Assembly: GCA_903832055.1 (NCBI GenBank)
Contig: CAILAC010000016.1
Span: 744,001 to 808,000 of the forward strand
DNA: 64,000 bases
DNA from: an uncultured Acidobacteriota bacterium
GTDB taxonomy: Bacteria; Acidobacteriota; Terriglobia; Terriglobales; Acidobacteriaceae
Direction: 5' to 3'
Positions 1-64,000 of this stretch are shown here, piece after piece. Numbering within the stretch: position 1 is the first letter of the stretch; every line of letters begins with the position of its first letter. The translations under genes were made by a program, and so were the position numbers. The notes under the pieces are model-generated. The model did not search any database, was not told where the DNA came from, and worked only from the letters and a program-made list of their open reading frames with translations.

Positions 1-12
1 GCTGGTGATGCG

Positions 13-672
13 TTGAAGACCTCTGACCCGACAACTACGCCCAATTTTGATGCACTCGCCCGCCCCTATCGCTGGCTCGAATACCTCACCTTTGGCCCTT
101 ACCTGCAACGCACCCGGACCTGCTTCCTCAGTGAACTCGAAACATGCCGCCGCGCGCTCGTCCTGGGCGATGGCGACGGACGATTCACCGCAGCGCTTCT
201 CCGCGCCAACCCATCCATTCATGTGCACGCCATCGACGCCAGCCCGGCCATGCTGCGCGCCCTGCAAAAATCCGCCGGGCCGCACGCTGACCGCCTCACC
301 ACCGAAGCAGCCGACCTGCGCCAGTGGAGTCCCCGCGCAGGGACCCACTACGACCTGGTAGCCACCCACTTTTTCCTCGATTGCCTTACCACCCCGGAAA
401 TAGCAGTCCTTGCCGCGCGCCTAAGCCCCGCGCTCGCACCCCAGGCACGTTGGGTGGTGTCAGATTTCGCCATCCCGGCAACGAAATTCGGCGCACTCGT
501 CGCCGCACCGCTCGTCGCAGCTCTCTATCGCGCCTTCAGCATCCTCACCCATCTCCGGGTGAGGCAACTCCCCAATCACCGCGCCGCCCTCGAATCCTCC
601 GGCTGGGCGATGGAATCCGAAAAGAAGCACCTCGGCGGGCTGCTGCTCAGCCAACTCTGGCATCGGCGCTGA
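13..672 (+). CDS. SAM-dependent methyltransferase (class I)
   Basis: A 219-residue protein with a Rossmann-type methyltransferase core. The glycine-rich SAM loop VLGDGDGRFTAALL lies near residues 50-63, followed by the acidic motif HAIDASPAML that would hold the SAM ribose. The substrate cannot be read from sequence. The frame opens with TTG at 13, and this overlaps a TGA at 14-16 that closes another frame (codons CTG GTG ATG CGT), so an upstream gene probably ends here and is translationally coupled. An in-frame start outside the window cannot be tested. The protein ends convergently with the flavoprotein gene, with a bidirectional hairpin between them. It could modify a small molecule or a quinone; only the fold is confident. 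Confidence 0.8.
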   Translation: MKTSDPTTTPNFDALARPYRWLEYLTFGPYLQRTRTCFLSELETCRRALVLGDGDGRFTAALLRANPSIHVHAIDASPAMLRALQKSAGPHADRLTTEAADLRQWSPRAGTHYDLVATHFFLDCLTTPEIAVLAARLSPALAPQARWVVSDFAIPATKFGALVAAPLVAALYRAFSILTHLRVRQLPNHRAALESSGWAMESEKKHLGGLLLSQLWHRR

Positions 673-712
673 AACGCAGCCAAGTCGTTTGGCACCCGGA
701 CTCTCCCCAGAC

Positions 713-761
713 AAAAAAGGCCAGCACCCGAGAGAACTTCTCCCCGGCACCAGCCTTTTTT
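713..761. terminator. Bidirectional intrinsic terminator
   Basis: The arms AAAAAAGGC (713-721) and GCCTTTTTT (753-761) form a stem with A and T runs at its outer ends, between the convergent methyltransferase and flavoprotein genes. It would end transcription from both directions. Confidence 0.7.
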
Positions 762-775
762 CATCTCAGAAATCC

Positions 776-2056
776 CTACCGCGAAACCGTCTCCAGCTCC
801 CGCTCAGGCTCCGGCGTATAACCGCCCGCAACCGTCAACTTGGGCTGCAAAGCCACCCGCTTCGGGTCGCGCTTTGCCACACGCCCCAGATGCGCGGAGA
901 GCCGCTTCGCCGTAAACTTGGCCCCGCAGGCAAACCGGCACATCGGCCCAAAGTTGTTGGCCGAGGCCAGCCCGGTCATGTGCAGCCCCGGAACTGAAGA
1001 CTCGAAGTTTGAATCCAAATCAGGCGTCGCTGCCGCCGTGCGCACCTTGTCGGCAAGCTTCGCGTCGAGAAACTTCAGCGACTTGAGGAATGGCTGGAAG
1101 CCGGTACCCGCCACCACATGGTCCGTCAGCATCTCGCGCGTGGAACCGTTGGCGTCGGTATACCGCACCCGCACCTTCGACCCCGCTTCGGTGACTTCCT
1201 GCAGTTCGCAGCCCAGGTGTGGCGTCACGTGACCCTCAAAGCCGTCGCGCGAAAACCATCCCGGCGCAGGCCCCAGATGCCGCTTGACCACCCGGTGCCG
1301 CAGCTTTTCAGGCATTGCGTGAAACACCAGCGGCAAATCCACCGCCATCTTTGACCGCCAACCCAGCCCGATCACCGAGCGCGGGTTCGCAATCCTGTCC
1401 AGCAGGGGACGAAAATCCGGCGACCGGTCATGAAAGCTGATCTTGCTGGCGCGCGCCATCAGTTCCGTTTCGGCACCATCTTCATTCAGCGCGACCGACG
1501 CGTTGACCGCCGACGCACCGCCACCAATTACCAGTACATGCTTGCCTCGAAACTTGAGGAAGTCGCTATGGTGAAACGTGTGGCTCACCGCCTCACGAGA
1601 CAGCCCCGAAAGCACCTTGGGCAGATATGGAAAGTGGCTGATGCCGACCGCCAGCACAACCCGGCGAGCCTTTACCAGTTCGCCCTCAGCCGTCTCCAGC
1701 TCAAAGCCACCAGGAATCTGGCTGACCCGCACAATCATCGTCTGCTCAAGCTGCGGCACCAGGCGCCGCTGAAACTCCATCCCGTAGTCCACAAAAGTCG
1801 TTCGCTTCACCGGCGGACATACCGGCGCATACGGCACCCCGTACTCAGCACAGTAATCCTCAAGACGATAGCCATCACCCGGCGCATACAGATCAGAGGC
1901 AAAGCCATCCGACTTCAAAAACATGCGCGGCGGCATGTGCTTGTCCCAGGCCTCCATGCACGGACCAAAAACACGGAAATCAACTCCAAGAGGGTTGAGG
2001 TGAGCAGCCAATGAAAGGGCATAAGGCCCGGAACCCACAATCGCAACAGAAATCAT
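776..2056 (-). CDS. FAD/NAD(P)-dependent monooxygenase-like oxidoreductase
   Basis: A 426-residue flavoprotein. An N-terminal FAD-binding motif GSGPYALSLAAHL (residues 8-20) and a second dinucleotide motif GGGASAVNAS (about 178-187) give the two-Rossmann layout of class B flavin monooxygenases and lysine/ornithine N-hydroxylase relatives. An AGTGF element near residue 320 matches the ATG-type motif that links FAD and NADPH domains. It is predicted to use NAD(P)H and FAD to oxidise a small molecule; the substrate is unknown and no siderophore genes are nearby. No signal peptide is seen, so it is cytoplasmic. It is transcribed alone and converges on the methyltransferase gene. Confidence 0.8.
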   Translation of the reverse strand: MISVAIVGSGPYALSLAAHLNPLGVDFRVFGPCMEAWDKHMPPRMFLKSDGFASDLYAPGDGYRLEDYCAEYGVPYAPVCPPVKRTTFVDYGMEFQRRLVPQLEQTMIVRVSQIPGGFELETAEGELVKARRVVLAVGISHFPYLPKVLSGLSREAVSHTFHHSDFLKFRGKHVLVIGGGASAVNASVALNEDGAETELMARASKISFHDRSPDFRPLLDRIANPRSVIGLGWRSKMAVDLPLVFHAMPEKLRHRVVKRHLGPAPGWFSRDGFEGHVTPHLGCELQEVTEAGSKVRVRYTDANGSTREMLTDHVVAGTGFQPFLKSLKFLDAKLADKVRTAAATPDLDSNFESSVPGLHMTGLASANNFGPMCRFACGAKFTAKRLSAHLGRVAKRDPKRVALQPKLTVAGGYTPEPERELETVSR

Positions 2057-2383
2057 CGTTGTTTCTTCCCCTACTGTAGATAACTATCGTTCAAATACCG
2101 TCATTTGCTCTACAACATTTGATGTATCTGGTTTCACATTCTTGCCAAGACTTCAAAATCAATGCCTTTATTTTGCAACAAATGCCATTCAATGCCCTCT
2201 TTCGGTCCATCGACAAACGGCGAAACGAAAGAATCCAGATTGAAAACGCACCCTCGGGAATCTGTGCGACCTGGAATGATGTAGCTGAAATTCATCTATC
2301 AACGAGCTGGCCTTAAGGCAGACTTAATCCACGGACGGTACCGTAGTGGGGAAACGGATTCAATTTACCCAAGGACCCTCAAC
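2057..2383. other. Intergenic region between divergent genes
   Basis: A relatively A/T-rich 327-bp stretch between the divergently transcribed flavoprotein and propeller genes, so it should carry promoters for both. A 65-codon open frame at 2119-2316 has no ribosome-binding site or recognisable product and is not called as a gene. No strong hairpin was seen. Confidence 0.5.
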
Positions 2384-3430
2384 ATGCGTACCATTCAATG
2401 CCTCTCCTTCGCTGCTGCGCTTCTCGCCGTTCCGGCCGTTCTGGCCACGACCGCAACCGCCCAGCCAACCACGCAATGGCACGTCGTGAAAAGCCTCCCC
2501 ATTGGCGGCGTCGGCGGCATGGACTACCTCACCGTCGACCCCGCCACCCACCTGCTCTACGTCCCCCGCACCACCCATACCCTGGTCATTGATTCAGCCT
2601 CCGGCAAGGTCGTCGCCGACATTCCCGGGCAGAAAAACGCCCACGGCGTCGCCCTCGCCCCCAAATCAGGTCGCGGATTCATCTCAGACGGTGGCGGCTC
2701 CGGCGCTGTCACAATCTTTGACCTGAAGACCAACGCAACCCTCGGCACCCTCACCGCCGTGCCAGACACCGACGGCATCGCCTATGACGACTTCACCGGA
2801 CTCATCCTATCCGTCGCCGGCGACAGCGGCGTGCTCATGACCATCGACCCCGCCATCGACCCCAAAAGCGGCAAGATCGAAACCCCCATCCAGCTCGGCG
2901 GCGCTCCTGAGTTCTTCGCCTCGGATGGCGCTGGCAAGGTCTTCATCAATCTTGAAGACAAAAACGAAGTTGTCGCCGTCGATCTCAAAGCCCGCAAAGT
3001 CATTGCCCGCTGGCCCGTCGCCCCCGGCGGAGCACCCGTTGGCATGTCCATTGACCGGGCAAAACATCAGATCTTCATCGGTTGCCGCAAACCACAGAAG
3101 ATGATCGTCATGAGCACCGACACGGGCAAGGTCCTTGCCGATCTCCCCATCGGCATGGGCGTCGATGCCACCGTTACCCACAAGGGTCAGTCGCTGGCCA
3201 GCTGCGGTGACGGCACCCTCGCCATCATCGCCGAAACCGCGCCCGGAAAATTCACCACCGTACAAACCCTCAAGACCGCGCTCGGTGCCAAAACCATGGG
3301 CCTCGACCTCTCCACCAACACCCTCTACATGCCGACCGCCGAGTTTGGCCCGCCCAAGCCGGGCGCAACCCGCGGCGCTGCCATCCCCGGCAGCTTCAAG
3401 ATAGTTGTCGTCGCGCCTGACGCCAAATAA
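2384..3430 (+). CDS. Exported YncE-family beta-propeller protein
   Basis: A 348-residue protein with a cleavable signal peptide (hydrophobic residues 7-25, ending TATAQ) and repeated propeller blades of the YVTN/YncE type, such as DPATHLLYVPRTTHTLVID, VDLKARKVIARWPV and MSTDTGKVLADLPIGMG. Such proteins fold as seven-bladed propellers in the periplasm; some bind DNA, others act as scaffolds, and no catalytic residues are evident. It stands alone, divergent from the flavoprotein gene and followed by a long hairpin. Confidence 0.8.
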   Translation: MRTIQCLSFAAALLAVPAVLATTATAQPTTQWHVVKSLPIGGVGGMDYLTVDPATHLLYVPRTTHTLVIDSASGKVVADIPGQKNAHGVALAPKSGRGFISDGGGSGAVTIFDLKTNATLGTLTAVPDTDGIAYDDFTGLILSVAGDSGVLMTIDPAIDPKSGKIETPIQLGGAPEFFASDGAGKVFINLEDKNEVVAVDLKARKVIARWPVAPGGAPVGMSIDRAKHQIFIGCRKPQKMIVMSTDTGKVLADLPIGMGVDATVTHKGQSLASCGDGTLAIIAETAPGKFTTVQTLKTALGAKTMGLDLSTNTLYMPTAEFGPPKPGATRGAAIPGSFKIVVVAPDAK

Positions 3431-3451
3431 GCTCTGCCCGGGCAACATCAT

Positions 3452-3493
3452 TCCGGTTTATCGCACCCCTGCAGAACGGTGCGGTAAACCGGA
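3452..3493 (+). terminator. Long hairpin downstream of the YncE-like gene
   Basis: A 16-bp stem (arms 3452-3467 and 3478-3493, one wobble or mismatch) with a 10-nt loop starts 22 bp after the stop codon. It lacks a clean T-run, so it may be a 3-prime stabilising hairpin or a weak terminator. Confidence 0.5.
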
Positions 3494-3666
3494 AGACTCC
3501 ACCATCTTTCCAATCCCCATGGCCCTCCGTAATTCCCTTGACGCAACCCCCTCCCCTGCCTCAAAGTCAATGTCGCAATCGCCTGCGCAATAGAGCCTTC
3601 CCGTAAATTTCAAACAAAGCGCACTCCCCAGGCGCTTCACCCGTCCTGCTTCAAGAGGAGACCCTC

Positions 3667-4092
3667 ATGGAACCGTCTATCCACCACCTCAATCATGTCA
3701 ATTACTGGGCCATTTTCGCCTGTGCCTTCCTGCAGTGGATGCTCGGGGCCGCCTGGTACTCCCCAGCGCTTTTCTCCAAAATTTGGATGAAGGAACTCGG
3801 CATCACCCCAGACCCATCCAAGAGAAACAGCATGATCTTCGGCATGGTCTCTTCGCTCGTCGGAGACATCTTCCTCTCCTTCGTCCTCTGGCACATGGTC
3901 ATGTGGGCCAACGCAGGCAGTTTTGCCTTTGGCACGTTTGTCGGATTCCTCTGCTGGTTCGGCTTTTTCGTCGCCCCCAACTTTGCCCAGGGCATCTACG
4001 AGGGCCGCTCCTTCAAGGTCTTTGCCATCAACAACGGATATTGGCTCATCGGCCTGCTCGCCAGCGGCGGCATCCTCGCCGTCTGGCGATAA
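3667..4092 (+). CDS. DUF1761-family membrane protein
   Basis: A 141-residue integral membrane protein with about four hydrophobic segments. Its beginning, HVNYWAIFACAFLQWMLGAAWYSP, with the aromatic/Trp-Tyr-Ser-Pro pattern after helix one and a following W.KELGI segment, is characteristic of DUF1761. Family function is unknown. The start is supported by AAGAGGAG about 8 bp upstream. It is preceded by 230 bp without a gene and followed about 90 bp later by the glycosidase gene; no operon is obvious. Confidence 0.8.
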   Translation: MEPSIHHLNHVNYWAIFACAFLQWMLGAAWYSPALFSKIWMKELGITPDPSKRNSMIFGMVSSLVGDIFLSFVLWHMVMWANAGSFAFGTFVGFLCWFGFFVAPNFAQGIYEGRSFKVFAINNGYWLIGLLASGGILAVWR

Positions 4093-4185
4093 CCTGGCGT
4101 TCTTCACGGAGGTGCGCCCCACGCGCCTCCGGCCCTAATGCCGCCAGTACCCAAAACCAGCAGAAATGCTCTACACTGACGGCCC

Positions 4186-6834
4186 ATGAAGAATTTCGGC
4201 CTCGCCCTCATCCTCCTTGCCGCGCCCCTCGCCGCCTCCGCCCAAATCCCCGCTTTTCCGATGACAGACTCAGGCCTCGTCATCACCCGCCCCACCCAGC
4301 CCCTGCAGCCCTTCACCGTCGCCGGCCCCCGCGGAGTTCTCGTCGGCTCCCAGGACGGGCAGTTTGAATCCTGGGTGCTGCCCGTCAAGCTGCTCTCGCA
4401 CCTCACCATCGAGGCCAGCCTCCAGGGCTACTCCGTCCCCATCGAGGTCAATCCGCAATCCGCCAATATCGAGGTCCGCCCCGACCGCACCATCATTACC
4501 TACAGCCACATCGGCTTTACCATCCGCCAGATCATGTTTTCGCCGGAAAACTCCGGCACGGCTCCGAGTACCGGCCCCGTCGTCCTCTTCCAGTTCGACG
4601 CCCCCCGCGCCCTCGACCTCACCTTCCGCTTCACCCCGGAGATGCGCTGGATGTGGCCCAAACGCAACGACGGCATCCCCGGCGCAGAATGGGTAGCGGC
4701 TTCCGGCGGCTACTACACGCTCCACATGGATTACCTCGACCTCGCCGGTGCCGTCACCATCCCCACCGCCACCCCCGGCATCCTCGCCCCCTACCAGGAG
4801 CGCCCCCAGGTCCACCCCCTCGAACTCCACCTCCACTACGACCCCGCCCGCGACGGTAACAAGTTTTTCCCGCTCCTGATGGCCGTCGGCACCACCAAGG
4901 AAGCCGCTTCAAACGCTGCCCTCGGCCAGCAACTCCAGCAGCTAAACACCAGCATCCCCGCGCTCTACGCCAGCCACGCCGAACACTACAAAAAGCTTCT
5001 CGCCGACGCGACCAGCATCGAAACCCCCGACAAGGCCCTCAACCAGGCCTTCCAATGGGGCGTCGTTTCGATTGAACAATTGAAGGCACACGAATTCGCG
5101 TCGAATCAGGACGCGCTCGTCGCCGGCTACTACTCGAGCGGTGACTCCGCCCGCCCCGGCTTCGGCTGGTTCTTTGGCCGCGACGCCCTCTACACCCTCT
5201 ACGCCGTCAACGGCTTCGGCGACTTTGCACTCTCTCGACAGGAGCTTGAATTCCTCGTCAGCCGCCAGCGCGCCGACGGCAAGATCATGCACGAATTTTC
5301 CCAGACCGCCGCCGACGCCCCTGATTCTCGCAACCCGGTGGACTGGAAGCAGTTCCCCTACATGTACGCCGCTGCGGACGCCACGCCGCTCTTCCTCATG
5401 GCCATCCGCGACTACTACCGCGCCAGCGGCGATCTGGCCTTCCTTCAGAAAAACCGCGAAGCCATCGAAAAAGCCTGGGCCTTTGAAACCGACCCCGCCC
5501 ACGACACCGACCACGACGGCATCTACGACAACTCGCAAGGCACCGGCTGGGTGGAAAGCTGGCCCCACGGCGCAATGCCCCACCAGGAGGTCTACCTCGC
5601 CCTCCTCGACGAGCAGGCCAGCCGGGCATATGCCGACTTAGCCACCGCCCTTGGAAGCAAGGACAACTCCACGGCAGCCTCCACCCGCGCCCAAAAAATC
5701 GCCTCGACCATTGAGCAGGAGTACTACGACAAGGAAAAAGGCTGCTACACCTTCAGCCATAACCTACCCAACGACCCCAACGGCGAAACCGACAAATCCA
5801 CCACCGTCTACCCCGCCATCGCGTACTGGGACGAAGGCTCACCGCTCGCTCACCCCGAGGCCTGCCTCACCCAGTTCGCAAGCCCTGCACTAGCCACCGA
5901 CTGGGGCCTGCGCGACGTCGCCAATACCGAACCGTTTTACGACGGCATGAGCTACCACCAGGGCTCGGTCTGGCCGCTTTTCACCGGCTGGGCGGCGCTG
6001 GCCGAATACCGAGGCAACCAACCCCTTGCCGGCGAACAGATGCTCATGCAAAACGTCGACCTCACCCTCGCCCAGGACCCCGGTGCCGTCACCGAACTCC
6101 TCTCCGGCGACTACTTCGTCCCCTTCGGCCGCAGCACCAGCCACCAACTCTGGTCCAGCGCCATGGTCCTGACGCCGACCCTGCGCGGGCTCTTCGGCAT
6201 CAGCCTCGACGCCGCCAACAACACCATCACCGTCAACCCCCACCTGCCCGCCAACTGGGACTACGGAGTTGTGCGGCACCTTCACTTGGGCGATCAGGAC
6301 CTGGCCGTTTCTTTCAAGCGCGAACGGGGCGGACTCATCGCGGTTGCAGTTCGCGATACCGATTTCATTCACGTTCCGACCAACGATGTCCCATCCGTGA
6401 AGGATGTTGGCAAACCTTTGAACATCCGATTTCAGAGCGACGTGCAGGGCGCAAAGCTCATCAGTAATTCGAAGGGAAGTTTCTCCAAGCTTTACATCCC
6501 TCTGCCACCCATCGAAATAGTAATTCCCGGCCATACGCTACCCACTCCGGGCTCGCGCTCCGCTCAGATCAAGATTCTCTCCACCAAGTACGAGAAGAAT
6601 CAGCTAACCGTCTCTGTCGCGGGTCCGGCAGAATCAACCTCCACCCTTCTCCTCGAGCCAGAGCAAGTGGTTTCCAAATTGCGACTTGACCAACTCTCCC
6701 AGAAAAGCGGCAGTGCAAGCCTGTCGGTCGCCGGTCCGCATCATGAACCGATGCTCGTAGAACCAATGAAACTCGACCTCCACTTCCCCAAAGGCCAGGG
6801 CTGGCAAACCCTCGAATTCACCCTAACCTGGTAA
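4186..6834 (+). CDS. Exported six-hairpin glycosidase (amylo-alpha-1,6-glucosidase/GDE-like)
   Basis: An 882-residue secreted protein: signal peptide (residues 1-19, ending AASAQ), a beta-sandwich N-terminal region, an (alpha/alpha)6-barrel spanning roughly residues 270-680, and a beta-rich C-terminal tail. Within the barrel are FGWFFGRDALYTLYAVNGF (near 326), GTGWVESWPHG (near 450) and YHQGSVWPLFTGW (near 588), patterns of glycogen-debranching-like and GH63/GH15-clan hydrolases. The exact linkage cleaved cannot be assigned; alpha-glucan or oligosaccharide debranching is the best guess. Codons are strongly C-ending, matching the local strand bias. It is transcribed on its own, with other secreted glycosidases nearby. 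Confidence 0.75.
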   Translation: MKNFGLALILLAAPLAASAQIPAFPMTDSGLVITRPTQPLQPFTVAGPRGVLVGSQDGQFESWVLPVKLLSHLTIEASLQGYSVPIEVNPQSANIEVRPDRTIITYSHIGFTIRQIMFSPENSGTAPSTGPVVLFQFDAPRALDLTFRFTPEMRWMWPKRNDGIPGAEWVAASGGYYTLHMDYLDLAGAVTIPTATPGILAPYQERPQVHPLELHLHYDPARDGNKFFPLLMAVGTTKEAASNAALGQQLQQLNTSIPALYASHAEHYKKLLADATSIETPDKALNQAFQWGVVSIEQLKAHEFASNQDALVAGYYSSGDSARPGFGWFFGRDALYTLYAVNGFGDFALSRQELEFLVSRQRADGKIMHEFSQTAADAPDSRNPVDWKQFPYMYAAADATPLFLMAIRDYYRASGDLAFLQKNREAIEKAWAFETDPAHDTDHDGIYDNSQGTGWVESWPHGAMPHQEVYLALLDEQASRAYADLATALGSKDNSTAASTRAQKIASTIEQEYYDKEKGCYTFSHNLPNDPNGETDKSTTVYPAIAYWDEGSPLAHPEACLTQFASPALATDWGLRDVANTEPFYDGMSYHQGSVWPLFTGWAALAEYRGNQPLAGEQMLMQNVDLTLAQDPGAVTELLSGDYFVPFGRSTSHQLWSSAMVLTPTLRGLFGISLDAANNTITVNPHLPANWDYGVVRHLHLGDQDLAVSFKRERGGLIAVAVRDTDFIHVPTNDVPSVKDVGKPLNIRFQSDVQGAKLISNSKGSFSKLYIPLPPIEIVIPGHTLPTPGSRSAQIKILSTKYEKNQLTVSVAGPAESTSTLLLEPEQVVSKLRLDQLSQKSGSASLSVAGPHHEPMLVEPMKLDLHFPKGQGWQTLEFTLTW

Positions 6835-6861
6835 CCCACAACCCCATCACCACGAATGATC

Positions 6862-6938
6862 TGTCATCCTGAGCAAAGCGAAGGAACCGGGCCTTTGCCC
6901 TTGCCTTTCTTGCTGTCATTCCCGAAGGGAATCTGCTT
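6862..6938 (+). repeat. Composite REP-like repeat, forward copy
   Basis: Two blocks joined by a pyrimidine-rich spacer. A TGTCATCCTGAGC...GCGAAGGAACC block starts at 6862. A palindromic block TGTCATTCCCGAAGGGAATC starts at 6914 and is followed by CTGCT. The same composite occurs in inverse orientation at 58250-58390, and the palindrome alone recurs at 29.2 kb and 57.8 kb. A GTGTGAAG-type tract (on the opposite strand) follows, as it does beside the degenerate copy at 43.85 kb. Confidence 0.8.
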
Positions 6939-7007
6939 CTGCACTTCACACTTCACACTCATCTCGCGCCCTGCGCTAAACTGGTCCTCTAAAAAAAGAG
7001 GACCACC

Positions 7008-7664
7008 ATGCCCCCAAAATCCGCGTCCAGCTTCGACCCCAAAGTAGACCTCTACCTCGCCAACGCCCGCCCCTTCGCCCAGCCCATCCTCTTCCATCTC
7101 CGCGAGCTCATCCACAAGGCCTGCCCCACCATCGTCGAAACCATCAAGTGGTCCCGCCCGTTCTTCGAATACAAGGGCCACATCGTCTGCAATATCTCCG
7201 CCTTCACAGCACATTGCAGCGTCGGCTTCTGGGGCGAGGAGATTGGTGCCGTCCTGCGCGCAGCCGGCGCGGTCAAGGAAGAAGGCATGGGGACCCTCGG
7301 CCGCATCACCTCGCTCGAAACCCTGCCCCCCGACAAGCAAATGCTTACCTGGCTCAAGCAGGCCATCGCCTTCATCGACAGCGGCAACTACACCAGCCCC
7401 ATCGCCGCCCGCCAGAAAGTCGTAAAGTCCTCAAAGGAAGGCCCCGCACCGAGTCTCGCAATCCCCGAAGCCTTCGCCCAGGCCCTCAAAGCCAGCAAAC
7501 CCGCCGCCAAGGTCTTCAAGGAATTCAGCCCAAGCTGCCAGCGCGAATACATCGACTGGATCGCCGAAGCCAAGCGCCCCGAAACCCGCGACAAGCGCAT
7601 GACCCAGGCCATTGAATGGATTGCCGAAGGCAAGCAGCGCAACTGGAAATACCAGAATTGCTAA
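7008..7664 (+). CDS. YdeI/OmdA-type protein with DUF1801 domain
   Basis: A 218-residue cytoplasmic protein. Residues 1-125 look like DUF1801 (P..ILFHLRELIHKACP near residue 25, then KWSRPFFEYKGHIVCNISAF). The C-terminal part, with FKEFSPSCQREYIDWIAEAKRPETRDKR, is the OmdA/YdeI signature described for bacteriocin-protection/OmpD-associated proteins. The molecular role is not established. The gene follows a REP-like repeat, has no operon partner, and ends about 130 bp before the GH39 gene. Confidence 0.8.
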   Translation: MPPKSASSFDPKVDLYLANARPFAQPILFHLRELIHKACPTIVETIKWSRPFFEYKGHIVCNISAFTAHCSVGFWGEEIGAVLRAAGAVKEEGMGTLGRITSLETLPPDKQMLTWLKQAIAFIDSGNYTSPIAARQKVVKSSKEGPAPSLAIPEAFAQALKASKPAAKVFKEFSPSCQREYIDWIAEAKRPETRDKRMTQAIEWIAEGKQRNWKYQNC

Positions 7665-7796
7665 TCCGGTTCCTGCCCCAGTTCCTGCACTAGTTCCCGG
7701 TGACCTGACAACTCTGCCTGCATCTTGCAGGCCGCCCCGCATTACCTGTTATCCTTTCGTCGTCCGCAATAAAGCGATTTATTCAATAGGAGCACC

Positions 7797-9356
7797 ATGT
7801 ACAAAGTCCTGGCAGCAATCCTACTCACCGCCCTGATTGGGCATGCCCAGACCCGCCAGATTACCGCCGACGCAGGCAAGATCCAGGGCCCCCATAGCCA
7901 GACCCCACTCATGACTGTCGGCGCAGGCCGCGCCAATGAGGGGCTGCGTGCTGACTGGCAGCAGCAGCTTGCCCTCGTCCAAAACGAGATCGGCTTCCGC
8001 TACCTGCGCTTTCACGGCCTTCTCCACGACGATATGGGCGTCTACACGGAAAACTCCAACGGCGATCCCAGCTATAACTTCCAGTATGTTGATGCGCTTT
8101 ACGATGCCCTGCTCGCACAGCATATCCGCCCCTTCGTCGAGCTGGGCTTCATGCCGGCCAAGCTCGCCAGCGGCGACAAAACCGTCTTCTGGTGGAAGGG
8201 CAACGTCACGCCCCCCAGGGACATGTCCAGGTGGAACGGGCTGATTACCGCGCTCATCCAGCACTGGCAGCAACGCTACGGCACCGAAGAGATCAGCAAG
8301 TGGTACTACGAAGTCTGGAACGAGCCCGACCTCTCCTACTTCTGGTCTGGCACCGAAGAACAGTACCGCGACCTCTACCGCAACACCGCCCAGACCATCA
8401 AAGCCGCCTGCTCCACCTGCCGCGTCGGCGGCCCCGCCTCAGCCATGGGCAAAATCGACTCTGCCTGGCTGGCCTTCATCGCCAAAGAACACATCCCCGC
8501 TGACTTCCTTTCCACACACACCTACGGCGTCACCGCCGGAGCCTTTGACTCAGACGGGCATGCCGGCACCGACCTCGACCCTAGCCCCGCCGCCATCATC
8601 GGCCGCGTCCAGGACAGCCACGACATCATTGCGCACTCTGCCACACCCAACCTGGAACTCCACTACACCGAGTGGTCCACCGCCTACACCCCTACCGACC
8701 CAATCCACGACCAGTACATTTCGGCCGCATTCATTCTGCAAAAGCTGCGCGAGACCAGCCCGCTGGCCAAATCCATGTCCTACTGGACTTTCACCGATAT
8801 CTTCGAAGAAAATGGCCCCCGCTTCACCCCGTTTCACGGCGGCTTCGGATTGCTGAACTACCAGGGCATCCGTAAACCGAGCTACTTTGCCTATAGATTC
8901 CTCGGCCAACTCGGCACTGATGACCTGGCTACGAGCGACGCGCAAAGCTGGATTACTGCCGCCAAAGACAAATCAGGCAAAACCACCTACGCAGCCCTCT
9001 TCTGGGACTACACCGCCATCGCCCCGCCGTCCCCGGAAACCGATCAGATCTTCTATAAAAGGGAGCAGCCCGCCAAACCCGCCGCTCCCGTTCAACTAAC
9101 CCTGACCAATCTGCCCAACGGCCACTATCAGCTCAGCATCTATCGCACGGGCTACCAGCAGAACGACGCCTACACCGCCTACCTGCACATGGGCAGCCCG
9201 AGCCAGCTGACCCGCGATCAGGTCGCAAAACTGCAGCAGGCAGCCAGCGGCAAACCGGCGGAGTCCCGCGACCTCATCATCCGCGACCACCAATTCCAGT
9301 CCACTTTCCCGATGCTCCAAAACGATACCGTCCTGGTCACCCTCGCTCCCAAATAG
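7797..9356 (+). CDS. Exported GH39 glycosidase (beta-xylosidase-like)
   Basis: A 519-residue secreted enzyme with a short signal peptide (residues 1-17, ending IGHAQ) and a TIM barrel. The acid/base glutamate lies in YYEVWNEPDLSYFW near residue 175 and the probable nucleophile glutamate in HYTEWSTAY near residue 291, the spacing expected for GH39 retaining enzymes. A beta-sandwich follows to the end. Known GH39 members hydrolyse beta-xylosides or alpha-L-iduronides; in a soil saprophyte a xylan-type substrate is likelier. It is a single gene with a hairpin terminator. Confidence 0.8.
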   Translation: MYKVLAAILLTALIGHAQTRQITADAGKIQGPHSQTPLMTVGAGRANEGLRADWQQQLALVQNEIGFRYLRFHGLLHDDMGVYTENSNGDPSYNFQYVDALYDALLAQHIRPFVELGFMPAKLASGDKTVFWWKGNVTPPRDMSRWNGLITALIQHWQQRYGTEEISKWYYEVWNEPDLSYFWSGTEEQYRDLYRNTAQTIKAACSTCRVGGPASAMGKIDSAWLAFIAKEHIPADFLSTHTYGVTAGAFDSDGHAGTDLDPSPAAIIGRVQDSHDIIAHSATPNLELHYTEWSTAYTPTDPIHDQYISAAFILQKLRETSPLAKSMSYWTFTDIFEENGPRFTPFHGGFGLLNYQGIRKPSYFAYRFLGQLGTDDLATSDAQSWITAAKDKSGKTTYAALFWDYTAIAPPSPETDQIFYKREQPAKPAAPVQLTLTNLPNGHYQLSIYRTGYQQNDAYTAYLHMGSPSQLTRDQVAKLQQAASGKPAESRDLIIRDHQFQSTFPMLQNDTVLVTLAPK

Positions 9357-9359
9357 AAA

Positions 9360-9379
9360 TGCCCGGCAAGCGCCGGGCA
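9360..9379 (+). terminator. Intrinsic terminator after the GH39 gene
   Basis: The hairpin TGCCCGGC-AAGC-GCCGGGCA starts 3 bp after the stop codon, and a T-rich stretch (ATTCTTTTT) follows about 12 bp later. It also separates the convergent thioredoxin gene. Confidence 0.6.
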
Positions 9380-9404
9380 AGCTTCACCGCATTCTTTTTG
9401 CGCA

Positions 9405-9941
9405 TCAGGGTCGTGCCATAAGGCCCTCGATTTCGCGATGCAAAACCGGCAGATCTGCAGCGCCCCGATGCCGGAATCGCACCACGCCCGCGCGGTCAAT
9501 CACCAGCGTCACCGGCAGCCCATACACCCCGTCGTAGAGCCGCCCCAGGGCCGCATCTCCCATGACCACCGGATAATTCAGCTTGTACTTTGCATACGCC
9601 GCCCGCACCGGTGCGGCCTCGTCATCCATCGAAACGCCAACCACCTGCAAGCCCGCCATCTGCCGCTGCCACTCAACAAAGCGCGGCATTTCAGTGAGGC
9701 ACGGGCCGCACCAGGTCGCCCAGAAGTTCAGCAGAACCACCTTGCCCCGGTAGCTGGTCAGCCTTACCCGCCTGCCCGCGAGATCCATCCGCGAAAACGC
9801 TGGAGCCGTGTGACCAACCGCGCCGGCCGGCCCTTCGCCAGCCAACGCCACCGGAGCCGATGACAGAACCATTGCGGCCAGCAGAGTGACCAGGCAAGCC
9901 CGCTGTACGCCAGCAACCTTTCTGGGCATGCGCCCGGTCAC
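9405..9941 (-). CDS. Exported TlpA-family thioredoxin
   Basis: About 178 residues: an N-terminal signal sequence ([18 protein letters not shown], ending VALAG) and a thioredoxin fold with the active site [15 protein letters not shown], the later segment VVGVSMDD and the cis-proline segment [10 protein letters not shown]. It should act outside the cytoplasmic membrane as a disulfide reductant or maturation factor. The preferred GTG at 9941 overlaps the rhodanese stop by 4 bp (GTGA) and has AAAGGGG 5 bp upstream; an ATG at 9929 is the alternative. It is the last gene of a trehalase-rhodanese-TlpA operon. Confidence 0.85.
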
Positions 9942-10462
9942 TTGGCCCCTTTCGCCACCGGATAGCCTTTTTCCACCCAATCGGTTCCAAAATCCTCTTC
10001 GATATACAGCGCCTTCACGCCTGTAAAGCCCATCCCCACCAGGGCCGCATACGCCGCGCGGATATTCGGGCACTTGCCCCACGGGCAGCAACCGCAGTAG
10101 ATCACCACAGCCTGATTGCGCTTCACATCCTTCATCCGCGTCCGCAGCAACGCCAGCCCAGACCCCTGTCCGCCCGGCCCGGCGTACTCCGAACCCACAA
10201 TATGCGCCTCCGTAAACAGCACCCGCGACCCCACCTGCAGCACCAGTGGCTTTTCCGGCCCGTTGGCCAGCAGGCGCGATAACTCAGCCGGCTCAACGAG
10301 CGCAGCCTTGGGAATCTCGCCAACCACAGCGCTGTCGGATGCCATTGGCGTCGTAGCCCTGGGGAACGCATGGCCGCTGCCACCCGCCATCACGCTCACC
10401 GCAATCATGCCCACCACAATCCTGAATGAACCAAACCCTTTTCGAAATTCCCGCATCTTCAC
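9938..10462 (-). CDS. Exported rhodanese-like protein with CGCC active-site loop
   Basis: A 174-residue protein with an N-terminal signal sequence (RIVVGMIAVSVMAGGSGHA) and one rhodanese domain. The usual CxxGxR catalytic loop is replaced by YCGCCPWGKCPN, with four cysteines in eight residues. That suggests thiol/disulfide or persulfide chemistry rather than simple sulfurtransfer, or metal binding. The GTG start at 10462 overlaps the trehalase TGA by 4 bp and has GGAGG upstream; ATG at 10456 is an alternative. Its stop overlaps the TlpA start, so the three genes are translationally coupled. Confidence 0.8.
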   Translation of the reverse strand: MKMREFRKGFGSFRIVVGMIAVSVMAGGSGHAFPRATTPMASDSAVVGEIPKAALVEPAELSRLLANGPEKPLVLQVGSRVLFTEAHIVGSEYAGPGGQGSGLALLRTRMKDVKRNQAVVIYCGCCPWGKCPNIRAAYAALVGMGFTGVKALYIEEDFGTDWVEKGYPVAKGAK

Positions 10463-12123
10463 TTACCCTCCAGCATTTCTGTCATCTTCAGATAAACCCC
10501 ATTCGTCCATCCAAATCCAATAACATTGGTCTTATAACCGGCGATAACTTTCACGTCCGCGTTTCCGGCTTCCATGTTATATTTCTCGCGAATCGTCCCA
10601 TCCATCGCCAAGCCTTTGTCTACACTTGCGGTGAAGGAGCGCGCAATCCTCTGTGCGTCCGCTTTGAATTGATAAGCAGCCAGGCCTGACACCGCAATCC
10701 AGTTTGTCGGCGCCCAACCATAAGGCTCGTCCCACTGCATGCCGCTGGCCGTATTACTCATGGCCAGTCCGCCGGGGCGCTCGAATACCTTCAGTTTCGC
10801 CTCCACCTGCGCCGCCTGCTCCCGCGTAGCCACCCCCGCCCACAGCGGGTACAGCGAAGTTACATACCCGTAAGTTGACGCCTTGCCTCTCACAAAGTCA
10901 TAGTCGGCAAACTCACCATCTTTTGCTTGCCAAAGATAGTGCTGGATATTCACCAATCGCTTCTTCGCCCGTAATTCCCAGGCATGCGCCTCTGCCACCT
11001 TCCCCAGTACGTGCGCGAAGTGCGCCATATCCCGCTCATAGCGGAACAGCAGGCTGTTCAAACAGACCGGCGCATAGTGATGCGTAGCCCCTGAAAATGC
11101 CCCAAAACGAAAGCTCGTATCAAAGCCCGACTCACGCATTGCCCGGTCGCCTTGATAGAAATCCCGCGTCAGCCTGAAGCCCCCGGCCTCCGCCTTTGCG
11201 CATACCTGGCTCTTGGTAACATCGCAGCTCGTCTTCTTCAGCCGCTCGGTCTCCGCCGCATCCAGCTTCGCTGATGCCTTGAGTAGAAACCCCTTGTCTT
11301 CACTCGGATGCGCAATCAGCCACCGGATAACATCCGGATAGTAAGTCGAGTCATCGGCCATCTCCGGCACTGGGCCCTCGCTCAGGTCCATATACCGTGC
11401 CAGTCCGGTCCTGCCAGCCATATGCTCCGGGCGCGTCCAGGTCGTGTAGTCCTTGCCTGCGGCGTCATAGCCCTTTTCGAGCCACGCCCGGGCCGCCGCC
11501 TTATCTGCAAAGCTGGCTGGATCTTCATACACCGCACGCATCATTGAAGTAAGGAATGGCGGCTGCGACCGGGTCAGAAAGTAAGTTCTGTTTGCATTCA
11601 AAACCGCCCCATAATGCTCAATCTCAAACCAGAAATTCTCCACCATTCCGCGCGCTAAATCCTCACGATGGTCCGCCACCAGGCCGAGAATAATGAAGTA
11701 ACTATCCCAGCCATACATCTCATTGAATCGCCCACCCGGCACAACATACTTGTTGGGCAGGTAAAGTAGTCCCGGTGTCAGGCCTTCTCCGGCCAGTTCC
11801 TCCGGCATCAGATCGCCCAGTCGGGTGATCCGCTTGGGCAGCGCCGCTACCTTCACGCCACACCGAGCCTCCAGCCCCTTCACCGCCTCCGGCGCAGCCA
11901 ACTCCGTCGGCAAATAGAGCACGGGGTTCGACGTCACTTTCAAATCCTTCAGCGAGTGGCAGTCCGTCATCGAGCGCGAGAGCTCATCCCAGTGCTGATG
12001 AATGTACTGAAGTGTCGCCCCCGCATCGGGCTTTGCCGCCTGACCAGACTCTGCAGCTTGCCCAAACATGACCTGCGCGATACTCAGCGCTATTGCAAAA
12101 CCACCCACTCGGAACAGCCGCAT
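10459..12123 (-). CDS. treA: Periplasmic alpha,alpha-trehalase (GH37)
   Basis: About 554 residues from the ATG at 12123 (a TTG at 12138 is also in frame). A signal peptide ends near VMFGQA. Both GH37 signatures are present: PGGRFNEMYGWDSY and QWDEPYGWAPTNW, the latter carrying family-conserved acidic residues. GH37 enzymes invert the alpha,alpha-1,1 bond of trehalose to release two glucoses; the signal peptide places this one outside the cytoplasm. It is the first gene of an operon with an exported rhodanese and a TlpA thioredoxin, a combination with no obvious textbook link to trehalose use. Confidence 0.9.
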   Translation of the reverse strand: MRLFRVGGFAIALSIAQVMFGQAAESGQAAKPDAGATLQYIHQHWDELSRSMTDCHSLKDLKVTSNPVLYLPTELAAPEAVKGLEARCGVKVAALPKRITRLGDLMPEELAGEGLTPGLLYLPNKYVVPGGRFNEMYGWDSYFIILGLVADHREDLARGMVENFWFEIEHYGAVLNANRTYFLTRSQPPFLTSMMRAVYEDPASFADKAAARAWLEKGYDAAGKDYTTWTRPEHMAGRTGLARYMDLSEGPVPEMADDSTYYPDVIRWLIAHPSEDKGFLLKASAKLDAAETERLKKTSCDVTKSQVCAKAEAGGFRLTRDFYQGDRAMRESGFDTSFRFGAFSGATHHYAPVCLNSLLFRYERDMAHFAHVLGKVAEAHAWELRAKKRLVNIQHYLWQAKDGEFADYDFVRGKASTYGYVTSLYPLWAGVATREQAAQVEAKLKVFERPGGLAMSNTASGMQWDEPYGWAPTNWIAVSGLAAYQFKADAQRIARSFTASVDKGLAMDGTIREKYNMEAGNADVKVIAGYKTNVIGFGWTNGVYLKMTEMLEGK

Positions 12124-12265
12124 ACCCACCCCCAGCAATCAAATGGAGTCTACAGGAACCCACCTTGACCTCGCAGCCCCAGGCAGATGTCGGGAACCAC
12201 TTTGCCTCCCCCGGTGTCTATCCCGGCATGGCTCAGGAAATCAGAGCCCTTCTCGGAGGCCCACC

Positions 12266-12985
12266 ATGTTTGAAGACGCCACCTTCCACTCCGGTAACCT
12301 TCAGCACAGCCAGACACCCAAATGGATGCTTGCTGCCCTCGCCCTCAACCTTTCCGTTGTCTCGACGATGATTCTTTTGCCGCTGCTCTACCCCGAGGGC
12401 ATGCCCAGCCGCCTGCTCTCCCGGATCCTCTACGCTCCGCCCCAGTCAGCGCCGGTCCTCACCCGGCCCCAGCCTGCGCACCCGATGATGGTCGAGCTTC
12501 TATCCCCGCACAATCCCTTCATTGCTCCCGTCGGCATCCCGCGCATTACCTCCACTACCCCCGATGCCGCACCTCCTCCCTCTGGGCTGGAGAGCGGTTC
12601 ATTTGCAAACTCCATCCCCGGCGCGGATCAACCCGCAACGTCGGCCTTTCGCCCGACCACTCCGGCTCCGGCCGTCCGGCCTGCCGCGCCCAGGACCTAC
12701 AACATCTCCCAGGGAGTAGCCGTCGGCCTGCTTCTCTCGCGAAATCCGCCTGCCTACCCCGCCATCGCCAGGGCTGCCGGCGTTTCAGGTACTGTCTCTC
12801 TTGCCGCAACCATCTCCACCTCTGGCACCATCGCAAACCTCCGCGTGGTTTCCGGTCCAACCATGCTTCGGCAGGCCGCTATCGACGCAGTGCAGTCATG
12901 GCGGTATCGCCCCTACCTGCTCAATAACCAGCCAGTCGAGGTCGAAACCACTATCAATGTAGTTTTTAGTCTGGGCGCGCGCTAA
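12266..12985 (+). CDS. TonB-family energy-transduction protein
   Basis: A 239-residue protein with one N-terminal membrane helix (MLAALALNLSVVSTMILLPLLY), a proline/alanine-rich periplasmic linker and a C-terminal TonB domain (residues about 150-239, with PAYPAIARAAGVSGTVSLAATI and AIDAVQSWRYRPYLLNNQPV). TonB proteins couple the inner-membrane ion gradient to outer-membrane receptors. The ATG at 12266 has CGGAGG five bases upstream, so the open frame extending back to 12068 is not used. No ExbB/ExbD or receptor gene is adjacent. It is divergent from the trehalase operon. Confidence 0.85.
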   Translation: MFEDATFHSGNLQHSQTPKWMLAALALNLSVVSTMILLPLLYPEGMPSRLLSRILYAPPQSAPVLTRPQPAHPMMVELLSPHNPFIAPVGIPRITSTTPDAAPPPSGLESGSFANSIPGADQPATSAFRPTTPAPAVRPAAPRTYNISQGVAVGLLLSRNPPAYPAIARAAGVSGTVSLAATISTSGTIANLRVVSGPTMLRQAAIDAVQSWRYRPYLLNNQPVEVETTINVVFSLGAR

Positions 12986-13032
12986 GACGTTCGCGGTGCG
13001 ACGCACTCAACAATTGCGACCACAAAGAAAAT

Positions 13033-13075
13033 GCCGCTTACCCGGCGGGACGTGAGTCATCCCAGGGTAAGCGGC
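13033..13075. terminator. Perfect 11-bp inverted repeat after the tonB-like gene
   Basis: The arms GCCGCTTACCC (13033-13043) and GGGTAAGCGGC (13065-13075) enclose a 21-nt loop. T-rich sequence flanks it only on the minus-strand side (ATTTTCTTTG), so it could terminate antisense transcription or serve as a 3-prime hairpin for the gene 47 bp upstream. Confidence 0.45.
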
Positions 13076-13487
13076 TGAGCTGTAAAGTAGCATCTACAGA
13101 CCACAAACACATCTCCAGACGCTCGACGCCGGGCTCCTCTTCCCATTGCCTAACTTCTCATCCCGGCTGATACTCACAGGCGTCTGTAGACCGCTACGTT
13201 GCCCCGAGTACCCCTACAACGAAATTATGACCGGACTGTCCTGGAAACAGCCTGCGCTGTCCCTGCTACCCTTCACCACGGAGGTCCTAGTGAAGTACAT
13301 ACCGAATACTAGTCAGAAATTCCATATCTACAAGTTCCATCGGGTAGCAGGGCAGGTACTATACCTGTCGCTCCACTCCGGATACCGCCCATGCACGCTC
13401 CCGATAATCCCAGAAAGTGGACAAATACTGCTGTTTTAATCGGAATTCTCTGATTTTCAGGATTTACCGCCGCAATTCTCTACTCAC
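13076..13487. other. Intergenic region
   Basis: About 410 bp with lower GC than the neighbours. A 97-codon open frame at 13146-13439 has no ribosome-binding site or recognisable similarity and is not called. The region presumably holds the promoter of the following gene; no clear operator was seen. Confidence 0.45.
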
Positions 13488-14930
13488 ATGTGGACAGTCC
13501 GTCTAAACGCCCAGTATCATACGGTCTCGGAGCACTTCGAACGCTTGGAACCCTCCCAATTTCTGCCCAGCGATGAAACTACCAGCGGATCCCTCGGGGG
13601 ACGCACTCGTCGGGTCATGCTTGAACTCTGGTCTCCGCAGTCGCCAGACGAAAAAGCAGCCATCCGCGCGCAGCTCGACCTTCTGCTCGCACACCCGCTC
13701 TTCTTTCAAAGCAAGCGCTACCCCGCACTCCTCCGCTTTGTCGTGGAACAGACCCTTGAGGGCAACGCCGAGCAAGTCAAGGAACGCTGCATCGGCATCG
13801 AGGTATTTAACCGGCCACCCGGCTACGACGCCAACGCCGACCCCGTTGTACGGGTCACCGCTGGCGAAATCCGTAAACGCCTCGCCCAGTACTATTACGA
13901 TCCAACCCACGCCGACGAAATCAGAATCGAATTACCCACCGGCTCCTATGTCCCGGTCTTTCAGCGATTCGTTGAACCACCAGTCCCAGCGCCGGCACCT
14001 GCCGTCTCCAGTGCCATCGCTGAGAATCTGCCTGCCACGCCGGTGAAGATAGCCCCGTCCTTCGTCGCTTTGCCCGCCAAGCCCATTCCGCATCATCGGA
14101 ATCACCCTTACCTCACACTTCTGCTTGTTTGCATGTCACTGGCGGTGGGTTTAGGTGTCGGCTATGAATACAGCCGGGCCAGAGGGCCGATTGCGCTCCC
14201 CCCGAATCCTGCAGATCAAGCTCTCGCCGATTTCTGGGAGCCGATGACCACCGGCCCGGCCACCGTCACATTTTGTCTTGGTGAGCCCGCGCGTGACTCC
14301 AGCAAGGATTCTGATCCCGACAAGGCCATCCTTCAATCCAAGTTGACCGAACCCCTGTACTTCAGACTCAGGCAATCTGGCCTCTTTGCCCTCGCAGATG
14401 TCACCACGCTCACCCGCATGTCTGAGCCGCTGCAAAAACAGCACAAATCATTTCGCGTTTCTGCCGCCTCGGCTGCCAGCTTTGCCCAGTTGCGCGAAGG
14501 CCCCGCAGTTCTCATCGGCGCCTTTGACAACCTTTGGACCATGCGCCTGACACGCGATCTTCGCTTTGGTTTTGATTCGGTCGACGGCAACGCCTCCATC
14601 GTCGACCGCAGGAAAAATGGCGACACGAGTGCGAAGAATCAGTGGTTCACTGCCTGGGACCTGCCCTACGAAAAGCTGTCTCGGGACCATGCCATCGTTG
14701 CCCGCTTCAGAGATTCTGTTACCGGGCAACCCGTTGTGATCGCTGCCGGCATTTCAGAAGAAGGTACCGAGGCTGCCGGCGAGCTGCTCTCAAACCCCAC
14801 CGATCTGGCGAACCTGCTCAGCAAAGCGCCGCCCAATTGGCGCAACATGAATATGGAAGCAGTGATTGAAACCCAGGTGATCGAGGGCCACTCTGGCCCA
14901 CCCCAGGTACTCGCCGTCGAGTTCTGGTAG
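13488..14930 (+). CDS. Membrane-anchored protein with acidobacterial N-terminal regulator-like domain
   Basis: 480 residues. Residues about 55-160 form a conserved cytoplasmic module (LLAHPLFFQSKRYPALLRF, VKERCIGIEVFNRPPGYD, DPVVRVTAGEIRKRLAQYY, LPTGSYVPVF) that I recognise as common in Acidobacteria in front of membrane or TPR segments; its biochemical role is not established. A single transmembrane helix (YLTLLLVCMSLAVGLGVGY) near residues 205-225 separates it from an extracytoplasmic C-terminal domain without a known motif. The layout is like a one-component sensor. The start is uncertain: ATG at 13488 and ATG at 13617 are both plausible and neither has a good ribosome-binding site. Confidence 0.65.
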   Translation: MWTVRLNAQYHTVSEHFERLEPSQFLPSDETTSGSLGGRTRRVMLELWSPQSPDEKAAIRAQLDLLLAHPLFFQSKRYPALLRFVVEQTLEGNAEQVKERCIGIEVFNRPPGYDANADPVVRVTAGEIRKRLAQYYYDPTHADEIRIELPTGSYVPVFQRFVEPPVPAPAPAVSSAIAENLPATPVKIAPSFVALPAKPIPHHRNHPYLTLLLVCMSLAVGLGVGYEYSRARGPIALPPNPADQALADFWEPMTTGPATVTFCLGEPARDSSKDSDPDKAILQSKLTEPLYFRLRQSGLFALADVTTLTRMSEPLQKQHKSFRVSAASAASFAQLREGPAVLIGAFDNLWTMRLTRDLRFGFDSVDGNASIVDRRKNGDTSAKNQWFTAWDLPYEKLSRDHAIVARFRDSVTGQPVVIAAGISEEGTEAAGELLSNPTDLANLLSKAPPNWRNMNMEAVIETQVIEGHSGPPQVLAVEFW

Positions 14931-15241
14931 AACTTCGCCAGGAATAACTCCGTCCCTCGATGATGTGGTTCCCCGCGCATGATCATGATCTGATCTGCCA
15001 AAGAGTCACGGACAACACGCTGCATTGAACGAGCCCAAAACACGATCCGTCGGTCGGCCCCCCTCTTTTAATTGTTCAATCGAACTCCAGCAAAACGATT
15101 CAAACGCTCGCAGACAAGTCTTACTCCCCAACCAAGCAAGCAAAGTGCTGGCCAGTTAGATTTCCTGCTCGTCCATTTTCCACGGTTCAACTCTGAAGCG
15201 CAGCAACAAGTTTTGATCCAGGCTGCCTCTCGCACAGCACA
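14931..15241. other. Intergenic region without recognised features
   Basis: About 310 bp between the membrane-anchored protein gene and a hairpin that belongs to the next, oppositely oriented gene. Small open frames here overlap in several frames and have no ribosome-binding sites. Confidence 0.4.
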
Positions 15242-15268
15242 AAGGCCGCAGTCAATGACTGCGGCCTT
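15242..15268 (-). terminator. Hairpin terminator of the lysine-rich protein gene
   Basis: A perfect 12-bp stem AAGGCCGCAGTC / GACTGCGGCCTT with a 3-nt loop lies about 60 bp downstream of the minus-strand gene stop. On that strand it is followed by a short TTTGTG tract. Confidence 0.55.
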
Positions 15269-15326
15269 CCAGTGAGTACATCTGCTTACCCTGCACTACT
15301 GATGTTATTCGCAGGCTCTGCTGTAT

Positions 15327-15593
15327 TTAGGCCTTGGCCTTTTGAGCCGCCCAGCGCTTCCGCTGTGCATCAGCAATCGCCTTGCGTGCTTCGGGGCTAA
15401 GTACGCGCTTCACAACGCGCTTCGCCTTCGGAGCTTCCTTGACGGCTTTCGCCTTGGTCGTCTTCTTGGTGGTCTTGCCTTTAACGGCGGTAATCTTGGC
15501 TTCTACTTTGCCAGTCGCCGAAAGAAGATTGCGCACTTGCTTCAGTCGCGAAATCTCCGCATCGAGTTGAGCGATAATACTTTCAATTGCCAT
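15327..15593 (-). CDS. Small lysine-rich histone-like protein
   Basis: An 88-residue, very basic protein in three parts: an amphipathic N-terminal helix (SIIAQLDAEISRLKQVRNLL, likely coiled coil for dimerisation), a Lys/Ala/Thr-rich central tail (residues about 32-64, resembling histone H1 tails), and a C-terminal SPEARKAIADAQRKRWAAQK segment. That last segment resembles a motif I recognise from small acidobacterial basic proteins. It probably binds DNA non-specifically, but this is inferred from composition. It is monocistronic, with its own hairpin terminator. Confidence 0.7.
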   Translation of the reverse strand: MAIESIIAQLDAEISRLKQVRNLLSATGKVEAKITAVKGKTTKKTTKAKAVKEAPKAKRVVKRVLSPEARKAIADAQRKRWAAQKAKA

Positions 15594-15928
15594 AGCGTCA
15601 AGAATAGCTGATTCTCTTGCTCAAGTCGAGATAGAGAGTATTGAAAAGGGTTCGGTTTTGCCCATCAAAAGTGATATTTTCGCAAATGCAAGGCCTATTG
15701 AGTCATCTTTGCAGGCTCGCCTGGCAATTTCCGACCTATCAGCCACCCATCTCGCAGTAACCTTCAATCAAGATCGACCTGCATTGGCGAATAGATGACA
15801 GCCATCTTGCCATCGAAATTGCCGAAGGTTTGCAAGGCACTTTACGCTGCCAATGTCCGCATCTGTTCCGTTTGGTTCCATTCAGCTTACTTTTGAAATT
15901 CGTTTCCACCCGGCTTGTCTGGTCTTGG
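15594..15928. other. Intergenic region upstream of the lysine-rich protein gene
   Basis: About 335 bp of A/T-richer DNA containing the promoter side of the lysine-rich gene and the 3-prime side of the giant surface protein gene. No repeat, RNA or convincing small gene was seen. Confidence 0.4.
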
Positions 15929-18900
15929 TTAGTTGATTTCGAGCGTTACCTGAACACTATGGGTCAAACCACCCGAACTTGCGTTCACCTGGATCGCGTA
16001 ACTTCCCGGCGGCGTACCTCCGCCAAGATGCACCAGCCCTCCTGTACCGCCTGCATTCAGGCAACCGCTAACTCCGCCCGTCATTGCCGCCAATCCCAAC
16101 CCCAGCAACATCATCCTCAGCCATAACTTGCCGCGCCTTGCCCCTATTCCCTTGCGGAATCGCCACCAACCCCACGGCAGCCATATCAAACCGCACGCCA
16201 GAAGGCCTCCAACTTGCCAGTTTGTCTGGCGGCTTAACATGGCAATCGTTGGGGCCCCTGTTGCAATACTCAACGAATCGCTTCCCGGTGCTCGAATTGG
16301 ACCTAGAACTGGCGGGCTGAAAACACACGACGTATTCGATGGCAGGTTAGTACAGCTCAGGCTGAAGACTCCGCCTTGCCCTCCCAACGGCGTAACAGCA
16401 ATGGTGTAATACGCCGTCTGACCCCGGACAACTGTAGCCGAGCTGCCTCCCGTAGCCGCGATCTGAAAGTCAAAACCCAACCCGCCCAGCGACAGATTGA
16501 CCTGGTTGGCACCGTTCGCGCTCGACATCAGCAGAGACCCAGTTAACTGCCCCACTCTTGTCGGCACAAAGTTCACAGTCACAGTGCAACTCGCTCCCAC
16601 CGCAAGCGTAAGTGGCATCTCCGCCGTGCCGCATGTGTTATTACTCAGCCCAAAGCCATTTGAAATTCCCTCGCTGTCAACGATAAGGGCCAACCCAGTC
16701 AGTGCAGAGAGGGTTCCGGGGTTGCTCACCACGACAGTAACTGGTTGGCCAGCCAGCCCCACCCCGGTTGTTCCAAATTGCACCTGAGCTGCCGGCATCG
16801 TCACAATCCCCGGCGGCAGTGCTCCAATTCCATTCAGCGAAGCCGTTGCGGGGACAGTGCCTGCAAGCGCGGCCAACGCCGAACTTGCCGTCACCATTCC
16901 GCTCTGCGGACCCGGTGTAGTTGGCGCCGAATCAACGCCTACGGTGCAGCTGGCACCCGCGTTGAGCGTCGCTGTGCAGGTAGTACTTGCGCCATCCAGC
17001 GCAAAACCTGTCGTCGTCACAATCTGAAGATCCTGGATGCCCGATTGGCCGGAATTTGTCACCACCACGAGTTGGGGTGCGCTCAATTGCCCCAGCAAGG
17101 TAGCTGCAAAGCTCAACTGCCCCGGAGACATGCTCAGCACTGCGGGCGTCAACCCGGTCCCAGTGAGGCTTGTGGCCGCGCTTGCGACACCGGGTGTGGT
17201 GCTGGTCGCCGTCAAAAATGCCTGCCGCCCTCCGATCACCGACGGTGCAAAGCTCACCAGCAGCGAACAGCTCGCGCCACCGGCCAGCGTCGCCCCGCAA
17301 TTGTTCGAACTCAGCGTAAAGTCTCCTGCAGCCGGGCCGGTCTTGGCGAATACAAGCCCTGAAAGCGCGAACCCCCCGGGATTGCTCACCGTCACAGTCT
17401 GTGCAGCGCCGCTTACCCCGACCGTGCTCCCCGCAAAGTCCAGAGAAGCGGGACTGAGGCTAAGCGACGCCGGCAACACCCCTGTCCCCGCCACCGGCAC
17501 CACTACTGGCGTTACTCCCAGACTTGTGCTCGAAATTGTCACTTGCCCGCTCTGGCTGCCGCTCGCAGTCGGCGCAAACGTCACGGGCACCCCACACGCC
17601 CCACCTGCCGCCAGCGTCGCCCCACAGCTGCCTGTTCCCACGCTGAAAGGAGCAGCGGTGGTGAAAAACAACCCACTCAACGCTCCCGTTCCCGGGTTGG
17701 TTACCGTCAGTTGCAACTCCGGGCTGTTCGAACCGACCGCTGTCTGGCCAAACCCGAGTTGCAGCGGAGATACGACAAGCTGCGCAGCGGGCAAGCCGGT
17801 CCCGGTCAGCCCCACCACCACAGGCGTATACCCCGCCGTACTCGCATTGATCGTCACCGACCCAATGCGCGTTCCCGGCACGCCCGGCGAAAACGACACC
17901 GTCAGGCTGCAAGAAACACCGCTGGCCAGCTGCACCGGGCAATGGTTCTGAGTCAGGCTATAGTCACCCGCTACTTGAAACTGCATTCCCCCCAGAGTCG
18001 TCGCACCGGCATTGCTCACCGTCACACTCTGCGTTGGACCCGTTTGCCCTACCGTCACTGCGCCAAAACTTACCACCGCTGGAGTGACCGTCAGCACCCC
18101 GGCCGGGATTCCGTTGCCCGTCAGCCCGACCACGGCCGGAACCAACCCGGCGGACGATGAGCTTGCTGTCAGCACTCCGGCGCGGTTGCCGGTCGTTGAC
18201 GGCGCAAACGCCAACCCGATGGTGCAATTCGCCCCTGCGTCGAGAGTTTCGGGACATTGGTTCGCCGTCAGGCTAAAATCGCCGGTCACCGTTACGCTCA
18301 GTCCTGCGAGGCTGGCCTGCCCGGCGTTGGTCAATGTCACCGTCTGCACCGTCGAAGTCGCGTTGACCACCACGCTCCCAAACGTCATCAGCGTCGGACT
18401 GAGCACAATTCCTCCAACCGCAACGCCGCTCCCATCCAGCGCAACCGTCGCCGGAGCCACCCCAAGGTTGGTCACGGTCGCCGTCAGGGTTCCCGGCTGA
18501 TCGCCCACAACCGTCGGCGAAAAACTGAGCGCAACCGTGCAGAAGGACGTAGCCGCCAGGTTGCCCTTGCAGGTGGTCAAACCCGGCACAACGCTGTACG
18601 GCGCCGTTGCGGTGAGCGCAATTCCATTTGCAGACTGTCGTCCCAGGTTGCTGATGGTTACCGTTTGAGACGCGCTCGCCTGCCCCACCACAGTTGCCGG
18701 AAAGCTCACTTGCGCAGGGTTTGCCTGCAGCAAAATCAAAGGCGTACCCGTCCCCGTCAAGCTGACGGTTGCTGCTTGCGCGTTCGCGGCAGAAACCGTC
18801 AGAGTCGCCGTCTCCACCCCGAGCACTGATGGCGCAAAAATTACCTGGACGTTGCAACCTGCACCGGGATTCAAGGAGCTCCCCGCCCCCGTCAGCAGGC

Positions 18901-21900
18901 ACGCCGGAACATCCGTAGGCGCGCTGAGCGCAAAGTCTCCGGCGAGGGCACCGCCGCCGAGTCCGCCGATGCCGAAGGTCACCCCGCTCAGCGGCTCCTG
19001 CCCTGCATTACTCACCAGCACCGTAAACGCCAGGCTGGTGCGCCCCAGCACCACCTGCCCCAGGTTCAGGCTCGCCGGATTCACCGTCAGCATCGGCGGC
19101 GAAAGGCCCGTCCCCGTAAGACTGACTGCAGCCGAAGCCACTCCAACCGTACTCGTGCTCACGCTCATCGTCGCCGTTGTCCCACCCGTTGCGAGCGGCA
19201 CAAAGCTCACCTGGACGGTACACGAGGCTCCGGCCGCCAGACTCACCCCGCACGTCGTCGGGCCCACCACAAAGTTTGCTGCCCCCGGCCCCGAGAGCGA
19301 AAACCCCGGCGCTGCCAGCGGGGCTCCCCCGGAATTCTGCACAGTCAGCGTCCTCGCGCTGCTCGCGACGTTGATCTGCTCATTGCCAAAGGCAATGGCC
19401 GTTGGTGAGAGTACAAGCAAGGGCGGCCTGAGCACCGACCCAATCAGGTTCACATTCTGCGAACGAAGTGCGTCGGAGATCTGCAGCGTCCCCGTCTCTG
19501 TCTTGACCATCGACGGCGTGAAAAATACGGAAATCCCGCACGACGAATTCGCTGCCAGCACGCTGCCGCAATTGCTCACCGCGACAAAGTCCCCCGGAAA
19601 CGCCGAAACCACCGCCGTGCCAATGTTGGTCAACGGAAGCCCGCCGCTATTGGTCAGCCCCACCAGCAGCGCCGCTGAAGTCTGCCCGACAACGGTCGCC
19701 GGAAACGCCAGCATCGTGGTGGAAAGCGTATCCGTCGGCCCCGCAATCCCCGTCCCCCCCAGCACCGCGGACTGAGTCCCCACGCTGTCTGTCAGGGTCA
19801 GGCTGCCTGCCGCGCCACCGGCCTGCTTGGGCGCAAAGGCTACTGTCACCGCGCACGCCGCTCCCGCTGCCAGGGTGGTACCGCAGGTGGTCGCAGCCCT
19901 CACAAACGGCGTGCTCACCACCTGCGAACTGATCGTGACGCTGCTGCCTCCGACATTCTGCACAGTCACTGCCTGTGTTGCAGAGGTCTGCCCCACCTGC
20001 ACCGTTCCGAAGTTCAAACCAGCCGGCTGCAAGCTCACACTCCCCGTTGCAAGTCCTGTGCCCGTCAAGGGTGCCAGCAACTGCCCCCCCGCAACGTTGG
20101 CGCTGATCGCCAGGACTCCATTGCGCGCACCCGTACCGGTGGGCGAAAAGCTCACCCGAAGCGTGCAGCTTGTGCCTTTCGCCAGCACTACCCCGGTGCA
20201 GTTATCCGTCTCTGCGAAGTCCCCGGCAGCCGCCCCGGTCATGCTCACGGCGGTCACAGTCAGCGCCGTCGTCCCGGTCACTTTCAACACGATGCTTTGC
20301 GCCGCGCTGGTCGTTCCCACCGTCAGGCTGGCAAAGGTGAGCGCAGAGGGGCTCAACGTCGCCGTTGTTGTCGCCGCTCCCGCAGTTGCCAGAGGAGCCT
20401 CCCATACGCCGCGCCCGTAGGTCCCTGCCGTCAGCACCTGGCTTGCGCTTCCCGAGGGGGTCGCCAACAGCTGCGTCACCGGGCTCAGCGGCAAACCCGT
20501 TCCATAAACTGCCCAGCATCCACTCGTCGTTGCGCACGTAGCCACCGCCCGGGTTACGAATACACCCAGGTCCGTCGCAACATACACCGTATTCGCGTCC
20601 TGGGGATCGACCACGATCGCATTCGCCGGCGCATTGGGCAGATTGGACTGCAGCGAAACCCAGTGCTGACCTCCGTCCGTCGTTCGAAAGACCTGCACCA
20701 TCGGCTGCGCGGTTGTCCCAAACCCCGCAATCGTCGCATAGACCGTCCCGCCCGCCGCATCGTGCGGATCGGCATACAAACTGCTCACGTCCAGCTGAAA
20801 TGGATTCAGATTCAGCCCCAGGTTGGTCACCGGCGAAAACGTCAGGTCCGTCCAGCTCCCCGCCCCGCCACCGGCCGTCACGCTTCCGGCAAAAACATGC
20901 CCCGCCGCCAACCCGCCCCCATCCACGGCGCCAGCCATGCCCACATAGATCGCCTCGCCGCCACCCGCTACCGGCAGTGCCGTGATGCTGCGTATCAGCG
21001 AGTTCCCGTTGCAGCTCGCTCCGCCCGCCCCATCCAGAATCGGCGAGATTGCATTCGACCCCGACCACCCCGCGCCGTTCGCAGGCCCCCGCCACACCCG
21101 GCAGGTCCCAATCAGCAACTGCGTCGCATCAGCCGCGTCGACACGAAACTCCGCCGGAAACGGCATCGCCAACCCGTCACTGCTCACCTGCGCTTCCCCA
21201 ACTACCGCAGCCGTTCCGAACCCCGCCGGCGTGCACGCGGTCGATGAACTGCAATGGAAGATCGCCACCCCCGCCCCGTTGTTCGCGTACCAACTGTTCA
21301 GGTTGCTGCTCTGGTCAATCGCCACCGGGCCCCCCTCGCCACCCAGCACCTCGTTCCAGTTGCCCGTACCGTTGACAGCCTGATTCACCACCCCTGCGAA
21401 ACCATTCACCCCCAAGCCAGCCAGCAGCGTGGCTGCCGTCGCCGCCGGTTGCGCCAGGGAATCCACTTCAGCCAGTGATCCAAGTCCGCCGTTCAGGTTC
21501 TGAAAGTGCGCAGCATCTGTCGCTGCACACACCGAGCCCGTCTCGCCCACCGTATCCGTCGATCGCCACAATCCGCTGTCATTGCCCACAAACACCAGAG
21601 AGGGATTCCCCGCGTCCCACACCAGCGCATGTTGATATTCCCCTACCTGTGCGCTCATGCAGGTCGTCGAATTGGTCGTGTTGCGCCAAACGCAGCTATT
21701 CGCCAGGCTGCACCGCCACAAATCATTGGCCCCAGCAAACAGCACTGTGTCCTGCCCCAGGCCCAGCCCACCCGGCACCGCCGCCAGAGTCAGGTTGTAG
21801 TCCCCATTGGCAATGCGCGCATCCCCGCCCAGCCCGGAAACCTCCAGCGCCGCCGTATTCAGCCGCACGCCAAAGGTCATCGCCGCGGTTGTGCAACTGC

Positions 21901-23239
21901 CTGCGCTCAACCCGCACTGGTCCTGCCAGATGCCCTGGTCCTGGTTGTTCTCGTCAACCGTCCAGGCAAACGTGTCGCCAGTTTGCGGATTGACCGCCAG
22001 CGCCCCGCGAAAGACCGGGCAGCCCGCTACCCCGACATTCCCCGGTTGCGTCGGACAGTTCCCGCCCGTCATCGCCGACCCCGGCTGGCCATGAGGAAAA
22101 TCAGGGAGCCGCGTCCACGTCACCCCATCAGAAGACTGGTAGTATCCGTGGTACCGCACCGCCGCCACAAACACCTGCCGCACCGGATTCCACACCACTG
22201 CCGTCGCCGCGTTGCCCTCGGGCGCAGCAAACTGGTCGCCGGGCCCCTGCACGTCCTGGCCGTTCAGGTCCGTAATCCGCGCCAGATGCCAGCTTGCCCC
22301 GCCATCCTGCGAATAAAACAGCCCTGAAGCCCGCAACGGACTCGTCCCCGCATCCACGAGAGTCCCTTCATAGGCCTGGCTCACTGCGGCCACCACCAGC
22401 TGCGCACTGGTGGTACTCCAGGCAAAACCGGCAAAACCCTCACCCACAAAGGAATAGTCCCGTGTGTCCAGCCCAGTCTCCAGATCCACCGTCCGCGAAA
22501 TCAGCGACCAAGTCTGCCCCCCGTCCGTCGAGCGCAGCAACCCGGCCCCATAGTACGAATCCAGCGCATCATTCGGGTCGCCCAGCCCGGCAAGCACCAC
22601 CCCGGTTCCACCTGGCTGCACGGAAATCGCCCCCACGCTGACGCCGGCATCGGCCGCCCCGGCAAGCGCTCCCAGCGCGTCTGTTACCGGTACAAAGCGC
22701 ACGCTCCCCGCTGTCGACGCTGCCGCATTCTGGCTCTTCCACAAGCCTCCGCCCGTCGTTCCAACAAACAGCTTGTTCCCCGTCGCGTCAGATGAATCAA
22801 CCGCCAGCGAAGAAATCCGCCCCGTCACCACCCCAAATGTCGCAGAATTGACCCCCACGGGCCCGGCAGAGGTCCATGCCACCACGCCAGCCCCATTGGT
22901 GGTGGAATCGGGAAGCCCGGGATAAGTTGCCGCAGGTTTCCCCGCAGGCGGCATCCCCGGCCGCAAGCCACGCCGCGCCAGAAATCTCCGCGCCGCCCGC
23001 ACCCGAGGTGGCTTCAGCTCAGGTTCCAATCTCTTACGAAACCCAGTCTCCACTGAGCCGCCATTCTGCGGACCTATCTGCCAGGCCGCGCATGCCACCC
23101 CGCTCGGCCCAAAGCCAAGCAAAGCCAACAACAAGACCGATCCCCAGCCCGTTTTCCAGCCCGCTCCCCGCACAATCGCTCCCGGCACCGTCGAAACAGC
23201 CGCCATAGCCGCTGCCCTCCAATCGCCGAAAGCAAACAT
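15929..23239 (-). CDS. Giant exported choice-of-anchor D repeat protein with BNR-like propeller
   Basis: 2436 residues. After a signal-type hydrophobic stretch (residues 31-52), residues about 95-955 form a sialidase/sortilin-like propeller with Asp-box motifs (STDGGQTW, SQDGGASW, TTDGGQHW). Residues about 963-2256 contain twelve roughly 108-residue Ig-like repeats of the choice-of-anchor D/HYDIN type, each with an FG..VGQTS..Q.VT..N.G motif, a cysteine pair around CGTTLAAGASC and a terminal L.GTG. The C-terminal region has another Ig-like domain interrupted by two membrane helices (about 2335-2356 and 2370-2391), then a last Ig strand pair. It is likely a cell-surface or adhesion protein; the ligand is unknown. 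An alternative start is ATG at 23206. Confidence 0.8.
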   Translation of the reverse strand: MFAFGDWRAAAMAAVSTVPGAIVRGAGWKTGWGSVLLLALLGFGPSGVACAAWQIGPQNGGSVETGFRKRLEPELKPPRVRAARRFLARRGLRPGMPPAGKPAATYPGLPDSTTNGAGVVAWTSAGPVGVNSATFGVVTGRISSLAVDSSDATGNKLFVGTTGGGLWKSQNAAASTAGSVRFVPVTDALGALAGAADAGVSVGAISVQPGGTGVVLAGLGDPNDALDSYYGAGLLRSTDGGQTWSLISRTVDLETGLDTRDYSFVGEGFAGFAWSTTSAQLVVAAVSQAYEGTLVDAGTSPLRASGLFYSQDGGASWHLARITDLNGQDVQGPGDQFAAPEGNAATAVVWNPVRQVFVAAVRYHGYYQSSDGVTWTRLPDFPHGQPGSAMTGGNCPTQPGNVGVAGCPVFRGALAVNPQTGDTFAWTVDENNQDQGIWQDQCGLSAGSCTTAAMTFGVRLNTAALEVSGLGGDARIANGDYNLTLAAVPGGLGLGQDTVLFAGANDLWRCSLANSCVWRNTTNSTTCMSAQVGEYQHALVWDAGNPSLVFVGNDSGLWRSTDTVGETGSVCAATDAAHFQNLNGGLGSLAEVDSLAQPAATAATLLAGLGVNGFAGVVNQAVNGTGNWNEVLGGEGGPVAIDQSSNLNSWYANNGAGVAIFHCSSSTACTPAGFGTAAVVGEAQVSSDGLAMPFPAEFRVDAADATQLLIGTCRVWRGPANGAGWSGSNAISPILDGAGGASCNGNSLIRSITALPVAGGGEAIYVGMAGAVDGGGLAAGHVFAGSVTAGGGAGSWTDLTFSPVTNLGLNLNPFQLDVSSLYADPHDAAGGTVYATIAGFGTTAQPMVQVFRTTDGGQHWVSLQSNLPNAPANAIVVDPQDANTVYVATDLGVFVTRAVATCATTSGCWAVYGTGLPLSPVTQLLATPSGSASQVLTAGTYGRGVWEAPLATAGAATTTATLSPSALTFASLTVGTTSAAQSIVLKVTGTTALTVTAVSMTGAAAGDFAETDNCTGVVLAKGTSCTLRVSFSPTGTGARNGVLAISANVAGGQLLAPLTGTGLATGSVSLQPAGLNFGTVQVGQTSATQAVTVQNVGGSSVTISSQVVSTPFVRAATTCGTTLAAGAACAVTVAFAPKQAGGAAGSLTLTDSVGTQSAVLGGTGIAGPTDTLSTTMLAFPATVVGQTSAALLVGLTNSGGLPLTNIGTAVVSAFPGDFVAVSNCGSVLAANSSCGISVFFTPSMVKTETGTLQISDALRSQNVNLIGSVLRPPLLVLSPTAIAFGNEQINVASSARTLTVQNSGGAPLAAPGFSLSGPGAANFVVGPTTCGVSLAAGASCTVQVSFVPLATGGTTATMSVSTSTVGVASAAVSLTGTGLSPPMLTVNPASLNLGQVVLGRTSLAFTVLVSNAGQEPLSGVTFGIGGLGGGALAGDFALSAPTDVPACLLTGAGSSLNPGAGCNVQVIFAPSVLGVETATLTVSAANAQAATVSLTGTGTPLILLQANPAQVSFPATVVGQASASQTVTISNLGRQSANGIALTATAPYSVVPGLTTCKGNLAATSFCTVALSFSPTVVGDQPGTLTATVTNLGVAPATVALDGSGVAVGGIVLSPTLMTFGSVVVNATSTVQTVTLTNAGQASLAGLSVTVTGDFSLTANQCPETLDAGANCTIGLAFAPSTTGNRAGVLTASSSSAGLVPAVVGLTGNGIPAGVLTVTPAVVSFGAVTVGQTGPTQSVTVSNAGATTLGGMQFQVAGDYSLTQNHCPVQLASGVSCSLTVSFSPGVPGTRIGSVTINASTAGYTPVVVGLTGTGLPAAQLVVSPLQLGFGQTAVGSNSPELQLTVTNPGTGALSGLFFTTAAPFSVGTGSCGATLAAGGACGVPVTFAPTASGSQSGQVTISSTSLGVTPVVVPVAGTGVLPASLSLSPASLDFAGSTVGVSGAAQTVTVSNPGGFALSGLVFAKTGPAAGDFTLSSNNCGATLAGGASCSLLVSFAPSVIGGRQAFLTATSTTPGVASAATSLTGTGLTPAVLSMSPGQLSFAATLLGQLSAPQLVVVTNSGQSGIQDLQIVTTTGFALDGASTTCTATLNAGASCTVGVDSAPTTPGPQSGMVTASSALAALAGTVPATASLNGIGALPPGIVTMPAAQVQFGTTGVGLAGQPVTVVVSNPGTLSALTGLALIVDSEGISNGFGLSNNTCGTAEMPLTLAVGASCTVTVNFVPTRVGQLTGSLLMSSANGANQVNLSLGGLGFDFQIAATGGSSATVVRGQTAYYTIAVTPLGGQGGVFSLSCTNLPSNTSCVFSPPVLGPIRAPGSDSLSIATGAPTIAMLSRQTNWQVGGLLACGLIWLPWGWWRFRKGIGARRGKLWLRMMLLGLGLAAMTGGVSGCLNAGGTGGLVHLGGGTPPGSYAIQVNASSGGLTHSVQVTLEIN

Positions 23240-23753
23240 CGCCCCGGCAACGAGACATACGACTATTCATGCTTACGAAGCAGACCTGGAAAACCCGAGG
23301 AAACTCGCGCAGAAAAACAAAAGTGGTTGAAGCTTTTTCCTGTTTGGAAATTGGAGCCCATTATAGGCCGGAAGCCCGTCCGCTTTCACCAATTTCGCCA
23401 ATCCTGGCTAAGAAAGTATGCGCTGCGCCAGTGGAACCGACGGTTGATTTGCCGCCCGCGCGAGCCAACATCATCGAGGGGTGACTGGGATTCCGGATAG
23501 CACCTCTTCTAATCAACCGAGGGAAACCGCGTTTGAGAATGGTTACCTGATAGTGTTATGCGCATATTTATCGTTTTTACTGTCAATCCGTACCCGCCCG
23601 CTGCGGAAATAGCCCGGAATGGGTTTCGTTGGGAAGGGCTCTCACATGTCTGGCTCCAGATTGCGGAGTTGGATTGTCATTCTGCACAAAAAGATCGCTG
23701 GATGCGCACCAAAATCACCTTGTCGCCCTCGCCCCCCGCCCCTAACATTAGGC
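23240..23753. other. Intergenic region between divergent genes
   Basis: About 510 bp between the giant surface protein and the peptidase, which diverge, so both promoters should lie here. An open frame joined to the peptidase (from 23619) is extended upstream only by noncoding-looking sequence. No riboswitch or repeat was recognised. Confidence 0.4.
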
Positions 23754-25466
23754 ATGCTCAAGATTCCCGTATCCCTTCTGCTGCTGACGCTGGCCCTTTC
23801 CGCTCACTCCCCGGCCCAGTCCCAAAGCATCGCACCCAATCAGGCCAAAGGCTTCGCAACTCTGCAGCCCTCGACCCTCAGGAAGGACCTCTTCTATATC
23901 GCGAGCGACAAGCTTGAGGGCCGTATGAGCCTGACCTCTGGCGATGAAGCAGCGATCCACTGGATCGAGGACCAGTTCCGGCAGGCCCACCTCAAGCCTG
24001 CAGGCAAAGACACCCACGGCCAGCCCGGCTACCTGCAGAACTTTGACCTGATCGAGTACCGCCCCGACCGCCCCAACTCCACCCTGTTGCTCGACCGGAA
24101 AGGCATGCAAACTCTCTGGCACGCCCCTGAAGCAGTCGGTGCCTACAAACACGCTCTCGACCTCACCGCCCCGGTCGTCTTTGCCGGATACGGCATCACT
24201 GCTCCCGAGTTGGGCTATGACGATTACAAGGGTCTCGACGCCACGGGCAAGATCGTCCTCGTCTTTGATCACGAACCGCAGGAGGACGACCCACACTCAA
24301 TCTTCAACGGTACCGGCAACACCCGCTACGCCACCACCCGCGTCAAGCTGCTCAATGCCCAGGCCCACGGAGCGCTCGCCGTCATCACCGTCGCCGAACC
24401 CAACCGCCACCACCTCACCAACGCCGAGCGCTACGCCAAAATTGGCGGCAGCGCCCTCCGCGCCACCCCTCTGCCGCTCCAGGCCATTGCCGACGACGAA
24501 CTCCACATCCCCTCCATCCTTGTGCTCGACGATGTGGCGAAACAGTTGCTGGCCACCTCCGGCAGCACCCCCGGCGCCCTGCAGGCCGCAATCGACAAGG
24601 ACCTCACGCCGCAGTCCCGGCCCCTTCCCGATACGATTCTGACGCTCCATCTCCAGAACCTCAGCGAACGCCGCGGCACCACCAGCAACGTCGCCGCCCT
24701 GCTCCCCGGCAGCGACCCCAAACTGGCTCCGGAAACCATCCTCATCACCGCCCACCACGACCACGACGGCGTCGCCCCATGCTCTGGAGACCAGGGCGGG
24801 ATCGACGAAAATGGTCAGCCCACCCCCGCAGGCCCAAACTGCATCCAGACCTGGCACGGCGCGGATGACAACGGCTCCGGCACCGTCGGCGTCGTCAACC
24901 TGGCTCGCGCCTTTGCCGCCAACCCGACTCGCCCCAAACGCAGCATCCTCTTCGTTGTCTTTGCCTCAGAAGAGCGCGGCCTGCTCGGCGCGTACTGGAT
25001 GGCGGCGCATCCGCTGCGTCCTTTGGCGACCACGCGCGCGCAGATCAACTTCGACATGATTGGCCGCGACGAGATGGCCAGCCCACAGACCGACGGCCTC
25101 ATCCAGATTCCTGCCGACACTACCAACCGACTCAACCTCATCGGGGCCCTCTACTCCCCTACCTACAATCAGGTGGTCGCGGAAGAAAACAAAGCCGTCG
25201 GACTAACCCTCGACGACCGCTTCGACCATGAATCCGCGCTCAATGTCTTCTTCCGCAGCGACCAGTTCCCCTTTGTGCTGAAAAACATTCCGGCCTTCTG
25301 GTGGTTCACCGGCTTCCATCCCGACTACCACCACATCACCGACACGGCGGAGAAGATCGACTACCCCAAGATGGCCAAAATCCTCCAGCTCGCCTATCTC
25401 TCCGCCTGGCGCTTCGCCTCGGACAAGACCACCCCAGTCTTCATCCCCAACCCCAAACCGGAATAG
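23754..25466 (+). CDS. Exported M28-family zinc aminopeptidase with PA domain
   Basis: 570 residues from the ATG at 23754. A signal peptide (IPVSLLLLTLALSAHSPAQ) is followed by a PA-type insertion (VFAGYGITAPELGYDDYKG) and an M28 catalytic domain. Zinc ligands and catalytic residues are visible in order: TAHHDHDG, GADDNGSGTVG, FASEERGLLG, NFDMIGRDE and HPDYHHITDTAEKID. M28 enzymes remove N-terminal amino acids or act on peptides and glutaminyl residues; the exact specificity is unknown. It is transcribed alone, with a strong terminator 16 bp after the stop. Confidence 0.88.
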   Translation: MLKIPVSLLLLTLALSAHSPAQSQSIAPNQAKGFATLQPSTLRKDLFYIASDKLEGRMSLTSGDEAAIHWIEDQFRQAHLKPAGKDTHGQPGYLQNFDLIEYRPDRPNSTLLLDRKGMQTLWHAPEAVGAYKHALDLTAPVVFAGYGITAPELGYDDYKGLDATGKIVLVFDHEPQEDDPHSIFNGTGNTRYATTRVKLLNAQAHGALAVITVAEPNRHHLTNAERYAKIGGSALRATPLPLQAIADDELHIPSILVLDDVAKQLLATSGSTPGALQAAIDKDLTPQSRPLPDTILTLHLQNLSERRGTTSNVAALLPGSDPKLAPETILITAHHDHDGVAPCSGDQGGIDENGQPTPAGPNCIQTWHGADDNGSGTVGVVNLARAFAANPTRPKRSILFVVFASEERGLLGAYWMAAHPLRPLATTRAQINFDMIGRDEMASPQTDGLIQIPADTTNRLNLIGALYSPTYNQVVAEENKAVGLTLDDRFDHESALNVFFRSDQFPFVLKNIPAFWWFTGFHPDYHHITDTAEKIDYPKMAKILQLAYLSAWRFASDKTTPVFIPNPKPE

Positions 25467-25482
25467 CACTCAGAAACAGCAA

Positions 25483-25505
25483 GGCCGGGGAGAATTTCCC
25501 CGGCC
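25483..25505 (+). terminator. Intrinsic terminator after the M28 peptidase
   Basis: A perfect 9-bp stem GGCCGGGGA / TCCCCGGCC with a 5-nt loop, followed by a T-rich stretch (TTTCTTTTC at 25514-25522). It also separates the convergent VKOR unit. Confidence 0.7.
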
Positions 25506-25529
25506 GGTGCTCCATTTCTTTTCTCTGAA

Positions 25530-25721
25530 TTATCCCGCGATGCCAATCTGCCCCAGATGATGGCGCAACTGTGAGAGATAGGCCTTTATCAGAAACTCCT
25601 GCGTGCTCCGGTCCTCTCCTCCGACCCAGCACTGCGTCGTAAGCTTGTCCGCAGGCAGATGCCCGATTACCTGCTTCCGCGACCCGCCACTCTTCAGCAG
25701 TTCCGCAGCCGCGTCCTTCAA
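25530..25721 (-). CDS. Small protein encoded directly after the VKOR gene
   Basis: A 63-residue reading frame whose TTG start (25719-25721) abuts the VKOR stop codon, with GGGAGAAA about 8 bp upstream. It has a helical, charged N-terminus (MKDAAAELLKSGGSRKQVIGHLPADKL) and one cysteine (TTQCWVGGE). No known family is recognised. Position and ribosome-binding site argue for translation with VKOR, but the size and rare start keep confidence modest. Confidence 0.45.
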   Translation of the reverse strand: MKDAAAELLKSGGSRKQVIGHLPADKLTTQCWVGGEDRSTQEFLIKAYLSQLRHHLGQIGIAG

Positions 25722-26141
25722 CTAAACTTTCTCCCTGCCGCCAAACTGCCATCCCGCAGCGCTCAGCGCAATGACAGAAATAATCCCCAGCGAAGTAACG
25801 CAGTAGACGCACCACACCAGCAAGACATCCTTCTCAATATGGGTCAGATACAGAGAAAACCCCAGCCCCGCCACAGTCGCCGCCAGTACCAGTCGCTTCC
25901 TCCGCGCCAGCGCCAGGCCGCCAAGCCCCAGGTACCCGGCCATGCCAATCGCCGCCACCGGCACGTGATACAGCTCCGCGTATGGCGAATGGTTCACAAT
26001 TCCGCAATCCCACTTCTCATTGATTGAACACGCTTCTGTCTCCGTCGAATAATGTACCCGCAGCGCCAAACCCGCCACAACCACACCCGCCAATGCCAGC
26101 AAAGTAATCCAATATCGCATAGTTGAAAATCTACCAGCCAA
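25722..26141 (-). CDS. Vitamin K epoxide reductase (VKOR) family protein
   Basis: A roughly 139-residue four-helix membrane protein. It carries the loop cysteine pair in ACSINEKWDCG and the CxxC redox centre in LLVWCVYC, both needed for VKOR catalysis. Bacterial VKORs reoxidise a DsbA-like partner using quinone and so drive disulfide formation in the periplasm. No fused thioredoxin domain is present, so the partner must be encoded elsewhere. The TTG at 26141 has GGGAGG upstream; ATG at 26120 (MRYWITLL) is the alternative start. It is divergent from nadD. Confidence 0.85.
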   Translation of the reverse strand: MAGRFSTMRYWITLLALAGVVVAGLALRVHYSTETEACSINEKWDCGIVNHSPYAELYHVPVAAIGMAGYLGLGGLALARRKRLVLAATVAGLGFSLYLTHIEKDVLLVWCVYCVTSLGIISVIALSAAGWQFGGREKV

Positions 26142-26201
26142 ACCTCACCCCTCCCAAACACCAGGTCCCCGTTTCACGCCTTTGTCATCTAACATAGCCT
26201 G

Positions 26202-26879
26202 ATGCGTACAGCTTTCTTTGGCGGCAGTTTTGACCCGCCCCACCTCGGTCACATCGCTGTCGCGCGCGCCGCGCAGCAGGCTCTCCAACTCGACCAGGTC
26301 CTCTTCGCACCCGTCGGGCTGCAGCCGCTCAAGCCCGCCGGCTCCACCGCGCCCTTCGCTGACCGCGTTGCCATGACCCAGCTCGCCATCGCCGGCCAGC
26401 CTCACTTTGAAATCTGCACCATCGACGCCCCCGACCCCGCGCATGTCACGCCTAACTACACCGCAGACACCCTCATCCGCTTGCGCGGCACTCTGCCCAT
26501 CGCAGACCAGCTCTTTCTGCTGATTGGCGCCGATTCCTTCCGCACCTTGCCCCGCTGGCACCGCTCCGCTGAGATACCCTGCCTCGCCAGCCTCATCGTC
26601 GCCGCACGCCCCAACGAAGATCTATCCAACCTCGCCGACCATCTGCCGCGCGGCGTCACCTTGAATCAACTCGCCACCCCCGGTGCCCGCCAGCATGTGC
26701 GCTATCTCCTTCGCAACCCCGAAGGAACGCAGGCCTACCTCTACCTGCTGCCCAACCTCAACTTTGAAATCAGTGCCACTCAGCTCCGCCGCCAGATCCA
26801 GGGTCACCCCACCCGTCAGGCACCGCTCCTCGCGCCCGCTGTCCTCAGCTACATCCACCAGCACAATCTCTATCGATAA
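26202..26879 (+). CDS. nadD: Nicotinate-nucleotide adenylyltransferase
   Basis: A 225-residue nucleotidyltransferase with the adenylyl-binding motif GGSFDPPHLGH (residues 7-17) and the C-terminal ISATQLRRQI (ISSTxIR type) that binds ATP phosphates. NadD joins ATP and nicotinate mononucleotide to make deamido-NAD. In many bacteria it sits with rsfS or obgE; here it is isolated, divergent from VKOR and convergent with a secreted NTF2-like protein. Confidence 0.92.
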   Translation: MRTAFFGGSFDPPHLGHIAVARAAQQALQLDQVLFAPVGLQPLKPAGSTAPFADRVAMTQLAIAGQPHFEICTIDAPDPAHVTPNYTADTLIRLRGTLPIADQLFLLIGADSFRTLPRWHRSAEIPCLASLIVAARPNEDLSNLADHLPRGVTLNQLATPGARQHVRYLLRNPEGTQAYLYLLPNLNFEISATQLRRQIQGHPTRQAPLLAPAVLSYIHQHNLYR

Positions 26880-26889
26880 ACAGCCGTAA

Positions 26890-27489
26890 CTACTGCGCCT
26901 TGTCCGATTTGTCCGATTTGTCCGCCTTGTCGCCCTTTGAAAACAGCGGTATATGAAACGGCAGCTCCGCCTGCGACTTCGACTTGGTACGCGTCTTCCC
27001 CGGTGCATCCTCACGCAGCAGCGTCCGCTGGGCGTTCAGGCAAACCCAGTTCCCGTGCTGCCGCTGAAAGACGTGCGTAAAGATGCCCTTCTCAACCATC
27101 GCCGCGCCGCCAACCTTGTGCGTATACGTGTAAGCACCATTGGCCACCGCCACATCCCCCAGCATGCGCACCGTAATCACCCGCATCTCGATGGTCGCCG
27201 TCTTGTCTTCCTGGGTCAGCAGTCCCACCACCTGCTGGTTCCGCGTCGTAATGTCCCCACTCGAAGCAACATCCACAAACAACGGCGAAAGCACCAGCTC
27301 CAGGCCATACTGGTCCCGCTGGTTCAAGGCCGTGCTCCACGCATCCTCAACCTTTTGCAGCTCGCGAATCTCCGGGCTGTCCGCCTGCGTCGCAGTCGTC
27401 GGTTTCGCACCCTGGGCAACTCCAGCAGAGACACACGACACAAGTACAGCAACCAATACAGAGACACGCACAGCCATCGAAATCTTCAT
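26890..27489 (-). CDS. Exported NTF2-like (DUF4440/SnoaL-type) protein
   Basis: About 199 residues from the ATG at 27489 (AGGAG 6 bp upstream); an upstream in-frame start is less likely. A signal peptide (VSVLVAVLVSCVSAGVAQG) precedes an NTF2-like domain with VEDAWSTALNQRDQYGLELVLSP and FTHVFQRQHGNWVCLNAQRT, a DUF4440 pattern. The C-terminus is a short charged Lys/Asp/Ser repeat (KADKSDKSDKAQ). Function is unknown; related domains bind small hydrophobic ligands. It converges with nadD, 10 bp apart. Confidence 0.75.
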   Translation of the reverse strand: MKISMAVRVSVLVAVLVSCVSAGVAQGAKPTTATQADSPEIRELQKVEDAWSTALNQRDQYGLELVLSPLFVDVASSGDITTRNQQVVGLLTQEDKTATIEMRVITVRMLGDVAVANGAYTYTHKVGGAAMVEKGIFTHVFQRQHGNWVCLNAQRTLLREDAPGKTRTKSKSQAELPFHIPLFSKGDKADKSDKSDKAQ

Positions 27490-27630
27490 GAACACTCCTG
27501 TAAATGATGATAGTCCGCCCATCGCAGCCGACTTTTAGAAAAAGGGAATCCCACTTTTCAACACACCGCACAGCCAATTCAACAAAAATGCTTCCGCACA
27601 ACCACACCCGATCTTTCTACACTGATAAGG

Positions 27631-29019
27631 ATGGCCACCTCTTCCAGCTACGCATTAGACACCGGACTCCCCTCAAACGTTGCCGCCGAAAAAATGATCC
27701 TTGGCGCAATCCTCCTCGAGAACCAATCCCTCTCTGAAGCCGAAGAGAAACTCTCCCCCGAAGATTTCTCCCTCGACTCTCACCAGCGCATCTACCAGCG
27801 CATGACCGAGCTCGGCGGCACCGGCCACGCCGTCGATCTCGTCACCCTCGCCAACGAACTCGCCAAGTACAAAGAGATCGAGTCCGTCGGCGGCGTCGCC
27901 TACCTCGCCTCGCTCACTGAAGGACTCCCCCGCCGCCCCATCATTGACGAGTACATCCGCATCGTCAAAGACAAAAGCCTCCTCCGCCAGCTCATGCTCA
28001 TCTGCTCCGCCGCCATCGCCCGCGCCGCAGACCAGTCAGAAACCGCCCTCGACGTCCTCAACGCCGCCGAATCCCAGCTCATGGTCGTCGGCGAAAAATC
28101 CATCACCAAGGGCCTCGCCTCCCTTGAAGAAATCGTCGCCGGCTCCTTCGGCACCATTGACAACCTCTACAGTCAGGCCCGCGAAGTCACCGGCGTCGCC
28201 ACCCACTTCACTGAATTCGACAAAATGACCTCCGGCCTACAAAAAGGCGAACTGATCATCATCGCCGCCCGCCCCTCGATGGGTAAGACTGCGTGGGCCA
28301 TCAATATCGCGCAAAACGCCGCCATCAAAGGCAAAGCCGTCGTCGCCGTCTTCTCCCTCGAAATGTCCAAGGAAGCCCTCCTCCGCCGCATGCTCGCCTC
28401 CCAGGCCTGGGTCGATCAGCGCGCCCTCCAGACCGGCTTCCTCGGCCGCGCCGACCAGGAGAAACTCACCATCGCCCTCAGCGACCTCGTCGAATCCAAA
28501 ATCTTCATCGACGACACCCCCGGCATCTCACTCGCAGAAATGCGCGCCAAGACCCGCCGCCTCCGCCAAGCCAACGGTGGCCAGCTCGACCTCGTCCTCG
28601 TCGACTACCTCCAGCTCATGAGCGCCAGCCTCCCCTCCCAGGGCGGCAAACGCCACGAAAACCGCACGCAAGAGGTCTCCGCCATCTCCCGCGGCCTCAA
28701 AGCCCTCGCCAAAGAGATGGAAGTACCCGTCATCGCCCTCTCCCAGCTCTCCCGCGCCTCCGAACGCCGCGGCGACGACAAAAAACCCCTCCTCAGCGAC
28801 CTCCGCGAATCAGGCTCCATCGAACAGGACGCCGACGTCGTCGCCTTCATCCACCGCGAACCCTACTACAACCGCGACCAGGAAATGACCGACGCCGAAA
28901 AAGCCCAGGCAGAAATCATCATCGCCAAACAAAGAAACGGCCCCACCGGCTCCATCAACTTAGCGTTCCTCTCCAAATACACCTGCTTCGTAGACCTCGA
29001 CACCCAACACGCCGAGTAG
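27631..29019 (+). CDS. dnaB: Replicative DNA helicase
   Basis: A 462-residue hexameric helicase: the N-terminal DnaB domain (PSNVAAEKMILGAILLENQ onward), a linker, and a RecA-like motor with Walker A ARPSMGKTAWA near residue 214 and Walker B LVLVDYLQLM near 325. DnaB unwinds DNA at the fork and recruits primase. Length is normal and no intein is present. It is alone here, without rpsF/rpsR/rplI neighbours, and is followed by a repeat-rich intergenic island. Confidence 0.95.
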   Translation: MATSSSYALDTGLPSNVAAEKMILGAILLENQSLSEAEEKLSPEDFSLDSHQRIYQRMTELGGTGHAVDLVTLANELAKYKEIESVGGVAYLASLTEGLPRRPIIDEYIRIVKDKSLLRQLMLICSAAIARAADQSETALDVLNAAESQLMVVGEKSITKGLASLEEIVAGSFGTIDNLYSQAREVTGVATHFTEFDKMTSGLQKGELIIIAARPSMGKTAWAINIAQNAAIKGKAVVAVFSLEMSKEALLRRMLASQAWVDQRALQTGFLGRADQEKLTIALSDLVESKIFIDDTPGISLAEMRAKTRRLRQANGGQLDLVLVDYLQLMSASLPSQGGKRHENRTQEVSAISRGLKALAKEMEVPVIALSQLSRASERRGDDKKPLLSDLRESGSIEQDADVVAFIHREPYYNRDQEMTDAEKAQAEIIIAKQRNGPTGSINLAFLSKYTCFVDLDTQHAE

Positions 29020-29040
29020 TAACCAGGCTTAGTGATCAGG

Positions 29041-29160
29041 CCGGGTGCCCCCGGTCTCGCCCTTGAGACCGGGGCTTCTCAAAGCCTGGTCACTCCCCTA
29101 CCCCCAAAAACCAAGCCGGGTGCCCCATCCTTGCCGCAGCCCCTCCGCGGCTAGGGTGGG
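29041..29160 (+). repeat. Head-block repeats (GGGTGCCCC family), two adjacent copies
   Basis: Copy one (29041-29095) contains GGGTGCCCCCGGTCTCGCCC and a hairpin made by CCGGTCTC / GAGACCGG. Copy two (29114-29160) begins GCCGGGTGCCCCATCC and contains CCGCGG. Copy one is nearly identical to the beginning of the long element at 30057 and related to the inverted element ending at 61265. Both lie between dnaB and a low-GC orphan gene. Confidence 0.75.
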
Positions 29161-29201
29161 AAGTACAAATGTACGTTCGAAGTTGCCCTTGCCTTTTTGG
29201 T

Positions 29202-29336
29202 TGTCATTCCCGAAGGGAATCTGCTGTAGTTTTGCCCTCGCCTTTGCCTTTCTGTCTGTCATTCCCGAAGGGAATCTGCTTCTGCTGTTGCTTCTGCCTT
29301 GGCCTTTCCGTCTGTCATTCCCGAAGGGAATCTGCT
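29202..29336 (+). repeat. Three tandem REP-like palindromes
   Basis: Identical palindromic cores (TGTCATTCCCGAAGGGAATC plus TGCT) start at 29202, 29257 and 29313, a period of 55-56 bp. They are separated by pyrimidine-rich spacers built from TTGCCC/TTGCCT hexamers. Read on the minus strand the units encode QIPFGND-like peptides, the same peptide found in the tail of the GIY-YIG protein at 57.7 kb. Confidence 0.88.
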
Positions 29337-29389
29337 GTTCACATCCCCGTAATTCACCCAACAGGCCATCGAACATATGCTTCGTAACA

Positions 29390-29449
29390 AGGGCACGGCT
29401 TCAGCCGGGCCAAAGAATCACAAGAAAAGACAAGGCTTCAGCCCCTGCC
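29390..29449 (+). repeat. Paired GGCTTCAGCC motifs
   Basis: Two copies of GGCTTCAGCC (29397-29406 and 29434-29443), each an imperfect palindrome, about 37 bp apart. They add a further short repeat type to the island upstream of the orphan gene; no other copy was noticed in the window. Confidence 0.5.
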
Positions 29450-29548
29450 AAGTTCGGATTGCCTCGAAGAACTTTGTAGGCGGTGTATGGTCTTTCTATA
29501 GAGCGATCGATGAACTGGACGCGTAAGTCGTCCATCGGAGGAAAATAA

Positions 29549-30019
29549 TTGCGCTTCTTGGGATTGCTGTGCTGGTTCCTGACGCTCGGGGTGCTTTGCC
29601 CTCAACCTAAGGTGATGGCTCAAGACCTGAAGGTACTCGTGCTGGACGCATTAAATGGAAAACCACAAGCGGCAGTGCAGGTTCACTATATTTGCACGGG
29701 TAAAATCCCTCCTACGCCTTCCAGGTCGGTTAAGCCTGTGTTCACAAACTCAGAAGGACTGGCTACGATTTCGAATATCTGCAGCAATGAAGAGGAGATC
29801 GAACTCTCAATTTTTGCTCCTGAACCAAAGGAGCAATGCGGCGGTACGACTTCATTCACACTCAAAGAGCTTTTATCTGTAGGAATCGTAAGTAAACCTG
29901 ATTCTGATGGTGGAATCTGGTGTCCTACTAAAGTGAGCAAGAAGCTCAAACCTATGCCAGGGCAAGTGATAGTGTTCGTCAAGAAACCTACGTGGTGGCA
30001 GTCTCACATCGCAGGGTGA
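29549..30019 (+). CDS. Low-GC exported orphan protein with carboxypeptidase-regulatory-like fold
   Basis: A 156-residue protein starting at TTG 29549, with GGAGGAAAATAA directly upstream. A signal peptide (LGLLCWFLTLGVLCPQPKVMAQ) is followed by one beta-sandwich-like domain with VLDALNGKPQAAVQVHY and FTNSEGLATI, resembling carboxypeptidase-regulatory/Ig-type domains, and several cysteines that may pair. No specific family is recognised. GC content (about 47-50 percent) and strand skew (G above C on +) differ from all neighbours, and it sits between two head-type repeats, so it looks recently acquired. Confidence 0.65.
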   Translation: MRFLGLLCWFLTLGVLCPQPKVMAQDLKVLVLDALNGKPQAAVQVHYICTGKIPPTPSRSVKPVFTNSEGLATISNICSNEEEIELSIFAPEPKEQCGGTTSFTLKELLSVGIVSKPDSDGGIWCPTKVSKKLKPMPGQVIVFVKKPTWWQSHIAG

Positions 30020-30056
30020 CATTTCGTTGAGGGGCTACATCGATGACGGGTCAGCG

Positions 30057-30346
30057 GCCGGGTGCCCCCGGTCTCGCCCTTGAGACCGGGGTTTCACAAA
30101 TCCCGATCATTCCCCAGCCCCAAACAATCCAAGCCTCACTTGCCGAAAATTATCCCCTCAAAGCACACAATCATTAGAAGCAGCTAACCCGGCACCCCCA
30201 CAGGACTCCGAAGGATACCCTCACAAACCACTCAACTCAACCAAATAATGAAATGGCAAATTGCAATAAATCCACCCCACAAAACAGGTATCCCCTCCCC
30301 CCCCCCTCAATATTTTCTGCAGCTTCCATTAATTAAGTGGTAAACA
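30057..30346 (+). repeat. Long conserved intergenic element, copy A
   Basis: A roughly 290-bp noncoding element beginning GCCGGGTGCCCCC and ending TTAAGTGGTAAACA. Internal landmarks are GAGACCGGGG, AATTATCCCC, AAATTGCAATAA, ACAGGTATCCCC, a run of ten C and AATATTTT. The same landmarks in the same order occur on the minus strand at 61265-61038. Copy A starts 38 bp after the orphan gene stop, in the same orientation. Confidence 0.8.
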
Positions 30347-30501
30347 TAGCGAGAGCCAGCCAATGAAGGCAAATTTAGCCGCTCAAATGCACCCGGAACT
30401 CCCCATCTGGCCGCATTGCGCACATAATAGAGCGGTCGTTCTCGCCCTATCATCCCGCGAAGTAAGTGCATGGATTCGCCCGTTCACAGCTAAGTTAAAT
30501 C

Positions 30502-30558
30502 GGTTTATTCCAGATAAATAAACCTATCTATTGAGTACCGTATTGAGAAACGCGGTAC
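30502..30558. promoter_or_regulatory. Two inverted repeats upstream of the DUF2934 gene
   Basis: GGTTTATT (30502-30509) pairs with AATAAACC (30517-30524), and GTACCG (30535-30540) pairs with CGGTAC (30553-30558). A TTGACA hexamer follows at 30585-30590 with a weak TATACA 14 bp later. They may be operators or a leader hairpin for the gene starting at 30655. Confidence 0.35.
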
Positions 30559-30654
30559 CCCAATCAAAATAAGTGTTCCCATTATTGACAATCTTCCGTA
30601 TTCTTATACAAGATGCCACCGAAGGTCGTGGCCATTACAACCAAGGAGATTTCT

Positions 30655-30885
30655 ATGGCAGTGACTGTAAAGAAGACCAAGGCCCCCGCAAAGCCCAAGA
30701 CAGCTGCGACTAAGACTACTGCGACTAAGAAAAATACAATTCATGAAGTTGCAAAGATAGCCGCCCCTTCGCGCGAAGCAATCGAGCAGCTTGCCCGCAC
30801 CTATTGGGCTGAGCGCGGCTGGCAAGACGGATTCGCCGAGCAGGATTGGCTCCGCGCCGAGCAGACCCTTTCGCAGGCTTCCTAG
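30655..30885 (+). CDS. Small DUF2934 protein with lysine-rich tail
   Basis: 76 residues from the ATG at 30655 (AAGGAG 7 bp upstream; an earlier in-frame ATG at 30613 lacks one). A Lys/Ala/Thr/Pro-rich N-terminal tail (residues 5-27) resembles histone H1 tails. The C-terminal half, IEQLARTYWAERGWQDGFAEQDWLRAE, is the DUF2934 signature. The function of DUF2934 is unknown; the basic tail suggests nucleic-acid contact. It is monocistronic, with A/T-rich upstream DNA. Confidence 0.8.
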   Translation: MAVTVKKTKAPAKPKTAATKTTATKKNTIHEVAKIAAPSREAIEQLARTYWAERGWQDGFAEQDWLRAEQTLSQAS

Positions 30886-30984
30886 TCAGCATTCTTAGCT
30901 GGAATAGTTTCAGCTCATAACTCATTTCTACCTGCGCAAATTCCTGGAAGAGTTATTTCTCCAGAACGAGCCCCCGCGTCGCCA

Positions 30985-31794
30985 CTAACCCTGCAGTAAC
31001 AACTGCAAGGCCTCGCGGGCATTTTGCAGGCAGGCCCGCGCCTCATCCTCTGAGAGCAGTCCCTGATGGACTGCTTTCTTGCCAATGTCGTTGACCTGGT
31101 TGGCAAGCCGCGGAAAATCAGGTGCAATGCCCGTTGCCAGCAGGTTGTTATTCACCTCATGCAGCAGATTGCCCAGCGTCGCCGCGTTCCGGTAGCGCGA
31201 ACGGATCAGCTTGCGCAGCGGCTCAGGCAGCTTCTGCTTGATCGCCTCCTCCAGCACGCTGCGGCACATCACTGCGCACGCCGTAAACAGCGCAAAGAAG
31301 TAGCACCGCGTAGCCTCATCCAGATAGCGGTCCGCGTCCTCTGAAGAAGGGCTCGCCACCACGCATTCGCGCAGATGCGTAGCCCGCGCCACAGCTGGCT
31401 CAATGAGATCCAGAAACTCGGCCGCCACCGCCGCCCGCAGCAGGTCATTCTGCCGCGAATCGAGCGCCCGCTGGATCGACTTCCACGCCGGGGCGTGGCC
31501 GTTTCCCGCTTGCTGCAATCGTGTCAGAGAGGTCAGCCGCTGGCGCGCATGCTGGATGAAGCCATGCTGCATCTCATGCGCCAGATGCTCCCACTCTTCC
31601 ACAAACCCATTTGCATCTCGTTCATACCGCTCCCAGAGCTCGTCGTATACGACTGCCGGAAGCACTTCCTTGAGCTGCGCAAAACGCTCGGTGCGCGCCA
31701 GCTCCGCAATGGCCATGGAAAATTCCCGCCCTGGCGCGTTCTCATCCGCCATCTTGAGCAGCAACTCACTCAGTCGGTCAATTTCGATGGCCAT
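30985..31794 (-). CDS. Protein with C-terminal DUF4145/HEPN-like domain
   Basis: About 269 residues from the ATG at 31794. The N-terminal half is helical and acidic without a known motif. The C-terminal half, with CYFFALFTACAVMCRSVLEEAIKQ and LANQVNDIGKKAVHQGLLSEDEARA, has the helical arrangement of DUF4145, a HEPN relative. HEPN domains are often RNases or nucleotidyl-binding modules in defence systems, but the canonical RxxxxH is not evident here. It has no nuclease, helicase or toxin partner beside it. It is the last gene before the composition switch at 31.85 kb. Confidence 0.55.
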   Translation of the reverse strand: MAIEIDRLSELLLKMADENAPGREFSMAIAELARTERFAQLKEVLPAVVYDELWERYERDANGFVEEWEHLAHEMQHGFIQHARQRLTSLTRLQQAGNGHAPAWKSIQRALDSRQNDLLRAAVAAEFLDLIEPAVARATHLRECVVASPSSEDADRYLDEATRCYFFALFTACAVMCRSVLEEAIKQKLPEPLRKLIRSRYRNAATLGNLLHEVNNNLLATGIAPDFPRLANQVNDIGKKAVHQGLLSEDEARACLQNAREALQLLLQG

Positions 31795-31940
31795 TCCGCT
31801 TTGCCTCTCCCACGCGCAGAGCCACAACCAAACTCAACCCTCAGTCTAGGCATGAAATGGCAGATATAGGCGCGGCGGCGGCGGCAAATAGGCGAGCGCG
31901 ATACCGGAACGGGAAGGCTGGTGCCGCTGCCGATTCAGGA
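31795..31940. other. Point of abrupt GC-skew inversion
   Basis: Hand counts on the + strand: 31741-31800 has 21 C and 11 G, 31801-31860 has 22 C and 11 G, 31861-31920 has 26 G and 14 C, 31981-32040 has 29 G and 13 C. The genes on both sides run on the same (minus) strand, so coding direction does not explain it. The change from C-rich to G-rich along the + strand is the polarity of a replication origin; no DnaA boxes were found. It may instead be a rearrangement or assembly junction. Confidence 0.6.
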
Positions 31941-32345
31941 CTACTGGGGCGCTACGAGAGCTACGAGGTCAATTTCGATAAGTACGTCTTTGGGCAGGCG
32001 GGAGACTTCGACGGTGGTGCGGGCTGGCGGCTGGGTGCCGGGGCTGGCGAGGTGTTCGGCGTAGACGGCATTCATGGCGGCGAAGTCGTTGAAGTCTTTG
32101 AGGAAGACGGTGGCTTTGACGACCTGGGCGAGGCTGCTTCCGGCGGCTTCGAGGATTGCTTTTAGATTGAGCAGGACGCGCTGGGATTGTTCGGTTATGC
32201 CGCCGGGAACAACCTGCTGGGTTTCCGGGTCGAGTGCGATCTGGCCGGAGGTGAAAAGGAGGTTGCCGACGCGTACGGCCTGGGAGTAGGGGCCGATGGC
32301 CAGGGGTGCTTCGTTGGTGGAGATGATGGTGCGGGCTTCGCTCAT
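31941..32345 (-). CDS. ridA: RidA-family enamine/imine deaminase
   Basis: A 134-residue protein with the RidA/YjgF pattern: [12 protein letters not shown] at the N-terminus, [35 protein letters not shown] and [20 protein letters not shown], including the arginine and glutamate of the active site. RidA hydrolyses 2-aminoacrylate and other reactive enamines made by PLP enzymes. It is a single gene, divergent from a small membrane protein gene, and its 3-prime end lies beside the composition switch. Confidence 0.93.
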
Positions 32346-32380
32346 GGAATTGATTGTAGCTGGAGCGTGGAGCGGAGGAT

Positions 32381-32396
32381 TGTTACGCGTGTAACA
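32381..32396. promoter_or_regulatory. Candidate operator between ridA and a membrane protein gene
   Basis: A 16-bp inverted repeat TGTTAC-GCGT-GTAACA in the short divergent promoter region. The size and symmetry suit a dimeric repressor, but no regulator gene is adjacent. Confidence 0.35.
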
Positions 32397-32398
32397 TT

Positions 32399-32692
32399 TT
32401 GGGTTCTGAGATGGGAGCGAAAATCGTCAAGGGAATTTGTTGGGTGTGGTTCATTTTGTTGGCGTTGCAGTTGCGGGAATTGACGGGTTTTGTGCATTGG
32501 GAATGGGTTCGCGTGGAACATAGCATTTTTGCTAGTTTTTGGGCGTTTCGGCCGGGGTCATTGCTTCACGTGAGGCGGGTGCCTCTGCGGGCTGGGGCGC
32601 CGCCATATCTTTCAGGGCTGATTCCGGGGATGATTGGTGTGGGTTTGCTGGTGTGTGCGATGTGGTTTGCCCCGAAACCGGGGGCTGAGTAA
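32399..32692 (+). CDS. Small membrane protein
   Basis: 97 residues from a TTG at 32399 (or 93 from ATG at 32411). It has two hydrophobic segments ([16 protein letters not shown] and [18 protein letters not shown]), suggesting two membrane helices. No family is recognised. Support comes from a strong intrinsic terminator starting 43 bp after its stop and from the divergent promoter-like region upstream; no clear ribosome-binding site is visible. Confidence 0.5.
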
Positions 32693-32734
32693 AGGACTTC
32701 GAGGAGCGAACGAAATCAGTTCAGAGCTGAGAGA

Positions 32735-32773
32735 GCCCCATCCAGCCGTTGCAGGCTGAATGGGGCCTTTTTT
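32735..32773 (+). terminator. Intrinsic terminator (+ strand)
   Basis: The stem GCCCCATCCAGCC / GGCTGAATGGGGC with one mismatch and a 6-nt loop is followed by a run of six T. It lies downstream of the small membrane protein gene and converges on the FecR-like gene. Confidence 0.8.
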
Positions 32774-32791
32774 GCGGCATTCGTAGTTGGA

Positions 32792-34753
32792 TTACTCCGG
32801 CTTGGGAGGCGGAATCTTCTTGGGATCCGGCTTCTTGGTGTCTGCGGCCGGAGGTACGGGCCGGGAGGACGGCGGCGGAGCCGGGTGCGCGGCGGGAGGA
32901 AGTGGTTCAGCCTGCTGAGGCCGCACAACTGGCGGTGGTATGGGGCGGGGTGCCGGCTGCGGCGTGGGCTGAGCTGCCGATGGCGGAGGAGTTGGGCGAG
33001 GCGCAGGCATCGGCTGTTGGGCCGGGGGTGTTGGCCGGGGCTGCATGGTCTGCGCAGGAGGCGCCGGGTGGACCACGTTTGGTTGGATGTTCTGAGCCGG
33101 AGGTGCCGGACGGACAACGTTTGGCTGCATCGGTGCAGGAGGCGTGGAGCGGACCGGCTCTGTGGGCACCTTTGCAGCTGGAGGAGTAGCAGCAGGAATG
33201 CTGGGGTGACCGGGCAGCGGCGTTGGGGGAGCAGTTGGCTTGCCGACCACAGGAGTGCTGATTGGCGCGTGATTTGGAAGCGGTTTAACTGCAACTGGAG
33301 GTGTGGCCTTGACCGGGACAGGCGCCGGCTTGGCATTGGGGGCTGCGGGCGCTTGCTGGCCCTGGTGATTGATCAAAACGGGGCGAGCAACGGGAGCACT
33401 GACGGGCTTGGCTACCGGGTGGAGAATTACAGGCTGCGTAGGCATTTTAACGACGGGCGCCTCGGCCTGGATATGCTCAATCTGCCTTGGATCCACCTTG
33501 ACAGCAACAGCCTTGGCGCTGTGTCCGGCGGCCATGTCTTCCGACTTCATGGCGGTAGCGGCGGTGCGGTTGACGTAGGTGATGTTTGTAACGTTGGTGA
33601 TGTTGGTGACGTTGTTGGTGATGTAGGTGTTCTGGATGTGAACGTCTCTGGACTCATGAATATTGGTCTGGTTGATGCGATTGACGTATTCAGGACTCGC
33701 GGGATACCAGGGATGGTAGGCTTCGCCGGGGCCCAGGGGCACCCAAACGGAGAGGCCGAATCCGCCGATGTGAATACCGCCTGCGAAGACTACCTGTGCA
33801 GGTGACCAGACAGGGTGAGCTTCGCGTGCGCCAGGAATCCAGCCCCAGCGACCGTTGATCTGCACCCAGCGACCATAGTGGAAGGGAGCTGCGCCCCAGG
33901 GTTCATCGGCGACCCAGGTCGGTCCATAGTGGGGACGGTTGACCCAGTGTCCATTGTGGTAGGGTGCCCAGCCACGGTCGACGTGGGGGAACCAGATCGG
34001 GCCGTAGTTTGATTCCGGCTGCCAGTCGCCGTTGTCGTCGAGATCTTCGTAGCCTTCCATCTCAGTACTCACGTAGCGGGAAGAGCGGGACTGGTAACGA
34101 TGGGCTTCGATTCCGCCGCTCCAATGCTGAAACTCATCATCGATGCCGGCCTCAACGTACTGGGAGGTAACGGGATTCGTCCCGCTGAGCTGAATGGCCT
34201 GGCCGGAGCCGAGCTCGAGGGCGAAGCCTCCAGCACCGTTGATTTCGACCGGAGTATCGCTGCGGCTGTTGGTGATAACGGTGGCCTGCTGGTCGGGATA
34301 AATGTCAACTCGGAATCCTCCGCGTCCGGCAAGGGTTACGCCGCCATTCGGGGTGCTGACAAAAAGAGACTGCCCCTGCATGAAACCATCGCTGAAGACG
34401 TTCACAGTCCCTTGCGCGACGCCGATTTCGACTCCCTGCTGGTTGACATTGGTGAGGGTTACGTCGGAATTGGGTCCGAAGAATGCGCGGACGCGGCCAA
34501 CCTGGATTTCACCCTGAGCGCGCTGGTCGGTGTAGATGCGATCGCCTGATCCGACGGGTTCATTGGGCTCGGCCTGGCCCCAGTTGTCAGCGCCGTATGG
34601 CTGAATGGAGACATTGCCTTCGAGGTGTGCGAGTCTGCCTGAGCCCGGCGGTGGATCATCCTGGGCGCGCAAGGGGGTTACAGCGAGCGTCATAGCGGCG
34701 AGCGCGCCGGCGATGAGCAAAGAGCGGGAGAGCGATAAAGAATTCAGTTGCAT
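32792..34753 (-). CDS. Exported FecR/DUF6600-type protein with proline-rich tail
   Basis: About 653 residues from the ATG at 34753 (GAGGAACG upstream; a longer frame begins at 34837). A signal peptide (LSRSLLIAGALAAMTLAVTPLRAQ) is followed by a FecR-like beta domain (residues about 35-210, with LEGNVSIQPYG and VNVFSDGFMQG), then W/H/G-rich DUF6600-type repeats (WAPYHNGHWVN, PFHYGRWVQINGRWGWIPG), a stretch rich in Asn/Thr/Val, and a roughly 200-residue Pro/Ala/Gln tail with repeated PAPPAQ motifs. It is likely periplasmic or cell-envelope-associated; the role is unknown. A sigma/anti-sigma partner for the FecR module is absent. Confidence 0.75.
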   Translation of the reverse strand: MQLNSLSLSRSLLIAGALAAMTLAVTPLRAQDDPPPGSGRLAHLEGNVSIQPYGADNWGQAEPNEPVGSGDRIYTDQRAQGEIQVGRVRAFFGPNSDVTLTNVNQQGVEIGVAQGTVNVFSDGFMQGQSLFVSTPNGGVTLAGRGGFRVDIYPDQQATVITNSRSDTPVEINGAGGFALELGSGQAIQLSGTNPVTSQYVEAGIDDEFQHWSGGIEAHRYQSRSSRYVSTEMEGYEDLDDNGDWQPESNYGPIWFPHVDRGWAPYHNGHWVNRPHYGPTWVADEPWGAAPFHYGRWVQINGRWGWIPGAREAHPVWSPAQVVFAGGIHIGGFGLSVWVPLGPGEAYHPWYPASPEYVNRINQTNIHESRDVHIQNTYITNNVTNITNVTNITYVNRTAATAMKSEDMAAGHSAKAVAVKVDPRQIEHIQAEAPVVKMPTQPVILHPVAKPVSAPVARPVLINHQGQQAPAAPNAKPAPVPVKATPPVAVKPLPNHAPISTPVVGKPTAPPTPLPGHPSIPAATPPAAKVPTEPVRSTPPAPMQPNVVRPAPPAQNIQPNVVHPAPPAQTMQPRPTPPAQQPMPAPRPTPPPSAAQPTPQPAPRPIPPPVVRPQQAEPLPPAAHPAPPPSSRPVPPAADTKKPDPKKIPPPKPE

Positions 34754-34914
34754 CGGTCGTTCCTCCAGACAGGTCGTCAAAAGCCTGTTCTGTCGTTCAG
34801 GTAAGATACTACTGGTCTGAAACACGGAAGAAAGCAAAAAGATGCACGAACAGCTAATTTTCGATGGAACGTCATCCTCGGGATTGGCGTATGTCTGAGA
34901 AGAGGGTGGAGATC

Positions 34915-35550
34915 ATGAAGACTTGGAATGGACAGCAGGGATTGCAGATCGTGGTTTTGGGAGTGGGTCTGGCGGCAACGGTGGGGCTCTCCGGTTGCCG
35001 GGTCCATGTGGACAAGGATTCGAGCGGCAAGGAAAAGACGGTACAGGTGGATACGCCTTTTGGCGGGATGCATGTGAATACCGACCAGACTGTGGCCTCT
35101 GACCTGGGGCTGCCGGTGTATCCGGGCGCGCAACTTGTGAGCGACGATGAGAAGCACAAGTCGGCAGACGTGCACATGGGGTTTGGCGAATGGCAGCTTC
35201 GTGTAAAGGTGGTCGCATACAAGACGGAGGACAACCGGGAGAAGGTGGCTGCCTTTTACAAGAAGGCTCTCACACGGTTTGGGGATGTGATTACGTGTCA
35301 GGGGGATATGCCGGTGGGCACGCCGACGGTAACACGGGAGGGATTGACCTGCAAGGAAAGCGATGCGAATGGAAAGGTGCACATCAACGAAACTGATTTC
35401 AAGAATGACTTTCAGTTGAAAGCTGGGTCAAAGCGCCACCAGCATATTGTTGGAGTGGAAGACGGCAAGCTGGGGAAGACGGAATTTTCTCTTGTGGCGC
35501 TGGACCTGCCGGCGAACCTGGGCAATGACGGGGACCAGAAGGAGCAGTAG
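34915..35550 (+). CDS. Predicted lipoprotein of unknown function
   Basis: 211 residues from the ATG at 34915 (GGTGGAGATC upstream). A short hydrophobic stretch ends in the lipobox VGLSGC, so the protein is probably lipid-anchored. The mature part begins with a basic/acidic strand (HVDKDSSGKEKTVQVDTPFGG), then LGLPVYPGAQLV and a domain with KVAAFYKKALTRFGDVITC. The YPGA segment recalls small acidobacterial envelope proteins, but no named family is certain. It is divergent from the FecR-like gene. Confidence 0.7.
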   Translation: MKTWNGQQGLQIVVLGVGLAATVGLSGCRVHVDKDSSGKEKTVQVDTPFGGMHVNTDQTVASDLGLPVYPGAQLVSDDEKHKSADVHMGFGEWQLRVKVVAYKTEDNREKVAAFYKKALTRFGDVITCQGDMPVGTPTVTREGLTCKESDANGKVHINETDFKNDFQLKAGSKRHQHIVGVEDGKLGKTEFSLVALDLPANLGNDGDQKEQ

Positions 35551-35586
35551 GCGGGCCAGGACGAGTCCAGCCCTGACTGGATTGCG

Positions 35587-36393
35587 TTGATTTGGGCAAA
35601 GTCAGAGGTCAAAGGGTATAGTTTGAGGCTGGGGACCTTTGTATTTGCGGGTCGAACAGACGGGGATGGATTGGAAATTAGCTGCCAGCGCTGTCATGAG
35701 AGTCTTCGCGAATCGGACCGCTATTGCCCGACCTGCGGACTGCCGCAACTGACGTATGTGCCGTCGGAACCAGCCCTGATTGCTCTTGGAGACGAAACGG
35801 GTTCGATACGAGCGATCGGTAATACGCAGGCCGTGCTGTTGGGCGGCATTGCGTGGCGACCGGCGTTGAATGCGGCAGCGATACTGGCGGTACCGGCAGG
35901 GGTCTTGTGCTCTGGTTTGACAGCACTGGGACAGTCTCTGGAACTGGTATGGATGACGGGCGCGGCTGCATGGGCGGTAGCGCTGTACGTGAAGCGGGCG
36001 CGTCCTACGTGGCTCTCGATGGGCGCGGGGGCGCGGATTGGCCTGCTCACCGGTGTATTTGCGAGCTGGATGACACTCGCCGTCAACGGCTCCGCGTTGT
36101 GGTTCGCAAGGTTTGTGCTGCACCAGGGCAGTCAGATGGACGCGCTGTGGCAGGAAAATGTGGAACGCAGCCTGGAGATGAGCCAGCAGATGATGGTCCA
36201 GATGGGCATGGCGAGTGTTCAGGTGGCGCAGGCGCAGCAACTGAATCGAGCGATGATGCTGTCGAGCGAGGGCCGGGCGGGGATTGCTCTGATGGGGTTT
36301 GTGGCAGGCGCAGCATTTTTGGCGGTGTTTGCTGCGGTCGGTGGAGCACTGAGCGCTAAATTGATGGCAAAGCGGGGCCGGCCGAGCGCGTGA
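35587..36393 (+). CDS. Zinc-ribbon membrane protein
   Basis: 268 residues as written (TTG at 35587); TTG at 35671, just before the ribbon, is another possible start. An N-terminal CxxC...CPTC zinc ribbon (CQRCHESLRESDRYCPTCG) precedes about four membrane helices. Between helices is a Met/Gln-rich loop (SLEMSQQMMVQMGMASVQ). Proteins of this layout are common and mostly uncharacterised. The gene follows the lipoprotein gene by 36 bp, so the two may be cotranscribed. Confidence 0.7.
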   Translation: MIWAKSEVKGYSLRLGTFVFAGRTDGDGLEISCQRCHESLRESDRYCPTCGLPQLTYVPSEPALIALGDETGSIRAIGNTQAVLLGGIAWRPALNAAAILAVPAGVLCSGLTALGQSLELVWMTGAAAWAVALYVKRARPTWLSMGAGARIGLLTGVFASWMTLAVNGSALWFARFVLHQGSQMDALWQENVERSLEMSQQMMVQMGMASVQVAQAQQLNRAMMLSSEGRAGIALMGFVAGAAFLAVFAAVGGALSAKLMAKRGRPSA

Positions 36394-36507
36394 TGCGCCG
36401 CTTTCAGGCCATACAATAGAGCGAAGTCTGCGGGACAGATTCAGCCGAATCCTGGCGGTATGAATCCTGCGATGGATCAGGACAGCACGAAGTCGAGAGA
36501 GTTTTTC

Positions 36508-37083
36508 ATGAGCGAAACGCCTGAAGCGAAGCACCCTGTATTGCGCGAGAAGGGCCGATTGATGTCGGCCTCTGAGATTGACCGGACGCTGGTGCGCCTG
36601 GCTCACCAGATTGTGGAGAAGACCAACGCGAGCGAAGGCTTGGCGCTGGTGGGGATCAAGCGGCGAGGCGTGCCTCTGGCAGAACGGCTGGCAGTGCTGG
36701 TGAGCGGCATTCTAAAGCGGCCGGTGCTGACGGGCGTGCTGGATATTCAGTTTTACCGCGATGACCTGACGACGCGCGATGTACGTCCTGTCGTAAGCGC
36801 AGGTGAGTTGGGCCTGGATGTGAACGGGCGCGACGTGATTTTGTGCGACGACGTGCTGTATACGGGCAGGACGATCCGGGCTGCGCTCGATGCCCTGTTT
36901 GATCATGGGCGGCCACGGCTGGTGCAACTGGCAGTGCTGATTGACCGTGGGCATCGCGAACTGCCGATCGAGGCGACTTATGTGGGCAAACATGTGCCAA
37001 CGAGCAGCCGCGAGATTATCGAAGTGAAGTTCCGCGAAGTGGACAACGACGAGCAGGTGCTGTTGGTCGAGAAGATCGACTAA
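36508..37083 (+). CDS. pyrR: PyrR bifunctional regulator/uracil phosphoribosyltransferase
   Basis: 191 residues from the ATG at 36508, with GAGAG 7 bp upstream; an in-frame ATG at 36460 is less well supported. The PRPP-binding motif VILCDDVLYTGRTIRAALDAL and the substrate region VGIKRRGVPLAERL identify PyrR. PyrR senses UMP/UTP against PRPP and binds pyr mRNA to cause attenuation; it may also make UMP from uracil. It leads the pyrR-pyrB-pyrC set (83 bp to pyrB). A PyrR binding loop was not recognised in the leader. Confidence 0.93.
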   Translation: MSETPEAKHPVLREKGRLMSASEIDRTLVRLAHQIVEKTNASEGLALVGIKRRGVPLAERLAVLVSGILKRPVLTGVLDIQFYRDDLTTRDVRPVVSAGELGLDVNGRDVILCDDVLYTGRTIRAALDALFDHGRPRLVQLAVLIDRGHRELPIEATYVGKHVPTSSREIIEVKFREVDNDEQVLLVEKID

Positions 37084-37166
37084 CTGGTTGCCTGACAGCG
37101 ACTGCAGTTGGCTTTGTATTCTTACCCGTTGTGCGAAGTGACTGAACCTGGTTCTGGTGTGCCATT

Positions 37167-38198
37167 ATGCCTTTGATTGCTGCTTCGACTGCGCGCCGTT
37201 CTCTGGTCAGACCGGCGGTGTCTTCATTTCCCATGCCCAATTCTGCGGGCTCGGTGATGTCGGTGAATTCTCTGACGGTGGAGTCGGTGAGCGAGATTTT
37301 GGCGCTGGCGACGCTGCTTGAGGGCGAGGACCCGCTCAAGCGCGCGACGCGGCTGGCGAAGCGGCGGATTGCGCTGCTGTTCTATGAGTCTTCGACGCGG
37401 ACGCGGACCAGTTTTGAGCTGGCGGCGAAGGGCCTTGGAGCGGATACGACGCTGGTATCTTCGCTGTCATCAAGCATCGAAAAAGGCGAGACGCTGAAGG
37501 ATACGGGGCTCACGCTGCGGGCGCTGGGGGCTGAGGCGATTATTCTGCGGCACCCTTCGTCGGGTTCGCCGTGGCTGCTGGAGCAGGAGACGCGGCTGCC
37601 GGTGTTGAACGCAGGAGACGGGATGCATGAGCATCCTTCGCAGGCGCTGCTTGATTTGCGGACGATTCTGGCTCACTTGCGGCCTGGGGTTGAGACGGTG
37701 ACGGCGGAGACGCTGGCCGGGGTGACGGTAACGATTGTCGGCGACATTTTGCATAGCCGGGTGGCGCGGAGCAATATGCTGCTGCTGCCAAAGCTGGGGG
37801 CGCGGGTGATCCTGTGCGGGCCGCCGCAACTGCTGCCTGCGGTGGCGGTAGAGGCCGGGCCGGGGATTGAAATTGAACGCGACCTGGCTACCGCGATGAA
37901 GCAGTCGCAGGTGGTGATGATGCTGCGCATTCAGGCGGAGCGGCTAGCCGGGCTGCAACTGGACCTCGAAGAGTACAAGACCAGCTACCAATTGAATGAA
38001 GCGCGGTTGGCGGAGCATGCACCGACGGCGCTGGTGATGCATCCGGGGCCGATTATTCGTGGGTTGGAGCTGACGGGCGAGGTGGCAGATGGGCCGCAGT
38101 CGGTGATTCTGGAGCAGGTGCACCATGGAGTGGCGATTCGAATGGCGCTGGTGGAACGGGCCCTGACCTTGGGCAATGCGACGGGGGGCCGGCAATGA
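37167..38198 (+). CDS. pyrB: Aspartate carbamoyltransferase catalytic subunit
   Basis: 343 residues as the longest frame; family members are nearer 305-320, so ATG at 37233 or 37257 is probably the true start. It contains the carbamoyl-phosphate loop FYESSTRTRTSFELAAKGLG and the HPSQALLD motif. It joins carbamoyl phosphate and aspartate to carbamoyl-aspartate, step two of pyrimidine synthesis. No regulatory pyrI gene is present. The stop overlaps the pyrC start by 4 bp (ATGA). Confidence 0.93.
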   Translation: MPLIAASTARRSLVRPAVSSFPMPNSAGSVMSVNSLTVESVSEILALATLLEGEDPLKRATRLAKRRIALLFYESSTRTRTSFELAAKGLGADTTLVSSLSSSIEKGETLKDTGLTLRALGAEAIILRHPSSGSPWLLEQETRLPVLNAGDGMHEHPSQALLDLRTILAHLRPGVETVTAETLAGVTVTIVGDILHSRVARSNMLLLPKLGARVILCGPPQLLPAVAVEAGPGIEIERDLATAMKQSQVVMMLRIQAERLAGLQLDLEEYKTSYQLNEARLAEHAPTALVMHPGPIIRGLELTGEVADGPQSVILEQVHHGVAIRMALVERALTLGNATGGRQ

Positions 38199-39532
38199 GC
38201 GTGATTCCAGGCGTGATTCTAATCAAGGGCGGTCATCTGATTGACCCGGCAGCGGGTGTAGATGGGCTGCGGGATGTGGTTTTGCGCGACGGCCGCGTGG
38301 CTGAGATTGCGGCGGCGGGCAAGGCCAAGGTGGATGCAGATGCCCAGGTGATTGATGCCAAAGGGCTGACGGTTGCGCCGGGTCTGGTGGATATTCACGT
38401 GCATCTGCGGGAGCCGGGACAGGGGCACAAGGAGACGATTGCGACCGGGACGGCGGCGGCGGCGGCGGGTGGATTTACCTCGGTAGCGGCGATGCCGAAT
38501 ACGGTGCCGACCAATGATTCGCCGGAAATCACGCGATGGATGCAGGCCCCGGAGCGGAAGGCGAGTGTGCGGGTCTTCCCGATTGGGGCGGCGACGCGCG
38601 GGCTGAAGGGCGAGGTATTGAACGACTATGCCGCGCTGAAAGCGGCTGGGGTCGTAGCAGTGACCGACGACGGACATCCGATATTGAAGGACAGCATCAT
38701 GCGCGAGGTGCTGAAGAATGCGACGCGCAATGGGCTGAGCGTCATTCAGCATGCGGAGGATACGCGGCTGACGGGTGGATGCAGCATGAACGCGGGCGTT
38801 ACTGCGTTCAGGCTGGGGCTGCGGGGAATGCCGCCGGAGGCCGAGTACGGGCTGGTGGAGCGGGATATCCGGCTGCTGAGCGAGTTGACGCGCGAGGTAA
38901 ACGGGCACAAGGTCGGGCATTTGCATGTGGCGCATACTTCGACGGCGCAGGCGGTTGCGGCTGTGCGGCAGGCACGGCGGAACGGGCTGCGAGTGACGTG
39001 CGAAGTGGCTCCGCATCACTTTTTGCTGACGGAAGAGCATGTGGGCGCGTATGACACGAATGCGAAGATGAATCCGCCGCTGAGGTCGGCAGCGGACCGG
39101 GACGCGATGATCCAGGGAATTATGGACGGGGTGGTGGACGCGATTGCAACGGACCATGCACCGCACGCCGCGCATGAGAAGGAAGTGGAATTTGAGCGGG
39201 CTCCGAATGGAATTACCGGCCTGGAAAGTGCGCTGGGCCTGAGCCTGCGCTGGCTGCATCATGAGTGGAAGATGCCGCTGGGGCGCGTGCTGAGCCTGCT
39301 GAGCGCGCAGCCTGCGGCGCTGCTGGGGCTGAAGGGGCGCGGGACGCTCACGGTCGGCAGCTATGCCGACGTGATGGTGTTTGACCCCAAGGCGGAGTGG
39401 GTGTTTCGCGCGAAGGATTCGCGATCGAAGTCAAAGAATACGCCGTTTGACGGCTGGACGATGCAGGGCAAGGTTCGCTGGACGATCAGCGAGGGGCGGG
39501 TTGTATTCAAGGGTGAGTCGGCTGTTGAGTGA
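38195..39532 (+). CDS. pyrC: Dihydroorotase
   Basis: A 445-residue class I dihydroorotase. It has the metal-binding DIHVHLREPGQ near residue 65, the HVAHTSTAQAV region and the DHAPH motif near 320. It closes carbamoyl-aspartate to dihydroorotate. It is translationally coupled to pyrB. Downstream about 140 bp carry no gene before the PepSY-like protein. Confidence 0.94.
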   Translation: MSVIPGVILIKGGHLIDPAAGVDGLRDVVLRDGRVAEIAAAGKAKVDADAQVIDAKGLTVAPGLVDIHVHLREPGQGHKETIATGTAAAAAGGFTSVAAMPNTVPTNDSPEITRWMQAPERKASVRVFPIGAATRGLKGEVLNDYAALKAAGVVAVTDDGHPILKDSIMREVLKNATRNGLSVIQHAEDTRLTGGCSMNAGVTAFRLGLRGMPPEAEYGLVERDIRLLSELTREVNGHKVGHLHVAHTSTAQAVAAVRQARRNGLRVTCEVAPHHFLLTEEHVGAYDTNAKMNPPLRSAADRDAMIQGIMDGVVDAIATDHAPHAAHEKEVEFERAPNGITGLESALGLSLRWLHHEWKMPLGRVLSLLSAQPAALLGLKGRGTLTVGSYADVMVFDPKAEWVFRAKDSRSKSKNTPFDGWTMQGKVRWTISEGRVVFKGESAVE

Positions 39533-39674
39533 ATCGCTTACTAGTTAGAGTTTGAGATCGAGAAGCAGCATTCTTTGGGAGCTTCAGGCTGGGTTAAGGC
39601 TTGGGGATTAGGGTTCATTTGAGCGTTACCTGAATGTTTGGGGCGCTCTGGATGAACTTCCCAGGGAGACGGTC

Positions 39675-40154
39675 ATGAAAATCCATGAGAATGCTGTTTT
39701 GTCGATTGCGCTGCTCACCGCCTTGTGTGCCGCGCCAGCGTTTGCCATAACCGAAAAGCCGATTGCGGTGAGGGACTTGCCGGCGGCGGTGCGGAAGACG
39801 ATTGAGAGCCAGGTAGGCTCAACCGGCGCAAAGATCAAGCACACAACGGTCGAGGTGGCAAAGGGCAAGACGATGTATGAGTGCGAGTCAGTGCGCGCGA
39901 ATGGCAAGGAACAGGATTTTGAGGTGGATGCGCAGGGGAAGCTGGGCGAGGTGGAGGATGCGGTGGAGTTGAGCGCCCTGCCGGCAGCGGTAAAGGCGGC
40001 AGTGGACAAGGCGATGGAGGGTGGCGGGGTGCTGAAGGAACTGGTTTCAGTGACCAGAGACGGCAAGCTCACCGGCTATGGCGCGACAGTGGCTAAGAAT
40101 GGCAAGTCGCGGGAGTATGAGATGGGACTGGATGGGAGACTGGCGAAGGACTAG
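39675..40154 (+). CDS. Exported PepSY-like protein
   Basis: 159 residues with a signal peptide (VLSIALLTALCAAPAFA) and PepSY-type repeats (LPAAVRKTIESQ...KGKTMYECESVRANGKEQDFEVD; LPAAVKAAVDKAM...REYEMGLDGRL). PepSY-like domains in exported proteins are proposed inhibitors or binding modules; the function here is unknown. GGGAGACGG supports the start. Its stop codon overlaps the stop of the convergent gene (shared CTAG at 40151-40154). Confidence 0.78.
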   Translation: MKIHENAVLSIALLTALCAAPAFAITEKPIAVRDLPAAVRKTIESQVGSTGAKIKHTTVEVAKGKTMYECESVRANGKEQDFEVDAQGKLGEVEDAVELSALPAAVKAAVDKAMEGGGVLKELVSVTRDGKLTGYGATVAKNGKSREYEMGLDGRLAKD

Positions 40155-40987
40155 CTCTTGCGCCGGTAGAGGACTTGGAAGTCATAGCCATCGTTGGCGG
40201 GGAAGAGTGAGTTGACGTGGCGCAGGCGTTCCGCGAGGGCTGGGGCGGCCAGCAGCGGGTATTCACGCTCGCGGAGGTCGTGGTAGTCGAAGTCGAGCGC
40301 GAGGGAGAGCATGTATATGGCGAGGGAGTCTGAAAATGCTGACTCCTCGTAATTTTTGCGTGCTCGCTCGCCCAATTCGCGCGAGGGAGGCACGGCGGCG
40401 CCCTCGGCGTTGGTGACGGGCGCGGTGGAGTCGAGAGCGCGGCGGCGGGTTTCCCAGGCATCCTGGCTGGTTTCTCCGCGGACGGCGGCCTGGGCCTGGG
40501 ACCAGGTGAGGAGGGCGAAGCTTTCGGGCACTCCGGCGGCGTCGACGAAGTTGTGGGCGACGTTGATGAAGAACTCGAAGGCGAGGCCAAAGCGGTCTTC
40601 GACGAGACGGGTGGAGAGAAAGACGGCTTCGACGGGACCGATGGTTGCGTTGCGGTGGCAGATGGCGCGGTCGCCGAGATCGACGGTGTAGGTTGGCGCG
40701 GCGACGATGCCGCCCTCGCCCTCACCCTCAACCATGACGAGAGGGACGAAGTAGTAGCAGCGTTTTTCGAGAGCTGGAGCCAGGGTGCGGGGAACCGCGG
40801 CGACGAGGCGCTCGAGTTCGGGCTGGGTGATGCGGGTTTCTCCCCAGGCGGCGTAGCGCAGGCCATTGACAGCGACGGATGCGGGGGTTTCAGCGGCGAT
40901 TTTTTCAGTCGACCAGGTACCTGCGGGCGGCAGCGGAGCCGGGGTGGTTTCAGCGGCGGGGAAGACGGCTTGTACGGGAATAGACAC
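40151..40987 (-). CDS. Conserved-looking hypothetical protein
   Basis: A 278-residue, apparently soluble protein without signal peptide or recognised domain. Recurring aromatic/charged segments such as YTVDLGDRAICHRNATIGPV, FEFFINVAHNFVDAAGVPE and YHDLREREYPLLAAPALAERL suggest a folded globular protein. Codon use follows the local G-rich + strand bias. It converges on the PepSY-like gene, and its 5-prime end lies 64 bp from the divergent small membrane protein. It could be an acidobacterial lineage-specific enzyme or binding protein; no function is assigned. Confidence 0.55.
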   Translation of the reverse strand: MSIPVQAVFPAAETTPAPLPPAGTWSTEKIAAETPASVAVNGLRYAAWGETRITQPELERLVAAVPRTLAPALEKRCYYFVPLVMVEGEGEGGIVAAPTYTVDLGDRAICHRNATIGPVEAVFLSTRLVEDRFGLAFEFFINVAHNFVDAAGVPESFALLTWSQAQAAVRGETSQDAWETRRRALDSTAPVTNAEGAAVPPSRELGERARKNYEESAFSDSLAIYMLSLALDFDYHDLREREYPLLAAPALAERLRHVNSLFPANDGYDFQVLYRRKS

Positions 40988-41051
40988 GACTCCTTATACT
41001 AAATTGAGCGGGGGACCTGTGCGTGATCTGGGTTCTGCTGAGGAGCTGGAA

Positions 41052-41357
41052 ATGGCGATTGGAGCAGCGGTCAAAGGCGCGGGGCAAGGGGGCGGGCGGT
41101 TTCTGGGCTTTCCGTTGGAGGGATTTGGCTTCTTCACCAGCCTGCTGCTGACAGCGACGTCGGGGTTCCTGGCGTTTTTTCTGGTGACGGCAATGGCTAT
41201 TTTCGGGCTGCTGATCTGGAACCTGGGAATGCATCACTCGGTTAATTTTGCGAATAGCTACATTTATTTTGGGCTTCCAGCTGCCATCGTGGTTTGGGTG
41301 GTGGCGATGGGAGTGTTTGGAACGCTGTGGATTCGAGCGAAGATTACAGCGAAGTAG
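41052..41357 (+). CDS. Small two-helix membrane protein
   Basis: 101 residues from the ATG at 41052 (AGGAG with GCTGGAA spacing). Two long hydrophobic segments (FFTSLLLTATSGFLAFFLVTAMAIFGLLIW and FGLPAAIVVWVVAMGVFGTLWI) suggest two helices. No family is recognised. It ends 28 bp before the PBP4 gene and may be cotranscribed with it. Longer upstream frames from 40866 overlap the divergent gene and are unlikely. Confidence 0.6.
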   Translation: MAIGAAVKGAGQGGGRFLGFPLEGFGFFTSLLLTATSGFLAFFLVTAMAIFGLLIWNLGMHHSVNFANSYIYFGLPAAIVVWVVAMGVFGTLWIRAKITAK

Positions 41358-41385
41358 GGCGGGTAGAAGGAATTAGACTCGGGGC

Positions 41386-42993
41386 ATGAAATTTGTGTTT
41401 CGAATGGTCTCGGGTTTTGGAGCATCCCTGCTCCTGGTAGTCTGGCTGGCGCTTGCTGCGGATGGGTTTGCGCAGACGACAGCCAACGCTGACGAAAAGC
41501 TGAAAGTTGCGATGGAGGCTCTGCTGGCAGAGCCGGCGCTGGGTCATGCGCATTTTGGCATCAGCGTAGTCGGGCTGGACGGGCACCGCATTTATGGGCT
41601 GGATGAGGGGCGGCTCTTTCTGCCTGCTTCGAATACCAAACTGGTTACCACAGCTGCGGCCTTTGCCCTGTTACCGGTTGACCGGCTGACGTGGACGACG
41701 AACCTGGTGGCTGGCGGGCCGCTCGATGCGCACGGTGAGTTGGATGGCGACCTGGTGCTGCTGGGGTCGGGCGATCCGACGATGAGCGGACGGGTTTACC
41801 CGTACAAGGCTAAATCTGAAAGCAAGAGCACGGGGGAAGCCGCGCCCCGACCCCTGGCGGCGCTTGAGGCGATGGCGGATGCGGTGGTGAAGGCGGGAAT
41901 CCGGCGGGTGGTGGGCGATGTGGTGGGGGATGACACGTTTTATGTGAATGAGCCGTATGGGACGGGGTGGAGTTGGGATGATCTGATGTGGAGTTTTGGC
42001 GCCCCGGTATCGGCATTGACGGTGAACGACAACATGGTGGGGCTGCGGTTGACGCCGGGGGGAACGGAATGGATGCCGGAAGTTCCTTATTACAGGCTGG
42101 ATGGGGCGATGGCCTTTGCGGCGAAGGGGGAGAAGGCGGAGGCAGGTGTAGGGCCGGGATTTGGGCCGGGACTCGACCGGCGGCCGGGGTCGCTGGTGGT
42201 GCGGGTGTGGGGAATGGGATCTGCGGAGGGGTTTCACACAAACCTGGCGGTGGAGGACCCGGCGGAGTTTGCGGCGTTGGCGCTGAAGGGGATGCTGGAG
42301 GCGCGCGGGGTGACGGTGACGGGAGGAGCGCGGGCCCTGCATCACAATTCGACGGCGACGGGAGAGTTTGCAGAGGCGCAGAGGGAGCCGGTTGCGTTGG
42401 AAAAGCTGAGTTTGGCGACGGTGGCTGCGCCGTTGGGAGGGCGGCAGGTGGTGGCTACGCATGTTTCTGTGCCGGTGGTCGAGGACCTGACTTTGACCAA
42501 CAAGGTCAGCCAGAATTTGCATGCTGAGTTGACGCTGCGGCTGCTGGGGAAGGAAGTTGCGGGAGACGGCAGCTTTGTTGGGGGTGCGCGGGTGGTGCGG
42601 CAGTTTTTGCTGGGTGCAGGAGTGGGAGCGGAGGATTTCTTTTTGTATGACGGGTCGGGAATGAGCTCGAATAACATGATCGCTCCACGGGCGCTGACAA
42701 CGCTGCTGGTGTATGCAGCGGGGCAGCCGTGGGGAGCGGGCTGGAAGGCAACGCTGCCGATTGGCGGGGTGGATGGGACGCTCGCGGGGCGATTTACCTC
42801 TTCGCCGCTCAAGGGAAGGCTGTTTGCGAAGACGGGTACGCACAGCGAGGGGAATGCGCTCAGTGGGTACATGGTGGGGGCGAGCGGGAAGACGATGGCG
42901 TTTTCGATTCTGGTGGATGGGCATTTGCCGGGGAGTGACGCGGAGATCAGGGCGATTGATCGCATCTGTGAGTTGATTGGGCAGATGGAGTAG
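41386..42993 (+). CDS. dacB: D-alanyl-D-alanine carboxypeptidase/endopeptidase (PBP4, S13)
   Basis: 535 residues with a signal peptide (residues about 1-29, ending GFAQT). The penicillin-binding motifs are present: SxxK as ASNTK near residue 82, SxN as SSN near 425 and KTG near 482 ([10 protein letters not shown]). It trims or cleaves peptidoglycan crosslinks in the periplasm. Several gaps between motifs are larger than in the E. coli enzyme, with a Lys/Ser-rich insert ([15 protein letters not shown]). It is not near other cell-wall genes. Confidence 0.9.
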
Positions 42994-43022
42994 CTACCGG
43001 TGACTTGGTATCATCGGGACAG

Positions 43023-43397
43023 ATGATTTTGCGTCCATTACATTTGAGGTTTCGCGAAGTTGAGGCAGCCTGCCTGATGGCTGCTTTGGCCTTTGGCATC
43101 GCAGGCTGCAAGCCGCTGCCGCCTTCAAAGGACCCTTCGCTGTTTACAGCGGAGGAGGCGCAGGGGGCCGAAGTGTATCGGGTCTACTGCGCGCGGTGCC
43201 ACTACCCGACGACGACGCAGGGATTGAAGGGGCCTGGATTGCAGGCCCTGACCAAGGTAAAGGCCATGCCCTCAGGTGCGCCGCCGACCGATGAGCGTCT
43301 GACCCAGACGATCAAGTACGGGCATGGAATGATGCCTGCCACGCAGATCAGCGATGACGATCTGCAACCGCTGCTGGCTTACCTGAAGACGCTATGA
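43023..43397 (+). CDS. Monohaem cytochrome c lipoprotein
   Basis: 124 residues from the ATG at 43023. A lipobox (FGIAGC) follows a short hydrophobic stretch. One haem site CARCH and a distal methionine region GHGMMPATQISDDDLQPLLAYL identify a class I cytochrome c. It should carry electrons on the outer face of the membrane. The following gene overlaps by 4 bp and encodes a membrane protein, suggesting a two-gene unit. No oxidase genes are present. Confidence 0.85.
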   Translation: MILRPLHLRFREVEAACLMAALAFGIAGCKPLPPSKDPSLFTAEEAQGAEVYRVYCARCHYPTTTQGLKGPGLQALTKVKAMPSGAPPTDERLTQTIKYGHGMMPATQISDDDLQPLLAYLKTL

Positions 43398-43810
43398 CGA
43401 ACGCGACAGGCGGCAATTCGATTGACCGGCCGGAGAAAGACGAAGAGTCAGCAGCAATCACACCTGTTCAGTTTGAGAAGGACGGGAAGGTGATTCCGCT
43501 GCCCGGTGTGGTGGCGATTGGGCTGTACATGCTGGTGCTGGCCGCGGTGGTGAGCTTTGGCGTGGTGGGCGGACACTATCCGCCGCTTTTCCTGGTGATG
43601 GCTGCGCTGTTTGTGCTGGCGAGCTTTGGGTTGCTGCGGATGTTTCGCTGGGCTTGGGCGCTGACGCTTTCGGCCGTATTTTTATTGATGGTCTATAACC
43701 TCTGGCTCTTTTTGGAACAGCAGCAGGCACCGGGAGCGATCCAGGGATTGCTGAACATGGTTTTCTTTCTTTATTTAGTGCGGGTGGATGTTCGGTCGCG
43801 GTTGCGATAG
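43394..43810 (+). CDS. Small membrane protein coupled to cytochrome c
   Basis: 138 residues with a charged N-terminus (about 45 residues) and four hydrophobic segments (VVAIGLYMLVLAAVVSFGVVG, LFLVMAALFVLASFGLLRMF, WALTLSAVFLLMVYNLWLF, AIQGLLNMVFFLYLVRV). The ATGA overlap with the cytochrome stop indicates coupled translation. No family is recognised; it could anchor or accept electrons from the cytochrome, but no haem or iron motif is visible. Confidence 0.7.
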   Translation: MTNATGGNSIDRPEKDEESAAITPVQFEKDGKVIPLPGVVAIGLYMLVLAAVVSFGVVGGHYPPLFLVMAALFVLASFGLLRMFRWAWALTLSAVFLLMVYNLWLFLEQQQAPGAIQGLLNMVFFLYLVRVDVRSRLR

Positions 43811-43812
43811 CG

Positions 43813-43874
43813 CGCAGTGTGAGTTTGACGTGTGAAGTGTGAGTGTGAAAAGCAGATTCGCTTCAGGAATGACC
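43813..43874 (-). repeat. Degenerate REP-like repeat
   Basis: The reverse-oriented copy AGCAGATTCGCTTCAGGAAT (43851-43870) with ATGAC after it is preceded by a TGTGAAGTGTGAGTGTGAAA tract. The same tract-next-to-palindrome arrangement follows the copy at 6914. Mutations have weakened the palindrome. Confidence 0.55.
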
Positions 43875-43899
43875 GATAAACAGGGCAAGGACTGACTGG

Positions 43900-46383
43900 T
43901 CAGTAGGTGTGGCTGAGGGCATCTTGCGCGGGGAATACCGAGGTACTGCGGCGAATGTTGCCTGCGGTGCCGAGGCCGGAGAGGGTGAATCCCCAGAGCC
44001 ATTCTGATTCATTACGCAGTGTGCCGAGGGCAAAGCGGCGGTAGCCGACGTTGAGGCCACAGCAGTTCCAGTTGTAGATGGCCTCGACGCCGCCGTACTG
44101 AAGTGCTCCGCGGGTGAAGTCGTAGCTGCTGTTGAGGGCGACGCTGAAGCCGACGTCTGAGGGCTTTCCAAAATAGAGGAATGGCTGGATCTGGTGACTC
44201 TGGATGAGGGAGGCCTTGCTGCCGTCTTCGTCCGGGGCGTTGAGCAGAACGTTGCGTATCCCGACGGTGGTGCGTCCCCAACTGTAGCCGGCAAAGAGGT
44301 TGTCAGAGCTGAGGCGCCCGGCTTTGGTGTCATAGTCGATGTCCCACTCGATGCGCAGGCGGTCGATGGCCTCAAAGCGCAGGCGAGAGAGGATGGGTGA
44401 CAGGTTACGCGGCGAGGTGAGGTAGGCGACTCCGGTCAGGTCGAGGGTGGAGTCGAAGACGTTGCGGCGATTTTCGATGAGGGCACCGCCGAAATCTGAA
44501 TTGATGAAGAACTTTTGAGCGATCTGCCAACTGGCCCATTCGCGGGGGTGGGGAGTGCAGGTGGACGCCGATTGCCCGGCGCTTTCATCCGATGGGCAGG
44601 GTTTCTCGTGCAGGGGCTTGAGGAAGAGGCGCTGGGTGAGGGAGAAGCCGGCCTCGTTGGTGTCAGTGGCGATGTCGGTGGTGTCAAAGTGAAGTGTCTG
44701 GCGGGCGTTGTTGATGCCGGTGACGTAGCGATAAGAAAGCTGCGGCTCGATTACGTGTCGGATCTGGTGGTTCCAGCCGGTGAAGTCGCGTTCGAGGGCG
44801 GGCGGGCGAACTTCGAGGCTGGCTTCGACGTCAGAGCGATCGAGGGGCTCGTGGCGGACGGTGGGGACGCCGCCGAAGTGGGTGCCAGCGAGGTCTGGTG
44901 TCTGGCTGCCGGAGTAGAGAGTGGTGCGCAGCGCGAATCTGGGGCGGAGTTGCCAATCGCCGAGGTGGAGCGGCCACTCAATCTGAGGGTAGATGTCGAG
45001 ACGGCCGACGTTGCGGGCGTGGAAGTGAGGTTCGGCACGGGCGAGGTCGGCGATGGAGGAGTTGAGGCTCCAATAGAAGGGCGATTGGCCGAGGGGGCTT
45101 GGAACTACGTCGAAGCGGGCGCTGGGCAGGTGCATGACGCGCACTTCAGGAACGGTGACGACGGGAGCCCCGCTGCTGTTGGTGGAGCCGGCGAAGCTCT
45201 GGAAGCGGTCGACGGAGACGGATGGAACGAATGCGTGGTGGGTGTGGGTGAGGGCGAGATCGCTCTGAACCTCTGAACTGGTGGCCAGGGCGAGATTTTC
45301 TGAGAAGGCGAGGCGGTAGATGAAGCTGGAGAGGTATTCCGCGGAACCGGCGAGCCGGGTGGCGGGGGAGAAGTCTTTGCGGCCGAAGGCGAGGATGTCG
45401 CTGCCACCCTGGTTGACGAGCGAAGGGGCGGTGGCACCAGCGAGGGTTTCGATGATGCCGCGGTCGATGAGGGCATTCCAGCGGACGGTGAGAGCGTCCT
45501 GGCCGGTGCCTCGATAGCGGAAGTCGCCATTGGGAGCGTAACCGCGCTTGCTCCAGTATTCCAGGCCCAGCGTCATATCCATGCTGCGATTGATGGCCCA
45601 GTAGACATGGTCGCCGATGACCAGGCCTTTGACGCCCGAGGTGGCAAAGACGGGGAGCAGGAAACCGGATTCGCGGCCTGGTCCATTGACCGAGCGCTCG
45701 AGAAATGGGAAATAGAAGAGTGGAATTTTGAAGAATTCAAAGCGGCTGTTACGTGTCGTGGCCTTGTTGTTGGCGACCTCGATGGCGTGAGCGATGATTT
45801 GCCAATCGGGTTTTGGGAGGCGACAGGAAGTCATGGTGCCATCGACAATACGGTAACTGCCTTCCCCGGTCTGGAGGAGGAGGCGGCCAGTGAAGATGAA
45901 TGGGTCAGGGGTGCTGTAGATGCGGGCGCTGCCCAGGCGACGGACGCCGAAGGTGCCGATGACGTCGTAGAAGCTGGCGGTATGGTCCTGGATGTGAATT
46001 TCGCCGTGAGAGGCGGTAAGTACTGCGTCGTTGGGACCGCCCTCGAGCTGCAGGTGGCCCTGAGCTTCAATGACTGAGGTTGCCTGATGGTAGGTGATGG
46101 AATCGGCGCGGACGACGTAGTTTTTGTAGTAGAGGACGACTTCGCCGGAGAGCTTCCAGTCATCGCCGATGCGGGTTTGCTGGAGAGCTTCCCAGCGGAC
46201 CGGGACGCCGGTGGAGGGTGCAGGCTCAGGTTGGGCGAGGGGCAGGACCTGCTGGCTGGGGTCGTCTGGGAGGGGCGCCGAGGCAGAGTTTGTGCCGGGT
46301 AACGCATTAGTCAACAGTTGTGCCCGCATCTGCGCATGACATGCCAGTAGCAGCGTGATACACAAAAGATAGCGAGAACGCAT
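43900..46383 (-). CDS. lptD: LPS-assembly outer-membrane protein LptD
   Basis: About 827 residues from the ATG at 46383 (GTG at 46386 is also possible). A signal peptide (LLCITLLLACHAQMRAQ) precedes an OstA/LptA-like N-terminal domain (WKLSGEVVLYYKNYVVRADSI, VIEAQGHLQLEGG, HGEIHIQ) and a long C-terminal beta-barrel (residues about 220-800). LptD inserts lipopolysaccharide into the outer leaflet together with LptE, and implies a Gram-negative envelope. It is a single gene, divergent from the RDD gene. Confidence 0.88.
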   Translation of the reverse strand: MRSRYLLCITLLLACHAQMRAQLLTNALPGTNSASAPLPDDPSQQVLPLAQPEPAPSTGVPVRWEALQQTRIGDDWKLSGEVVLYYKNYVVRADSITYHQATSVIEAQGHLQLEGGPNDAVLTASHGEIHIQDHTASFYDVIGTFGVRRLGSARIYSTPDPFIFTGRLLLQTGEGSYRIVDGTMTSCRLPKPDWQIIAHAIEVANNKATTRNSRFEFFKIPLFYFPFLERSVNGPGRESGFLLPVFATSGVKGLVIGDHVYWAINRSMDMTLGLEYWSKRGYAPNGDFRYRGTGQDALTVRWNALIDRGIIETLAGATAPSLVNQGGSDILAFGRKDFSPATRLAGSAEYLSSFIYRLAFSENLALATSSEVQSDLALTHTHHAFVPSVSVDRFQSFAGSTNSSGAPVVTVPEVRVMHLPSARFDVVPSPLGQSPFYWSLNSSIADLARAEPHFHARNVGRLDIYPQIEWPLHLGDWQLRPRFALRTTLYSGSQTPDLAGTHFGGVPTVRHEPLDRSDVEASLEVRPPALERDFTGWNHQIRHVIEPQLSYRYVTGINNARQTLHFDTTDIATDTNEAGFSLTQRLFLKPLHEKPCPSDESAGQSASTCTPHPREWASWQIAQKFFINSDFGGALIENRRNVFDSTLDLTGVAYLTSPRNLSPILSRLRFEAIDRLRIEWDIDYDTKAGRLSSDNLFAGYSWGRTTVGIRNVLLNAPDEDGSKASLIQSHQIQPFLYFGKPSDVGFSVALNSSYDFTRGALQYGGVEAIYNWNCCGLNVGYRRFALGTLRNESEWLWGFTLSGLGTAGNIRRSTSVFPAQDALSHTY

Positions 46384-46641
46384 CACCGAGACCTAGCCCA
46401 GCATACCAAAGGTGGGGAGTGCACTCTGGTAAGACGCGTTTCCCGCGGCTCTGGCTGCAAAGAAAAGCCGACTTCTCACTCCGCGCCTGGGTAAAGCCCT
46501 GGGCGAAAGGTGCATATTGGCTCTCTCACTTTTCTCTGCGACTTCTTTCCTTCGATGCCAGGGATGTCCGGACGGCTTTTTTATTGACGGCCACCGGCCA
46601 GTAACCGCAGCGATGATGCTGCGACAGAAGGGAAACCGAAC

Positions 46642-48294
46642 TTGAGCCAATCGTCGAGCCAGCCCGCCGCACCGCTTGAGCCGTTTGACGGCCAACATTT
46701 TGAACCTGCTACCCCGGCGTGGAAGCAGGAGGTGAATGAGCGTCTGGCGGCTCACCGTACACGGCGTGGCGGCGGCCAGGATGCGCGCGGCGAGCGGCAG
46801 GATAATCCGCGAACGGCGAGCAGCCGTGCGGCGGAAGCTGCGGCGCGGGTAGCGGCACGCTACGCAAAAGCTCCCAGTTACAGCGAGTTGCTGGCCGGCG
46901 AAGCGCGCGCGGTGGTGCGGGCTGCGGGGGCAGCAGCCGAGGCAGCAAGGAACGCTCAGGCAGCGGCAGAGGCAGTTCTGGCAGGGTTGGAGACGGGACA
47001 GATTGTTTCAGGCATGGCCGCCGATCCGCGACAGACAGAGGTTTGGCAGACGGCTCCCAAGACGCCGGGTGCGGGGCCCAAGGCGGCGCGAGTAGCAGCT
47101 CCGGCAGCAGCGGCGGCGCAGACTGCAGCGCGCTGGCAGGATGAGGCGCCGGTTGAGGTGCAGAGCGAAAACAGGATGACTCCCTGGGCGGGGGCGCAAC
47201 CCCGCTGGGAGGAAGCGCTGCCCGTTCCGACGGCCGAGGCAGAGCGCGACGTCTGGTCAGAGATGCGGGTATATCCGAGCGCAAACCCGGTGTATAGCAC
47301 GGGACGGAATTCAGATGAGGGAGAGCTGTTTCCCTACCAGCCGTTTGATGCGCAGGATCCGATGGGCAGTGCGACAGTTGACCCGGTACAACATCTGCCT
47401 GCCAATCTCATTGAATTTCCCCGGGAGCTGGTGGCGACGAAGAAGGCGCGGCCAAGGCTGGCGGAGGGCCCCCACTACGACGCATCGCGTGACAATCCGC
47501 AACTGAGCATTTTTGAGGTGGATCCGGAGTTGCTCGCTCCGCCGATTTATCTGAGCAGCGCGTCAATGGATACGGTTGCCCCGCCGGAGTGGGCTTCAAT
47601 TGAGCTTGAACATCATCGCGAGGCGATGCATGAGGAGGCCTATGCCGAGCCGGTGGTGACGCATGAGGCGTATGCGCATCCGTCGGCGGTGGAAGGCTAC
47701 TCGCACGAGTACGACTTCGAGCCAGCCAGCCACGCGGAGGATTATTACCAGACCGCCCCTACGTTTGAGATGCCGGCGGCGGTCGTTGCCATGCCGCAAG
47801 AGCAGGCCCAGTATCACGTGCAGAGCCGGCAAGCGACCGCTGTAGAAGCGACTGCCCAGCCTGAGAGTGCCAGTGCCGTTGAACTGCTGGTGGCGACGGT
47901 GAGCGACCGTATGCTGGCGACGGTGGTGGATGGCTCGCTGGTGATGCTGGCGTTTGTGGCTGCTGCGGTGGTGGTGATTGCTGCGACAACGCATCCACCG
48001 GCGGGCAAGCTGGCGCTGATTGCGGCGGGGGTTGGGCTGGTGCTGTTCTGGATGCTGTACCAGTACCTCTTCCTGACGTATGCCGAGGAAGGGACGCTGG
48101 GAATGCGCTATGCGCGGATTGCGCTATGCACGTTTGATGACGACAACCCGACGCGGAGGCAGATGCAGGAGCGGATTCCGGCGATGTTGCTGGGGGCGCT
48201 GCCTGCAGGTCTGGGGCTGGTCTGGGCCCTCTTTGATAAAGAGCACCTTTGCTGGCATGACAAGATGACGCGGACGTATCAGCGGAAATACTAG
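46642..48294 (+). CDS. RDD-family membrane protein with long disordered N-terminus
   Basis: 550 residues from a TTG at 46642 with AGGGAAA upstream. About 400 N-terminal residues are Ala/Glu/Arg-rich and low in complexity (AAEAARNAQAAAEAV and similar), likely disordered or partly coiled coil. The C-terminal 130 residues are an RDD domain with about three membrane helices (SLVMLAFVAAAVVVIAA, LALIAAGVGLVLFWMLY) and the RDD-type Arg/Asp residues (SDRMLATVVDGSL). RDD proteins are ion- or substrate-transport-like; the role is unknown. A strong terminator follows. Confidence 0.75.
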   Translation: MSQSSSQPAAPLEPFDGQHFEPATPAWKQEVNERLAAHRTRRGGGQDARGERQDNPRTASSRAAEAAARVAARYAKAPSYSELLAGEARAVVRAAGAAAEAARNAQAAAEAVLAGLETGQIVSGMAADPRQTEVWQTAPKTPGAGPKAARVAAPAAAAAQTAARWQDEAPVEVQSENRMTPWAGAQPRWEEALPVPTAEAERDVWSEMRVYPSANPVYSTGRNSDEGELFPYQPFDAQDPMGSATVDPVQHLPANLIEFPRELVATKKARPRLAEGPHYDASRDNPQLSIFEVDPELLAPPIYLSSASMDTVAPPEWASIELEHHREAMHEEAYAEPVVTHEAYAHPSAVEGYSHEYDFEPASHAEDYYQTAPTFEMPAAVVAMPQEQAQYHVQSRQATAVEATAQPESASAVELLVATVSDRMLATVVDGSLVMLAFVAAAVVVIAATTHPPAGKLALIAAGVGLVLFWMLYQYLFLTYAEEGTLGMRYARIALCTFDDDNPTRRQMQERIPAMLLGALPAGLGLVWALFDKEHLCWHDKMTRTYQRKY

Positions 48295-48341
48295 AGACCA
48301 GGGAATAGAGACAAGCAGTTCAAAAGAATCCTAATTGGGGG

Positions 48342-48372
48342 AAGGGGCGTGACTCAGGTCGCGCCCCTTTTT
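48342..48372. terminator. Bidirectional terminator
   Basis: The stem AAGGGGCG / CGCCCCTT has a 12-nt loop followed by TTTC, between the RDD gene and the convergent ROK gene. Confidence 0.7.
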
Positions 48373-48380
48373 CTGCTTTC

Positions 48381-49292
48381 TTACCAGCTTTGGGCGCGGA
48401 GGGCGGCTACGCCGGCGCCGAGGATGGCGGTGGCGTCGTCTTCCTGGAGTACTTCAAGAGAGTAGCTTTGCAGAGGGCTCATCTTGACCATGGCTTCGAG
48501 GTATCCGCGGAGGACGGGAAGCTCAAGGAAGTCAACATTGAGGCCGGTGAAGTAGAACTTGCCGGGGCCGCCGAGGTGGATGGCGGTAGCAGTGCCGGCG
48601 GCGAGGGCGCGATGCCAAAGGTCAACGAATTCGCGGCAGCGGAGGTCGCCCTGCTTGGCGTTGGCGAAGATTTCTTCGGGTTCGAGGTCGAGGAAGCGGA
48701 GGCGCATGGCGCGGTTGCCCATGATGCCCTCGATATGGCCCACGCCACCGCAGCCGCAGTAGCGCTCTTTGGGATCAAGTGAGACGACGGTGTGGCCGCC
48801 CTCCCATACGCCATCAGCCTGGGGCCAGCGGCCGTAGCCGATGCCATTGCCGAGGGTCCAGACGCGGATGAGGCGGTCAAGGTGGCCGCCCGATGCGGCA
48901 AGCCCGGCGGCTACGGCATCGGCATCGTTGAGCACGTGGACGGGGACTTTGATGCCCTGGTTGAGGAGCACTGCGCCGAGTTCATCGGCGAGGCGCACCC
49001 CTTTGATCTGATTGAGATTAGGGGAGTCTTCGACGACGCCATTGCGGACGATGCCTGGAACAGCGACACCGATGGCGGAGACCGGTTCGCTGCTGGCGGC
49101 GATGAGGGGAGCAATTTCGCTGGCGAGCAGATCATAAAGCTCACTGGCAGGGACGCCGATGAGGGCTTCGGCTTCCAACTCGTCGGTAGGGTAGCGGAGT
49201 CGTTCGCCTTCCAGCTTTTGCTGGCCCAGCGGGCCGGTGAGGCGGCCTGCCACAATATGCTCGGTCATCACTACGCCAATTGAGGTAGTCAT
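48381..49292 (-). CDS. ROK-family sugar kinase
   Basis: A 303-residue ROK protein with GVAVPGIVRNG, NDADAVAAGLA (catalytic Asp region) and the family zinc motif, which here reads GHT...YCGCGGVGHIE with the usual third cysteine (GCxE) replaced by histidine. ROK kinases phosphorylate glucose, fructose, mannose or N-acetyl-sugars. The start is supported by GGAGATCCG. No sugar transporter is adjacent. With several secreted glycosidases in the window it may handle their products. Confidence 0.85.
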   Translation of the reverse strand: MTTSIGVVMTEHIVAGRLTGPLGQQKLEGERLRYPTDELEAEALIGVPASELYDLLASEIAPLIAASSEPVSAIGVAVPGIVRNGVVEDSPNLNQIKGVRLADELGAVLLNQGIKVPVHVLNDADAVAAGLAASGGHLDRLIRVWTLGNGIGYGRWPQADGVWEGGHTVVSLDPKERYCGCGGVGHIEGIMGNRAMRLRFLDLEPEEIFANAKQGDLRCREFVDLWHRALAAGTATAIHLGGPGKFYFTGLNVDFLELPVLRGYLEAMVKMSPLQSYSLEVLQEDDATAILGAGVAALRAQSW

Positions 49293-49407
49293 CGGATCTC
49301 CAGTTTGATGCTGACGATATTAGCTCCACTGCGGGGGAACTCGGCAAACCAGCAAAGGGAAATGTAACAGGCCGGAATGCATCGGAGCATTCCGGTAACA
49401 GGTTCCG

Positions 49408-50808
49408 CTATTGGTAGCGATGCAGTCGGCCCACACCGTTGAAGGCAGCAACTTTATAACATTCGGCGAGGGTGGGGTAGTTGAAGACGGTTTCGATGAA
49501 GTAATCGACATTGCCGCCGAGGGTCATCACGGCCTGGCCGATATGCACCAGCTCGCTGGCGCCCTCGCCGATGATGTGAACGCCAAGAACCTTGCGGGTA
49601 TCGCGATGGAAGATGAGCTTGAGGCGACCAGTGGTATCGCCGCGGATCTGTCCGCGGGCGGTCTCGCGGTAGTAGGCCATTCCCACTTCGTAGGGTACGT
49701 CTTCTTCGGTCAGTTGCTCTTCGGTTTTGCCGATAAAGCTGATTTCGGGAATGGTGTAGATGCCGTACGGGTAGAAGCTGGGGTTGGAGATGGTGTTCAT
49801 GTCATTGAAGGCGCGCGCGACTGCGATGCGGCCCTGTTCCATAGAGACGGACGCGAGCGAGGGAAAGCCGATGACGTCGCCGACGGCAAAGATGGAGGGG
49901 ACGGCGGTCTGGAAATTTTCGTCGACAGGAATGCGTCCGCGCGAATCGGCTTTAAGGCCTGCGTTTTCAAGCTTGAGTTCGTCGACGCTGCCCTGGCGTC
50001 CGACGGCGTAGAGCAGGGCGTCGCCGGAGATGCGCTTGTTGCTCTGCATGTTGGCGACGACGGTGCCGTCGGCCATTTCTTCCACGCTGACCAGCTCTTC
50101 GCCAAGCCGCATGGTGACGCGGCTATCGCGCAGGTGGTAGCTGAGTGTTTCGACGATTTCCTGGTCGGCAAATTCGAGCAGGCGGTTGCGCTTTTCGATG
50201 AGCGTGACGCGGACGCCAAGAATGGAGAACATGCAGGCGTATTCGACGCCGATGACGCCGCCGCCGACGACGATGAGGGTGCGGGGCAGCTTGGGCAGAT
50301 CCATGATCTGATCGCTGTTGATGATGGTGGTTCCGTTGATGGGCACCAGCGGCGAGGTGGCCGGCTTGGTGCCGACCGCGATGATGATGCGGCTGGCTTC
50401 GAGGGTGGCATCGGCATCGGGGCCCTCGACGCGCAGGGTCTGCGCATCGATAAAGTGAGCAACGCCATGGATAACGTCAATGCCGTTGCGCGAGAGTTGC
50501 GCCTCGGTGACATCGATTTCGGTCTTGACCACTCCCTGGACTCTGAAAGCAAGGTCGGCCATGGTGATCTTCTCTTTAACGCGGTAGTTCATGCCATAGA
50601 CGGTGCGATAGTTGTAGCCGGACAAGTGCAGCACGGCTTCGCGCATGGTCTTGGATGGGATGGTGCCGGTATTGACGCAGACACCGCCGACGACGGAGCG
50701 CGATTCAACGATGGCAACGCGCTTCTTAAGCTTGGAGGCAGCGACAGCGGCGCGCTGTCCGGAAGGTCCGGAGCCGACGACAATCAGGTCATATTTGGCA
50801 GCGCTCAT
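49408..50808 (-). CDS. sthA: Soluble pyridine nucleotide transhydrogenase
   Basis: A 466-residue class I flavoprotein disulfide reductase relative. It has the FAD motif VVGSGPSGQRAAVAA, the NAD motif VVGGGVIGVEYA and the C-terminal dimerisation domain. The redox site reads GGVCVNTGTIPSKT, where the second cysteine of the usual CxxxxC pair is threonine. That matches SthA, which swaps hydride between NADH and NADPH without a disulfide. It is a single gene. A shifted long open frame on the other strand is a high-GC shadow. Confidence 0.85.
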   Translation of the reverse strand: MSAAKYDLIVVGSGPSGQRAAVAASKLKKRVAIVESRSVVGGVCVNTGTIPSKTMREAVLHLSGYNYRTVYGMNYRVKEKITMADLAFRVQGVVKTEIDVTEAQLSRNGIDVIHGVAHFIDAQTLRVEGPDADATLEASRIIIAVGTKPATSPLVPINGTTIINSDQIMDLPKLPRTLIVVGGGVIGVEYACMFSILGVRVTLIEKRNRLLEFADQEIVETLSYHLRDSRVTMRLGEELVSVEEMADGTVVANMQSNKRISGDALLYAVGRQGSVDELKLENAGLKADSRGRIPVDENFQTAVPSIFAVGDVIGFPSLASVSMEQGRIAVARAFNDMNTISNPSFYPYGIYTIPEISFIGKTEEQLTEEDVPYEVGMAYYRETARGQIRGDTTGRLKLIFHRDTRKVLGVHIIGEGASELVHIGQAVMTLGGNVDYFIETVFNYPTLAECYKVAAFNGVGRLHRYQ

Positions 50809-50994
50809 AGGATCATTCCCCGGGGGCAGAAGAGGCTAAAGTCCACGTATACTCTCCTCTCCCGGAGGCTAACACAGCCTGAGGCGGAACGTTATGCAAG
50901 CTTCATGAGGATTTTTGGCAGGTACATCAACGGGAGGGCGTATGGGCCCTGAATCCCGAAGGTTGTGCTGCGATTCGAGACGCGGACATGTGAT

Positions 50995-52713
50995 TCAGGC
51001 AACGCGGTAGGCTGTGCGGTTGGCGGTGGCCGGCTTCCCCCTGAGGGTGGCTCCGGGCTGGCGTTCGTCGGTGAGCCGGAACTGGCGGATGATGCCGTCA
51101 AGGTCATTGGCGAGGACGGAGAGTTGCTTGCAGCCCTCGGCGGTTTCCTCGGCGGCGTGAGAGTTTTCTGTGGCGAGCTGGGAGATGTGGGTGGCGGATT
51201 CGGAGATTTCGCCTGCTGCAGATGTTTGCTCAGTGGCCGAGGTGGCGATGAGGTTGATCATGTGTTCGACTTCACGGGCGGAGCCGATGATGGCTTCAAG
51301 GCTTTGGCGGGCGCGGCTGGTTTCGCCGATGCCGCTGTCGACGGCGTGATGGCTTTCTTCCATGAGGGTGAGGGTTTCGCGGGTTTCGTGCTGGATGCTG
51401 CGGATGGTGCCCGCGATCTCTTCGGTAGCGGTGCGGGTGCGCTCAGCGAGTCGGCGGACTTCTCCGGCGACGACAGCGAAGCCGCGACCATGTTCGCCGG
51501 CGCGGGCGGCCTCGATGGCGGCATTGAGGGCGAGCAGGTTGGTCTGCTCGCTGATGTCCTGGATGACGGTGACGACTTTGCCGATCTCTTCAGAGCGGGC
51601 GGCGAGTTCAGTCATTTTGCCGGCAACGGAGCTGGTGGCGGTGGAGATGCGCTCCATGGTGGCTGCGGCGGCCTGCATGACGGCACCTCCTTCGGTAGCG
51701 GTTTGAGCGGATTTGCGACTGGCACCGGCGGCGGACTCGGCATTGTTGCTGATCTCTCCAATGGTGGCGGTCATCTCCTGGGCAGCGGCGGCAATCTGGT
51801 TGGTTTTTCCGGATTGAGATTGCGCATTACCGTTGGCTTCAGTGGAGCGCATGCTCATCTGGGCGGCGGCGGCGGAAAGGTTTTCCGCGCCTTTTGCGAC
51901 GGTGCCCAGCACGGAACGCATGGCAGCGACGCTGGTGTTGAGCGCTGTGAACATGCGGCCGATTTCGTCATTTCCGCGCGCTTCGAGCGATACGGTGAGA
52001 TCTTTCGCGGCCACCTGTTCGAGTGCGGAAGTGGCCTCGCGGAGGGGTTTGGCGATGAGCCGGGTCAGCACAAGGCCAACCAGCGCACAAAGCAAGACGA
52101 TCACCGCGTTGACCGCAAAGATGCCGATCTGGGAAATGAGGCCGACGCGCGCCCCGGTTTTGCCGACTCTATTGCCTTTTTGGGCATTGGAGAAGAGTTG
52201 CTGGTCAAACAAGGCAATCGCGTCACTAAAGGTCTGAAGCGTGGAGTCGCTCATCATCGCCTGAAAAGCGACATCGGTATGTCCGGCTTTCAATTCCGTC
52301 AAGGCATTGCTACTGATGACCATGTATTCATTCATCTTGGCGAGGGAGGCGTTCAGCTGCTCACGTTCACCAGGCTCGTCGATCATGCCCTGATAGATGG
52401 CAACATTGGCCTTGTATTCCCCGATCGATTTGAGCCGGGCCTGGGAGAACTGTGCTGTGCATGCATCTGTGGTGCAGAGGAGCAGCGCAAAATCAGCACG
52501 GCGGATTTCGGTGGCCTCAATGCGAAGACTTGCGAGGGTGCTGGCCATGGGGAGGACGCGGTTGGCCACTTCGCTGGCCTGGGAATTGACCATGCGCAGG
52601 CCGAGTACTCCGGCAATTCCTCCGAAGGCTGAAAGGAGGCAGACAGCGCCGAAGGCCAGAACAAATTTGCGTGCAATGGGGAGACTGCTAAATTTGGCGA
52701 TCAGCATGGACAT
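50995..52713 (-). CDS. Methyl-accepting chemotaxis protein
   Basis: 572 residues. A first membrane helix ([21 protein letters not shown]) and a second ([22 protein letters not shown], near residue 205) flank a four-helix-bundle ligand domain of about 150 residues. After it are a HAMP segment and the MCP signalling hairpin with [19 protein letters not shown]. It should sense a small ligand outside and control the CheA kinase. No che or flagellar genes are in the window. The ligand-domain type is a generic helical bundle. Confidence 0.9.
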
Positions 52714-52916
52714 GGAAGGGACACCTCAACGGATCTCAGTCCGCAAAGAGTTCATCGGCGGGGTGGAATTGAACTTCAATACGAAATGGCCCGCAGGGCG
52801 AGGGCATGCATGTGGCGGTTGCAATCTGAAAGCACAATGAACATGTGAGCGATGTCGAATGGGCCTGGCTGATGTTGCGCATTGACGAGGGGAACTCTGC
52901 GTCGTAGGCTCAGACT

Positions 52917-53468
52917 ATGCTGTTTACCGTAGTGGAACTGGAACGCGAGTCGATCAACTTTAATGTTGAGCTGCCTCCTGCCGCGATTGATTTTGGTGGG
53001 GAGGCGGAGCAGTTGGGCCTGCTGGCCGCCGAGGGCCGGGCCGAAGTGCTGCATGAGCATCGCGGACCCAAGGAAATTGTTGAGGATATACGGCTGAAGG
53101 GCAGCTTCAACGGTACATTTGAGGTGCCATGCGCGCGTTGCGTTGAGCCGGTCGAGCAGCGCCTTGCCGGGGACTTTGATCTGGTTTTTCGGCCCGCCGG
53201 GGTGGACGCGACCGGGGCGGAACACGCAATTTCCACACCGGAGACAGAAATCGGGTATTATGAAAATGGTGGGATTGCGCTCGAGGATGTGCTGAGAGAA
53301 CAGGTATTGTTGTCTCTGCCGGCTCGAACGCTTTGCCAGCTAGATTGCAAGGGACTTTGCCCGCGCTGCGGCCTGAACCGCAATGAGACAGCCTGCTCCT
53401 GTGATGTGGGTCCGAGTGACCCGCGCTGGAGTGCTTTGGCGGACTTGAGCAGCCGGATCAAACTCTGA
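52917..53468 (+). CDS. yceD: YceD/DUF177 rRNA-accumulation protein
   Basis: A 183-residue protein with the DUF177 motif FEVPCARCVEPVEQ and a C-terminal zinc-like set of cysteines (QLDCKGLCPRCGLN, ACSCD). DUF177 proteins are linked to 23S rRNA accumulation and are almost always upstream of rpmF. Here rpmF follows at 156 bp, then plsX, the typical yceD-rpmF-plsX cluster. The gap before rpmF is longer than usual. Confidence 0.9.
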   Translation: MLFTVVELERESINFNVELPPAAIDFGGEAEQLGLLAAEGRAEVLHEHRGPKEIVEDIRLKGSFNGTFEVPCARCVEPVEQRLAGDFDLVFRPAGVDATGAEHAISTPETEIGYYENGGIALEDVLREQVLLSLPARTLCQLDCKGLCPRCGLNRNETACSCDVGPSDPRWSALADLSSRIKL

Positions 53469-53624
53469 AGTGTTTCAGGTTTCAATTTTTACTTCTTCAG
53501 GAGAGCGGCCTTTAAGTGGTCACTCCTGCTCCCGTTGCGGTTTGAATCTGTGCGCGCTGGAAATGAAGGCGTGGAACGGTGATTTCGAGCCTGACGGAGC
53601 AATGAATACGAGAGGAACAGCACC

Positions 53625-53813
53625 ATGCCTAATCCGAAACGGCGTCATTCCAAGCGCCGCACTGCCCTTCGCCGGTCCCATGACTTTTTGACTGCGGGAT
53701 CGCTTTCGATCTGCCCGAACTGCCAGGAAAAGAAGCTGCCCCATCGTGCATGCGCCAAGTGCGGCGAGTACAAGGGTCGCGCGGTTCTTGAAGCCAAGGA
53801 AGCCGTCAGCTAA
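53625..53813 (+). CDS. rpmF: 50S ribosomal protein L32
   Basis: A 62-residue basic protein with the L32 pattern [20 protein letters not shown] and a zinc ribbon (CPNCQEK...CAKCGEY). It is a structural protein of the large subunit. It lies between yceD and plsX, 29 bp before plsX, in the conserved lipid/ribosome cluster. Confidence 0.95.
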
Positions 53814-53842
53814 TCTTCAACTCATCCATCCTCGGGTCTGCC

Positions 53843-54919
53843 ATGTTGCCAGCTTCTCAGCACGCTCCGAAGCTTATCGATATTGCGCTGGATGCTTTTG
53901 GCTCGGACAAAGCTCCTGAGCCGGAGATTCGCGGTGCTATACAGGCCTGCCGCACTCTGCCGGTGCGGGTGCACCTGATAGGGCCGGATCGCGAATTGCG
54001 CGACCTGCTGGATGAGCATCTTGAAGACGAAGACCTGCCTATCGTGATCCACCATGCCTCGGAACGGATTGGCATGGAGGAGAAGGCCGCGCATGCGGTT
54101 CGCACCAAGCGGGATAGCTCCATGCGTGTGGGGCTCAAATTAGTGCGCGAAAAGAAGGTGGCTGGTTTTGTCACGGCCGGTAATACGGGTGCCGCCATGG
54201 CTACGGCCAAGATGGTGCTTGGCGCGCTGCCTGGAGTTGATCGCCCGGCGCTGACGGCACGGATGCCGACGGCGACCGGCTCGCCGTGCGTGCTGCTGGA
54301 TGTGGGCGCGAACGTGGATTGCAAGGCCTATAACCTGGAGCAATTTGCGGTGATGGGCGAGATGTTTGCCCGGAGTGTGCTGAAAGTTGCCCGGCCGCGC
54401 GTGGGTCTGCTTTCGATTGGCGAGGAAGAGAGCAAGGGCAACGACCTGACGCGGGAGGCATTTCCGCTGCTCAAGGCGCTGCCGATTCACTTCATCGGTA
54501 ATGTCGAGGGTCGGGATATCTTCAACGGGAGCTGCGATGTGATTGTCTGCGACGGATTTGTGGGCAACGTGGCGCTGAAGACCGGCGAAGGAATTGGGCG
54601 GCTGTTTCGCGACCTGCTGCGGGAATCGTTGACGAGTACGGTGACGGCGCAGGTGGGAGCGATGCTTTCGCGGAAGGCTTTCAACGATTTTCGGCGGCGG
54701 CTCGACTACAACGAATATGGCGGCGCTCCCCTGCTGGGCGTGCGCGGTATCTGCATTATTGGGCATGGTTCGTCGAATGAGGTTGCGGTCTGCAACAGCA
54801 TTCGAGTGGCGCTGGAGTTTGCCAAGACGGGGATCAATGCCTCGATTGAGCATGAGCTTGCCAATCGCCCGGTGCGGGCGGCTGCTGATGTAGCGCAGCC
54901 TGATGCGGCGATTCAGTAG
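53843..54919 (+). CDS. plsX: Phosphate acyltransferase PlsX
   Basis: 358 residues with the PlsX pattern: [44 protein letters not shown] and the glycine-rich C-terminus. PlsX converts acyl-ACP to acyl-phosphate for phospholipid synthesis. The N-terminal motif, commonly DAMGGDHAPE, reads [10 protein letters not shown] here. In most bacteria fabH follows; here a Trm112-like gene follows after 18 bp. Confidence 0.93.
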
Positions 54920-54937
54920 AACCCCTGTGACGCGACT

Positions 54938-55126
54938 GTGAACGTGACTCCAAGCGAATTCGATGCTCGTGTGCTGGAGCAACTGGCTTGTCCGGCTTGC
55001 TTTGGAGCGTTACGTCTGCTTGACGGCGGGATTGTCTGCGCTGCCTGCGGGCGGGTCTTTCCGCTGGTGGATGGTATTGCTGTGCTGATTGTGGAGCGCG
55101 CTTTGAAAATCGGCGGAACAGCGTAA
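54938..55126 (+). CDS. Trm112-family zinc-ribbon protein
   Basis: A 62-residue protein from a GTG start at 54938. Two CxxC pairs (CPAC, CAAC) in the pattern QLACPACFGALRLL...VCAACGRVFPLVDGIAVLI place it in the Trm112/YcaR family. Eukaryotic Trm112 activates methyltransferases; bacterial versions are small partner proteins. It is 18 bp after plsX and probably in the same operon, ahead of a strong terminator. Confidence 0.8.
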   Translation: MNVTPSEFDARVLEQLACPACFGALRLLDGGIVCAACGRVFPLVDGIAVLIVERALKIGGTA

Positions 55127-55209
55127 ATCTATCCGGCTGAGTCAAACTTCTGAGTGCGAACACAATTCCTCGGCAATCGAGATAAAGGCAGCATTTTGAG
55201 TAAAACAAG

Positions 55210-55247
55210 GCCGCCGCTTCCAGACTGGGAGCGGCGGCTTTTGTTTG
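55210..55247. terminator. Bidirectional intrinsic terminator
   Basis: The stem GCCGCCGCTTCC / GGAGCGGCGGC with a one-base bulge is followed by TTTTGTTTG. It ends the yceD-plsX operon and faces the convergent GH31 gene, whose side also has a T-rich flank. Confidence 0.75.
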
Positions 55248-55259
55248 CCCAGGGTGCGG

Positions 55260-57704
55260 CTACTTTGCTGCGACGACTTCAACGAGGCTGGTTTCCGCGC
55301 CGGTGGGCCAGGCGGGGGCGCCGGACTGGGTAAGCTTTTGGGCTGCATTATCCCAGTGGAGGTTGGTGATCTGGCTGGAGCCTTTCTCGTAGGCGTAGGT
55401 CTTGCCGTCGTCCTGGTAGAGGGTGAAGGAGGCATCGGCCCCGGGGTAGACGCGGACTTTTTCAAGTGCCTGGGTTTCGTTGGTGCTGAGAACGGGAACG
55501 CCGAGCGGCAGGATGGACCCGGCGCGCACGAAAAGAGGTAGTTGATCGATAGGGGCATCGACGGTGATGGTCTGGCCGCCGTGGACAAGCTGATTGGTCC
55601 AGTAGTTAAACCAGTCGGCTCCGGCGGGTAGATAGACCGGTCGGTTGGCTGCTCCCTGCTCGGTGACTGGGGCGACGAGGAAGGCGGGGCCGAACATATA
55701 TTCGTCGGTGAGCTCGGCGGCGTGGGCGTCGGCGGGGAAATCCATGAAGAGGGCGCGCATGTAGGGTGCGCCAGATTGGTAGGTGGAGTAGCCGAGCGAA
55801 TAGATGTAGGGCATGAGCTGGTAGCGGAGCTTGAGGTATTTCGAAAGGATGGGCTCGGCCTGCTTGCCGTAGCTCCAGACCTCGTTGGCGTTGCGGCTGC
55901 CGTGGGTGCGGAAGATGGGCAGGAAGGTGGCGTATTCAAACCAGCGGGTGTAGAGCTCGGGGTAGTCGTCGTAGTTGCCGACGTTGTCGCGGGCGTCGGA
56001 GGGGTCGAGGAGCGGGGGGTGGATGGGGTGATGTTCGCCAGGGAGATACTGCCAGCCGCCGGTGTCGTTGCTCCAGTACGCCAGTCCCGAAGCCGTGGCG
56101 TTGAGGCCGGTGGGGATCTGGCGCTTGAGGGTATCCCAGGTGCCGTGAATGTCAGAGGACCAGACGATGGTGCCCTTGCTCTGGACGCCGAGGTAGGCGT
56201 CGCGTGAGAGTGTCAGGGCGCGCTTGGTGGTGTCGCGGCGGAAGCCGTCGTAGATAGCGCCGGTGTGGAAGAGCGGGTAGACGTTGAAGTAACGGGTGCC
56301 GGGTCCGATGTGGTAATAGCTGCCGTTGGGGGGCAGGTCGGGCTCGGTTTCGTCGGCCCAGATGGAGTCAAAGCCCTTGCTGAGGATGTTTTCGCGGATC
56401 GTGGACCAGAACCACTTGGCGGCTTCAGGATTGGTGGTGTCGATGTCAGAGCCGGCGCGGTCGTAGGGCAGGCCGTTGGTGGGTGTGCCGTCGGCGAGAT
56501 GTTCAAACCAGCCTTTGCTCTTGATCATGTCGTAGTAGCGGCTCTCGGGGACGAAGCGGGGCCAGACGCTGATCATGGTCTGGAAGCCCATCTGGTGGAG
56601 CTGGTCATTCATGGCCTTGGGGTCGGGCCAGTTTTCGGGCTGGAAATCCATTTGCCCCATTTTGGTGTAGTAGAACCAGTCGACGACGAGGACGTCTGCG
56701 GGCAGCTTGCGGTCGCGATAACCCTTGGCGACGGAGAGCACTTCGTCCTGGGTGATGTAGCGCTGCTTGCACTGGATGTAGCCGTAGGCGGCCTTGGGCA
56801 ACAGTGGCGTCGAGCCAGTGAGGAGGCGGAAGCCGGAGTAGATTTCGTCGGTGGATTTGCCCGCGATCACGAAGAAGCTGACGCGGTTGCCGACCTGCGA
56901 GGTCCACTTGGTTTCCTGGTTGAAGCCGGGCTCGATGGTGGTCTGCGAGGGGTTGTCCCAGACGAGGCCGTAGCCCTTGTTGGTGACGACAAAGGGGATG
57001 CACCAGGTGGGGCCGGCGGGGGCGGTGTAGTTGTTCCAGCATTGCGAGGGGTGGCCGCGATGGTCGAGGTAGCCCTCGTGGTTCTGGCCGAGGCCGTAGT
57101 AGTGTTCGTCGTCGGGTGAGGCAAAGCTGGCGCCGACCTGAAAGAAGGGCTCATCCGTGGGGCGGCGGTCGTTGTTGATCTGGGCGTTGCCGTCTTTGTA
57201 GTTGGGCACGGACATGCCCCAGCCGTTCATTTCGAGCAGCAGTTTGCCGTCGGGGGTGCTGAAGCGGATGTCGGCCCAGGGAGCCGAGCCACCGAAGAAT
57301 TTGCCGATGGAGGATTGGGTCTTCTCGACATTGGTCTTCGGTTCCCATTTCGCTTTGGGTTTGTTTGCGTCTTCAGGCCTGTCGCCGCCACCGACCAGGG
57401 TGACGACCATGCGTGGGGAGCTGTAGGTGGCTGAGCCGGGGGCTTCGGCAAGGCTCCAGCCGTCGGCGGCGGGGGTGCCGACGATGCCGTAGCCGGGGGC
57501 GGCGAGGGCCTGGGCGTGGTCAAGGCTGAGCGTGACCCGGATGACGTTGGGCGCGTAGGGCTCAAAGACGATGGTGCTTTCGCCGCGCTTGAGCTCGACT
57601 TTGGACTCGACTTTGGGTGCGGGAGCCTGGGCGCCGGCGGAGAGCGAGAGTGTGCTGGTGAGGAGCAGAAGGAGCGGGGCGAGTGGGGCTAATTTAGGGG
57701 GCAT
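55260..57704 (-). CDS. Exported GH31 alpha-glucosidase/alpha-xylosidase
   Basis: 814 residues with a signal peptide (LAPLLLLLTSTLSLSAGAQ), an N-terminal beta-sandwich (FEPYAPNVIRVTLSL), the GH31 TIM barrel and C-terminal beta domains. The nucleophile aspartate lies in FDSIWADETEPDLPP near residue 450, and a second acidic motif in IVWSSDIHGTW. GH31 enzymes release glucose or xylose from alpha-linked glycans; the specificity is not settled. It is a single gene. The following GIY-YIG gene starts upstream on the same strand. Confidence 0.88.
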   Translation of the reverse strand: MPPKLAPLAPLLLLLTSTLSLSAGAQAPAPKVESKVELKRGESTIVFEPYAPNVIRVTLSLDHAQALAAPGYGIVGTPAADGWSLAEAPGSATYSSPRMVVTLVGGGDRPEDANKPKAKWEPKTNVEKTQSSIGKFFGGSAPWADIRFSTPDGKLLLEMNGWGMSVPNYKDGNAQINNDRRPTDEPFFQVGASFASPDDEHYYGLGQNHEGYLDHRGHPSQCWNNYTAPAGPTWCIPFVVTNKGYGLVWDNPSQTTIEPGFNQETKWTSQVGNRVSFFVIAGKSTDEIYSGFRLLTGSTPLLPKAAYGYIQCKQRYITQDEVLSVAKGYRDRKLPADVLVVDWFYYTKMGQMDFQPENWPDPKAMNDQLHQMGFQTMISVWPRFVPESRYYDMIKSKGWFEHLADGTPTNGLPYDRAGSDIDTTNPEAAKWFWSTIRENILSKGFDSIWADETEPDLPPNGSYYHIGPGTRYFNVYPLFHTGAIYDGFRRDTTKRALTLSRDAYLGVQSKGTIVWSSDIHGTWDTLKRQIPTGLNATASGLAYWSNDTGGWQYLPGEHHPIHPPLLDPSDARDNVGNYDDYPELYTRWFEYATFLPIFRTHGSRNANEVWSYGKQAEPILSKYLKLRYQLMPYIYSLGYSTYQSGAPYMRALFMDFPADAHAAELTDEYMFGPAFLVAPVTEQGAANRPVYLPAGADWFNYWTNQLVHGGQTITVDAPIDQLPLFVRAGSILPLGVPVLSTNETQALEKVRVYPGADASFTLYQDDGKTYAYEKGSSQITNLHWDNAAQKLTQSGAPAWPTGAETSLVEVVAAK

Positions 57705-57722
57705 GGCTGGGGCTCTTCTCCG

Positions 57723-58217
57723 TTAGGAAATCGGTTTGCTAAAGAAGTGTACGCTGCGACAGCAGATTCCCTGCGGGAATGACAGAAAGAACAGCAAAAG
57801 CAAGGGCAACTGCAACAACCGCTGGCACCAGGAAAGCTTCACATCTTCCAAAGCTCTGCATTTGCAGTTGCTTTTCTTGCTGTCATTCCCGCAGGGAATC
57901 TGTTTGTGGGGTTCCGGTGGGTGCAGAGGTTTTGGGTAAAGGTCTTCCCATGTGGGATTGGTCTTCTCGATGAGTTCAATCTTCTGCTCGCGGGTGCAGT
58001 GTTTGAGTTGCTTTTCGCGGGCGATCGCGCTGCGGACGTACTGGAAATATTCAAAGTAGACGAGGCGATGGACGGCGTAGTGTGCGGTATGGGAACTTCC
58101 CGTGCCTTTGCGATGGCTAGCAGTGCGTCGGATGAGGCTATTGGTAATGCCTACGTAAAGGTTGCGCGAACGGCTGGAGAGGATATAGACCCAGAAATGG
58201 TATTCGCGGGGTGGCAT
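57723..58217 (-). CDS. GIY-YIG nuclease-like protein with REP-derived C-terminal extension
   Basis: 164 residues. Residues about 5-97 form a GIY-YIG domain: WVYILSS...LYVGIT, IRR with a nearby His, and AIAREKQLKHC with the metal-binding glutamate, ending NPTWEDLYP, where related proteins usually stop. Residues about 104-164 (PHKQIPCGNDSKK onward) are translated directly from an inverted pair of REP-like repeats, giving a hydrophobic tail without homology. So the repeat insertion appears to have removed the original stop or extended the frame. It may act as a DNA nuclease. REP repeats also lie upstream. Confidence 0.75.
   Translation of the reverse strand: MPPREYHFWVYILSSRSRNLYVGITNSLIRRTASHRKGTGSSHTAHYAVHRLVYFEYFQYVRSAIAREKQLKHCTREQKIELIEKTNPTWEDLYPKPLHPPEPHKQIPCGNDSKKSNCKCRALEDVKLSWCQRLLQLPLLLLFFLSFPQGICCRSVHFFSKPIS
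57761..57903. repeat. Inverted pair of REP-like repeats
   Basis: A reverse copy at 57761-57784 (AGCAGATTCCCTGCGGGAAT) and a forward copy at 57881-57903 (TGTCATTCCCGCAGGGAATC) with matching purine/pyrimidine spacers can form a long hairpin. They lie inside the last third of the GIY-YIG reading frame. Confidence 0.85.
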
Positions 58218-58249
58218 TGCGGAATGTTAGTGGCAATTGGTGTGGAAAA

Positions 58250-58390
58250 GCAGATTTCTTGCGGGAACGACACACACAAAGGCAAAAGCAAAGGAAACAG
58301 CAGATTCCCTACGGGAATGACAGACAGAAAGGCAGAGGCAACGGCAAGGGCAAGGGCAGAAGCAGGTCCTTCACTCCGCTCCGGATGACA
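58250..58390 (-). repeat. Composite REP-like repeat, reverse copy
   Basis: Two palindromic cores (58250-58273, degenerate, and 58299-58322, AGCAGATTCCCTACGGGAAT), then a GGCAAG-type hexamer spacer, then the block GGTCCTTCACTCCGCTCCGG ending in ATGACA at 58390. It is the reverse complement of the composite at 6862-6938. It lies directly upstream of the GIY-YIG gene and before the permease gene. Confidence 0.82.
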
Positions 58391-58485
58391 AGGCTTGCTG
58401 GGGATGGCTTGGTTTGTTTGGGTGGACAGCCTTTGCTGGCGATTTGCAGAATTGCGGGGTGCGTGAGACCGGGTATGCTTACCGA

Positions 58486-59841
58486 GTGAATAATGAAGCG
58501 GTGACGACCCGCGCTGGGCTGGCGCGTCAGATTGGACTGTTTGACGCGACGATGATCGTGATGGGCGGCATCGTGGGCGCGGGGATCTTTATCAATCCCT
58601 ACGTGGTGGCGCAGCGGGTGCATGGGCCTGCCTTGATGCTGGCGGTTTGGGTGGCCGGGGGCGTGGTGGCGCTGCTGGGGGCGTTTATCTACGCCGAACT
58701 GGGCGACCGAATGCCGGAGGTGGGCGGGCAGTATGTCTACCTGGGCGCGGCGTACCATCCGGCGGTGGGATTTTTGTATGGGTGGGTGCTGCTGCTGGTG
58801 ATTCAAACGGGCGGTATGGCGGCGGTGACGGTGACCTTTGCCCGGTATTTTCTTGAGCTGACAGGGCTTCCCTTCTCTGAGCGCTGGGTGGTGTTTGTGA
58901 CGCTGGCGCTGCTGACGGGCGTGAATTGTCTGGGGGTGAAGCTGGGCAGCCGGGTGCAGAGTGTGCTGATGGTGCTGAAGATTGCGGCCATCGCCGGGCT
59001 GGTGAGCGCGGGGCTGTTCCTGGTGAAGACGCCGCACCCGGTGCTGCGGCCAGTGCTGGGCGCGCCGCCGAGTCTCGGTTTGCTGACGGTGATTGGGGCG
59101 GCGATGGTGCCGGTGCTTTTCAGCTTTGGCGGATGGCAGACGACGAACTTCATTGCCAGCGAGATCAAGGACCCGAAGCGAAACCTGGCAAAGGCGCTGA
59201 TTGTCGGGGTTTCGGGGGTGATTGCGCTGTACCTGCTGGTGAACCTGGTGTGCATCCGGGTGCTGGGGGCGGACGCGCTGGCGCAGACATCGGTGCCGGC
59301 GAGCGCGGTGATGCGGATTGTTCTGGGTGAGCAGGGGGCGCGGCTGATTGCGCTGGGGATTGCGGTTTCGACGGTGGGATTTCTGAGCCAGGCGATTTTG
59401 ACTGCGCCGCGAGTGTACTTTGCCATGGCCGAAGATGGACTCTTTTTCAAGAGCGTGGCGTATGTGACGGAGAAGACGCGGGTGCCAGTGGTGGCGATTG
59501 TGCTGCAGAGTGTGTGGGCGGTGGCGGTGGCGTTTACGGGCAAGTATGAGCAGATTTTGAACTTTGTGATTCCGATTGACTTCTTCTTCATTGGGCTAAG
59601 CGCATCGTGCTTGTTTGTCTTCCGGCGGCGGGAGCGGATGGGGCTTGAGAAGGCACCTGAGCGGCCGGGGTTTCGGGTGCCGGGGCATCCGTGGACGACG
59701 CTGCTGTTTATTGCGGCGTGCTGGTTGGTGGTGGGGAATACTTTGTACACGTATCCGGGGAACAGCCTGATTGGCGTGGGGATCTTGCTGCTGGGGCTGC
59801 CGGTGTATGCGTTCTGGGCCAAGAAACGGAGGGTTGGATGA
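58486..59841 (+). CDS. Amino-acid permease of the APC superfamily
   Basis: About 451 residues from a GTG at 58486; longer in-frame starts exist (58414) and the ribosome-binding site is weak, so the start is uncertain. Twelve or so hydrophobic segments begin with the substrate-motif MIVMGGIVGAGIFINPYVVA, followed by QYVYLGAAYHPAVGFLYGW and SFGGWQTTNFIASEIKDP, typical of APC/LAT-type transporters. It imports or exchanges amino acids. The last codons overlap the aminotransferase start by 4 bp (ATGA), so both are one operon. Confidence 0.85.
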   Translation: MNNEAVTTRAGLARQIGLFDATMIVMGGIVGAGIFINPYVVAQRVHGPALMLAVWVAGGVVALLGAFIYAELGDRMPEVGGQYVYLGAAYHPAVGFLYGWVLLLVIQTGGMAAVTVTFARYFLELTGLPFSERWVVFVTLALLTGVNCLGVKLGSRVQSVLMVLKIAAIAGLVSAGLFLVKTPHPVLRPVLGAPPSLGLLTVIGAAMVPVLFSFGGWQTTNFIASEIKDPKRNLAKALIVGVSGVIALYLLVNLVCIRVLGADALAQTSVPASAVMRIVLGEQGARLIALGIAVSTVGFLSQAILTAPRVYFAMAEDGLFFKSVAYVTEKTRVPVVAIVLQSVWAVAVAFTGKYEQILNFVIPIDFFFIGLSASCLFVFRRRERMGLEKAPERPGFRVPGHPWTTLLFIAACWLVVGNTLYTYPGNSLIGVGILLLGLPVYAFWAKKRRVG

Positions 59842-59894
59842 GCGAGATGGGCGAGGTGAGCGAGATGAGCGGGATGAGTGAGATGAGCGGGATG
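59838..59894 (+). repeat. In-frame 9-bp repeat at the start of the aminotransferase gene
   Basis: Degenerate units ATGAGCGAG/ATGAGCGGG give ATG codons at 59838, 59847, 59865, 59874, 59883 and 59892. Gain or loss of a unit keeps the frame, so the N-terminus can vary without inactivating the enzyme. Confidence 0.7.
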
Positions 59895-60980
59895 GAACGC
59901 GGGATGTCTTCGGCATATCTGCATTGGGCAAAGAGGCATTCGTCGTCGAAGTACAACCTGGCGACAAGCGGGATTATGAGCTATCCGCTGGCTGGCTTGC
60001 CGGTGCGGATCGAGGACCTGGAGATAAACGGGCCGGATGCTTATGGCTACAGCCCGTTGCAGGAGCGGCTGGCGGCCAAGTGCGGCGTCGGGACGGAGTG
60101 CGTGGTGGCGGCGAATGGGACTTCAATGGCCAACCATCTGGCGATGGCGGCGCTGCTTGGGCCGGGCGACGAAGTGCTGATTGAGCAGCCGACCTACGGC
60201 ATTCTGCTGGATGTGGCGTCGTATCTGGGGGCGAAGATCGTGCGCTTTGAGCGGCGGTTTGATGAGGGTTACCAGGTTGATGTCGAGGCTGTGCGGGCCA
60301 AGCTGACGGCGAAGACAAGGCTGATCGTGCTGACCAACCTGCATAATCCGACGGGCGCATACACCGACGAGGCGACGCTGACTGCGATTGGGGCGATGGC
60401 GGCGGAGGTGGGCGCGCGGGTGCTGGTGGATGAGGTTTACCTGGACATGGTGCCGTGGCGGACGGAGCTGCCGGCGCGAAGCTGCATTCATCTGGGGCCG
60501 CAGTTTGTGGTGACAACGAGCCTGACCAAGGCTTATGGGCTGAGCGGCGTGCGCTGTGGGTGGATTTTGGCGGAGCCGGAGCTGGCGGCGCGGATCTGGC
60601 GGCTGAGCGACCTGTTCAATGGATCGCCGGTGCATCCGGCGGAGCGGATCAGCGTGGTGGCGCTGGACAATCTGGAGCGCGTGGCGGAGCGGGCGCGCGG
60701 GCTGCTGACGGCGAACCGCGCGGCGCTGGAGGCCTTCTACGACGGGCGCGACGATCTGGAGGTCTTTCGGCCGGTGGCTGGAACGGTGACGTTTCCGCGG
60801 CTGAAGTCGGGACGTGTTGAGGCGCTGCTGCCGCTGTTGCGGGAGCGGTTTGAGACGAGCGTTGTGCCGGGAAGCTTTTTTGAGTCTCCGGGACATTTTC
60901 GGATTGGGATTGGCGGGGATGTTGCGATGACGGCAGAGGGGCTGCAGCGGCTGGGGTTGGCGCTGGATGCTTTGCGGTAG
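59838..60980 (+). CDS. PLP-dependent class I/II aminotransferase
   Basis: 380 residues from the ATG at 59838, which has CGGAGGG just upstream and overlaps the permease stop. The fold-type I motifs are visible: LTNLHNPTGAYT, DEVYLDMV and TTSLTKAYGLSGVRCGW with the PLP lysine. It transaminates or rearranges an amino acid, probably one carried by the coupled permease; specificity is unknown. The first 22 codons are a 9-bp in-frame repeat with several ATG codons, likely disordered and unnecessary for catalysis. Confidence 0.85.
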   Translation: MSEMGEVSEMSGMSEMSGMERGMSSAYLHWAKRHSSSKYNLATSGIMSYPLAGLPVRIEDLEINGPDAYGYSPLQERLAAKCGVGTECVVAANGTSMANHLAMAALLGPGDEVLIEQPTYGILLDVASYLGAKIVRFERRFDEGYQVDVEAVRAKLTAKTRLIVLTNLHNPTGAYTDEATLTAIGAMAAEVGARVLVDEVYLDMVPWRTELPARSCIHLGPQFVVTTSLTKAYGLSGVRCGWILAEPELAARIWRLSDLFNGSPVHPAERISVVALDNLERVAERARGLLTANRAALEAFYDGRDDLEVFRPVAGTVTFPRLKSGRVEALLPLLRERFETSVVPGSFFESPGHFRIGIGGDVAMTAEGLQRLGLALDALR

Positions 60981-61037
60981 GGGTCAGGAATCAGGGGTCA
61001 GGGTTGGGGTTGGTGCTGGCAGGATGGGCGGCACTGG

Positions 61038-61265
61038 TGTTTACCACTTAAATACAAGAAGGGTTTGAAAGTATTGGAGGGGGGAGGGGGGTACCCTGTT
61101 TTTTATTGGTTATTATTGCAAATTGCAATTTTTTGAGTGTGGGTTGGGTGGTCTTGTTGGTTGGGTGGCAAATCTATTTGAAGTGTACGCGTTTGGGGGT
61201 TAATTATCTGCAAGGGATTGGGGGATTTGGAACCCCCGGTCTGAGGAACCGGAACCTGGGGCACC
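61038..61265 (-). repeat. Long conserved intergenic element, copy B
   Basis: The reverse-strand counterpart of the element at 30057-30346. From 61265 downward the minus strand reads GGTGCCCC, CAGACCGGGGG, AATTAACCCCC, AATTTGCAATAA, ACAGGGTACCCCCC, C-rich runs, AATACTTT and TTAAGTGGTAAACA (ending 61038). It begins 57 bp after the stop of the minus-strand orphan gene, in that gene's orientation. Confidence 0.8.
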
Positions 61266-61321
61266 TATGATTCTTGCTTTTTCGGAACTGGTTACCCGCA
61301 GTAGATGCCTCTCAGTGAACC

Positions 61322-62092
61322 CTACCAGCCACCGGCAACCACATAGTGGTTGCGAACGTAAGCGTGAATCAGGGGCATCCTGAAATCGACCCAGAGAGAT
61401 TCCCCGTCAAACTCTGCATAGTATTTGCCATTCCCGGTAGGAACACATCCTTTACGTCGTTCATAGCAGTCAAGAATCGCGTGTTCGCCGTTCGCTACGA
61501 CGTAAAGGAGAGAATTGTCAGTATGGGTCCTCCGGCCAGCGGTGTCATTCACAATGGTGCCAACTGCACCAACCAAGCCAGTGCCCCCAGACACTCCGCG
61601 TACATCTAGTGATTCGGTCATGGTCTGAGAGTCAACAATCTCGATCAAAATGGAGTTTTTTATGGCATGGCAAATGTCTTTTAACGCATTACCCAGATTC
61701 GAGCCACTACTCGCTCGTACCAGTCTATGGTCTTTGTCAAAAAGCACAACCTCATCGGTCGTTTGCGATTCTTGTGTGTGCGACTCGTAGGACGTAGTCG
61801 TGGTAGTGATTACCTTAGCGTCCAAGATGTAATCGCTTTTCTCCTTTTCTGTCGTGAAGCTGGTATTGGGGCACTCTTTTTGTAAAGGCTTCCCGATGTC
61901 CTTGGCATAAATGGTGGATTCATCACTGAGATAAATCTTCTTCTCATTTGTTTGAGCCAGAAGCGGCCTCTGGTTCATGGCTGCAAGGAACGCTAGTAGG
62001 CTGAGAGTCGCAATGCCGGTCATCATGCGGGAACACCGATTATCGACCCCATACAAAGATGTGAACAGACTGGTAGTTAGAGACACTTTCAT
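61322..62092 (-). CDS. Low-GC exported orphan protein
   Basis: 256 residues from an ATG at 62092 with GGGAGG upstream. A hydrophobic region near residues 24-47 (MMTGIATLSLLAFLAAM...LLAQ) is a probable signal peptide. The mature part has a Thr/Ser-rich segment (TTTTTSYESHTQESQTTDE), a glycine-rich loop (GGTGLVGAVGTIVND) and ends in aromatic strands. No family is recognised. GC content is near 47 percent and the + strand is C-rich here, opposite to the surroundings, so it looks foreign. It is followed by the element at 61265. Confidence 0.6.
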   Translation of the reverse strand: MKVSLTTSLFTSLYGVDNRCSRMMTGIATLSLLAFLAAMNQRPLLAQTNEKKIYLSDESTIYAKDIGKPLQKECPNTSFTTEKEKSDYILDAKVITTTTTSYESHTQESQTTDEVVLFDKDHRLVRASSGSNLGNALKDICHAIKNSILIEIVDSQTMTESLDVRGVSGGTGLVGAVGTIVNDTAGRRTHTDNSLLYVVANGEHAILDCYERRKGCVPTGNGKYYAEFDGESLWVDFRMPLIHAYVRNHYVVAGGW

Positions 62093-62329
62093 CGCCCAAA
62101 AACCTCCCCTATTGCAAGAATGAAGCAGAATACCACTTCTGAATCGAGAGCTTGGGAAGTCTTACCTCTTCTGCGACATCTAGGCACCGGGAGGAGGCAT
62201 AGCCTGTTGTGGGAGCGGCTCAGTTTTCATTCATCCAGTTACATCGAATTTGGATACCTCTCGATGAAATTGAGGGCACCGGATTTGTGTAGGGGTTCAA
62301 ATTCTCAAAACCTTGTGGCACCCGGCGAT

Positions 62330-63727
62330 CTAGTCGGGGTCGGGATTGTCGGTTTGGGGGTCGATGTTGAGTTGTTGGCATTTTTTGTAAAGGTGGCTGC
62401 GTTCGAGGCCGAGGGCGCGGGCGGTGCGGGCCATGTTTCTTTGGTGGCGGTCGAGCTCGGCGAGCACTACCTGGCGTTCGTAGGCGAGTAGGCGGGCAGA
62501 GAGTGGGCCATCGGTGAGTGGACCTTCGCCTGCGGAGATGGTTGTGGCTGAGCCGTGTGTTGCCGATTTGGCGATGGGGAGGGCCTGGCGGACGGCTTCG
62601 GCGTCGATGGGGCCGTCGGCGAGGAGGAGGAGGCGTTCGACGGCGTTGCGGAGTTCGCGGATGTTGCCGGGCCAGGTGTAGCTGGCGAGGGCGGCGATGG
62701 CCTCGGGGGTAAAGGGGACGGGCTTCCAGCCGTTCTGCTGGCTGACCTGGCGGGCGAAGTGGTCAATGAGGGCGGGGAGATCTTCGAGGCGGCGGCGGAG
62801 TGGGGGCAGCTCGACGGGGAAGACGACGACGCGGTGGTAGAGGTCGCGGCGGAAGGTGCCGGACTCGACGAGTTGCTCGAGATTGCGGTGGGTGGCGACG
62901 ACGACGCGGACGCTGACGGTGGTGGGTTTGCCAGAGCCGATGCGCTCGACTTCGCCCTCCTCGAGAACGCGGAGAAGTTTGGCCTGCATGGCGAGGGGCA
63001 TGTCGCCGATTTCGTCGAGAAATAGGGTCCCGCGGTGGGCCTGTTCAAATTTACCGGTGTGGCGCTGTGCGGCTCCTGTGAAGGAGCCTTTTTCGTGGCC
63101 GAAGAGTTCGCTCTCGATGAGCTCGGCGGGGACGGCGGCGCAGTTCAAAGTGACGAAGGGGCCGTTGGCGCGGGGGCTTTTTTCGTGGAGGGTGCGGGCG
63201 ACGAGTTCTTTGCCGGTGCCGGTTTCGCCGTAGATGCAGACGCGGGATTCGCTGGAGGCGACGCGCTCGATCTGGGCGAAGAGGCGGCGCATGATTTCGC
63301 TGGAGTAGACGAGGGTGTGTTTGCCGACGCGGGCGCGGAGGTCGTGATTTTCGTGTTCGAGGCGGGTAAGCTTCCAGGCGTTTTCGACGGTGACGAGGAG
63401 TTTTTCGGTGGAGAGGGGTTTTTCGAGGAAGTCGAGCGCGCCCAGACGGGTGGCGCGGACGGCCATTTCGATGTGGGCCTGGCCGCTCATCATGACGACG
63501 GGGGTGGTGACGCCGGCGGCTTTGAGATCTTCAAGGAGTGCGAGGCCGTCGCGGCGGGGCATGACGACGTCGGAGAGGATGAGGTCGAAGGGTTCGGAGC
63601 GGGCGAGCTCGAGGGCGCGGGCGGCGTTGTCGCAGACGGTGGCCTCGTGACCGGCGAGGCGGAAGGCGCGAGCGAGGGAGGCCAGGGTGTTGGCTTCGTC
63701 GTCGACGATGAGGATGTGGGCCTTCAT
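62330..63727 (-). CDS. NtrC-type sigma-54 response regulator
   Basis: 465 residues from the ATG at 63727 (GGGAGCG upstream; a longer frame to 63982 overlaps the kinase and is rejected). Receiver domain with the phospho-acceptor Asp53 (LILSDVVMP), AAA+ domain with Walker A GETGTGKE (167-174), the sigma-54 contact loop GSFTGA (214-219) and a C-terminal helix-turn-helix (MARTARALGLERSHLYKK). It activates sigma-54 promoters when phosphorylated. Its gene lies 19 bp after a histidine kinase. The signal is not evident. Confidence 0.92.
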   Translation of the reverse strand: MKAHILIVDDEANTLASLARAFRLAGHEATVCDNAARALELARSEPFDLILSDVVMPRRDGLALLEDLKAAGVTTPVVMMSGQAHIEMAVRATRLGALDFLEKPLSTEKLLVTVENAWKLTRLEHENHDLRARVGKHTLVYSSEIMRRLFAQIERVASSESRVCIYGETGTGKELVARTLHEKSPRANGPFVTLNCAAVPAELIESELFGHEKGSFTGAAQRHTGKFEQAHRGTLFLDEIGDMPLAMQAKLLRVLEEGEVERIGSGKPTTVSVRVVVATHRNLEQLVESGTFRRDLYHRVVVFPVELPPLRRRLEDLPALIDHFARQVSQQNGWKPVPFTPEAIAALASYTWPGNIRELRNAVERLLLLADGPIDAEAVRQALPIAKSATHGSATTISAGEGPLTDGPLSARLLAYERQVVLAELDRHQRNMARTARALGLERSHLYKKCQQLNIDPQTDNPDPD

Positions 63728-63746
63728 GGGACGCTCCCGGTTTAGA

Positions 63747-64000
63747 TTACGGCAATTCTGATGTAGCGCGGGGAAAGAGGAGGACGAAGGCGGTGCCGCC
63801 GCCGGGCTGGCTGTGAACGGAGATGGTGGCGTGGTGGTCGGCGACGACCGATTGGACGATGGCGAGCCCGAGGCCGGTGCCGTGCTGTTTGGTGGTGTAG
63901 TAGGGGGTGAAAAGGCGGTCGCACTCCTCGGGAGTGAGCCCCGAGCCGGTGTCGGCGACGCGGATTTCGATTTTATCGCCAAGAGCCTGGGCGGACAGGG
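63747..64000 (-). CDS. Sensor histidine kinase, C-terminal part (cut by window edge)
   Basis: The window contains only the last 83 codons. They hold the HATPase region: IRVADTGSGL (G1 box), the F box RLFTPYYTTK and the G2 box GTGLGLAIVQSVVADH, ending GGGTAFVLLFPRATSELP. It is the partner of the NtrC-type regulator, which follows after 19 bp. Sensor and dimerisation domains lie outside the window. Confidence 0.85.
   Translation of the reverse strand, partial: LSAQALGDKIEIRVADTGSGLTPEECDRLFTPYYTTKQHGTGLGLAIVQSVVADHHATISVHSQPGGGTAFVLLFPRATSELP

Follow-up and report, generated by a model that had tools for sequence, protein, structure and literature searches.

What process inverts the strand composition of this DNA so abruptly near its midpoint, and does the inversion mark a place where replication begins? 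The window, by which we mean the whole 64-kb stretch analysed (contig C16, 744,001-808,000), belongs to the genome of a soil bacterium (G000; 4.57 Mb in 18 contigs). GC skew was -0.213 over positions 1-31,850 and +0.226 over 31,851-64,000, with the cumulative minimum of the window at 31,842. All 31 of the 1-kb windows in 1-31,000 were negative and all 32 in 32,001-64,000 positive, and the step at the best split (0.43) exceeded those of all 5,000 shuffles of 500-bp blocks, the largest of which reached 0.28. A step fit on third codon positions placed the switch from minus to plus, a feature of no strand, at 31,813-31,956 (support interval; gain 354 log units), which coincides with the intergenic stretch between a DUF4145 gene on the left (30,985-31,827, minus strand, third-position GC skew -0.35) and ridA on the right (31,941-32,345, minus strand, Pfam Ribonuc_L-PSP, third-position GC skew +0.67); a fit of variable width permitted a transition of 5 to 1,000 bp. 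The abrupt inversion at about 31.85 kb that a first-pass annotation had described was confirmed, and its hand counts of bases per 60 bp (21 C/11 G, 22/11, 14/26 and 13/29) all proved exact on recounting. Across the switch third-position GC skew went from -0.45 to +0.47, third-position AT skew also reversed, from +0.23 to -0.14 (12 kb on each side), and intergenic DNA reversed too (GC skew -0.14 to +0.22). The C-rich side (1-31,842), which looks like the territory of a leftward fork, is part of a contig segment that starts at about 739-743 kb, the window itself starting at 744 kb. The G-rich side (31,842-64,000), which looks like that of a rightward fork, is part of a strong segment that ends outside the window at about 816-818 kb; neither side has a strand of its own.

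If transcription direction or codon selection produced the skew, gene strand should govern it, and the first and second codon positions of the 793 genes that we predicted on C16 with our own simple gene finder did respond to gene strand. Third positions, however, tracked the local domain (slope 2.05, r 0.82) with a gene-strand effect of only -0.07, and the genes of strong domains lay about equally on both strands, 48% of 242 being codirectional with the skew, which amounts to no leading-strand bias. Intergenic DNA, as noted above, reverses as well. We rejected transcription as the cause on the behaviour of the third positions and regard this explanation as hardly credible; the earlier statement that the skew is independent of gene orientation was borne out, since third positions follow the domain and hardly the strand.

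An inversion breakpoint or an assembly join at 31.85 kb would also result in an abrupt, strand-independent flip, and the annotation had raised both. Thirteen of the 20 sequences examined, from 12 relatives (L077-L080, L082-L086, G001, G002 and G003; L081 ends short of the locus), had DUF4145 and ridA as neighbours with unchanged orientation, and the dnaB gene for the replicative helicase (27,631-29,019, plus strand) is linked to both in relatives. The pair was not seen in the stretches examined from the more distant L087-L092. The proposed comparison of gene order thus found both sides contiguous in 12 relatives, which implies that the two sides of the switch belong together and that no breakpoint or join separates them. 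Furthermore, the sister species shows the same flip, and sibling jumps elsewhere in the genome fall inside intact genes. A large inversion or a join is contradicted by these observations, and we consider either extremely improbable.

When the stretches of C16 were joined (1.137 Mb), minus-to-plus jumps were observed at about 299.8, 402.6-403.0, 481.9-482.3, 775.84 (the window switch) and 1,036.5 kb, so that several share one contig. These five measured 0.32-0.51 with 10-kb arms, against 0.25 for the strongest plus-to-minus step. The largest, at 1,036.5 kb, lies at a parB-parA-rsmG locus, where ParB, ParA-type and GidB domains were recognised by Pfam; parAB-rsmG is a usual neighbour of bacterial origins. 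Third-position GC skew rose there from -0.56 to +0.43 while AT skew fell from +0.19 to -0.15, and the window jump is alike. To the right of the parAB jump, 18 kb of near-zero skew (1,044,501-1,063,000) lie within the plus domain, perhaps as a recent insertion. Some of the jumps cut through genes: gatB had 31 G/111 C on the left and 135/76 on the right (Fisher p 4e-15), and parA (p 1e-9) and an aminotransferase gene (p 9e-7) were divided likewise, the gene at 403 kb giving p 0.06; all these values are flattering, because the split points were drawn from the same data. The transitions occupied 5-100 bp at 482 and 1,036 kb, about 0.5 kb at 403 kb and about 1 kb at 300 kb. Sharp borders were also noticed at some smaller downward steps and at the outer ends of some domains, and a skew of about 0.2-0.3 persisted on both sides of several jumps simultaneously. 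Jump positions varied between species.

These siblings bear directly on the earlier suggestion that the switch is a replication origin. Its polarity is right and its signature equals that of the parAB-rsmG jump, and this part of the suggestion stood; as the single origin of the replicon by composition it did not hold, since C16 has five such jumps. A cumulative skew for the whole replicon had been proposed as a check, and over the two of 18 contigs that were read it answered in part: the minimum of C16 falls near 1,036.5 kb and not in the window. The remarks that the window has no good DnaA-box cluster and no dnaA were both upheld. DnaA boxes showed no excess within the 64 kb, no group of at least three within 600 bp (up to one mismatch) was present in C16 or C12, and dnaA sits on another contig of G000, together with rpmH-rnpA at 56-58 kb of C12 (L006); the window switch therefore adjoins neither dnaA nor rpmH. 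The rpmH-rnpA/dnaA junction has plus skew to its left and right alike and, with no DnaA-box cluster either, is not origin-like by composition.

Comparison of the skew jumps with one another uncovered a 16-bp palindrome. The parAB locus (C16:1,035,901-1,037,280) carries three identical copies and one variant, and close copies (at most two mismatches) were found in C16 and C12 at the 482-kb jump, the window jump, the C12 jump at 197.3 kb and the end of C12; a weaker copy lies at C16 629.4 kb, where the skew step is small. By its match to the parAB-linked copies the palindrome is parS-like. The window copy (32,381-32,396, no strand) is one mismatch from the three identical parAB-locus sites. Outside the parAB locus the palindrome heads a conserved, oriented, dispersed element of about 150 bp, whose copy in the window (32,372-32,522, plus strand, profile match 91.7 bits) lies 0.5 kb from the skew switch. 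A second conserved block follows at 32,424-32,453, about 28 bp past the palindrome, and further blocks conserved across copies at 32,470-32,497, all on the plus strand. RNAalifold returned the palindrome as the sole fold in the element, with paired changes in it, and no Rfam match was obtained in 31,000-33,500 at E up to 1.

A profile built from 26 copies gave 21 matches in G000, 19 of them full-length, which were not clustered and were dispersed over 8 of the 18 contigs. Of the 14 other members of the genus, five carry the element, with roughly 20 or more copies each in G001, G002 and the sister species G011, about 5 in G003 and 9 in G013, a fragmented genome; among the remaining nine, seven lacked any match at E 0.001, and one partial match each was seen in G004 and G012. 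In a family sample of 150 genomes, which was searched with stricter filters and included G009, G012 and G014 and apparently not the element-bearing relatives, G000 was the sole match among the matches listed. The parS-like sites themselves numbered 15-27 in G000, G001, G002, G003, G011 and G013 and 1-3 in the other nine, mostly small genomes; those of G005-G009 adjoin parB.

Most of the element copies examined coincide with upward steps of skew. The right-minus-left step was positive at 23 of 25 copies in four species (15 of the 19 in G000, 8 in G001 and one each in G011 and G002, one with a 200-bp flank having been dropped), with a mean of 0.140, and reached at least 0.19 at nine of the 25 against 2% of random places. 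Two copies were slightly negative (-0.019 and -0.002) and five gave only 0.01-0.06. Twenty copies had been located through their sequence and not through a jump; 19 of them were positive, with a mean for the twenty of 0.135 against 0.001 at 268 intergenic places of C16 (p 6e-8); this set is not fully blind, as the skew was known beforehand at three G000 loci and at the G011 and G002 copies. The G001 copies are the eight exact matches outside parAB, of about 18 places listed. For the parS-like sites alone, skew was higher on the right than on the left at 20 of 20 (10 in G000, 8 in G001, 2 in G003), and at just 9 of 15 when one site per genome was taken (15 genomes, L290-L304, 1.5-kb flanks). 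Six control repeats of G000, five of which had been chosen beside smaller up-steps, gave mean steps of 0.064 (15 copies), 0.009 (8), 0.122 (3), 0.208 (2), 0.035 (9) and 0.031 (7), the first of them lying above the intergenic places (12 of 15 positive, p 0.009). This first repeat, of about 155 bp, is dispersed in many genomes of the genus, occupies 29,183-29,339 of the window, and tends to stand at small upward steps. The tail side of the element was G-rich in 23 of 25 copies, which we discounted as evidence of polarity because the orientation of this control repeat follows the skew too (down-side positive in 2 of 15). That element and skew step go together in the genomes bearing the element is, taken by itself, a conclusion that we hold with high confidence.

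The association does not extend to every strong jump. No element was present at the C16 jumps at 299,851 and 402,962 or at a jump of 0.49 on contig C8 of G009, and at these places (299.9 and 403.0 kb; 210.5 kb of C8) the best matches to the parS-like site had at least 5 mismatches. Over the 580 kb of C8 that were read, big up and down steps were about equally frequent, except for this one up-jump (L173), which is sharp and lies about 14 kb from ridA in a species without the element. A repeat beside it was rejected, since its eight copies, the one at the jump included, had mixed signs, four of the eight being clearly negative.

Relatives were then compared at the window locus itself. The element was found there in G000 and its sister species G011 (L066, L077) and was not found at ten other ridA loci (L067-L076). 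Between DUF4145 and ridA the rise in third-position skew was 1.02 in G000 and 0.91 in G011, against 0.02-0.48 in nine others; among the loci compared, a full flip between the two genes was confined to the two element-bearing sister species. G001, one of the nine, showed a weaker flip without the element there (dnaB -0.35, DUF4145 +0.06, ridA +0.52). Similar observations were made at the gatB loci examined, where G000 and G011 alone had the element and were the two with the full flip, and G014 had a smaller flip without it. The sign of the skew in this block varied from species to species. We also counted changes after the split of G000 and G011, at sites with an identical state in every available outgroup (two of five at minimum). 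Left of the switch, G>A changes (13/118) outnumbered C>T changes (1/94; p 0.004), as did G>C (8/118) the opposite C>G (0/94; p 0.0095), while on the right C>T (19/228) and G>A (53/704) did not differ. The left-flank skew of the outgroups ranged from -0.18 to +0.68, and that of four small-genome species from -0.26 to -0.59; across species that lack the element the left flank thus takes either sign, which leaves its ancestral state uncertain. The left sample comprised 110 sites and the outgroups differ in skew, so the lopsided changes are a pointer and not a proof.

We tentatively favour reading the switch as a secondary, lineage-specific, bidirectional start of replication tied to the parS-bearing element, a reading that we place somewhat short of an even chance; the start was probably created or stabilised by the element at 32,372-32,522. 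In place of DNA synthesis, another process of equal strand asymmetry may have gone out both ways. The asymmetry seen, with G and T in excess on the strand that an outgoing fork meets as lagging-strand template, is what replication from a fixed start leaves. DNA synthesis would proceed outward in both directions from about 31.84-32.5 kb, for some 30-40 kb each way, and the C16 segments from 739/743 to 816/818 kb fit such a start with forks of that reach. The top strand would serve as lagging-strand template rightward and as leading-strand template leftward, and strand-biased mutation would accumulate into skew. ParB is expected to bind the palindrome, and the element may help forks to start there, perhaps to this day; the link between element and step points to possible help in opening or loading from ParB, or from some partner that recognises the tail.

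This reading is favoured by the five up-jumps of C16 without a comparable down-jump, by the third-position GC and AT signature shared with the parAB-rsmG jump, by two sister species in which the element and the full flip occur together, by upward steps at other copies, by jumps inside gatB, parA and the aminotransferase gene together with the preserved DUF4145-ridA neighbourhood, and by an imbalance of post-split changes that is confined to the left side. On the other hand, the strong jumps at 299.9 and 403.0 kb and in G009 have no element, and neither have the flips at the G001 locus and at gatB of G014; there is no DnaA-box cluster, and the leading-strand share of genes is 48%. Sharp outer ends of domains are unexpected from simple merging of forks, an unrelated repeat leans the same way, if more weakly, skew was higher on the right at only 9 of 15 parS-like sites when each genome contributed one, seven of the 25 copies had weak or slightly negative steps, and the substitution test has its small left sample and uncertain ancestral state. 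It is the jumps without element, the copies without jump, the sharp outer borders and the absence of gene strand bias that keep our support tentative.

Three other accounts were weighed against a secondary start. The jumps might be former positions of a single origin, active one at a time, which carried parS with it as it moved in evolution. Such relics would agree with parS-like sites at several jumps, as is usual for origins, and with jump positions that vary among species, but they fit poorly with the skew of about 0.2-0.3 that flanks several jumps simultaneously, left and right, with changes on the left that are still lopsided after the split, with transitions as narrow as those at 482 and 1,036 kb (although those at 403 and 300 kb are wider), and with some 19 conserved copies, which are many for relics; we judge this account unlikely. 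ParB might instead load SMC condensin at the parS-like sites, so that complexes moving outward, and not replication, make the asymmetry and the domains are condensin domains. The palindrome is indeed within one mismatch of the genome's own parAB-locus sites, and domains measuring tens of kb, some with sharp outer borders, would suit condensin. However, some jumps have no parS, the palindrome alone would not need a conserved oriented tail, and we know of no strand-specific mutational effect of SMC, which makes this a decidedly unlikely cause. Import of long segments of opposite skew from relatives by homologous recombination would leave mosaic borders, also inside genes, and could explain why the sign of a given block varies among species, why some borders of both signs are sharp, and why up and down steps are about equally frequent on C8 of G009. 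Against import, big down-jumps should be as common as up-jumps and C16 has none of comparable size, judged by protein identities the nearest relative does not obviously change across the switch, and the element at the steps is left unexplained; we consider it improbable.

A single starting point for replication is taken as the rule for bacterial chromosomes; archaeal origins usually adjoin Cdc6/Orc1 genes, and yeast, unlike the present case, is a eukaryote with a known initiator. Several origins per chromosome occur in archaea (PMC4595724), and a compositional skew jump marks origins in yeast (PMC3459929), two likenesses to the proposed secondary start in G000. Several bacterial origins per chromosome are not new, having been reported in some cyanobacteria (PMC7198777) and suspected elsewhere (PMC4403523). 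For Synechocystis PCC 6803 and Nostoc PCC 7120 the reported origins are multiple, asynchronous and DnaA-independent (PMC7198777), and G000 resembles them in its irregular GC skew and in a dnaA that is not at a skew switch. It differs in that some of its switches are abrupt and go together with a repeated element, whereas the consulted portion of that report (PMC7198777) names no repeated sequence; the G000 case is read from composition. In Dehalobacter a putative second origin, oriC2, was predicted from DnaA boxes beside parB in a genomic island (PMC4403523). As there, a second local skew minimum is linked to a partition gene, but here it comes without a DnaA-box cluster and in a gene neighbourhood common to relatives. 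Like chromosomal parS of ParABS systems, the G000 palindrome equals, or is 1-2 mismatches from, the sites next to parAB. Caulobacter parS sites, in the passages of the report consulted, cluster about 8 kb from the origin, and the insertions tolerated are restricted (PMC5815017), unlike the roughly 19 dispersed copies of G000, each with a conserved oriented tail. Searches of the open-licence PMC literature brought up no paper on the element or on parS-linked skew domains in Acidobacteria, nor any report of an oriented parS element that is dispersed and stands at skew switches.

A bolder and doubtful extension of the secondary-start reading is that this clade of Acidobacteriaceae replicates, or regularly restarts, from about 20 dispersed origins defined by sequence, the 150-bp element being a ParB centromere site with a tail for unwinding or loading; origin and centromere would then form one duplicable unit. 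For the Acidobacteriaceae group studied here, cumulative GC skew may misplace the origin. The known multi-origin exceptions name no shared sequence in the parts of their reports consulted, whereas here one element predicts about 20 candidate starts, and the genus offers genomes with some 20 copies beside genomes with none; prediction and contrast together make multi-origin replication, or a mutational effect of parS and SMC, testable in one experiment.
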